Translations under genes and position numbers: made by a program
Assembly: GCA_030700315.1 (NCBI GenBank)
Contig: JAUYJO010000232.1
Location: 1-36,044 of the forward strand
DNA length: 36,044 nt
Source of the DNA: Gallionella sp.
Lineage (GTDB): Bacteria; Pseudomonadota; Gammaproteobacteria; Burkholderiales; Gallionellaceae
Reading direction: 5' to 3'
Notes under the pieces: model-generated
Told to the model about the DNA's origin: nothing
Seen by the model: only the letters and a program-made list of their open reading frames with translations
Database searches by the model: none
In this document: one piece after another, positions 1 through 36,044 of the stretch
Position numbering within the stretch: position 1 is the stretch's first letter
How the letters are laid out: each line of letters begins with the position of its first letter

Positions 1-99
1 CAAATATATGGATGGACATGATGCGCTCCTTTAATGCTTCAAAACACCGCAGGAACTGGCAGTAAAAACATGGCTCACCCATGTTGCAGTCCCGCTGCC

Positions 100-235
100 C
101 TAGTAGTGCGTTCCAGCAAAACCATTACCGTTCGCGGTGAGCTTGTCGAACCGCTGGTTGCCTGCCAACACTGGCCTTCGACAAGCTCAGGCCGAACGGT
201 TTATTTGTAACTGTTTTAATGGAACGCTCTACTAG
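100..235. repeat. Inverted pair of about 50-60 bp repeats
   Basis: The left arm begins TAGTAGTGCGTTCCA and ends near GAGCTTGTCGAACC. The right arm, read in reverse complement, begins TAGTAGAGCGTTCCA and ends GAGCTTGTCGAAGG. The arms share most bases, with short gaps, around a spacer of about 20 nt. This is the two-inverted-copies architecture of REPIN-type elements. The motif GACAAGCTCAGG also recurs in looser form near 12570. No transposase is nearby. Confidence 0.6.
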
Positions 236-470
236 TTTCCCTTTGGCCGGTGAATTTGCGCCCTCATCTTTCGATAAGCTTGCCACGCGAAAGCAGTTTA
301 TTTAGCGGCTCTGATAGGGTCAATTCATAGAAGACGGGTGGTTTGATAGTTGGACGACCGGAAAACTGGCAAGACAAACGGTTAGATTTATTGAACGAAC
401 GGTGCATGAAGGACAGCTTGGAGAATGGCGGGTGCATTCGAAAGTGGTGGTAATTCTATCGGTAGCGCTC

Positions 471-546
471 AAACCCCTCCCAGCCTCCCCTTGTCAGGTG
501 AGGAGCATTGCTCTCCCCCTGACAAGGGGGAGCTGGAGGGGGTTTG
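471..546. repeat. C-rich/G-rich palindromic repeat, copy A
   Basis: Left arm contains CCTCCCCTTGTCAG and right arm CTGACAAGGGGGAG, inside outer AAACCCC and GGGGTTT ends, making a long imperfect hairpin. Two more copies lie at 8019-8095 and 26265-26340 with the same order of blocks. Being intergenic and palindromic it could act as a terminator-like or mRNA-end structure, but no T-run follows it. Confidence 0.75.
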
Positions 547-889
547 GTTTTGGGATGTATGCGGTTTCCTGCTCACGCCTTGCCTCGTGGCTGACCGCTA
601 CAGGGACATCCAAGTATGCAGGGGCATCGATCTCTGTTGATCGTCAGTTGCTCTCAATGTTTGTCTGCAACTCACCTTTGGAAGAGGCAAAGGCTTTCGA
701 GAATTGTAGCTTTTATACTTTTAGGCATGAATGAGGCCGTCATGATGAGGTGTGCCGGTAATTCCAATTCAATTTAACGGATCGTCTCGTTGCCGATGTG
801 CTGTGCGATGAATGAGGTGGATGTCGGGCGCACCTATGCGGCGATGCACGAGGTGTTGTGATAGGACGTGCAGCCTGCCCTGTTGCATT

Positions 890-2914
<2,025 letters not shown>

Positions 2915-3036
2915 GGTGAGGGGCGTATTGTACGGGGAATGGGGCGATTGCCTCGTACAGCGTAGCGCCAAACCGGAGAGGGCGTAACTATCTGGGTAGC
3001 ACAAGCGCCAATGATGAGGGTGAGGTGAACTGGAAA

Positions 3037-5022
3037 CTACAATGCCCAGGCAGCTAATTGATAATAATCAAACCCGCCGCTTCTGCCTCCGAGACATTCA
3101 CTGAGAAAATCTTCGGTCTTGCGGTAAATCCTTAGGTTGTGCGGCCAATGTCCACTGCCATGCCCCATGCCGCCAATCCTCATATACTCGACCGGTTTGC
3201 CTGCCGCTTGTAGTGCCGCGACCATGTTATCGGACTGTTCTATTGCGACGCGCACATCGCCAGTACCTTGGATGATCAGAAGCGGTCGCTCGACCTTGGC
3301 TGCATTTTTCAAAGGAGATTTATCCGTGAGTTGGCGACGAACCTCGGCTGATGTGGTGTCTCCGACAAAACGATGCCACACGGGCAAAACGGATTGCCAG
3401 TAAGGCGGAAATTTGTCCAGCAAAGAAACAAGATCGGATGGGCCGAAAATATCGATCCCGCAGGCAAAAGTTTGCGGAGAATGCGTCAACGCGAACAGCG
3501 TGGCGTAACCGCCGTAACTGCCACCCATGATGGCAATATGCTGCGGGTCGGCAATGCCTTCGCGGATCGCCCAGTCCGTGGCATCCAGCAAGTCCAGCTG
3601 CATCGTACCGGCTAACTCGCCGATGGCCGCTTCGTAGAACTTGCGACCATAGCCCGTCGAGCCCCGGTAATTGATCTGCAATACCGCGTAGCCCCGATTT
3701 GCCAGAAACTGGACACGCGTCGCGTCCGCTTTAAAATCTGGATCAGCCCACAGATTACGGGCGAAAGGGCCGCCGTGTACCAACAAGACCATCGGTAATT
3801 TGTGCGGTGCAACGCCTTGCGGCAACGTCAGATAGCCGTGCAGCGTCAGCCCATCGCGGCTCTTGAATGCGACGGGACGGATCGGCGCAAATTTCGCCGC
3901 ATGAAGACGCGAGGCATCGCTGCCCAACAACGTCTCGCTACCGGATTGTCGGCTCCACAAGTAGTAGGATTTTCCGGTATGGTCATAGCTGCTGAGTATG
4001 AAGTTCTCTTCGCGCTGGTCAACGCTGAGGATTTCTATCCCTTGCTTCTGTTTGCCTCCGTCCGTCATCTTGCTGCGAAATACCTGCAAGCTATCGCGCA
4101 GCCCACTGTCGAAGATTTCGGTGCGGGGATAATCGGGATAGAACTGTGCGAACATCGGCTCACCCGTCACATCGCTCATGCCAACTTCGCCGACATCGAC
4201 ATCCGGGTCTTCGTTGAAAATCTTTTCGCTGCCATCGATTGCTGAAATCGAGAGCAGAGCAACACGATCACGTTCGCGGTTAGATCGTAGCCACAGCCGC
4301 TGATGATCGGCAGCGACACTCAGGACTTCCACGGCATCTGTGGCCTTCCACGAATAAATCGTGCGCCAGGCATCGCCTTGCTTGAACTCTAGCCAGTTGC
4401 GATCTCCGCCGTAGCGCACCCGGCCGCATAACACTCCCTTGTTATCAACGACCCACGAGGCAACATCACCGGGGTTCTCCGCAACGAGCGTAGAGGTATG
4501 CGACACGATGTCTGTGCGGTAGAGATCGAGTGAGCGCGCATCGCGCTGGTTATGCACAACGAGAACAGAACTGCTGCCAGGGATAACTGTCAGGATTTCC
4601 GCGTGAGTATTGTCTGACGGTGTCAGATCGACAGCTTGCTCTTCGGGGTGTTCGCTATCCAGAACCCAGACGTGAGAATTCTCATCACCTTTGCGATCCT
4701 TGAGTAGCAGCAGGCGGCGACTATCGCCAGCCCATCTGAAGTCAAAAGAGGTGAGGCTCAATGTGCGAGCATCGTCTTGCCCTATCGTCTTGACGAAAAT
4801 CGCAGGAGCCAATCTGTGTACACCGATCCAGGCGAGCTTTTTTCCGTCAGGCGAAACCTTGTAGCCGCCGTTGTAATCGGTATTTGCCACGAATTCCCTG
4901 ACAGGAAGCAATCTGGGCAACGTCGCGCCGATGAACGCTTGATGACGTACGGGCTGCTCCACGCAGCCGGTCAGCGGGGTCAAGAATACAGCCAGTAGAA
5001 AAAGTATAGTTATATGGCGCAT
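3037..5022 (-). CDS. S9 family prolyl oligopeptidase-like lipoprotein
   Basis: This 661-residue protein is an alpha/beta-hydrolase serine peptidase of the S9 (prolyl oligopeptidase, dipeptidyl/acylaminoacyl peptidase) type. The N-terminus is a lipoprotein signal with the lipobox LTGC (Cys20), so it should be anchored in a membrane facing the periplasm. The middle part (about residues 40-390) is a low-identity beta-propeller of WD/TolB-like blades. The catalytic domain follows, with the oxyanion-type HGGP motif, nucleophile motif GGSYGGYA, the acidic residue in GTGDVRV and the histidine in GMGHGSGHW. It probably trims short peptides; the substrate is unknown. It stands alone, 77 nt before the toxin-antitoxin islet. 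The C-terminus ends with an unusual Gly-rich stretch ([13 protein letters not shown]) not obviously part of the fold. Confidence 0.9.
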
Positions 5023-5099
5023 CTTTGAATTATCGGAAACACAGGGTCAAGTCTAGCTCTGTAGCACTGAACAGGTGTTGCGGGGAGTGAGTAAACGAG

Positions 5100-5312
5100 T
5101 CAAGCGGCCAGCGCGATGGCGTGGGATTTTTCTTCGACGGACTGGATGAGGTCTTGGATGGCGTCTACTTCCGCCGCTTCAAAATAGGGTTCGCCGCACT
5201 GCGAGCACACCCACGCCGGAACCCTGTCCAGAGTCAGGTGGCAGCCCTTGCGGTCAATATGGAACTGGGTTTCGCCTTTTTTCATTTCACCTTGGCAGTG
5301 CAGGCATTTCAT
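5100..5312 (-). CDS. YgiT-type zinc finger protein (putative antitoxin)
   Basis: A 70-residue protein with two CxxC pairs (CLHC near residue 4 and CSQC near residue 36) that fit a YgiT/MqsA-type zinc ribbon, followed by a short helical tail. Proteins of this type are found as antitoxin partners of small toxins, where the zinc part stabilises the fold and a separate helix-turn-helix usually binds DNA; that DNA-binding half is absent here, so this is the short form. Its ATG overlaps the stop of the DUF4258 gene by 4 nt (ATGA), so the two are almost certainly translated together. Role as antitoxin is inferred from this pairing. Confidence 0.85.
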   Translation of the reverse strand: MKCLHCQGEMKKGETQFHIDRKGCHLTLDRVPAWVCSQCGEPYFEAAEVDAIQDLIQSVEEKSHAIALAA

Positions 5313-5638
5313 GGTGTTCTCCTCGTTTTGAAATCATCGTCCCATTCTATCTCGCCGGGTATGTAGGCCGTGATGATGGCCAAGTAGCCTTCCTTGTGGG
5401 CGCAGACAATGTGAATCGGGCGCTTGTATTCTCCGCGACCCAGCATAAGACAGCTATGGCCTCTGGCATCTTCCGGATAGTTTTCGATGATCTCGCCGTG
5501 CTCGATCACATGACGGATTTCTCCAGTGCTGATCATGCGTTCCGGCCTGTTCATCTGCCGTAGCGCATGTGGCAGAAAGAGGCACTTCTTTTTTGCCGCG
5601 TCGCGGATTCGAAGAGGGAGATCACCGTTGTTGTCCAT
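5309..5638 (-). CDS. DUF4258 domain protein (putative toxin)
   Basis: A 109-residue protein with the DUF4258 signature: a HALRQM helix, then the GEIRHVIEHGEIIENYPED segment, GHSCLMLG and RPIHIVCA strands. DUF4258 proteins are small basic-to-neutral folds related to the RelE/BrnT-like world and are commonly encoded just before a YgiT zinc-finger gene, as here. I infer a toxin of a type II module. No ribosome binding site is obvious before the ATG at 5638, but the next in-frame ATG lies inside the conserved domain, so the long form is preferred. Catalytic residues cannot be assigned from the sequence. Confidence 0.8.
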   Translation of the reverse strand: MDNNGDLPLRIRDAAKKKCLFLPHALRQMNRPERMISTGEIRHVIEHGEIIENYPEDARGHSCLMLGRGEYKRPIHIVCAHKEGYLAIITAYIPGEIEWDDDFKTRRTP

Positions 5639-5799
5639 TGCGGCAGATTACACTGTGGTAGTCAGCATTTCAATACGGATGGGCATCACTAAGCTAACGG
5701 GGTCTACCATCGAATTTGAACATGTGGGGCAGGTCTTGCAAACACGTCAACCGCACGACTTCCAGAGCGATAAGGTACGGATTAATTTTCCGACATAAC

Positions 5800-6118
5800 T
5801 CAGGCAATCGCCATAAGCCCTTTTTTCTGGATCAACGCCAGCAGGCGCAAGGCTGGGCCGCCCGGTTTTTTGACGCCGCGCTCCCAGTCGGAAACCAGGT
5901 TTTTGGAGACGTTCAGGTAACGCGCAAAAACTGGCTGGGAGATGTGCTCGCGCAGGCGCAGGGCTTTGATCTCTTCGGGGGCTGAGTGTATGCACGGGCG
6001 TCAGGCAGGTTTCGTCGAATTCGCGCATCATCTGTTTGTTGATGGCGCCCACATCATGCAGCGCCTCCATCGTTTCATGGATGGCAGCGAGGGCATCGCT
6101 GCGATATTTTTTAGGCAT
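5800..6118 (-). pseudogene. HigA/NadS-like helix-turn-helix antitoxin, frameshifted
   Basis: The first half (MPKKYRSDALAAIHET to about THVLSP, residues 1-47) is in one frame. After a run of five C on the coding strand (5977-5981) the open frame continues as unrelated Pro/Arg-rich sequence to 5747. Shifting by one base restores EEIKALRLREHISQPVFARY followed by LNVSKNLVSDWERG and ends at a TGA at 5800-5802. The restored part is a typical Xre-type DNA-binding domain of the HigA/NadS group. One extra C in the run explains everything. It may be a real inactivating mutation, a phase-variable tract or an assembly error. No HigB-like toxin gene adjoins it; the upstream gene is the CopG-like antitoxin 43 nt away. 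Confidence 0.75.
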
Positions 6119-6160
6119 CTTTTTCTACTTCCTCGAACTGTCCGTTTGCGACCAACTCAC

Positions 6161-6400
6161 TCAAGGCAGTTCATCACCTTTCAACGGAGTCGTGTCCGGC
6201 ACTTTGGCGAGTATCTTATCCAGGCGGCTCGGTTTGGCTTTGGCGGCGCGCTCGCGGAAGAATTCTTCCGTGCGCATGGCGGAAAGTTTTTCTGCCACGG
6301 CTGTGACGATGAATTGATTAAGCGAGGTTTCATCCTGCTGCGCGACTTCTTTTGCGTAGCCGTGCAGCGAGTTGGGTAGCCTCAAGGCGAATTGGCTCAT
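6161..6400 (-). CDS. CopG/Arc-like antitoxin paired with PIN protein
   Basis: A 79-residue protein. Residues 1-40 (FALRLPNSLHGYAKEVAQQD, then SLNQFIVTAVAEKL) look like a ribbon-helix-helix DNA-binding domain of the Arc/HicB-tail kind: a beta strand carrying the specificity residues, then two helices. The remainder is a charged tail (RAAKAKPSRLDKILAKVPD) suited to wrapping a toxin. Its ATG overlaps the stop of the upstream PIN gene as ATGA. The pair is therefore in toxin-first order, the reverse of most vapBC modules. As the downstream partner it probably neutralises the PIN protein and represses the operon. Confidence 0.8.
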   Translation of the reverse strand: MSQFALRLPNSLHGYAKEVAQQDETSLNQFIVTAVAEKLSAMRTEEFFRERAAKAKPSRLDKILAKVPDTTPLKGDELP

Positions 6401-6882
6401 GGTTTGCTCCTTTTTAGCGTATTCAAAAAATCGGCTGGTCGTAACAACTTCAATCCAAATCTGTCGGCTGCCGGTTTGAAATCTCCGATATTGAAAGTGA
6501 CCAGCACTTCGGCAGCGCCATTCAGTGCGGTTTCCAATACCATTTCGTCACCCGGATCGGATAGTTGAGGTCTCCACAGGTAATGCAGGGCTGTCGGCCT
6601 GACTGCGACAGCCAGGTTATTAAGTAAGTCGTCTATGTCGCGCGCCGATAACCCGTGCATTTTGCGTATCTCCGCGCGCTTCAGTATTGCCTCGTATTCC
6701 AGCCAAAGCGGAACGGAAGCGACGATTTCAAATTTGCCATCGAAACAATGCCGCAGCAGTTGAAACGATGCACCATTCCGGCTGGAAAGTCCCGCCACCA
6801 GAATGTTTGTATCGAGAAGGACACTACATTGTGCCGGTGATATTTCCACAAAAAACCGCGTTTGGCAACTGTAATTGACCAT
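6397..6882 (-). CDS. PIN-domain toxin of the COG1569/PIN_3 type
   Basis: PIN-fold ribonuclease candidate. It shows VLLDTNILVAGL (first acidic residue), an LWLEYEAILKR segment (acidic residue on helix), then SDPGDEMVLETALNGAAEVLV and a GDF motif near the end, the usual order for single-domain PIN toxins that cleave RNA with Mg2+. I choose the ATG at 6882 (161 residues); a TTG at 6936 is also in frame but adds unrelated sequence, and neither has a good ribosome binding site. About 18 residues precede the PIN core, more than usual. It lies 86 nt downstream of mltG, where many relatives have tmk. Toxin activity is inferred from the family and from the overlapping RHH partner. Confidence 0.82.
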   Translation of the reverse strand: MVNYSCQTRFFVEISPAQCSVLLDTNILVAGLSSRNGASFQLLRHCFDGKFEIVASVPLWLEYEAILKRAEIRKMHGLSARDIDDLLNNLAVAVRPTALHYLWRPQLSDPGDEMVLETALNGAAEVLVTFNIGDFKPAADRFGLKLLRPADFLNTLKRSKP

Positions 6883-6968
6883 ACACTTTTTGAATTCGAA
6901 TGCCGAAGAACCGCCACCGATAGGCAGAGTTGACAAGTTTTTCGAGGGGGCAAGATAAACGCTATCCG

Positions 6969-7949
6969 TTATTTCTGATAACGGTTAACCGCACGATTGT
7001 GCTGCTCCAACGTCCCGGAAAATTGCGAGCTGCCGTCGCCGCGCGCCACAAAGTATAGCGCGTCGGTCTTCGCCGGATGCAAGGTCGCCTGCAATGCGGC
7101 CATACCCGGCAAAGCAATCGGCGTAGGCGTCAATCCGCCACGCGTGTAGGTATTGTAAGCGGTGTCGGCCAGCAAATCGCGTTTGCGCAGATTGCCGTCA
7201 AATTGCTCGCCCAAGCCGTAAATTACGGTCGGGTCGGTTTGCAGCAGCATGCCCTTGCGCAGGCGGTTCACGAACACCCCGGCGATCAGGGCTCGGTCGG
7301 CAGGTGTGCCGGTTTCCTTCTCGACGATGGAGGCCAGGATCAGCGCCTGATAAGGGGTTTGCAGGGGCAAGCCCGCATCGCGCCCGGCCCATGCCTCTTG
7401 CAGGCGCTGCTGCATGACCCGATAGGCGCGTTTGATGATCGCCAAATCGCTGCTGCCTGCGGCAAAGTAGTAGGTGTCGGGGAAAAACAGGCCCTCTGGA
7501 TGGGTTTCTGTCGCGCCGATGCGCTGCAATATTTCCGCATCGCTCAGGTTTAACGTGTCATGCGCGATGTCCGGGCTGGTGTTCAATGCGGCGCGCAACT
7601 GTTTGAACGTCCAGCCTTCGATCACGCTCACCTGATTTTGGCTGACATCGCCTTTGGTAAATATGTCCAGCAGTTCGAGCGGTGAAAGCGGGCGCTCCAG
7701 CGCGTAATTGCCCGCCTTGAGTTGCGTTGATTTACCCAGCAAACGCCCCAGCCAGACGAACAACACCTCCTGTTGCAACAGGCCGGCCTGCCGCATATCC
7801 CGCGCCATGCTTTTCAGGCTGCTGCCCTGCTTCAATTCGAATTCAAACGGCGTGGCGGGCAACTGCAAGGGGCGGTAAGCGTAATAGCCCAGCCCGGCCG
7901 CAGCGAACAGCGCCAGTAACATTATCAGAGTGAATAATCGTCGCATCAT
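6969..7949 (-). CDS. mltG: Endolytic murein transglycosylase MltG
   Basis: MltG (YceG) cleaves nascent peptidoglycan strands and is thought to set glycan length. One N-terminal membrane helix (LFTLIMLLALFAAAGLGYYAY) leads to a LysM-like part and the YceG catalytic domain, with the conserved Glu in SIVEKETG and the motif LQTDPTVIYGLG. Length is about 326 residues from the ATG pair at 7949/7946. The frame is open 16 codons further, but those codons lie in a repeat element (7951-7988), and the ATG at 7949 has an AGG-rich sequence just before it. Relatives place it in a pabC-mltG-tmk-holB operon; here tmk and holB are absent and a PIN toxin pair follows. The 255-nt gap to pabC is filled with repeats. 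Confidence 0.93.
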   Translation of the reverse strand: MMRRLFTLIMLLALFAAAGLGYYAYRPLQLPATPFEFELKQGSSLKSMARDMRQAGLLQQEVLFVWLGRLLGKSTQLKAGNYALERPLSPLELLDIFTKGDVSQNQVSVIEGWTFKQLRAALNTSPDIAHDTLNLSDAEILQRIGATETHPEGLFFPDTYYFAAGSSDLAIIKRAYRVMQQRLQEAWAGRDAGLPLQTPYQALILASIVEKETGTPADRALIAGVFVNRLRKGMLLQTDPTVIYGLGEQFDGNLRKRDLLADTAYNTYTRGGLTPTPIALPGMAALQATLHPAKTDALYFVARGDGSSQFSGTLEQHNRAVNRYQK

Positions 7950-7950
7950 C

Positions 7951-8118
7951 CTAACTGGCATGGCAGTAGCCACCCCTGATGATGAAACACCTCGCAAGAT
8001 TGCTCCACCTTTTACCCCAAACCCCTCCCAGCCTCCCCTTGTCAGGGGAGGAGGTGGGCTCTCCCCCTGACAAGGGGGAGTTGGAGGGGGTTTGGAGTTT
8101 CATTTCGTGTTGCTTCAT
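7951..8118. repeat. Composite repeat between pabC and mltG
   Basis: Two blocks are joined. At 7951-7988 is CTAACTGGCATGGCA followed by CACCCCTGATGATGAAAC, the same block found at 24434-24483 and, inverted, at 32950-32995; here the right palindrome arm is lost. At 8019-8095 is copy B of the CCTCCCCTTGTCAG / CTGACAAGGGGGAG palindrome. The spacing and the sequence between them (ATGAAACACCTCGCAAGATTG) also resemble 26154-26205. The element separates two genes that are normally tightly spaced, so it probably inserted into the operon. Confidence 0.75.
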
Positions 8119-8156
8119 GTTAAGCCAGGCGTAACAAAAATGGGAAGTTGCCTTTC

Positions 8157-8184
8157 CGTAGGTTGGGCAAAGCGTAGCCTACGC
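8157..8184. repeat. Short REP-like hairpin
   Basis: CGTAGGTTGGGCAAAGC pairs with GTAGCCTACGC; the arms GCGTAGGCTACG and CGTAGG give a short hairpin of the widespread GTAGGTTGGG.. type seen in many proteobacterial intergenic regions. It lies 20 nt beyond the pabC stop and could stabilise that mRNA end. Confidence 0.5.
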
Positions 8185-8204
8185 ACTGAATTTTAGAGAC
8201 TCCC

Positions 8205-9029
8205 TCAAGCGTCCTGCCGGTCAAGGCCGTGTCGGATTTGCTCGGCGACCGGAAAATGGCTCCAGTGACGTTGCTCCATTTCGCGTACCGGCCACAGCCC
8301 GATGACGCTGTTTACGATAAACAGCTCGTCGGCATGCGCCGCTTCTTCCAGCCCGACATCGCGCACTTCCAGCGCGATACCATGCTGCAACGCCCATGCC
8401 ATGACCCGCCCGCGCTGTATCCCAGCCACACCGCAACGCGACAAGTCGGGGGTAACCAGCCGCCCCTGCACCACCAGAAACAGGTTGCTGCGTATGCCTT
8501 CGATCAGATGCTCCCCGGCATCCAGCAACAGCCCTTCGGCAAGCTGATTATCGTGCAATTGCGCATCGTTCAGCTCCGCCGCTGCCAGCACATTTTCCAG
8601 GCGGTTGAGGTGCTTGACGCAGGCCAAGCGAGGTTGGGCGGACAGGCGCAAGCTGCATACGCGCGCCCTGATGCCCAGCGTTGCCCATTCCGGAGGGTAG
8701 TCCGGCACAGGCGAGAAGTCCCAGATACGCGTGGGCATCACAGCGGCGGACGGCGTATAACCCCGCGCGCCTTCGCCGCGCGTGACGATCAGCTTCACCA
8801 CGCCGTCCGGATGCTGCGCGAGCACTTGATCCAGCTCGGCGCAAAGCAGCGCCTCATCCGGGCAGGCTATGGCCAGCTTGGCACAGTCATGCTGAAGTTT
8901 CAGGTAATGCAGAGGCCAGTGCAGCGCCTTGCCCCGGATGACACGCAGGGTGCGGAACACCCCGTCGCCGTAGAGCAGGCCGCGGTCGCGGATGCTGATC
9001 GTGTTACCGGGTATACCGTTGACCAGCAT
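8205..9029 (-). CDS. pabC: Aminodeoxychorismate lyase
   Basis: PabC is a fold-type IV PLP enzyme that converts 4-amino-4-deoxychorismate to para-aminobenzoate and pyruvate in folate synthesis. The 274-residue protein has the N-terminal pattern ISIRDRGLLYGDGVFRT, the PLP Lys139 in CVKHLNRLENVLAA, and the EGIRSNLFLV turn that binds the cofactor phosphate. The branched-chain aminotransferase family is similar, but the residues and the position directly after fabF favour PabC. It starts with ATG at 9029, 15 nt after the fabF stop, and is probably in the same transcript. Confidence 0.93.
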   Translation of the reverse strand: MLVNGIPGNTISIRDRGLLYGDGVFRTLRVIRGKALHWPLHYLKLQHDCAKLAIACPDEALLCAELDQVLAQHPDGVVKLIVTRGEGARGYTPSAAVMPTRIWDFSPVPDYPPEWATLGIRARVCSLRLSAQPRLACVKHLNRLENVLAAAELNDAQLHDNQLAEGLLLDAGEHLIEGIRSNLFLVVQGRLVTPDLSRCGVAGIQRGRVMAWALQHGIALEVRDVGLEEAAHADELFIVNSVIGLWPVREMEQRHWSHFPVAEQIRHGLDRQDA

Positions 9030-9044
9030 CGCGTAGGGAAAGGA

Positions 9045-10277
9045 TCAGACTTTGCGGAACACTAAAGAACCGTTGGTTCCGCCGAAGCCGAAGTTATTGT
9101 TCACCGCGACATCAATTTTCATATCGCGTGCAGTATTTGCGCAGAAGTCCAGATCGCACTCCGGATCCTGCTCGAAAATATTGATGGTCGGTGGCGAAAT
9201 TTGATGGTGTACCGCCAGCGCGCAGAATATCGACTCGATTCCGCCCGCGCCGCCCAGCAGATGGCCGGTCATCGACTTGGTGGAATTCACCACCAGCTTC
9301 CCGGCATGGTCGCCAAACGCCAGCTTGATCGCGTCGGTTTCGTTTTTGTCGCCCATTGGCGTCGAAGTGCCGTGCGCGTTGACGTACTGCACATCCTGCG
9401 GATTCAGCCCGGCGTTGCGCAATGCGTTCAACATGCTGCGCTTCGGCCCATCGGTATTGGGAGAGGTAATATGGTAAGCGTCGCCACTCATACCGTAACC
9501 GGCCAGCTCCGCGTAAATCTTTGCGCCGCGCGCCTTGGCGTGCTCGTATTCTTCCAGCACCATCACCCCCGCGCCTTCGCCGATCACGAAGCCGTCGCGA
9601 TCCTTGTCCCACGGGCGGCTGGCGGTAGCCGGATCATCGTTGCGCGTGCTGAGCGCGCGCGCGGCGGCAAAGCCACCCACCGCCAGCGGGCCAATGGTTG
9701 CTTCCGCTCCGCCAGCAATCATTACATCCGCATCGCCATACTCGATGATGCGCGCCGATTCGCCGATGCAATGCGTGCCGGTGGTACAGGCGGAAACCAT
9801 CGCCAGATTCGGCCCCTTCAACCCGTACATCACCGACAGATTGCCGGAGATCATGTTGATGATGGTGCCCGGAATGAAAAATGGCGAGATTTTGCGCGGC
9901 CCTGCGGCCAGGTAATCGTTGTGTGTATCCTCGATCATCGGCAGGCCGCCGATGCCAGAGCCGATGTTCACGCCGATACGTTCGGCATTCTGCTCGGAAA
10001 CTTCCAGGCCGGAATCCTTGAACGCCTCCATACCGGCCACCAAGCCAAAATGGATAAAGCGATCCATGCGGCGCGCATCCTTGGCTGGAAGGTATTGGGT
10101 GACGTCAAAATCCTTCACTTCACCGGCGATCTGCGCGGCCATGGCACTGGCATCGAAATGGGTGATTTTAGTGATCCCAGATTTCCCCGCGACAATGTTC
10201 TGCCAGGCAGCGGGAATCCCGATCCCGACTGGGGAGATAATCCCCAGTCCGGTAATGACAACTCTACGTTTAGACAA
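9045..10277 (-). CDS. fabF: 3-oxoacyl-ACP synthase II
   Basis: FabF (KAS II) elongates acyl-ACP with malonyl-ACP in fatty acid synthesis. The 410-residue protein is full length, with the nucleophile Cys in VSACTTGTHCIG and the two catalytic histidines in NAHGTSTPMGD and KSMTGHLLGGAGG, and the terminal NNNFGFGGTNGSL loop. The start codon is TTG at 10277 (MSKRRVVITGLGI), with GGCGGAG spaced about 6 nt upstream. It follows acpP by 54 nt, the usual order. Both substrate carrier and enzyme are therefore made together. Confidence 0.97.
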   Translation of the reverse strand: MSKRRVVITGLGIISPVGIGIPAAWQNIVAGKSGITKITHFDASAMAAQIAGEVKDFDVTQYLPAKDARRMDRFIHFGLVAGMEAFKDSGLEVSEQNAERIGVNIGSGIGGLPMIEDTHNDYLAAGPRKISPFFIPGTIINMISGNLSVMYGLKGPNLAMVSACTTGTHCIGESARIIEYGDADVMIAGGAEATIGPLAVGGFAAARALSTRNDDPATASRPWDKDRDGFVIGEGAGVMVLEEYEHAKARGAKIYAELAGYGMSGDAYHITSPNTDGPKRSMLNALRNAGLNPQDVQYVNAHGTSTPMGDKNETDAIKLAFGDHAGKLVVNSTKSMTGHLLGGAGGIESIFCALAVHHQISPPTINIFEQDPECDLDFCANTARDMKIDVAVNNNFGFGGTNGSLVFRKV

Positions 10278-10331
10278 ACTGACTCCGCCGGATAGTAATG
10301 AAGGGTGGGGAAACAGAATTAAAGAAGAAAG

Positions 10332-10565
10332 TTACTTCTGATGCGCCAGAACGTAATCGATGGCTTGCTGGACGGTGGTGATCTTTTCCGCGTCTTCGTC
10401 GGGGATTTCGCATTCGAACTCTTCTTCCAGAGCCATCACCAGCTCGACGGTATCCAGAGAATCGGCACCCAAATCGTTGACGAAAGAAGATTCGTTTTTG
10501 ACTTCTGATTCATTCACGCCAAGTTGCTCGGCAACGATCTTTTTAACGCGTTGTTCAATAGACAT
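10332..10565 (-). CDS. acpP: Acyl carrier protein
   Basis: The 77-residue acidic protein carries the phosphopantetheine-accepting Ser36 in [18 protein letters not shown] and a typical four-helix length. It presents acyl groups to the fatty acid synthase enzymes, including FabF encoded next. A good ribosome binding site (GGGAG, 7 nt from ATG) is present. In relatives the genes rpmF-plsX-fabH-fabD-fabG precede acpP; here a terminator and a TacAT module lie upstream, so acpP must have its own promoter in the 10566-10720 gap, where I see no clear consensus. Confidence 0.98.
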
Positions 10566-10720
10566 TTATATCTCCCACCTGTTGTAAGTTGAAAAAGCGG
10601 ACGCGATTGTATCAAAGTTGCCCGAAATTCCAAATAACAACTTGCGCGACCGCTTTGTGCAGAAAAAATCTCTGGCAAACCAAGCTCCCGACTAATTTCA
10701 ATTCCCATCACTTTAAAGAG

Positions 10721-10748
10721 CAATATAAAAGGGCGGGTTCTACCCGCC
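10721..10748 (-). terminator. Rho-independent terminator after tacAT
   Basis: On the minus strand GGCGGGT pairs with ACCCGCC (10742-10748 with 10732-10738, loop of 3) and is followed by CTTTTATATTG. The stem, tight loop and T-rich tail fit an intrinsic terminator that would end the tacAT transcript before acpP. Confidence 0.7.
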
Positions 10749-10759
10749 GGATAAAGATG

Positions 10760-10774
10760 TCGGGCGAAGCCCGA
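10760..10774. repeat. Short TCGGGC...GCCCGA hairpin
   Basis: TCGGGC, loop GAA, GCCCGA. The same core recurs at 12591-12606 with loop TGAA, and a longer relative lies at 21007-21033. It is one of the abundant short intergenic repeats of this genome. Confidence 0.55.
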
Positions 10775-10836
10775 CCTACAACGGCACAATTCCTGTCATG
10801 TTTTGACAGGATTCAACTTGTACGTGACTAAAATAG

Positions 10837-11337
10837 TTACATTTTTTCGATGGCTGTCGTCGGTAGCCACAAACTCAGTGGTGAATCGGGAAACCGTTCG
10901 AATTCGTAACGCTCGTACCATCCGCGTGCCTGTTCATCCTTGGCATCAACGATAACGCCGATCATCCCGATCTCAACAGACAGTCGCAGGCATCGCTGCA
11001 GCGCATCAGCCAGAAGCAGTTCGCCGAGCCCTTGGCGCTGGTAGCGCAATGCCACCGCTAATCGTGCCAGACGTGCTACAGGCAGCGGAAAACTTGGAAA
11101 GCGACTGGCCTGCTTGGTGGGCAAGTTTTCCTTGCGGATGCCAGACATGGCCAAGCTGTAGAAGCCAAAAACCTCTGCGCCATCAGTGGCAACGTAGGTT
11201 CTGCTGATGTTGGCTGCCGCATGCTGACCGGCAAAGCGGCGCAAATATTCATCCAGAGCGTCGACGCCACAGGAAAATGATCGCCGATTGTGGCCCAACG
11301 ATAGTGGCTCGATGCCCCCGGAAAAAATTAAACTCAA
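10837..11337 (-). CDS. tacT: GNAT-family toxin (TacT/AtaT-like)
   Basis: A GCN5-type acetyltransferase of the toxin class that acetylates the amino acid on charged tRNA and stops translation. It has the family opening (EPLSLGHNRRSFSCGVDALD), the acetyl-CoA loop RYQRQGLGELLL, and the tyrosine motif GWYERYEFERF near the end. I take a TTG start at 11337 (166 residues), because AGGA lies 6 nt before it and it overlaps the antitoxin stop as TTGA; another TTG at 11355 would add 6 residues. Translational coupling with the upstream antitoxin is evident. Which tRNA is targeted cannot be read from the sequence. Confidence 0.88.
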   Translation of the reverse strand: MSLIFSGGIEPLSLGHNRRSFSCGVDALDEYLRRFAGQHAAANISRTYVATDGAEVFGFYSLAMSGIRKENLPTKQASRFPSFPLPVARLARLAVALRYQRQGLGELLLADALQRCLRLSVEIGMIGVIVDAKDEQARGWYERYEFERFPDSPLSLWLPTTAIEKM

Positions 11338-11621
11338 CTCTTGTCCTGCTGCCAATCACGGTGACGTTTCATGGCGGCGGACAGTTTCGGCCGAGGCTTA
11401 TCAGCGTTGTCCAGAGCCTTGGCAAATGCACTCCAGTCACGTGAGGTCAGCGTGATCATTTCGCTTTCAGCGAGGATTTGCTTGGCGCGTTCCTGAGCCG
11501 TTCCGAGCAAGAAGGCGCTGACCGACATGCCGGCAGTGGTGGCGGCCCGGACGATCAATTCCTTGATCTCCGGCGATGTGCGCAAGTCAATGCGTTCGTG
11601 TGCTTGTGCGATGGTCGACAT
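11334..11621 (-). CDS. tacA: DUF1778 antitoxin (TacA-like)
   Basis: A 95-residue protein with a ribbon-helix-helix start (ERIDLRTSPEIKELIVRAAT, MSVSAFLLGTA) typical of DUF1778 antitoxins, and a flexible tail ending in a charged segment. It should bind the acetyltransferase and repress its own promoter. The ATG at 11621 has GAGG at a good distance. Two direct TTCCGTA repeats 11 bp apart lie between the promoter and the start and are the likely operator. Confidence 0.9.
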   Translation of the reverse strand: MSTIAQAHERIDLRTSPEIKELIVRAATTAGMSVSAFLLGTAQERAKQILAESEMITLTSRDWSAFAKALDNADKPRPKLSAAMKRHRDWQQDKS

Positions 11622-11635
11622 GATCGTTACCTCAG

Positions 11636-11683
11636 TACGGAAGAATTACGGAACATTGTAAGGCGTGCTCGGGTGACAAGCAA
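11636..11683 (-). promoter_or_regulatory. Promoter and likely operator of tacAT
   Basis: On the minus strand a -35-like TTGCTT (11678-11683) and -10 TACAAT (11655-11660) are 17 bp apart. Downstream, two direct TTCCGTA copies (11647-11653 and 11636-11642) are spaced one helical turn. RHH antitoxins typically bind such short repeats, so this is a candidate autoregulatory operator. Confidence 0.6.
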
Positions 11684-11767
11684 TAGAGAGAAACGCTGCA
11701 ATATTCACTAAAAGAGGGCTGGCTCCAATGGCACTTCAGAAATCGAAAGTGCGTCGCCGCATTTGAT

Positions 11768-12178
11768 CTACAGTTTGAGCCAGTTTTCCAGCTTGAGTCC
11801 ATCGATCCTGGAAAATTCGCTGGTGTTGCCGGTTACCAACGTAAGGTTTTGCGAAAGAGCATGTGCTGCGATCAACATATCATTTGCGCCGATAGTTGTG
11901 CCAGCCTTTTCCAGCGAACTGCGGATCCTACCGTATTCACGGTCTACATCAATTTCCAGCGGCAACACATCGATCACGGACAATAATTGCTCTATTTTTT
12001 CCGGGATAGTAGGCGAGCCTCTTTTCATTCCGCCATAACGCAGCTCGCATGCAGCCACTATGCTGGTACAAACCGCATCTTCGCCAACTGTGGCAATATG
12101 TTGCGCAATGGTTCCTGCGGGGCGTTTGATGAGATCAGACAGGATGTTGGTATCCAGCAGATAGGCTGTTTCTGCCAT
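11768..12178 (-). CDS. vapC: VapC-type PIN ribonuclease toxin
   Basis: A 136-residue single-domain PIN protein: Asp9 in YLLDTNILSDL, Glu in AACELRYG, and Asp in GANDMLIAAHA, with the final VTGNTSEFSRI segment. These acidic residues hold Mg2+ in VapC toxins, which cleave tRNA or rRNA. It resembles the FitB branch (the RSSLEKAGTTIGANDML pattern). Start codon ATG at 12178 follows the vapB stop with a single base between. Toxin role follows from the family and the operon. Confidence 0.92.
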   Translation of the reverse strand: MAETAYLLDTNILSDLIKRPAGTIAQHIATVGEDAVCTSIVAACELRYGGMKRGSPTIPEKIEQLLSVIDVLPLEIDVDREYGRIRSSLEKAGTTIGANDMLIAAHALSQNLTLVTGNTSEFSRIDGLKLENWLKL

Positions 12179-12179
12179 T

Positions 12180-12413
12180 TCAGATATCCACCGGTTCGGC
12201 AGTCAAATCTGCAATTTCTGGCAAATCCTCTTCAAGTGGCTCCCATGTATCCAGCATCGCCAACAGTGAGCGGCGCTGAACAGGCTCAATAATCAAGCAT
12301 TCACCTTCCTTCCGAACGATAGCCTTGTTACCGGCCAGTTCAAATTCGCGCGGAATACGCAGAGCCTGGTTGCGCCCGTTTTTAAACAGGCTGACTTGTC
12401 GTTCAGTACGCAT
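12180..12413 (-). CDS. vapB: VapB-type AbrB/SpoVT antitoxin
   Basis: A 77-residue protein opening with QVSLFKNGRNQALRIPREFE, the swapped-hairpin AbrB/VagC DNA-binding fold, followed by an acidic/Pro tail (TWEPLEEDLPEIADL) that binds the PIN toxin. The ATG at 12413 has GGAG 6 nt upstream; sequence upstream of that in frame is not conserved-looking. It is translated just ahead of vapC. Confidence 0.92.
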   Translation of the reverse strand: MRTERQVSLFKNGRNQALRIPREFELAGNKAIVRKEGECLIIEPVQRRSLLAMLDTWEPLEEDLPEIADLTAEPVDI

Positions 12414-12435
12414 AAACTCTCCAAATTGAATGATG

Positions 12436-12455
12436 ACATATGTATTGGCATATGC
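12436..12455. promoter_or_regulatory. Likely VapB operator upstream of vapBC
   Basis: ACATATGT and GCATATGC lie 12 bp apart centre to centre, both perfect palindromes, 23 nt before the vapB start. This tandem arrangement suits binding of two VapB dimers or one VapBC octamer for autorepression. Confidence 0.55.
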
Positions 12456-12590
12456 TAACAAAAAAATAGCGGGGGTACAATACTCTCCTCTTCATCCAGA
12501 ATAGCTTGTTAGCCCTCTAGGCATTGCAAAATCAATGGGTTGCAGGTCTGGTTTTAACCCGACCGCTTCGACAAACTCAGGATAGGCATG

Positions 12591-12606
12591 TCGGGCTGAA
12601 GCCCGA
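12591..12606. repeat. Short TCGGGC...GCCCGA hairpin
   Basis: TCGGGC TGAA is followed by GCCCGA. Same core as 10760-10774. The preceding segment (12567-12580) carries the GACAAACTCAGG motif related to the repeat at 100-235. Confidence 0.5.
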
Positions 12607-12639
12607 TCTACGCCCAAATGGGTTATCTGAGTTAATAAT

Positions 12640-12663
12640 GCTCCCTGTCGGGCAACAGGGAGC
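12640..12663 (-). terminator. Hairpin, candidate terminator of the pil operon
   Basis: GCTCCCTGT pairs perfectly with ACAGGGAGC (9 bp) around a 6-nt loop, 24 nt past the pilY1 stop on the minus strand, and is followed by ATTATTAACT. The tail is only partly T-rich, so it may be a Rho-helped end. Confidence 0.55.
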
Positions 12664-12686
12664 AGCGGGATACCAGCGTCCTCGAA

Positions 12687-15600
12687 TCAATCCACTTCCC
12701 TATACCAGTAGGTTCGGGTGCGGCTGGTCGGAACATTGATGGTCGGTTTGGCGCCGCCAAGAGCAGATTCACAGTCAGCCCCAACACAACCGGGATCGCC
12801 ACCGCAGCCAATACAGAAGGGCACCGTACTCGTCCCGTCTTCTCCCTCCACGGTCACGATAACCACACCGGCCACAGGAGAAGGCGGCAGCCCACCCCCA
12901 TCGTACACGGTAAATGTTTCCGTTCCGGTCAAGGGATCAAGTCTATATCCCTTGGCAATTCCCAGGTTTGCGCTACATGAATCCGAATCGGCAGGCTGGT
13001 TGGTGCCGTAGTAGGTATAGCCGGCCACCGTAAGGGGCGCATTAACGATCTTTTCACCCGCTAATTTATCTTTAAAATAGCCCATATTGGGTGTAGTGCT
13101 ACCATCGGAGCCAACCGCAGCATGGTCATAAGCAACGCTCGTGGCATCGAACAGGTGGCCCGGCACGATGGTTGTCAGGCCGCTGCCATCGTTTCCGGGC
13201 AGATCCTTCAGCACAAAAATCCGATCCAGCGTCCCGGTGGAGGACAGCGGGTGTTCACGGTCACCCGAACCCGCGATCACGGCGTCAAAGGTATTGGTCG
13301 GCAGCACGTCAGGCGGATAGAAAAACTTGCGCAAGGGAACTCCTCCACCGCCCAGTGAGGCGACCTGGTTCACTTTCCAGTAATCCGGCGTATTGTTGGT
13401 CGTGTTGCCTTCGCGTTGCAGATCCACCCGCCACACATTGCCGCCCACATCAACGGCATACAAACGATCTATGTAGCCGTCGCTGTCCCGATCCATCAGA
13501 GTGATATCTGCCGGAATGCTGTAATCCATCCCCGCTACCGTGCAATTCCCCGGCAACGTACCCACACCGGCACAAGTACATTTTGGGGTAGTGAGCGCAG
13601 TGCAGTTGGGGCTGGCGCCATAGGTGGCCCGCCACACCAAAGCGCCTGTTTCCGCATCCACAATATATATTCCACGCCCCTTGATGTCGGCTGTAGCCGG
13701 TTCGGTATCCTGTGTCGTGGAGTAGCCGGCACCGAAGATCATCACCGGTTTTGCGTTGCCGCTACCATCGTTATATCCCTTGATCCGTGCCACTTTCGGC
13801 GCTGACCAAGTCTCCCCGAGCTCAGCGAAATCAGTGCTTTCGGTAAAACCGCTTGCGTTGGTCAAGCCAGGTGGCTCGATTTTCCACAGAAACTCCGGGC
13901 TGGCTGGATCTGACACATCAAGCGCATAAATGAAATCGCCTCCCCGACGCATGGCGAGGTAGATGTAGGCATTGTCGGTTGTCCCATCAGCGTTCAACAA
14001 CTGGTAAACGCTGGTGGAACCATCAGCGAAATAATCCTTTCTTTCGGGGGTAGGCTCAATTCCGGTCAGTGTTGACGGCAACAGCAGCACCGGGCTGTTG
14101 GTGCGTTGCCGGTTGAATTTGCCGAAAAATTCGGGGGGAACAAACCCCCACAGTTCGCTGCCTGGAACAGGCAGTGTGCTCTCGGCGTGGTTACTCTGGT
14201 TGCCATTGACCGCGCGATACACGCCATCGTTGGCGCCATAAAAAACCACCACCCCGGTGGTGCCGCCATAATTGATGGCCACCGGCCGCGAATGCAGCAC
14301 ATCTCCGTGGAACGATGGACGCACGGTGATGCTGCCGCCCGGGCCAGGTTCATCACCAAAATTATCATGGCCTCGCACCCAATTGATCAGGGAATCCCTG
14401 TCGGGCGGCGTCGATCCCTGGTAGGCACGAATGACTGCGCCAGTGGCTGGCGTGGCGGGTGAAAGCGTCACCGGGCCGAACGTGAAGGAAGTATCACATC
14501 CGGCGTCGCAGGTGATTTCCCATCCATCGGCTGGGCTGAGGTAAGCGCTTTCGATGCCCACTGAGGCACCCGATACGCCAATGTCGATGTATTGGCCCGT
14601 GGCGAAGGCGGAGGCCGCAGCCACATTGCTCACTGTGGCTGTAGTTCCCGAGCGGGTAATTTTGCCTGCATCAATGGTGATCGGTGTGCCTGACAGGGCA
14701 ACGGTCGGGGTGCTCGTCGTCAATGTCGTCGAAAATGCGACACCGTCCAGCGGAAAAGTAAATGTGGTACAGGTTGCCCCTGATGCGCAGGTAGCCACGA
14801 TAGACCGGCTTCCTCCTGATGTTACATATTGTGATTCGTTGCTCCCCGAGCCCGACACGTAGGATAGTGTATAGGTCGCGTTATGAGTGACCGCGCTGGC
14901 GGCCACAGCCGTCGCGGTGGTGGCCGTGGCACTGTCACGGGAAATGTTGCCTGCTGCAATGCTGATCGTTGGCGTATCAAGAACAACATTCCCGCCCGTA
15001 CCGGTGGAATTGCAATTGAGCGCTATCTCAAAGGTATTCGTTGTCGCGCTGGCTACCGTGTAAGTACCGTTCCAGTCAGAATTGCCGGAAATGGTGACAG
15101 ATGCCCCATTGGAATAGCCATGCGTGTTCGCAAATACGGTGCAATCGCCCGTTACCTTTTTGATTTCCGAGATCGTATTAGCGGCTGGGGTAGGTAATTT
15201 GACCGAATACGCATTCACCGAGGGCGAGGTGGGCGTGACAGACACATCATAAGTAAAAGTATCGACCGTCACATTCGCAATAAAGAATGAACCGCTGTAT
15301 TGGGCGGGAGAAACTCCTGCGATGACGACAAAAGCGCCATCGCTGTAGCCGTGACCCGGTACGGTAACCGTGACCCGGACACAATTGATGTTGGGAATGG
15401 TGCCCGATGCGCACCCATTGGCATTGGCTGTGGTACTGGCCGCAACCGAAATATCGGTGATGTCCTTTGTGCCGGAACCGTGCAGGGAGGCTGTGTAGGC
15501 GCCCGTCGACGGGGTCGTCGGATAATCCGGCAGCCCCGTGATCGTGAAGGTGGTGCCGCTAGCACCCGTTATAGCCTGCGTCACGTTATATTCGCTTTGC

Positions 15601-17351
15601 TCGGCGCCACTGATCGTGACGGATGCGCCATCCGCATAGCCATGTACGCTATTGGTGGTCACCAGCGCGGTGGTACCCGTTCGGACGATGCTATTGACTA
15701 TCAGCGACGAAGAAGAACCAAACATCGACGCGGTGATGCCGGCATTGGTGGTGGCAAAGGCATTGGCCGAGTCGGTCAGGTCGGCATTACAGCTAGCCCC
15801 GCTCGGGCAATAGGTGTACAGCTTGCGCGGGTTGGTTGACAGGCCGGCAGTGGTTGCGTAATCGGCGGTCAGATTGGCCAGGCGCATAACCTGAGCCGCG
15901 CCGCCCTTTTCCACCAGCTCACCATCCGGCAAATCATAGGCGCCCCCCGCACTTTGCGGGTGGTTAACCCAGAAACCACCCGCAGGGTCTGCCACCGGGC
16001 TGCACGCACGCACGCTGGGGTTGCCGCCGCAAGTCCAGTAACTGACCGAGTTGGGGGAAATAAAGCCCGTGCCTCCGGAGCTGATGGCGGCGTCACTCAG
16101 GCTGTCTCCTAAAGACAGGTCAATGAGATGGGTGTCCGGATTACGTGTGGCGACAAAACTATATTGCTTCATGTTGCCCAGCCATCTCGGCGCGCCGGTC
16201 TCATCGGGGCGGAACATGCCCATGTAAATCTGGTTCAAATAAGTGCCCTGCGCATTCACGCTGACCGGCAAGCTGGACGCGGAAAACACGCTGTTGACCG
16301 CCTGCACTTCATTGAGGATTTTGAGCAGCGCATTCTTTACCTCCGACGCATTGCCGGTCTGGAAGTACTTGCCGCCACCATAGGTAGCCATATTGGACAG
16401 CAAGGCAGGATAATCCGGCTTGCAGTCGTTGGGGCCGTTATTGATGACGCCTATGGTATAGGTCGTGATTTTCTGCGTGCCATCCAGCGTTGACGAGCCA
16501 TCTGTTTCGCGCATGTAGCGCGCCCATTCGTCAGCCCAGTTATTGGACCAGTCACTGGCAGCGCTCCCGGCTGCCAGGCTCGTTACCCCGCAGGTCGTTT
16601 CCTTGAAGGTGACCGTATTGGAAAGTTTTATTTTTTGCGCGGCCGTTGCGGCAACTTGTGCTGATGGCAAACCCGTAGAGCTGTTATTGGGGTCGGATTG
16701 GGCCGTATCGCCAGGCCCGCCGGAATTGCTGAACGAGTTGCCGATATCGATGATGAAGTTTTTCTGGCATCCGCTGTCCAAAATGTTGGTGACATAATCT
16801 TTCCCGGATAAACCGATCTTGCCGGTGTAGTAGGCCCAAGCCTCCTGCATATTGCTGCCCGTTCTGTCACCGCCCGATTTGACATTGAATTCGGTCGAAG
16901 AATTGCTCCCGGAAGTTTTCCAACTCTTGATAAAGCTGATCAGAGCCGATTTGCCCTCAGCATCCATCAGCGTGAGATGCTTGACCAGACAGCCCCCTTC
17001 GCTGCCGATGCAAGGCCCCACGCCCGCAGCGGCGCCATCGGTAAAGTTATTGCCATTATTGACCATTAGGCCAATATTTACGGCACCCAAGGGCAGGCTT
17101 TCGATCGCGTCAACGAGCGCGCATTGCTCAACCCCGCCGCCTGTGCCCCCCAAAGACGGCGCCCCACCGGAAGCGTAAGCTGTGCAAGGATTGGCCGCAT
17201 TTGAGCTGAAGTTGGCGCCGGTATCCATGACCATCAGAACATTGGGGGTGTCGCTCGAGCCACCGCTATAAATATCCGTATCCTCCGCCAGGCTGCATGA
17301 GGCATGTCCCAACAGGGCATATAACAGCAGAACAAGTTTGATCGATTTCAT
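12687..17351 (-). CDS. pilY1: PilY1-like pilus adhesin/biogenesis protein
   Basis: PilY1 sits at the tip of type IV pili, and links surface contact to twitching. The 1554-residue protein has an N-terminal signal peptide (residues 1-23), then a von Willebrand A-like region whose metal motif is degenerate (VMDTGANFS in place of DxSxS), then about 400 residues of Thr/Ser-rich repeats (roughly 560-960), and a C-terminal PilY1 beta-propeller with the calcium loop DRDSDGYIDRLYAVD near residue 1280. Start ATG at 17351 has GGAGG 7 nt upstream; an earlier ATG at 17387 is not favoured. The repeats each contain a HGYxDGAxVxIxG strand pair and a TFxxxG closing strand, as in FCCH-like modules. It is the last gene of the minor pilin operon, 81 nt after pilX. 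Confidence 0.9.
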   Translation of the reverse strand: MKSIKLVLLLYALLGHASCSLAEDTDIYSGGSSDTPNVLMVMDTGANFSSNAANPCTAYASGGAPSLGGTGGGVEQCALVDAIESLPLGAVNIGLMVNNGNNFTDGAAAGVGPCIGSEGGCLVKHLTLMDAEGKSALISFIKSWKTSGSNSSTEFNVKSGGDRTGSNMQEAWAYYTGKIGLSGKDYVTNILDSGCQKNFIIDIGNSFSNSGGPGDTAQSDPNNSSTGLPSAQVAATAAQKIKLSNTVTFKETTCGVTSLAAGSAASDWSNNWADEWARYMRETDGSSTLDGTQKITTYTIGVINNGPNDCKPDYPALLSNMATYGGGKYFQTGNASEVKNALLKILNEVQAVNSVFSASSLPVSVNAQGTYLNQIYMGMFRPDETGAPRWLGNMKQYSFVATRNPDTHLIDLSLGDSLSDAAISSGGTGFISPNSVSYWTCGGNPSVRACSPVADPAGGFWVNHPQSAGGAYDLPDGELVEKGGAAQVMRLANLTADYATTAGLSTNPRKLYTYCPSGASCNADLTDSANAFATTNAGITASMFGSSSSLIVNSIVRTGTTALVTTNSVHGYADGASVTISGAEQSEYNVTQAITGASGTTFTITGLPDYPTTPSTGAYTASLHGSGTKDITDISVAASTTANANGCASGTIPNINCVRVTVTVPGHGYSDGAFVVIAGVSPAQYSGSFFIANVTVDTFTYDVSVTPTSPSVNAYSVKLPTPAANTISEIKKVTGDCTVFANTHGYSNGASVTISGNSDWNGTYTVASATTNTFEIALNCNSTGTGGNVVLDTPTISIAAGNISRDSATATTATAVAASAVTHNATYTLSYVSGSGSNESQYVTSGGSRSIVATCASGATCTTFTFPLDGVAFSTTLTTSTPTVALSGTPITIDAGKITRSGTTATVSNVAAASAFATGQYIDIGVSGASVGIESAYLSPADGWEITCDAGCDTSFTFGPVTLSPATPATGAVIRAYQGSTPPDRDSLINWVRGHDNFGDEPGPGGSITVRPSFHGDVLHSRPVAINYGGTTGVVVFYGANDGVYRAVNGNQSNHAESTLPVPGSELWGFVPPEFFGKFNRQRTNSPVLLLPSTLTGIEPTPERKDYFADGSTSVYQLLNADGTTDNAYIYLAMRRGGDFIYALDVSDPASPEFLWKIEPPGLTNASGFTESTDFAELGETWSAPKVARIKGYNDGSGNAKPVMIFGAGYSTTQDTEPATADIKGRGIYIVDAETGALVWRATYGASPNCTALTTPKCTCAGVGTLPGNCTVAGMDYSIPADITLMDRDSDGYIDRLYAVDVGGNVWRVDLQREGNTTNNTPDYWKVNQVASLGGGGVPLRKFFYPPDVLPTNTFDAVIAGSGDREHPLSSTGTLDRIFVLKDLPGNDGSGLTTIVPGHLFDATSVAYDHAAVGSDGSTTPNMGYFKDKLAGEKIVNAPLTVAGYTYYGTNQPADSDSCSANLGIAKGYRLDPLTGTETFTVYDGGGLPPSPVAGVVIVTVEGEDGTSTVPFCIGCGGDPGCVGADCESALGGAKPTINVPTSRTRTYWYREVD
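14455..15660 (-). repeat. Tandem FCCH-like repeat block inside pilY1
   Basis: Residues around 560-960 hold three clear copies (VHGYADGASVTISG, PGHGYSDGAFVVIAG, THGYSNGASVTISG) and at least two decayed ones ending TTFTF and TSFTF. Each unit is followed by an NxT/YNxxxxI strand and a Thr-rich linker. These units lie between the vWA-like and propeller domains, which are normally close together, so this is an expansion of the stalk. The FCCH (ubiquitin-activating E1 helper domain) resemblance is by eye; the sequence does not imply ubiquitin function. Confidence 0.6.
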
Positions 17352-17432
17352 GATGTAACCTCCAGATTGCCTCAACGGCAGTTTCAATTATCGGAAACAA
17401 ACACGCTACACATACAGCGCTTACGCATAAGG

Positions 17433-17963
17433 CTATGGGCAGGTCGTACCTGCCGGAACCCGGATGAACACGCCCTGATGCACTGCCGTATTGGCTCCTG
17501 TATCGGCATCGGCCGCTGTAGCGCGAATTTCCCAATTCTGTTTAAAGCACCACGATTGCGCGGATGCCACCAGGACACCCGACGCGCCGATAATCCCGGT
17601 GTTGACTGCCGCACCACTGCCGAGGCACACGGCATCAGCCGGAATGTCCGGGTTTAATTCGCCGTTGGTGAGCCCAACGGAATTCATGCAAGTGGGCACC
17701 TCAACCTGCACGGGGTAACTTGCCGCACCAAAAGTTACGGTAGCGACTGACGATGCCGGAAGGGCGGTAAAGTTGCTGCTGATAACGCTCTCGATGCCCT
17801 GCTGCGCGGCGGCGCTCGCCTCTTCACGGAACTGTGCATTGCCCACCACCTGGATGCTGGTGGTGGTGGCATTCATCGAGGATAGCGCGATCAGCGTCAG
17901 CAGCACCAGCATGACGAGCGCCACCAGCAGGGTGCTGCCGCGCTGGCTATAGGTGAGTGTCAT
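17433..17963 (-). CDS. pilX: PilX-like minor pilin
   Basis: A 176-residue protein with a type IV pilin-like N-terminus: short basic leader (MTLTYSQRG), then the hydrophobic helix STLLVALVMLVLLTLIALSS. The C-terminal half has Cys residues (VPTCMN, ACVLG-type spacing, CFKQ, TTCP) able to form disulfides. PilX helps initiate pilus assembly as part of the minor pilin tip complex. Its start overlaps the pilW stop as ATGA, so translation is coupled. Confidence 0.88.
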   Translation of the reverse strand: MTLTYSQRGSTLLVALVMLVLLTLIALSSMNATTTSIQVVGNAQFREEASAAAQQGIESVISSNFTALPASSVATVTFGAASYPVQVEVPTCMNSVGLTNGELNPDIPADAVCLGSGAAVNTGIIGASGVLVASAQSWCFKQNWEIRATAADADTGANTAVHQGVFIRVPAGTTCP

Positions 17964-19027
17964 GGCGCCTCCCTCCGGCTGGACGGATTGACCAGGCGAA
18001 CCACCTGGGTGTAGGCGTGGCGTTTGTATTTGCTATCATCGCCCGTTGGGGCATAGTCACCCGCCATCCCGAGCGAATAGGTTTTTGCATCGTTTTGTCC
18101 CGCCGATTGCTCGATATTCCGGGCGATGATGTTGAGCTTGACCGAGGCGACATTCGACCAGCATGTGACAGTCGTACAGGTTTCGACATAGCTGTCAGCC
18201 ACGCCATCAAATACCGCCAAATCTATGACGCCATCGCCATCGGAATCTCCATCCACCCCATATTCCACTTGCATGTATTCGATGCCATCAACCAGGGGAA
18301 CCGTGACCATGGCACCCGCATCGCTTAATTCGACACGTTTGAGCGTGGGAATGCCATCGCCCGTCTGGTTGTTGGCATCGATGTAATAAATCTGCACCAT
18401 CATGCGCCGCAGATCGGCATAGGGGGTGGCACTGGCGGTCGTGCAGTTTCTCTGGCGCAACGTCAGGCTGGCAGGGTTGTTGCTCACTATGTAAGGTGTC
18501 GAGGGCGAGTCATATTGGCACTGCGACGCTTGCAGATAAGGGGTCGTGGCTGCCACGGCGGATGCGGACGCATGCGTAATCGCGGCTGACGTATCGACTC
18601 TGCGGACGACCAGAATATCGCTGCCGGTTTTTAAGGTGGCAGGCACGCAACTCGGGCGAGTAGCTGCGGTAGCCGCGTCGGCAGCATCAAATCCCTGAAC
18701 ATGCAAAGGGATGGCTGCCGCAATGTTGGCCATGACAGTGGAACATGGATCGGGAACTACACCCGGTGGCGCGACCGAATTGGGGTTAAGCGTGCCATAG
18801 AAGCCTGCCAACTGCAGGTTTTCGGATAACACCTCCAGGCTGTAGCGCCCGTTATCGATCATGCGAGTCGATTTATCCAGCTCGCTGCGCGTCCTGCTTT
18901 GATTGGCGAACAAAGTAGCCATGGCCGAAAGGATAAGCAAGCCGATGGTGATGGAGATCATCAGCTCGATCAACGACAGGCCGCGCTGCCGGTTAGTTAA
19001 AATGCTCGGGTTGGCTGGAGCGGTCAT
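17960..19027 (-). CDS. pilW: PilW-like minor pilin
   Basis: A 355-residue prepilin-like protein with the cleavage motif RGLSLIELMISITIGLLILS (Gly-Leu with Glu at +5), longer than other minor pilins, as is usual for PilW. Cys residues in CSTVMAN, CVPATL, CQYDS and CTTVTC suggest disulfides. An aspartate-rich stretch (VDGDSDGDGVIDLAVFDGV) resembles a calcium-binding loop. PilW is one of the core minor pilins of the pilus tip. It overlaps both neighbours by 4 nt (ATGA). Confidence 0.9.
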   Translation of the reverse strand: MTAPANPSILTNRQRGLSLIELMISITIGLLILSAMATLFANQSRTRSELDKSTRMIDNGRYSLEVLSENLQLAGFYGTLNPNSVAPPGVVPDPCSTVMANIAAAIPLHVQGFDAADAATAATRPSCVPATLKTGSDILVVRRVDTSAAITHASASAVAATTPYLQASQCQYDSPSTPYIVSNNPASLTLRQRNCTTASATPYADLRRMMVQIYYIDANNQTGDGIPTLKRVELSDAGAMVTVPLVDGIEYMQVEYGVDGDSDGDGVIDLAVFDGVADSYVETCTTVTCWSNVASVKLNIIARNIEQSAGQNDAKTYSLGMAGDYAPTGDDSKYKRHAYTQVVRLVNPSSRREAP

Positions 19028-19581
19028 ATCAAGCTCGCAATATAAACAGGCAGGGTAACCACGCGGCGCTTGGCATCGCCTCCATATTGGCCGGTCCCGC
19101 AGGCTGCGGCAGGGCCGGCAGTGAGGGCGGCCGTGCTGTTAAATCCTTGCCACGCCACCGCAATCAAATATTCCCCCATCACGCCGGCAGATGATGGGGT
19201 AATTTCGTAAACGCAGCCGCGCGCGCCGATCATCGCGCCGACACTGGCGCCGCCCTGGGTTTCCGCCGCGCCCAGCAGCGCGTTATGCCATTCGCACAAA
19301 TCGCTGTCGGCGATTGTGTTGCCGGTAGTGGGGCACACTGCAACGCCTGTGCCCAGGATGGCATCGTAGAAAGACGCATTTTTGCGGTTGGCATTGATCC
19401 GATCCGCCATGTCTTTCAGCAGAATCAATGCCTGCGAGCGCTGGTAGGCTTCCATCTGCGCCGTCAATGCCCTGCCCTGCAATCCGGCCAGCCCGAGCAA
19501 CCCGACCATCAGGATCAGGATGGTCACCAGCACTTCGATTAAGCTGAAGCCTGCATTTTTAGGGTGAGTAATCATGGGCAT
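19024..19581 (-). CDS. pilV: PilV-like minor pilin
   Basis: A 185-residue prepilin with NAGFSLIEVLVTILILMVGLLG (Gly/Phe cleavage, Glu at +5), then ALTAQMEAYQRSQALILLKDM, which is the PilV-family opening. PilV is a core minor pilin. It can start at 19581 or at the second ATG (19575), which overlaps the fimU stop as ATGA; the second is more likely from coupling but neither has a strong ribosome binding site. Confidence 0.9.
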   Translation of the reverse strand: MPMITHPKNAGFSLIEVLVTILILMVGLLGLAGLQGRALTAQMEAYQRSQALILLKDMADRINANRKNASFYDAILGTGVAVCPTTGNTIADSDLCEWHNALLGAAETQGGASVGAMIGARGCVYEITPSSAGVMGEYLIAVAWQGFNSTAALTAGPAAACGTGQYGGDAKRRVVTLPVYIASLI

Positions 19582-20039
19582 GCTGTAACAGGCAAAGGTT
19601 TGGTGTATGGCATTCCGCTCAAGCCGATCACGATGCAGCGGCGGATGCTGGTGTTTTCGGGCACAACATCAATCTGAAAAGCGGTGGCAGCCGCCCTGCC
19701 AGTCCTCGCGTAAATCACGCTGGTCGGCCCACCGGTCAAGGTCACGCCCTTCAGCGCTGCCTGCGATTTAATGGTTTCGGCGGATGAAGCTATCGTCCAG
19801 CCCTTGCCCCAGTCGTCCTCATCCGTCGGCGTCAACGTGACATTGCTGTTGCGCTTGATGGCCTCGCTTCTCGCCAGGCTGAGGCTGGCAAACAATTCGA
19901 AGCTCGCGTTTTTTACCTGCTGGCTTTGCGTCAGCGATTGAAATCCGGGCAAGGCAATCGCCGCCAGAATGCCCGCGATCGAAACCACAACCATCAGTTC
20001 GGTCAGGGTAAATCCGCGAGATGGCCGCCTTGTGTTCAT
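19572..20039 (-). CDS. fimU: FimU/FimT-like minor pilin (GspH family)
   Basis: A 155-residue prepilin with SRGFTLTELMVVVSIAGILA and a small C-terminal globular domain containing a WGKGWTIASS motif and a closing Cys pair (RCIVIG, VTACP), as in the GspH/FimT fold. FimU caps the pilus with PilV, PilW and PilX. It is 22 nt downstream of pilE and overlaps pilV. FimT versus FimU cannot be told apart with certainty; the operon order favours FimU. Confidence 0.88.
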   Translation of the reverse strand: MNTRRPSRGFTLTELMVVVSIAGILAAIALPGFQSLTQSQQVKNASFELFASLSLARSEAIKRNSNVTLTPTDEDDWGKGWTIASSAETIKSQAALKGVTLTGGPTSVIYARTGRAAATAFQIDVVPENTSIRRCIVIGLSGMPYTKPLPVTACP

Positions 20040-20061
20040 TTCATCTTTCCCGCTTGTCTCT

Positions 20062-20448
20062 TTACCACTTTTCGGCAGGCGTCTTGACGCCGGAGCTATC
20101 CAGCGTCAGCGTGCCGTCGCCGGACTGCTGGCTGCTGGTCGGGATAGCGGTGATGGTAAAAGACGGCGGTGACGCGACCACAACAATGCCGCAGCACGCC
20201 GAGTAATGCTTGCTGACCTCGGCAGGAACCGTCATCCCCAGCGTATCCAGGTCAAGTGCGTAACTGCGCGCGTCCAGCAGATATTGTTTCTGACGGTTCG
20301 CCACGTCCGCCATGAAAGCCTGCGCGGCGGCACGGTTGCCCTTGACGATGTAATTCTGGTAGCTGGGAAGCGCAACTGCGGCAAGAACGCCGATAATCGC
20401 TACGGTGATCATCAGTTCGATCAGGGTAAAACCTTTTTGAATTTTCAT
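20062..20448 (-). CDS. pilE: PilE-like pilin
   Basis: A 128-residue prepilin with a very short leader (MKIQKG) and [26 protein letters not shown], a full-length pilin core. The C-terminal half has a Cys-Cys motif (SACCG) instead of the usual disulfide loop of major pilins, so it is probably the PilE-type minor pilin that ends the minor pilin operon in Pseudomonas-like order, here in first place. AGGA lies 8 nt before ATG. It is the first gene of the operon on the minus strand. Confidence 0.88.
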
Positions 20449-20954
20449 GGTATTTTCCTTTGAATGCGCATGACAAGACGTTCATTACGGGTGACGAGCA
20501 AGCGATCTGAAATGAATATATGACGAACATCCGGGCTGCGATTTTTCGCGCCGAAGTGGCCTGCGTGGCTAGAGATGGCTGGAAGCGGGATTATTTTTGG
20601 ACAGATGGCAATCGTGCCGATGCCACCGCAAAGCTTGCGCCCAAGGCTGACCGCCAGACGGCGTAACGCCATCCGCTGATCAAGCCACGAAAATGGAGGT
20701 CGATTGAAAAAACGAGATACGAGTACCCGGAACACGCGCGTCTCCTGCCTTATTGGCATTCTTCGTCAATTCCCGTTTGTATGGGTTAGCCATTACGGGA
20801 AAGATTTAAGAGACGTGTTCTAGGTCTCGCGGGTTCGATGCCAGGGTCAGGGGCAAACCGAACAGGTTCACAACATACTACTGATAATTCCAAAAATCAA
20901 GGGGGTTCTAAGTAACGGGTACGATCAAAAGTGTTGGTGCATCTTCTTACGTAG

Positions 20955-21033
20955 GGCGGATGAGCCGAAGGCGTTATCCGCCGAATGTTTCATCATAGGA
21001 GCGTAGGTCGGGTTAGCGATAGCGTAACCCGAC
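20955..21033. repeat. Two REP hairpins (GGCGGAT and GTCGGGTTA types)
   Basis: GGCGGAT (20955-20961) pairs with ATCCGCC (20976-20982), and GTCGGGTTA (21007-21015) pairs perfectly with TAACCCGAC (21025-21033). The first belongs to the GTAGGGCGGATGAGC family that also occurs at 24541-24697. Confidence 0.75.
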
Positions 21034-21061
21034 ATTTTGGCTTCGCTCGTCCAGCTTGGGG

Positions 21062-21174
21062 ATGAACAATCCTGGTTCAAGCCCCAAGGTTGAGCGTTTC
21101 GCTCGCCCCAACCACACCCATCGCAAGTTCCGCCTGTTCGTGGTTCTGGCTGCGCGCGGTTTTGCGCAGCAGCA
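21062..21174 (-). pseudogene. Duplicated 3' end of ANTAR response regulator
   Basis: About 113 bases match 22059-22173 at roughly 80-85 percent by eye, including the segment that encodes the end of the ANTAR domain (frame reads LLRKTARSQNHEQAELAMGVVGASETLNLG, compared with the intact gene). The last part of the copy extends beyond the gene stop, so a genomic segment and not just an ORF was duplicated. No complete gene is present here, and it probably produces nothing. Confidence 0.75.
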
Positions 21175-21211
21175 TACAAGGGGGACGAGCACAGTCTTAT
21201 CCGCCGCGTGG

Positions 21212-21553
21212 CTATGCGGCGTGATGAGTTTCTTTCTCCAGCACATCGATGATCATGCTATTCAAACTCACGCCGCGCCGCGCCGCTTCCAGCGCAATCT
21301 GGCGGTGCAGGTCACGACCGACCCGCACGTTGAATGAACCCTTAAATGGCTGCTCAGGCTTAATGCCTTCCGATTTGCACAGGTCGAGATAATCGTCTAC
21401 CGCCTCATGAAATGCTTTTTCGATGCCGGATGCGGTCTCGGCCTCGTAAGAAACCAGCGCGCGAATGTAGAGCAGTTTTCCGTGCAGCACACGATCTTCG
21501 GCGCTGTACATTACCGATCCGCAGTACCCCTTGTATTGCAAAATATCGTTCAT
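21212..21553 (-). CDS. hicB: HicB antitoxin
   Basis: A 113-residue protein: an N-terminal partial RNase H-like fold (ILQYKGYCGSVMYSAEDRVLHGKLLYI, GIEKAFHEAVDDYLDLC) and a C-terminal Arc/CopG DNA-binding domain (GSFNVRVGRDLHRQIALEAARRG, SLNSMIIDVLEKE). HicB neutralises HicA and represses the operon. Its ATG overlaps the hicA stop (ATGA), the standard hicA-first order. Confidence 0.94.
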   Translation of the reverse strand: MNDILQYKGYCGSVMYSAEDRVLHGKLLYIRALVSYEAETASGIEKAFHEAVDDYLDLCKSEGIKPEQPFKGSFNVRVGRDLHRQIALEAARRGVSLNSMIIDVLEKETHHAA

Positions 21554-21804
21554 GTCACACCATCCATTTCAAGCCTTTCAATCACAACTTCGATAACGTA
21601 ACGCTTCAACTCGTTGCTGGGATGCGGCTTGTGCAAGCTGATAGGCGCATACTCCGAATGAACAAACCGCACCGCAGAACCGCTGCTCCTGCCCTGAGTA
21701 CATAACCTGTATCCGAGCCCGGACAACAGGGTAGCCAACTCCTGAAAGGTAAAATCCTTCGGGCGGCTTTTGAGCCTCGCCAGCAGCTTTTCATGTTTTC
21801 CCAT
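21550..21804 (-). CDS. hicA: HicA toxin
   Basis: An 84-residue protein of the HicA family (dsRNA-binding-like fold, mRNA interferase): MGKHEKLLARLKSRPKDFTFQELATLLSGLGY, a GSAVRF strand and the closing HKPHPSNELKRYVIEVVIERL helix. The usual catalytic His in a GSHxxF motif is absent; the family branch with GGSxRRF in that place is known, so this may be a natural variant and not an inactive copy. AGGA lies 8 nt before the ATG. Confidence 0.9.
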   Translation of the reverse strand: MGKHEKLLARLKSRPKDFTFQELATLLSGLGYRLCTQGRSSGSAVRFVHSEYAPISLHKPHPSNELKRYVIEVVIERLEMDGVT

Positions 21805-21995
21805 GTGTAAATCCTATCCAATGACCGGGGATGTTGCAACTAAATATAGTTGCGTTGTCCGGGCGACGCCTTTCATCATATTGGGAAATTGGCTATGGCG
21901 AAGCATTCGGTTGCCATTCAGGCGAAGGCCGGTGTAGTGCCGCATTGGAGCAACATGAAGCGCAATGCCCGTCGTTTATTGCGCCCTGCGTGTGC

Positions 21996-22019
21996 TTCAG
22001 CCCGGCATGGCGGGCTGAA
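21996..22019 (-). terminator. Hairpin after the two-component pair
   Basis: TTCAGCCCG pairs perfectly with CGGGCTGAA (loop GCATGG), 57 nt beyond the ANTAR regulator stop. There is no T-run, so it may stabilise the mRNA end or be another intergenic repeat. Confidence 0.4.
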
Positions 22020-22058
22020 AACCGGCCTACCAGCACTGATTTTGGATGGTGCATGGCG

Positions 22059-22173
22059 AATGAGCAATCCTAAATTCAAGCCCCAAGGTTGAGCGTTTCG
22101 CTCGCCCCGATCACGTTCGCCGCCAGTTCCGCCAGTTTACGGTTCTGGTTGCGCGCGGTTTTGCGCAGCAGTT
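22059..22173. repeat. Direct repeat partner of 21062-21174
   Basis: This is the intact copy, covering the last about 95 bases of the response regulator gene and 17 bases beyond. With its partner it encloses hicAB and the 22000 hairpin, so the module sits between direct repeats about 1 kb apart. Confidence 0.75.
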
Positions 22174-22681
22174 CGAAAGCCGCCTTGCGGTCGAGGCGGT
22201 ATTGCACCATGGTGATGCCGATGGCGATGCTGATTTCGCGTTCGCTGTCGAGCGCCGCTTGCAATTGTCGCCCGGTAGCTTGCAGGCTATGGATGTCTCC
22301 GGCGCGGGCCAGGGCAGCCTTGATGGCCGGCAGCAGTTGCGGCATATCGACCGGCTTCACCAAATAGCCCAGCGCGCCGCAGGCGGTTGCCTGTTCGACG
22401 ATTTCACTATCGCTGTAAGCGGTCAGCAGCATGAACGGAATATGGTCGAATGAGTGCAGCCGCTCCGCCAGTTCCAGCCCGCTCCTGACGGGCATGCTGA
22501 CATCGAGGACAACCAGATCCGGGCGCTCCCCACCCGCTAGGATGGCCTCGGCATCATCCACCGATTCCGCGCTGCTGACACGATAACCCGCGCCGCTCAA
22601 CCCGCGTGAAAGTGTCGACAGCACCAGGCGGTCATCATCGACCAATAATATTTGGGGATTGGAAGGGGGGTTGGCATTCAT
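22076..22681 (-). CDS. ANTAR-domain response regulator
   Basis: Residues 1-120 form a receiver domain: acidic pocket DDD at 15-17, phosphoacceptor Asp60 (VVLDVSMP), Thr in LLTAYSD, Lys in YLVKPVD. After a short coil, residues about 140-190 (ISIAIGITMVQYRLDRKAAFELLRKTARNQNRKLAELA) are an ANTAR RNA-binding domain, which upon phosphorylation dimerises and binds two hexaloop hairpins to prevent termination. Its ATG overlaps the histidine kinase stop (ATGA). So this pair controls transcription antitermination of some target not seen here. Confidence 0.93.
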   Translation of the reverse strand: MNANPPSNPQILLVDDDRLVLSTLSRGLSGAGYRVSSAESVDDAEAILAGGERPDLVVLDVSMPVRSGLELAERLHSFDHIPFMLLTAYSDSEIVEQATACGALGYLVKPVDMPQLLPAIKAALARAGDIHSLQATGRQLQAALDSEREISIAIGITMVQYRLDRKAAFELLRKTARNQNRKLAELAANVIGASETLNLGA

Positions 22682-24204
22682 GGTTCAGGTTCCAGGGAAA
22701 TGACGGGGGGATCGAGTTCCAGCAGGGTAATCACGGTATTGCCCCGAGTCTGCCAGGAGAGTTTTGCACCCGCCCTGGGCATCAGCGATCTTACCAATTG
22801 CAGCCCGATGCCGGTATTGTGCCCGAAATCAAAATCGGGCGGCAACTGGCCAGTATTGCAAATGGTGATCCGGATAAAATCAGGATGCCGCCCCTGCTTG
22901 AGCAGGATATTGATCTGCCCGTGCCTCCCGCCGTGCTTGATGGCATTCGAGAGCAGTTCGTTCAATATCAACGCCAAGGGCACGGCTTCCGCCTCGTCGA
23001 TGGTGCAGGGCATCCAGCCCGAGGCAACTTCGACGGCGACTGGTTTTTGCCACAGCGCCCCCACACCGGCTGCCACCGCCTCGGTCAGTTCGCGCAAGCG
23101 CACGTTGCCTGCCGGCGCACGCTCTTGCAGGCCGTGGATCACCGCGATGCTTTGCACCTGGCCGATGGTTTGATTGACCGATTCCGCAATTTCCGGGTGC
23201 TTGTCCGCAAACTGACGCAGCAAACCGGTGACGCCTTGCAGGTTATTTTTGATGCGATGATGAATTTCGCGTATCAGCACATCGCGGTGGGCTGCGACAA
23301 GTTTCACCCGCTTGATTTCCTGAACGTAGGTAGCCAGAGTCATTCCGACCAGCGACAGAGTCAGCATGTAAAACCAGTAATTGATCAGATTGGTTTGGGT
23401 GATGTCATCGGCGAAATAACCGGTTCCCTGAATGGCGCCAAGCAGTGCCTGAACGGCCACTATAATCAAAACGACCGTTGTCCCGCGTGCTCCAAGAAAC
23501 ATGGCAACCCAGGTAATGAGCATGAACATCCAGTAGCTATTGGTCGCGTGGCCGATGATTTCGTGCAGCCAATCGAGGAAAACGATTTGGCCGACCCATA
23601 TCGTCAGGCCAATCAGCAAAACCGATTCAACTATCTGCCTCGTTTCGCGCCAGTTAAGTTCTGCCCGCCACCAAACCAGTATCAGCGGGGTAACCAGGAT
23701 GACCCCCAGCGTATCGCTCATCCACCATTGCAGCAGGCTTTGCAAATAATCTTCAGGGGCGAGCAATCCGGAAAACAGCAACAGCGCGTTCGCGGCCAGG
23801 GCGCTGATCGCGATGCTGACACCCCCGCCCAACAGGATCAAGCGCAGGTAGTCGAGCAACGATGGCAGACGCACATCAAACTTGCCGCCGCGCGTGAGCA
23901 GCCAGGCGCCGATAAACGCCTCCATTGCATCGCTTGAAGCGATGGCGACAGCTCTCCATAACGAATCGTCTGTGCTGGCTTGAACCAGAAGCGCGCCGCA
24001 GAACACGCCCCATACATACCGCTTTCCGCCAATCAGCAGCGCGGCCAGCGCCAATCCGCACGCCGGTTCGAAATGGCCGACAACCGCCTCGCTCTCGAAA
24101 AAGAACTCGCCAACGTAGAGCAACAATGCGTAGAGCGCGGCGATGCCGAGCTGTTTCAGCCATTCAACCGAAGTATTCGAAAATGCAAATTTATAAGTAG
24201 GCAT
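22678..24204 (-). CDS. MASE1 membrane sensor histidine kinase (HisKA_2 type)
   Basis: A 508-residue sensor kinase. Residues about 15-295 are a multi-helix MASE1-like membrane sensor domain, and residues about 306-370 the HisKA_2 dimerisation domain with phospho-histidine in REIHHRIKNNLQG (His315/316). The C-terminus is a HATPase with N box LILNELLSNAIKHG and G boxes around TGIGLQLVRSL. It autophosphorylates and hands the phosphate to the ANTAR regulator encoded next. The signal sensed is unknown. Its ATG at 24204 has no ribosome binding site in view, and 24205-24816 upstream is full of repeats. Confidence 0.93.
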   Translation of the reverse strand: MPTYKFAFSNTSVEWLKQLGIAALYALLLYVGEFFFESEAVVGHFEPACGLALAALLIGGKRYVWGVFCGALLVQASTDDSLWRAVAIASSDAMEAFIGAWLLTRGGKFDVRLPSLLDYLRLILLGGGVSIAISALAANALLLFSGLLAPEDYLQSLLQWWMSDTLGVILVTPLILVWWRAELNWRETRQIVESVLLIGLTIWVGQIVFLDWLHEIIGHATNSYWMFMLITWVAMFLGARGTTVVLIIVAVQALLGAIQGTGYFADDITQTNLINYWFYMLTLSLVGMTLATYVQEIKRVKLVAAHRDVLIREIHHRIKNNLQGVTGLLRQFADKHPEIAESVNQTIGQVQSIAVIHGLQERAPAGNVRLRELTEAVAAGVGALWQKPVAVEVASGWMPCTIDEAEAVPLALILNELLSNAIKHGGRHGQINILLKQGRHPDFIRITICNTGQLPPDFDFGHNTGIGLQLVRSLMPRAGAKLSWQTRGNTVITLLELDPPVISLEPEP

Positions 24205-24433
24205 GCGTCGTTTGCTTGCGGTGGCTTATACCGAACAATGTTGTTTCGTGACTACTCAGGTACAGCCGCGTCTCCCCTTCCCCATGGAAGGGGAAGAGAC
24301 TGGCGCTGCCGCTATTTTCAAGCATACTACTTCGACCCGAGTAATTGCGTTGTTTCTTACCTATTCCCATCCAGATACACGGCCCACAATCTTTGATCGG
24401 CAATGCCTGATTCAATTTCCAGTTATAAACAGA

Positions 24434-24483
24434 CTAACGGGCATGGCAAGTGTGTCACCCCTGATTATGAAACTTGCCATGCC
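24434..24483. repeat. Hairpin with conserved loop (copy 2)
   Basis: GGCATGGCAAG (24440-24450) pairs with CTTGCCATGCC (24473-24483) over 11 bp. The loop includes TCACCCCTGATTATGAAA, which is almost identical to that at 7951-7988 and 32950-32995. Loop conservation with a variable stem edge suggests the loop, not only the stem, is functional or needed for mobility. Confidence 0.8.
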
Positions 24484-24540
24484 AGGAACCCTCGCTACGC
24501 TTTCCCTCACCTCAATCCTACCCATGAACCTCAGGTTGGA

Positions 24541-24697
24541 CGTAGGGCGGATGAGCGTAGCGTTAACCAATGACTTGGTCGTCGTTCTTTGACGGCCTAG
24601 TCAGATGGCTATGCAAAGCTATCCGCCGAATGGGATTCTCATACGGCGGAAGGCGCTACGCCCTTCGACCAGATCAGGACATGCTTTTCCGCCCTAC
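24541..24697. repeat. REP-type inverted element, GTAGGGCGGA ends
   Basis: It starts with GTAGGGCGGATGAGCG and ends with TCCGCCCTAC, with further CCGCCGAATG and CGGCGGAAGGCG inside. Similar ends occur at 20955-20982. This is a typical composite of a GTAGGGCGGATGAGC repeat family. Confidence 0.7.
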
Positions 24698-24749
24698 ATG
24701 CTGCCTCCGGTTCATGGGCTCAATTCGGGCGAAAATTGGCGGCTGCGGT

Positions 24750-24827
24750 CTCTCCCGCAAGCGGGGAGAGCGAAGCGAGGGGGGCGGAGCCAGGCGAACG
24801 AATCGCTACGCGAGTTTCACGTTAACC
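24750..24827. repeat. Repeat element making the 3' end of ybbA
   Basis: The sequence from TCTCCCGCAAGCGGGG to GAGTTTCACGTTAAC is repeated, in reverse orientation, at 32877-32935, and a variant lies at 27388-27441. Read on the minus strand, its GTTAACGTGAAAC part gives the TGA stop of ybbA at 24817-24819. Confidence 0.75.
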
Positions 24828-25524
24828 AATTACGGACTGAAAGTCCGGATACCCGCCCCGCCTCCAGCCGCAGTTGCCTGCCGCAACGCCGCGCTAACGC
24901 TTCGTCGTGGGTGACGAGGATTAACGTTATGCCCTGCGCGCGATTGAGCTCCAGCATCAGTTCGATGACTTGCGCGCCAGTGGCTGCGTCGAGGTTGCCG
25001 GTGGGTTCGTCGGCGAATAATATTTTTGGCCGGGTGACGAAAGCGCGTGCCAGCGCGACGCGCTGCTGTTCGCCGCCGGAGAGGTGTTTGGGCAGGTGGT
25101 GCGCGCGTTCGCTCAAGCCCACTTGGCGCAAGGATTCGGCGGCGCGCAAACGTGCATCGGCCACGCCGCGCAGTTCCAGCGGCAGCATCACATTTTCCAG
25201 CGCGTTCAGCGCGGGCAGCAACTGGAATGACTGGAACACGAAACCCGCCGCCGCACCGCGTAGTCGCGCGCGCCCGTCCTCGTCCAGCGCGAACAGGTCG
25301 TGTCCGTCGAGCCGCACGCTGCCGCTGCTCGGCACGTCCAGCCCGGCCAGCAGGCCGAGCAAGGTAGACTTTCCCGAGCCAGACGCACCGAGGATCGCCA
25401 GGCTCTCGCCCGCAGCGACGGTGAAACTAACCTGGTGCAAGATGGTCAACGGCTGGCCTTTTCCATCTATTGATGGGCTTAACACTTGCTTGGTCAGTTC
25501 AACTGCCTGCACAATCGCTGTCAT
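24817..25524 (-). CDS. ybbA: ABC transporter ATP-binding protein (YbbA/LolD-like)
   Basis: A 235-residue ATPase of the MacB/LolD class: Walker A GASGSGKST (residues 46-54), Q-loop, signature LSGGEQQRVALARA, Walker B ILFADEPTGNLD and the H-loop THDE. In this genomic position next to tesA, it is probably YbbA, the partner of a YbbP permease that is not in the window. Its ATG (25524) shares the bases of CATG with the divergent tesA ATG. AGAGG lies 10 nt upstream. The C-terminus (GLSVRNWLT) is formed by repeat sequence and may be altered. Confidence 0.92.
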   Translation of the reverse strand: MTAIVQAVELTKQVLSPSIDGKGQPLTILHQVSFTVAAGESLAILGASGSGKSTLLGLLAGLDVPSSGSVRLDGHDLFALDEDGRARLRGAAAGFVFQSFQLLPALNALENVMLPLELRGVADARLRAAESLRQVGLSERAHHLPKHLSGGEQQRVALARAFVTRPKILFADEPTGNLDAATGAQVIELMLELNRAQGITLILVTHDEALARRCGRQLRLEAGRVSGLSVRNWLT

Positions 25525-26134
25525 GAAAACTTTACCTCTGAAAATTATTCTGCTGGTTGCCGCACTGTGGCTACCCTGCTCCGCTTATGCCGCAAAAAAC
25601 CTATTGGTGTTCGGCGACAGTTTAGCAGCCGGGTACGGTATCGCAGTAGCGGAAAGTTGGGTGAGCCTGCTGCAACAGGAATTGGCGCGCAGCCATCCGG
25701 GCTATCGCGTGGTGAATGCCAGCATCAGCGGTGAGACCGCGCAAGGCGGGCAGCAGCGCATCGCCAAGGCGCTGCAACAACACCATCCTGCGGTGGTGAT
25801 CCTGGAACTGGGCGCGAACGATGGCTTGCGCGGCTTCAATGTCGCCGACACCGAAACCAATCTGGGCAGAATCATCGAGGCGGCCCGCGCCGCACAAACC
25901 AAAGTGCTGCTGATCGGCATGATGCTGCCGCCGAATTACGGTAAAACCTATACCCTGCAATTCGAGAAGATGTATCCGAAGCTGGCAGAAAAATACCGCA
26001 TCCGGCTGGTGCCGTTTTTGCTGGAAGGCGTTACGCAGGAGCAATTTCAGGCCGACAACCTGCACCCGACAAAAGAGGCGCAGCCGCTGTTGATGCGCAA
26101 TGTAATGAAAGAACTGAAGCCGCTGTTGCGCTAA
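25523..26134 (+). CDS. tesA: Multifunctional esterase/thioesterase (arylesterase, TesA-like)
   Basis: A 203-residue GDSL hydrolase with signal peptide (KIILLVAALWLPCSAYA), so periplasmic. Catalytic Ser33 in FGDSLAAGYG, block with ELGANDG (Asn98), and the DNLHP motif (Asp177, His180). TesA hydrolyses acyl-CoA and ester substrates and lysophospholipids. The ATG at 25523-25525 is the only one matching the family start and overlaps the divergent ybbA start. A much longer upstream frame exists but is antisense to ybbA. No ribosome binding site is visible. Confidence 0.93.
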   Translation: MKTLPLKIILLVAALWLPCSAYAAKNLLVFGDSLAAGYGIAVAESWVSLLQQELARSHPGYRVVNASISGETAQGGQQRIAKALQQHHPAVVILELGANDGLRGFNVADTETNLGRIIEAARAAQTKVLLIGMMLPPNYGKTYTLQFEKMYPKLAEKYRIRLVPFLLEGVTQEQFQADNLHPTKEAQPLLMRNVMKELKPLLR

Positions 26135-26149
26135 CGGGAATGGAAGTGT

Positions 26150-26379
26150 AGCCATGAAACATTTCGTAAAAGTTGCTTCGCGCTTTACTCCGAACGCCAA
26201 ACCCCTGGTGAAACAACTAGCCATTCGACTAGGCCATCAAAAGGCGATGGCCAAGTCGCTGGTTATCCCAGCCTCCCCTTGTCAGTGGAGGAGACTCGGC
26301 TCTCCCCCTGACATGGGGGAGTTGGAGGGGGTTGGGGTTGGGGTTGGGGTTTCGATTTGTGTTGTTTCACGCCAAGTCT
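26150..26379. repeat. Composite repeat upstream of the DUF255 gene (copy C)
   Basis: The first block (ATGAAACATTTCGTAAAAGTTG, from 26154) resembles 7982 onward; the second block, 26210-26269, is repeated inside the DUF255 gene at 27331-27389; the third is the CCTCCCCTTGTCAG palindrome (26270-26320). A hairpin of 13 bp with one mismatch spans 26226-26258 (loop AAAAGGC). An ORF drawn across this element has no support. Confidence 0.8.
26327..26349 (+). repeat. Four GGGG tracts separated by TT
   Basis: GGGGG at 26327-26331, GGGG at 26334-26337, 26340-26343 and 26346-26349, each split by TT: a canonical G-quadruplex motif 30 nt before the DUF255 start codon on the coding strand. It arose by expansion of the GGGGTTTGG end of the palindrome seen in the other copies. 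Confidence 0.8.
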
Positions 26380-28572
26380 ATGGCTAACCGTCTAGCACAG
26401 GAAACCAGCCCCTATTTGCAGCAGCACGCTGACAATCCGGTGGACTGGCATGCCTGGAACCCGGAAGCGTTGCGCCTCGCCCGCGAGCAGGACAAGCCGA
26501 TCTTGCTGTCGATCGGCTACTCGGCCTGCCACTGGTGTCATGTCATGGCGCACGAATCGTTTGAGGATGCCGAAGTGGCTGCGGTGATGAACCGGCACTT
26601 CATCAACATCAAAGTGGATCGCGAGGAGCGCCCCGACCTCGACCATATTTACCAGACCGCCCATCACCTGCTGATGCAGCGCGGCGGCGGCTGGCCGCTG
26701 ACCATGTTCCTCAGCCCGGACGGCACGCCGTTCTTCGGCGGGACGTATTTCCCGAAAACGGCACGCTACAACCTGCCCGGCTTTACCGATTTGTTGCAGC
26801 GTGTCGCACAGGTCTATGCACACAGCCGCACCGAGCTGGCCGCGCAGGGCAAGCAGCTCATCGCCGCTCTTGCCGACGCGCTTCCCCAGGCCAGCGAAAC
26901 GGAAGAATTGCTGAATGCCGAACCGCTGGCCCTGGCGGTGCGGCAACTCGGCGAAAATTTCGACGGCGCAAACGGCGGCTTCGGCGATGCGCCAAAATTC
27001 CTGCACCCGGCGGAACTCGACTTGTTGCTGCGCCGCAGCCATATCAACAACGACCATGAATCCCGGCACATCGTGCGCTTCACCCTGCAACAGATGGCGC
27101 AGGGCGGACTATATGACCAGCTCGGTGGCGGCTTCTGCCGTTACAGCGTGGACGCGGGCTGGAACATTCCGCATTTCGAGAAAATGCTTTACGACAACGG
27201 CCTGCTGCTCGGGCTATACAGCGACGCGTGGCAAGACAGTGGCGAGCCGTTGTTTGCGCGCGTGGCCGAACAAACCGCAGACTGGGCCATGCGTGAAATG
27301 CAGTCGCCCCCTCTCCCCAACCCTCTGGATGAAACAACTAGCCATTCGACTAGACTGCAAACGACCGCAGCCAAGTCGCTGGTTATCCCGCAAGCGGGTG
27401 AGGGAGCAAACGAGTCGCTACGCGAAATTGAAGTTAATCGCGGCTACTACTCCTCGCTGGATGCCGATTCGGAACATGAGGAAGGCAAATTCTACGTGTG
27501 GCAGCGCGACGAAATCCACAAGCTGTTAAACGCCGATGAGTACGCGCTCGTCGCGCCTCATTACGGCCTGGACAGCTCGCCCAATTTCGAACAGCGCGCC
27601 TGGCATTTGCGCGTCAAGGAACCGCTGGGCGAGGTCGCGCAACGCCTGCAACTTTCCACCGAACAAGCAGCGAAGCGGCTTGCGGGCGCGCAGGCAAAAC
27701 TGTTTGCCGCACGCGAGCAGCGCATCCGCCCCGGCCGCGACGAAAAAATCCTCGGCGCGTGGAACGGCCTGATGATCGCGGGCATGGCGCGCGCCGCGCG
27801 GATATTCGATCGCCCGGACTGGCTGCGTTCGGCGCAACGTGCGATGGATTTTGTGCGCGACAACTTGTGGCGCGACAGTAAATTATTGGCGACCTGTAAG
27901 GGCGGCAAGGCGCATCTCAACGCCTATCTCGACGATCATGCCTATTTGTTGAATGCCGCGCTGGAATTGCTGCAAGCCGAGTATCGCGGCACCGATCTGG
28001 CCTTTGCCGTGCAGCTTGCCGACGCGCTGCTGGCGCGCTTCGAAGACCGCGAAAATGGCGGGTTTTTCTTCACCAGCCATGACCATGAGACGCTGATCCA
28101 GCGCAGCAAGACGGGGCATGACGATGCAATGCCATCGGGCAACGGCATTGCAGCACAGGCCTTGCTGCGCCTGGCGCAGCTCACCGGCAACTGTGCTTAT
28201 GCGCGGGCGGCGGAGCGCTGCCTGCAATTGTTTTCCCCAGCACTGCGACAGGCCGCCAGCTATCACAGCAGCCTGTGTACCGCGCTTGCGGAATATCTGC
28301 AACCCGCCACCTTGGTGGTGTTGACCGGCGACAACGCAACCGCCTGGCAGGCGGAGTTGCGCACACGCTATTTGCCCGATGTGGTGACGATAACGCTGGC
28401 CGGAAAAGCGAGCGATTTACCGCAGGCGCTCGACAAACCGGCCAGCGGGCAAACCGCCGCCTGGCTGTGTCAAGGCACACGCTGCCTGCCGCCGATTAAC
28501 AATATCGATGAGTTGATGGGCAGGTTGGGTTACGCGATAAAACCGCTAACCCAACCGACAAAACTAGCGTAA
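26380..28572 (+). CDS. DUF255 thioredoxin-domain protein (YyaL-like) with inserted repeat
   Basis: A 730-residue protein. The N-terminal thioredoxin-like domain carries Cys50 and Cys53 ([14 protein letters not shown]) and is followed by an (alpha/alpha)6 barrel-like glycosidase-like region ([40 protein letters not shown]). The biological role of this widespread family is not settled. It starts with ATG 26380 ([20 protein letters not shown]), as in relatives, without a clear ribosome binding site. Residues about 309-354 (27304-27441) are not homologous to the family: family members go straight from ..WAMREM into [11 protein letters not shown]. The insert is in frame and is a repeat element, see separate entry. 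The 3' end overlaps the convergent sppA end by 9 nt. Confidence 0.9.
27304..27441 (+). repeat. Palindromic repeat inserted in frame within DUF255 gene
   Basis: About 138 bp (a multiple of 3) between WAMREMQ and GYYSSLDA codons. Its left part, 27331-27353 and 27370-27389, is identical to 26210-26232 and 26250-26269; its right part (27388-27441) resembles the 24750-24827 and 32877-32935 element. It contains a 12-bp imperfect stem (27347-27358 with 27367-27378), and the two hairpin copies differ by paired changes. It adds about 46 residues, rich in Thr and Ser, without a stop codon. Confidence 0.85.
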
Positions 28573-29511
28573 CGCAGCACTGCCTTGCGCCGAGAACCCG
28601 ATCGCGCTCGCCACGCCTGCACCGAGGCGTTTCGCCAGACGGTCGGCAAAATTTTCCCTGGTCGTGAAGTCCACGATATTCTCTGCCTTGATGACATCGC
28701 GCACCACCGACTCCAGACTGCCGAATCCATCCGCCAGACCCAGTTCTACGCCGCGCTGCCCGTTCCATATCAGGCCGCTGAAGGTCTCCGGCGTTTCCTT
28801 GAGGCGCTTGCCGCGCCCCTGCTTCACCACGTCGATAAACTGCTGATGGATTTCCGCAATCATCTGCTTGGCGTATTCCTGCTGCGCCGGGTCGGTCGCC
28901 GAGAACGGGTCAAGGAAGCCCTTGTTGGCGCCTGCAGTAATCAGACGGCGTTCCACACCAAGTTTCTCCATGGTTCCGGTAAAGCCGAAGCCGTCCATCA
29001 GCACGCCGATCGAGCCGATCAGGCTGGCCTTGTCGACAAAAATCTTGTCCGCCGCCACCGCCACGTAATAGCCGCCAGAAGCGCAAATATCCTCGACCAC
29101 CACATACAGCGGGATGTCGGGATGCTGGGCGCGCAAGCGGCGGATTTCGTCGTTGATTTGTCCGGCCTGCACCGGGCTGCCGCCGGGGCTGTTGATGCGC
29201 AGAATCACGCCCTGGGTGTTCTTGTCCGCGAATGCATCCTGCAAACTGGGAATCAGGTTGTCGGCGCTTGCCTCGCTGTCCGGAGCAATTATGCCTTGCA
29301 TGTCCACCAGCGCGGTATGCTTGCCGCTGCCTAACGCTTTCTCTGGCGCATCCACCCAACCCATCACCAGAAACAGGATAATGAACAAATAAGCGAAAGT
29401 CAGCGTCTTGAAAAAGATGCCCCAGTGCCGCGCGCGGCGCTGCTCCTGAATAGCCGTCATCGCCAGCTTCTCCAGCACGCCGCGTTCCCAATTGTTGTTT
29501 TGCTCCGACAT
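28564..29511 (-). CDS. sppA: S49 signal peptide peptidase (SppA, short type)
   Basis: A 315-residue membrane protease with a single N-terminal transmembrane helix (about 31-51). It shows the Ser nucleophile Ser145 in [13 protein letters not shown] and the general base Lys197 in [13 protein letters not shown], the Ser-Lys dyad of S49 peptidases. It degrades cleaved signal peptides in the membrane. The short single-domain form is the bacterial kind outside enterobacteria. AAGGAG lies 7 nt before the ATG at 29511. It is 31 nt downstream of the HAD gene, through a 16-bp tandem repeat. Confidence 0.95.
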
Positions 29512-29522
29512 TACGACTCCTT

Positions 29523-29554
29523 GAAATTAAGCATTCGCGAAATTAAGCATTCGC
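29523..29554. repeat. Perfect 16-bp tandem duplication
   Basis: GAAATTAAGCATTCGC occurs twice in a row. The second copy on the plus strand covers the HAD stop codon region; the duplication pushes the sppA start 16 nt further away. It looks recent, since the copies are identical. Confidence 0.9.
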
Positions 29555-30199
29555 TTTTAACCACGCGCGCAATTCTGCAAAATCCTGCACCAGCGCGAGC
29601 GGGTTCAATTCCTGCAATTGCTCCGGCGGGTGCGCGCCATAGCCCACCGCCACCGCGTCCACTTGGGCATTCTGCGCCATCTGCATATCGTGTGTGGTGT
29701 CGCCGATCATCAGCGCGCGTTCGGCGCTGACCGCCAACTCCTCTATCAGCTCCAGCAACATAGCCGGATGCGGTTTGGAGAAAGTCTGGTCCGCGGTGCG
29801 CGTGGCGTGAAAATATTGTTTCAGCCCGGTGGATTCCAGCGCCCTGTCCAGCCCCATACGGCTTTTTCCGGTCGCCACCGCCAGCCAATAGCCCGCTTCA
29901 TGTAACTCTGCCAGCGTCTCGCGCGCGCCCGCGAACAACGGGATCGCACGATCCTGCGCCAGAAAATGATGGCGGTAACGTTCCACCAGCGGTTCGTACA
30001 GGGATTCCGGCGCATCCGGCACCGCATGGCGCAACGCCTGGCTCAACCCAAGACCGATCACATGGCGTGCCGCTTCATCGTCGGGTACCGTCAGACCCAG
30101 GTCGCGGCATGCCGCCTGTATCGAACCCGCGATCACTGCGGTCGAATCCATCAACGTGCCGTCCCAGTCGAACACGATCAAATCATAATGCTTTGCCAT
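29543..30199 (-). CDS. HAD-IA family phosphatase (phosphoglycolate phosphatase-like)
   Basis: A 218-residue haloacid dehalogenase-type hydrolase: motif I FDWDGTLMDS (Asp11, Asp13), motif II VATGKSRMG, Lys in TFSKPHPAM (motif III) and acidic motif GDTTHDMQMA (motif IV). The Gph-like cap suggests phosphoglycolate or a related sugar phosphate as substrate, not settled by sequence. In many betaproteobacteria the gene lies between rluC and sppA, as it does here except for the two genes on the other side. ATG 30199 has no obvious ribosome binding site. Confidence 0.92.
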   Translation of the reverse strand: MAKHYDLIVFDWDGTLMDSTAVIAGSIQAACRDLGLTVPDDEAARHVIGLGLSQALRHAVPDAPESLYEPLVERYRHHFLAQDRAIPLFAGARETLAELHEAGYWLAVATGKSRMGLDRALESTGLKQYFHATRTADQTFSKPHPAMLLELIEELAVSAERALMIGDTTHDMQMAQNAQVDAVAVGYGAHPPEQLQELNPLALVQDFAELRAWLKANA

Positions 30200-30257
30200 A
30201 GCCGCTGTGCAAAAAAAGAGGCGCGGATATTACCACTACCTGTGCCACAATACTGCC

Positions 30258-31394
30258 ATGAAAACGACTCGGCACACGACTCCAAATGGAGTTTCAGAGC
30301 AAGCTAATGCGGCAAAGCCGCGTTATGCTGAAACTAAAAAACCTCCACTCACCCATTGGCTGCTGTATTGCCGCCCCGGCTTCGAGCAGGATTGCGCGCA
30401 GGAAGCCTTGCGCCAGGCACGCCAGCAGAGGCCGGTCATCGCCGAACAGCCCGCCATCATTGCCTACAGCGGCCATGTCGTGGTCGCGCTGAACGAGCAG
30501 CAATTGAACTATCGCGAACTGATTTTCGCGCGCCAGTTGATCCGGCTGCACCACACTATAGCCGCCCTGCCGGAGCGCGACCGCCTCACGCCGATCCTGT
30601 CCGCCATCGCCGCCTTGCCCGGCAGCTTCGGCGCGCTGTGGCTGGAAGTGCCGGACACCAACGACGGCAAGACGCTGTCCGCCTTCACCCGCCGTTTCCA
30701 GCCGCTGCTGGAAAACGCGCTGCGCGAGCAAGAACGCTTGCTGGATGATCCGCGCGCTACCCGTCTGCATATTTTCTTTCCGGATAAATCCTCCGCGCTG
30801 ATCGGCAGCAGCGAGCCCAACAACAGCGCGCCGTGGCTGATGGGTATCCTGCGCCAATCCATGCCCGCAGAAGCGCCGAGCCGCTCCACTTTGAAGCTGT
30901 CCGAGGCGATCGAGGTGTTCATGGAAGGCGGCGAGCAAACCCGTTTATTGCGGCAAGGCATGACAGCAGTCGATCTCGGCGCGGCACCCGGAGGCTGGAC
31001 CTGGCAACTGGTCAAACGCGGACTGCGCGTGACGGCGGTGGACAATGGCCCGATGAAGGGTGTGCTGGCGAACCATCCGCTGGTGCAGCATCTCAAGCAA
31101 GACGGCTTCAAATACACGCCGCGCAAGGCGGTGGATTGGCTGGTGTGCGACATGGTGGAAAAACCCTCCAAGGTCGCTACGCTGATCGGCGCATGGTTCG
31201 CGGCGGGGCTGGTCAGGCACACAATTTTCAACTTGAAACTGCCGATGAAGCAGCGCCTCACCGCTGTGGACGAAGCGCTGGGCAGTATCCGCGCCCGGCT
31301 CGATGAAGAGGGCATGAATTACAAAATGCTGGCGAAGCAGCTTTACCACGACCGCGAAGAAGTGACGGTGTTTCTGGTACGGACAAAAAACTGA
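30258..31394 (+). CDS. rlmM: 23S rRNA C2498 ribose 2'-O-methyltransferase
   Basis: RlmM methylates C2498 of 23S rRNA. The 378-residue protein has an N-terminal THUMP-like part (LLYCRPGFEQDCAQEA) and a Rossmann methyltransferase core: DLGAAPGGWTWQL (SAM), DWLVCDMVEKPS and NLKLPMKQR, with the K-D-K-E-type catalytic residues of RrmJ relatives. Residues 1-33 are an extra N-terminal segment encoded by a palindromic element; relatives begin about where residue 34 stands. There is no in-frame ATG, GTG or TTG between them, so the extension must be translated if the gene is made at all. Its TGA stop abuts the stop of the convergent helicase. Confidence 0.93.
   Translation: MKTTRHTTPNGVSEQANAAKPRYAETKKPPLTHWLLYCRPGFEQDCAQEALRQARQQRPVIAEQPAIIAYSGHVVVALNEQQLNYRELIFARQLIRLHHTIAALPERDRLTPILSAIAALPGSFGALWLEVPDTNDGKTLSAFTRRFQPLLENALREQERLLDDPRATRLHIFFPDKSSALIGSSEPNNSAPWLMGILRQSMPAEAPSRSTLKLSEAIEVFMEGGEQTRLLRQGMTAVDLGAAPGGWTWQLVKRGLRVTAVDNGPMKGVLANHPLVQHLKQDGFKYTPRKAVDWLVCDMVEKPSKVATLIGAWFAAGLVRHTIFNLKLPMKQRLTAVDEALGSIRARLDEEGMNYKMLAKQLYHDREEVTVFLVRTKN
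30279..30334. repeat. Palindromic element in the rlmM N-terminal extension
   Basis: Stems are ACTCC/GGAGT (30279-30292), GTTTCAG/CTGAAAC (30291-30297 with 30328-30334) and GCGGC/GCCGC (30309-30313 with 30317-30321, loop AAA). It codes about 18 residues in frame (PNGVSEQANAAKPRYAE). Confidence 0.75.
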
Positions 31395-32756
31395 TCAGGG
31401 TTGGCTCTGGCGGCGTACCAGCAGCGCGGCAATTTCCTTTTTCGGCTTGTCACCCGCGCGCTCTACTGGCTGGCTGTTGTTAGGAAATGCGCTGGCTGAA
31501 GGTTCGTAGGGCTTATCGAACCACGGATCATGGCTCGATTTTTTCGGTGCGGCAGGGCGCGGCGTATAACTGCGCTCAGGATGCCCGCTGCGCGGCGCCC
31601 TCGGCGCTTGCTGCGGCACCACCGCACTTTCCTTCTGAATCTCGTGCTTGATCAGCTTTTCGATTTCCTTCAGGTATTTTTCTTCTTCTGGAGATACCAG
31701 CGAAACGGCTGCACCTGAAGCGCCGGCGCGACCGGTGCGTCCGATGCGGTGGACGTAATCTTCCGGGGCGCTCGGAATCTCGTAGTTGATGACCATCGGC
31801 AACTGGTCGATATCGAGACCGCGGGCGGCCACATCGGTTCCGATCAGGACGGTCACTTTACCCTGCTTGAAGGCATCCAGCGCCTGGATACGCTCCAGTT
31901 GGGTTTTATCGCCATGAATGGCATCGGCGGCAAAACCATCGCGCTGCAATTGCCTGGCAAGGCGGCTGGCGGTGATTTTGGTTTTGGTAAACACCAGTAC
32001 CTGCGTCGCATCACTGCCGCGCAACAGTTGCGCGAGCAGGGCATGCTTGTCCGCCTGTTCGACCAGATAGACTTTCTGCGTGACGTTTTCGGCGGTGGCA
32101 TTGCTGCGCGCCACTTCAATGAGTTTCGGGTCGATCAGGAATTCCGCCGATAGCTTTTTGATCTCGTTCGAGAACGTGGCCGAGAACATCAGGCTCTGCC
32201 GCTGTTTCGGCAGCAAAGCCAGGATGCGCTTCAGGTCGGGCATGAAGCCCATATCCAGCATGCGATCCGCTTCATCCAGCACCAGAAACTGCACCTGGTT
32301 CAACTGCACCGTTTTCTGCTCGACGTGATCCAACAGACGGCCCGGGGTAGCTACCAGAATCTCTATGCCGGTTTTCAGGTGTGGCGTCTGCGTTTTAATA
32401 TCGACCCCGCCAAACACCACCAGAGAACGCAAACGTGTATGTTTTGCATAGGTCACCACACTCTCTTCCACTTGAATCGCCAGTTCGCGTGTGGGCACCA
32501 ATATCAGCGCGCGCACCGGATGGCGCGCGGGCGATGTGCTGGCGCTGGCAAGCGGCAATAACTTTTGCAGGATGGGCAACACGAAAGCAGCCGTTTTTCC
32601 GGTGCCCGTCTGCGCGCCGGCCATTAAATCGCAGCCTTCAATGACTATCGGAATGGCTTGCGCCTGAACCGGTGTGGGAGTGATATAGCCGGATTCGGCT
32701 AATGCCTTGAGAATTTCCGGGGCAAGATTTAAATCTGCAAAACAAGTCGTACTCAA
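31395..32756 (-). CDS. rhlE: DEAD-box RNA helicase, RhlE type
   Basis: A 453-residue ATP-dependent RNA helicase with Q motif (FADLNLAPEILKALAESGY, TPVQAQAIP), motif I AQTGTGKT, motif II DEAD in VLDEADRMLDMGF, SAT, and the final HRIGRTGRAG. The C-terminal tail is basic and Pro/Arg rich, in the manner of RhlE. These proteins remodel ribosomal RNA and cold-stress mRNA structures. It starts at TTG (32756-32754) with AGGAAGAG 11 nt upstream; the next in-frame start lies after the Q motif. It is convergent with rlmM. Confidence 0.9.
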   Translation of the reverse strand: MSTTCFADLNLAPEILKALAESGYITPTPVQAQAIPIVIEGCDLMAGAQTGTGKTAAFVLPILQKLLPLASASTSPARHPVRALILVPTRELAIQVEESVVTYAKHTRLRSLVVFGGVDIKTQTPHLKTGIEILVATPGRLLDHVEQKTVQLNQVQFLVLDEADRMLDMGFMPDLKRILALLPKQRQSLMFSATFSNEIKKLSAEFLIDPKLIEVARSNATAENVTQKVYLVEQADKHALLAQLLRGSDATQVLVFTKTKITASRLARQLQRDGFAADAIHGDKTQLERIQALDAFKQGKVTVLIGTDVAARGLDIDQLPMVINYEIPSAPEDYVHRIGRTGRAGASGAAVSLVSPEEEKYLKEIEKLIKHEIQKESAVVPQQAPRAPRSGHPERSYTPRPAAPKKSSHDPWFDKPYEPSASAFPNNSQPVERAGDKPKKEIAALLVRRQSQP

Positions 32757-32876
32757 TGTCTTATTCTCTTCCTAAATAAATCGGATGCAGCCTTCCTTCG
32801 GCTCGAATCCGCGCATTATACCCCACTGCCTGAAGTGCAAATCGGCTGCATTTTTGGCCCCTTTTATTTCCCCGGT

Positions 32877-32995
32877 TAACGTGAAACTCGCGCAGCGATT
32901 CGTTTGCCCTTTCTCCCGCTTGCGGGGGAAAGTTGGATAGGGGGAAACAGGCATGGCAGTTTCATTATCAGGGGTGGCCGCTGCCATGCCCGTTA
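32877..32995. repeat. Composite repeat making the rluC 3' end
   Basis: From left: GTTAACGTGAAACTCGCG (same as in 24750-24827, inverted), a TCTCCCGCTTGCGGGGGA hairpin, then a 10-bp perfect hairpin (32950-32959 with 32981-32990) whose loop matches those at 7951 and 24434. Reading on the minus strand, the end of this element gives the TAA stop of rluC at 32993-32995. The GCATGGCAG/CTGCCATGC stem has a 21-nt loop. Confidence 0.8.
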
Positions 32996-33955
32996 CGATG
33001 AAGAAACACCGGCATCCAGCCGCGCGATGAATTTCTCCAGCTCCTGCGGCAGCGGCGCGGTGATGTGCAACGGTTCGCCGGTCAGCGGATGACTGAACGA
33101 AATCGAATGCGCATGCAGGAACATGCGCTTCAGCCCCTGTTTCATCAACTCCCTGTTGCGCGCAAAATCGCCGTATTTGTCGTCCCCGGCAATCGGGAAA
33201 CCGAGATGCGACAGGTGAACGCGGATCTGGTGGGTGCGCCCGGTCTTGAGTTGCGCTTCCAATAAACTGAATGCTGGCAGACTGGATTCCGGCCAGCTCT
33301 TGAGCAGCGTGAAAATGGTATGCGAGGCTTGCCCGTCTTCCCGCACCATCACGCGTTTTTCGCCCTGCGGGGTGTCGAACTTGTGCAGCGGCAGCCTGAC
33401 GTGCTGTTTGGCGTTTCTCCATTGCCCCAAAACCAGCGTGTAATAACGCTTGTCGCTGTTGCCCTCGCGCATGATTTCGTGCATCGCCGTCAACGCCGAA
33501 CGCTTTTTCGCCAGCAGCAACACGCCGGAAGTTTCGCGGTCGAGCCTGTGTACCAGCTCCAGGAATTTGGCCTGCGGGCGGGCGCGGCGCATTTGCTCGA
33601 TGACGCCGAAACTCACCCCGCTGCCGCCATGCACCGCCACGCCGGAAGGTTTGTTTAGCGCCAGCAGCGCGTCGTCTTCATAGAGGATCGGGAATTCCAC
33701 CGCCGGGACAAATTCGGCCTGTGGCTTTTCCGCCACCCGGATCGGCGGGATGCGCAACTGGTCGCCCAGTTGCAGGCGATAAGTCGGTTTGGCGCGCTTC
33801 TTGTTGACCCGTACCTCACCGCCGCGCAGAATCTGGTAAACGTGGCTTTTGGGCACACCCTTCAGAAGCCGGAACAGGAAATTGTCGATGCGCTGGGACT
33901 CGCCGCTTTCATCCACCGTAAGAAAAGCGACAGAGTCTTTGCTTAAACCATTCAT
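32993..33955 (-). CDS. rluC: 23S rRNA pseudouridine synthase (RluC)
   Basis: RluC isomerises uridines 955, 2504 and 2580 of 23S rRNA. The 320-residue protein has an S4 RNA-binding domain (QRIDNFLFRLLKGVPKSHVYQILRGGEVRVN) and the RluA-family catalytic domain with Asp139 in LVHRLDRETSGVLLLAKK. Closing RTHQIRVHLSHLGFPIAGDDKYG is the family hallmark. It is divergent from rne across a 478-nt gap, a typical arrangement. The last residues (DAGVSSS) and the stop are contributed by a repeat element, so the native tail may have been replaced. Confidence 0.95.
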   Translation of the reverse strand: MNGLSKDSVAFLTVDESGESQRIDNFLFRLLKGVPKSHVYQILRGGEVRVNKKRAKPTYRLQLGDQLRIPPIRVAEKPQAEFVPAVEFPILYEDDALLALNKPSGVAVHGGSGVSFGVIEQMRRARPQAKFLELVHRLDRETSGVLLLAKKRSALTAMHEIMREGNSDKRYYTLVLGQWRNAKQHVRLPLHKFDTPQGEKRVMVREDGQASHTIFTLLKSWPESSLPAFSLLEAQLKTGRTHQIRVHLSHLGFPIAGDDKYGDFARNRELMKQGLKRMFLHAHSISFSHPLTGEPLHITAPLPQELEKFIARLDAGVSSS

Positions 33956-34433
33956 TTTGCTTATACTTCGATTGTTCGTGCGTTTTTGGAATTGGGTAAG
34001 TTCGGGATGTTATTTATTCCCACGCCATAAAAACTGGCCGCCGGGAAGAATTCTGGCGCAAGCGACGGCGCCATGCGCCGCCACCCTTCCGTCCACCGCA
34101 GCCCGGTTAATATCGCTCACCGGAACCAGCAGCGATAGTAATTGATTTATGCGCTCAAAGCACCTGTGGATTTTCGTGCGTCAGCCATGGCTGACTCGCA
34201 CCCCAAAGAATTTTTGCAACAGCCAGCGAAGCGGATTGTCGTTCGATACGACAAAACCCCCGCAACCGCTGATGCAAATGTTCCTAAAGAACGATATTTA
34301 GACAAGCTACCGACAGAGAACTGATTTGACCAACCGTTTACACAATCGATATCCGTTTGCACGATTGCTACTCTCTCACGCCTGATCGCGTGTAGCTTGG
34401 TCTTGCCCGTGTCAGAGCGCGGGAGGCAACATA
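33956..34433. other. Divergent promoter region of rluC and rne
   Basis: 478 bp with the rne leader. A 60-codon frame (34142-34324) has no ribosome binding site and a low-information Pro/Lys-rich product, so I do not call a gene. A promoter-like TTGACC lies at 34325-34330 with a weak downstream match; no confident -10. A long rne leader is normal, because RNase E trims its own 5' region. Confidence 0.5.
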
Positions 34434-36044
34434 ATGAAACGCATGCTATTCAATGCGACGCAGCCGGAAGAACTCCGCGTCGCCATTGTTGACGGTCAGA
34501 AACTCATCGACCTCGACATTGAAACTGCCGGCAAGGAACAACGCAAGAGCAACATCTACAAGGCCGTCATCACCCGCCTCGAACCCAGCCTCGAAGCCTG
34601 CTTCGTCGAATACGGCGGCAACCGCCACGGCTTTCTGCCGTTCAAGGAAGTCGCCCCCCAGTTTTACCAACCCGGCTGCGGCAGCCGCCCTTCAATCAAG
34701 GAAGCCCTGCGCGAAGGCCAGGAATTGCTGGTGCAGGTGGAAAAAGACGAGCGCGGCAACAAGGGCGCAGCACTGACCACCTACATCAGCCTGGCCGGGC
34801 GCTATATCGTGCTGATGCCGAACAACCCGAGCGGCGGCGGCGTATCGCGCCGCATCGAGGGCGAAGAGCGCGACGAGTTGCGCGAAGTACTGGCGAATGT
34901 CGAAGTGCCGCAAGGCATGAGCATCATCGCGCGCACCGCCGGCATCGGGCGCAACCAGGAAGAATTGCAATGGGATCTGGACTACCTCAAGCAACTATGG
35001 GATGCGATTGAAGAAGCGGCAAAAGCCGAAAAAGCTCCCTCCTTGATTTACCTGGAAAGCAGCCTGGTGGTGCGCGCCATCCGCGACTACTTCAACCCGG
35101 AAATCGGCGAAATCCTGATCGACACCGAAGATGTCTACCAGCAGGCTCTGGCGTTCATGAGCACGGTCATGCCGAACAACGTGGGCCGCATCAAGCGCTA
35201 TATCGACGACGTGCCACTGTTTTCGCGCTTCCAGATCGAACACCAGATCGAATCCGCCCATGCCCGCGAAGTGCGCCTGCCGTCCGGCGGTGCCATCGTG
35301 ATCGACCATACCGAAGCCCTGACCTCCATCGACATCAACTCGGCGCGCTCCACCAAGGGCTCGGACATCGAGGCCACCGCGCTCAACACCAACCTCGAAG
35401 CGGCGGAAGAAATCGCCCGGCAGTTGCGCTTGCGCGACCTGGGCGGGCTGATCGTGATCGACTTCATCGACATGGAAAGCAGCCGCAACCAACGCGACGT
35501 GGAGAACCGGCTGCGCGACTCGCTGCACTACGACCGGGCGCGCGTGCAGACCGCCAAGATCTCGCGCTTCGGGCTGCTGGAGCTGTCGCGCCAGCGTTTG
35601 CAGCCCAGCCTGGGCGAGAGCAACTACATCTCCTGCCCGCGTTGCAGCGGCATCGGCCACATCCGCGGCATCGAGTCCTCCGCGCTGCACATCCTGCGCA
35701 TCATCCAGGAAGAAGCGATGAAGGAAAGCAGCGCGGCGATCCACGTGCAAGTGCCGGTGGATGTCGCCACCTTCCTGCTCAACGAAAAACGTTCAGATAT
35801 TCATCGCATCGAATCGCGCCTTAAAGTAGCGATTATGCTGATCCCGAACCCGCACCTGGAAACGCCCAATTACAGCATCAGCCGCCTGCGCCAGGACGAC
35901 CTGACCGGCGAAGTGTTGCAGGCCAGCTACAAGCTGGTGGAAAAACCGGCTGAAGAAAAACCGTTGACCACCGCGCAGGAACAGCAAAAAGCCACGCGCG
36001 CGCAAGCCGTGGTACAGGGCATCACACCGGCGCAACCCGCGCCG
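34434..36044 (+). CDS. rne: Ribonuclease E, N-terminal part (gene runs off window)
   Basis: RNase E starts most mRNA decay and processes rRNA and tRNA. The 537 codons in view cover the S1 domain, 5' sensor and catalytic domain with Asp300 (SIDINSAR) and Asp343 ([10 protein letters not shown]), and the Zn-link CPRCSGIG (Cys401, Cys404) that joins two protomers. Start ATG at 34434 has GGGAGG 8 nt before it. The catalytic part ends and a divergent Lys/Ala-rich tail begins near 35930. The C-terminal scaffold lies beyond the window. It is divergent from rluC. Confidence 0.97.

Follow-up and report, generated by a model that had tools for sequence, protein, structure and literature searches.

The locus lies on the reverse strand of a window of 36,044 nucleotides, the whole stretch of DNA that was analysed, which belongs to a metagenome assembly of 243 contigs and 3,517,500 bases (completeness 95.47, contamination 5.43%). 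The gene of a MASE1 sensor histidine kinase (22678-24204; PF05231, PF07568 and PF02518 above cut-off) is followed by that of its partner, an ANTAR response regulator (22076-22681, stop included; PF00072, E 1.7e-24; PF03861, E 1.1e-14). The assignments are backed by synteny with relatives for the kinase and by a 16-protein alignment for the regulator. The regulator gene has 201 codons and is intact with the tail attached to it, which extends from codon 171 to the stop plus 16 bases (22060-22171). A second copy of this tail, detached from the gene, is found on the same strand at 21062-21172. The two copies enclose an islet of about 0.9 kb that consists only of a hicAB toxin-antitoxin pair and REP-type dispersed repeats. 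Beyond the detached tail, another block of REP-type sequence, recognized by its dispersed-repeat matches (20916-21037), precedes the old downstream flank (20699-20902, reverse strand), a conserved stretch that begins about 20 nt after the regulator stop in Gallionella sp. STA_52 and less than 20 nt after it in Gallionella sp. nzgw563.

Both hic genes are open and overlap on the reverse strand in the order hicA-hicB. The hicA toxin gene (21550-21804) encodes 84 residues (PF07927, E 6.9e-7) and the hicB antitoxin gene (21212-21553) encodes 113 residues (PF05534, E 3e-18), both Pfam matches being above cut-off. This order, the 4-nt overlap and the two domains are those of HicAB type II toxin-antitoxin modules, and nothing in the predicted proteins appears unusual. 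PADLOC matched neither gene and comparison with solved structures yielded no useful match. A palindrome, GCAACT...AGTTGC, precedes hicA (21836-21853); it is conserved in the four relatives compared and is a likely operator. The remainder of the islet (21940-22071) is formed by REP-type repeats with many partial matches in the same genome and in other genomes of the genus. REPs are short palindromes, and on general grounds their activity was considered as a conceivable origin of the second tail. In another genome of the genus (G013), an ORF of 176 residues located between two inverted REP-type copies has a weak, below-cut-off match to Y1_Tnp and is perhaps a REP-associated transposase. Among the ORFs scanned between the tails, no Pfam match other than those of hicA and hicB was obtained, and PF00589 has no match on the whole contig. 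As no integrase is present inside the islet, it was classified as element-like or as a remnant, not as an autonomous element. Twelve Phage_integrase matches occur elsewhere in the genome, all on other contigs, and these integrases could act in trans.

The original prediction, that the 3' end of the regulator gene with some flank recurs about 1 kb away with hicAB in between, is confirmed. The repeat search gave a direct repeat of 97 nt with 87% identity (21076-21172 and 22075-22171; 999 nt from start to start), which BLAST against the 3,517,500-base genome extends to 21062-21172 and 22060-22171 at 85% identity (E 4.1e-29). At this E value across the whole genome, a chance repeat is ruled out. 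The repeat starts at nucleotide 511 of the coding sequence, i.e. at codon 171, and continues past the stop for 15 bases in the far copy and 16 in the gene copy. Two blocks are exactly shared, one of 22 nt at the inner end and one of 34 nt across the stop codon. Between them, eight codons differ (seven amino-acid changes and one silent change), and the tails differ at 13 bases within codons. No third place in the genome matched the tail at E <= 0.001. An inverted repeat is present at the inner border, with arms of 6 bp in the far copy and 5 bp in the gene copy. It is weak evidence for an att-like site and carries little weight because such repeats are so common in the window (about 3 and 9 per kb, respectively).

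The two tails are unequally preserved. Across the 16 aligned proteins, L183 never varies, and conservation of R181 and K182 is 90% or higher. All three residues are kept in the gene-side copy and replaced by H-E-Q in the detached copy (R181H, K182E, L183Q). Because of this loss, the detached copy is taken to be the one free of selection, the displaced and decaying end. It is also the copy nearer to the old downstream flank. Both tails share derived states that are absent from the aligned relatives (the TGA stop, ACGCTC and GGGGCT). Both therefore come from the lineage of the window or a close one, and any donor must have been close; the shared states also fit a local duplication. A very small number of positions link the detached copy to nzgw563 and the gene-side copy to STA_52, as might be seen with a sister-lineage donor.

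Relatives were sought in 76 genomes of the genus, the genome of the window included. Six of them contain a regulator match at E <= 1e-30, one regulator each, the window's own being one of the six; two of these matches are distant (49% in G070, 42% in G073) and were not counted as orthologues. The three orthologues belong to Gallionella sp. nzgw563 (83% identity), Gallionella sp. STA_52 (84%) and Gallionellales bacterium GWA2_60_142 (78%). At all three loci the order is kinase, regulator, single tail and then the conserved downstream stretch. Relative to them, the window interposes hicAB, a second tail and a REP block between the same outer neighbours. None of the three genomes has a HicB match at E <= 1e-25, and the tail search of the genus, in which 10 first-look candidates per genome were scored, located the tail at a single place in each. 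Two short hits from the same search, 24 and 38 nt long and found in G019 and G055, look unrelated. The empty sites expected by the original prediction thus exist in all three genus orthologues, though in other species. A comparable second tail was found at none of 29 relative loci (L037-L065, including the three orthologues and leaving out L066-L074 of the named-genome scan), where the other matches measured 14-50 nt and some loci were short-flanked; paired tails without hicAB were accordingly not seen in relatives. The possibility that the tail is a multi-site repeat was rejected by the genome and genus searches, with two places in the genome of the window and one in each orthologue genome; dispersed repeats of the REP type do occur in the islet and the far flank.

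The old downstream flank contains a conserved non-coding stretch (20736-20880, reverse strand) that follows the gene of the ANTAR regulator at loci of Gallionella, of Methylobacter type and of Burkholderiales, at the matching place in L037-L043, L045, L050-L058, L060, L061 and L065. Rfam gave no match to it. It is predicted to fold into two hairpins with loops of 9-10 nt, different from ANTAR hexaloops; of 20 predicted pairs compared in nine sequences, six are changed on both sides. Further downstream, a GTGTTC or ATGTTC resembling a start codon is complementary to the second loop (GAACACG-like). For 13 of the 21 sequences, no more than 25 of 500 shuffles produced a complement of equal length, and for the other eight more did, the sequences having been chosen by eye with 9 of the 29 loci left out. 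The stretch is a candidate regulatory RNA beside an RNA-binding regulator.

Close hicB relatives are present in 6 of the 76 genus genomes, again counting that of the window, and a search of 399 genomes drawn evenly from the order added one more (G273). Over the hicAB unit (21212-21853), nucleotide identity is 89% in G018, 84% in G052, 71% in G084 and 70% in G007, six first-look candidates per genome having been scored. In all four genomes the match is limited by the hicB stop and by the palindrome before hicA, and a regulator match at E <= 1e-30 is lacking from each of them. The rpoD gene is 94.5% identical to that of the window's genome in G018 (over 494 nt) and 95.5% in G084 (over 734 nt), so that hicAB, at 89% and 71%, is much more diverged than expected of a vertically kept neighbour. 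Judged by sequence, the hicAB cargo moves. As a new observation, the hicAB relatives of G018 and G084 occupy a tRNA-Met site that is elsewhere home to larger islands. They lie between rpoD-tRNA-Met and hrpA and are flanked by the complete tRNA and by a copy of its 3' half that starts within the anticodon loop. The repeat measures 51 nt in G018 (94%, spacing 1144) and 80 nt in G084 (95%, spacing 871). At the same site in G078, a full Phage_integrase gene adjoins the tRNA-Met (E 3.9e-29) and the tail copy is found 23 kb further on, beside hrpA. The site in G013 holds an interval of 7 kb that includes a partial integrase, whose Phage_integrase match is below cut-off; a tRNA tail copy adjoins hrpA in G015 and G083, and type I restriction-modification genes adjoin the tRNA-Met in the genome of the window itself. 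The rpoD-tRNA-Met-hrpA site is in effect an island hot spot of the genus (L132, L134, L183, L184/L185, L189, L190, L191), which may hold as little as hicAB or as much as about 23 kb including an integrase, the tRNA-Met 3'-half copy being at the far border. A 101-nt 'tRNA-Leu' called by ARAGORN over the tail copy of L132 was taken as spurious.

A location between gene ends is not a general rule for hicAB. It applies to 3 of the 11 hicAB or hicB loci compared (the window, L132 and L134), the coordinates of some loci having been placed by eye. The flanks of L135 share one match of 29 nt, those of L193 gave no repeat match, and those of L198, L199 and L201 have matches of at most 33 nt. Contig ends cut three loci, leaving 96 bases on one side of L133, none at L195 and 497 at L199. 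At L186 (G087, contig C48, 2249-3573), where hicB is accompanied by a partial hicA, a repeat of 105 nt and 70% identity was found, one arm of which is a weak match to a ParD-family antitoxin (E 0.0021, below cut-off). The adjoining ORFs weakly match ParD-family and TumA antitoxins, also below cut-off, and the locus is possibly a toxin-antitoxin graveyard. The hicAB unit itself appears mosaic when the window is compared with L132, L134 and L135. In blocks of 60 columns, the window shares 73-93% identity with G084 or G007 towards either end and 52-72% in the central part, the short last block being left out. In this central part, made up of the end of hicA and the start of hicB, the window type departs strongly from the type of G084 and G007, which gives the impression that toxin-antitoxin specificity was exchanged.

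A carrier of the regulator tail was not found in the viral pattern scan, in which no contig had the tail pattern, nor in the genus search or the plasmid and phage DNA searches. The DNA of the islet matched no phage and a single plasmid, over one stretch of 165 bases. Relatives of hicB are present in 1115 plasmid and 15 phage records at less than 60% identity and in seven viral contigs at 51% identity or less. Among the open-licence PMC articles listed, no paper on this regulator/hicAB case was found.

These data are best explained by an insertion of the e14/icd type into the 3' end of the regulator gene, to which we assign a probability of roughly 0.6. An integrative element bearing hicAB, or one of which the islet is the deletion remnant, would have inserted at about codon 171. 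The final 31 codons and the stop would have come with the element, in a version that restored the reading frame and is now the gene-side copy, while the original end of the host gene would have been displaced beyond the islet to decay there. The insertion would have been performed by a tyrosine-type site-specific integrase, since lost or acting from elsewhere, and hicAB may contribute to the persistence of the islet, as cells losing it would be harmed. Support comes from the single-tail sites free of hicAB, from the pairing of a conserved gene-side tail with a decayed far tail and from the position of the latter towards the old flank. It also comes from the hicAB relatives in tRNA-Met islets at a site that elsewhere holds islands, one with an integrase gene, from the divergence of hicAB beyond that of rpoD and from the 12 Phage_integrase matches in the genome. 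The lack of an integrase in the islet and contig, the weakness of the inverted repeat, the missing carrier, the derived states common to both tails and the small share of flanked hicAB loci (3 of 11) count against it. The original prediction of an islet entering a gene end with a carried copy is partly supported, by the single-tail relatives and the conserved gene-side tail; the integrase is one that we infer.

The main rival, itself unlikely, is a RecA-type single crossover with circular DNA derived from a close relative and bearing hicAB and the regulator 3' end; it would give the same product with no integrase. The 112-nt homology of the tails, which includes exactly shared blocks of 22 and 34 nt, their common derived states and the absence of an integrase from islet and contig all agree with such an event; however, no such circle was present among the plasmids or phages searched, and the related tRNA-Met islets occupy the site of integrase-bearing islands. 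The derived states and the roughly 15 bases past the stop that are common to both tails, together with the decay of the far copy, would also be accounted for if hicAB and REP repeats had entered between two tandem copies of the regulator, the second of which was later deleted down to its last 96 bases. This history is quite improbable: it requires three steps and leaves the link to the tRNA-Met islets unexplained, the six genus genomes with a match have one regulator each, and none of the 29 relative loci has a nearby second tail. Finally, the second tail or the islet could have been misjoined during assembly of a metagenome in 243 contigs with 5.43% contamination. Such an artefact is very improbable, given that a single contig shows collinearity with relatives on both outer sides, that the tails differ at 13 bases within codons and that each junction contains sequence absent from the tails.

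Insertion with a carried gene end, the preferred reading, has a described parallel. In Escherichia coli K-12, insertion of the cryptic prophage e14 into icd has left behind icdC, which is 165 bp long and carries 12 nucleotide exchanges (PMC11148124; PMC6379469). On that description, in both cases an element is located in the 3' part of a protein gene, a carried end restores the frame and a slightly different old end lies beyond. The carried end amounts to 54 codons in icd and 31 in the window. As described there, e14 is a prophage with the integrase gene intE, whereas the islet of about 0.9 kb has hicAB and REP repeats and no integrase, and the detached end in the window is damaged at conserved residues, unlike icdC. 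Tyrosine-integrase islands at tRNA 3' ends similarly have a direct repeat of the gene 3' end at both borders, and hicAB relatives are found in that setting in G018 and G084; the window differs in its protein-coding target and its lack of an integrase. SGI1-type islands, which integrate at the 3' end of the protein-coding gene trmE, resemble the locus in their target; these large, mobilizable islands are likened to the islet by description and not by sequence (PMC8409611).

If the preferred reading holds, the locus would be a clean natural scar of the e14/icd kind in a two-component regulator, short enough to be read completely, in which a toxin-antitoxin pair is what remains between attachment-type repeats once nearly everything else has been lost. 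Its removal would have two outcomes. Recombination within the 34 bp that span the stop codon would delete hicAB and keep a working ANTAR tail, but a crossover in the inner block of 22 bp, the expected place for an integrase-type event, would leave the decayed H-E-Q tail. The earlier claim that recombination leaves an intact regulator therefore holds for the first crossover and fails for the second, and two different regulator proteins are predicted depending on the position of excision. It is also conceivable, with little probability, that the hicAB islet of about 1 kb is itself the moving unit, non-autonomous and without integrase, which enters the 3' ends of unrelated genes (tRNA, regulator) with integrases supplied in trans, is flanked each time by a copy of the gene end and is retained by its own addiction. 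Were this true, the crossover by which the islet is lost would act as a switch that gives the regulator either a working or a damaged predicted RNA-binding tail.
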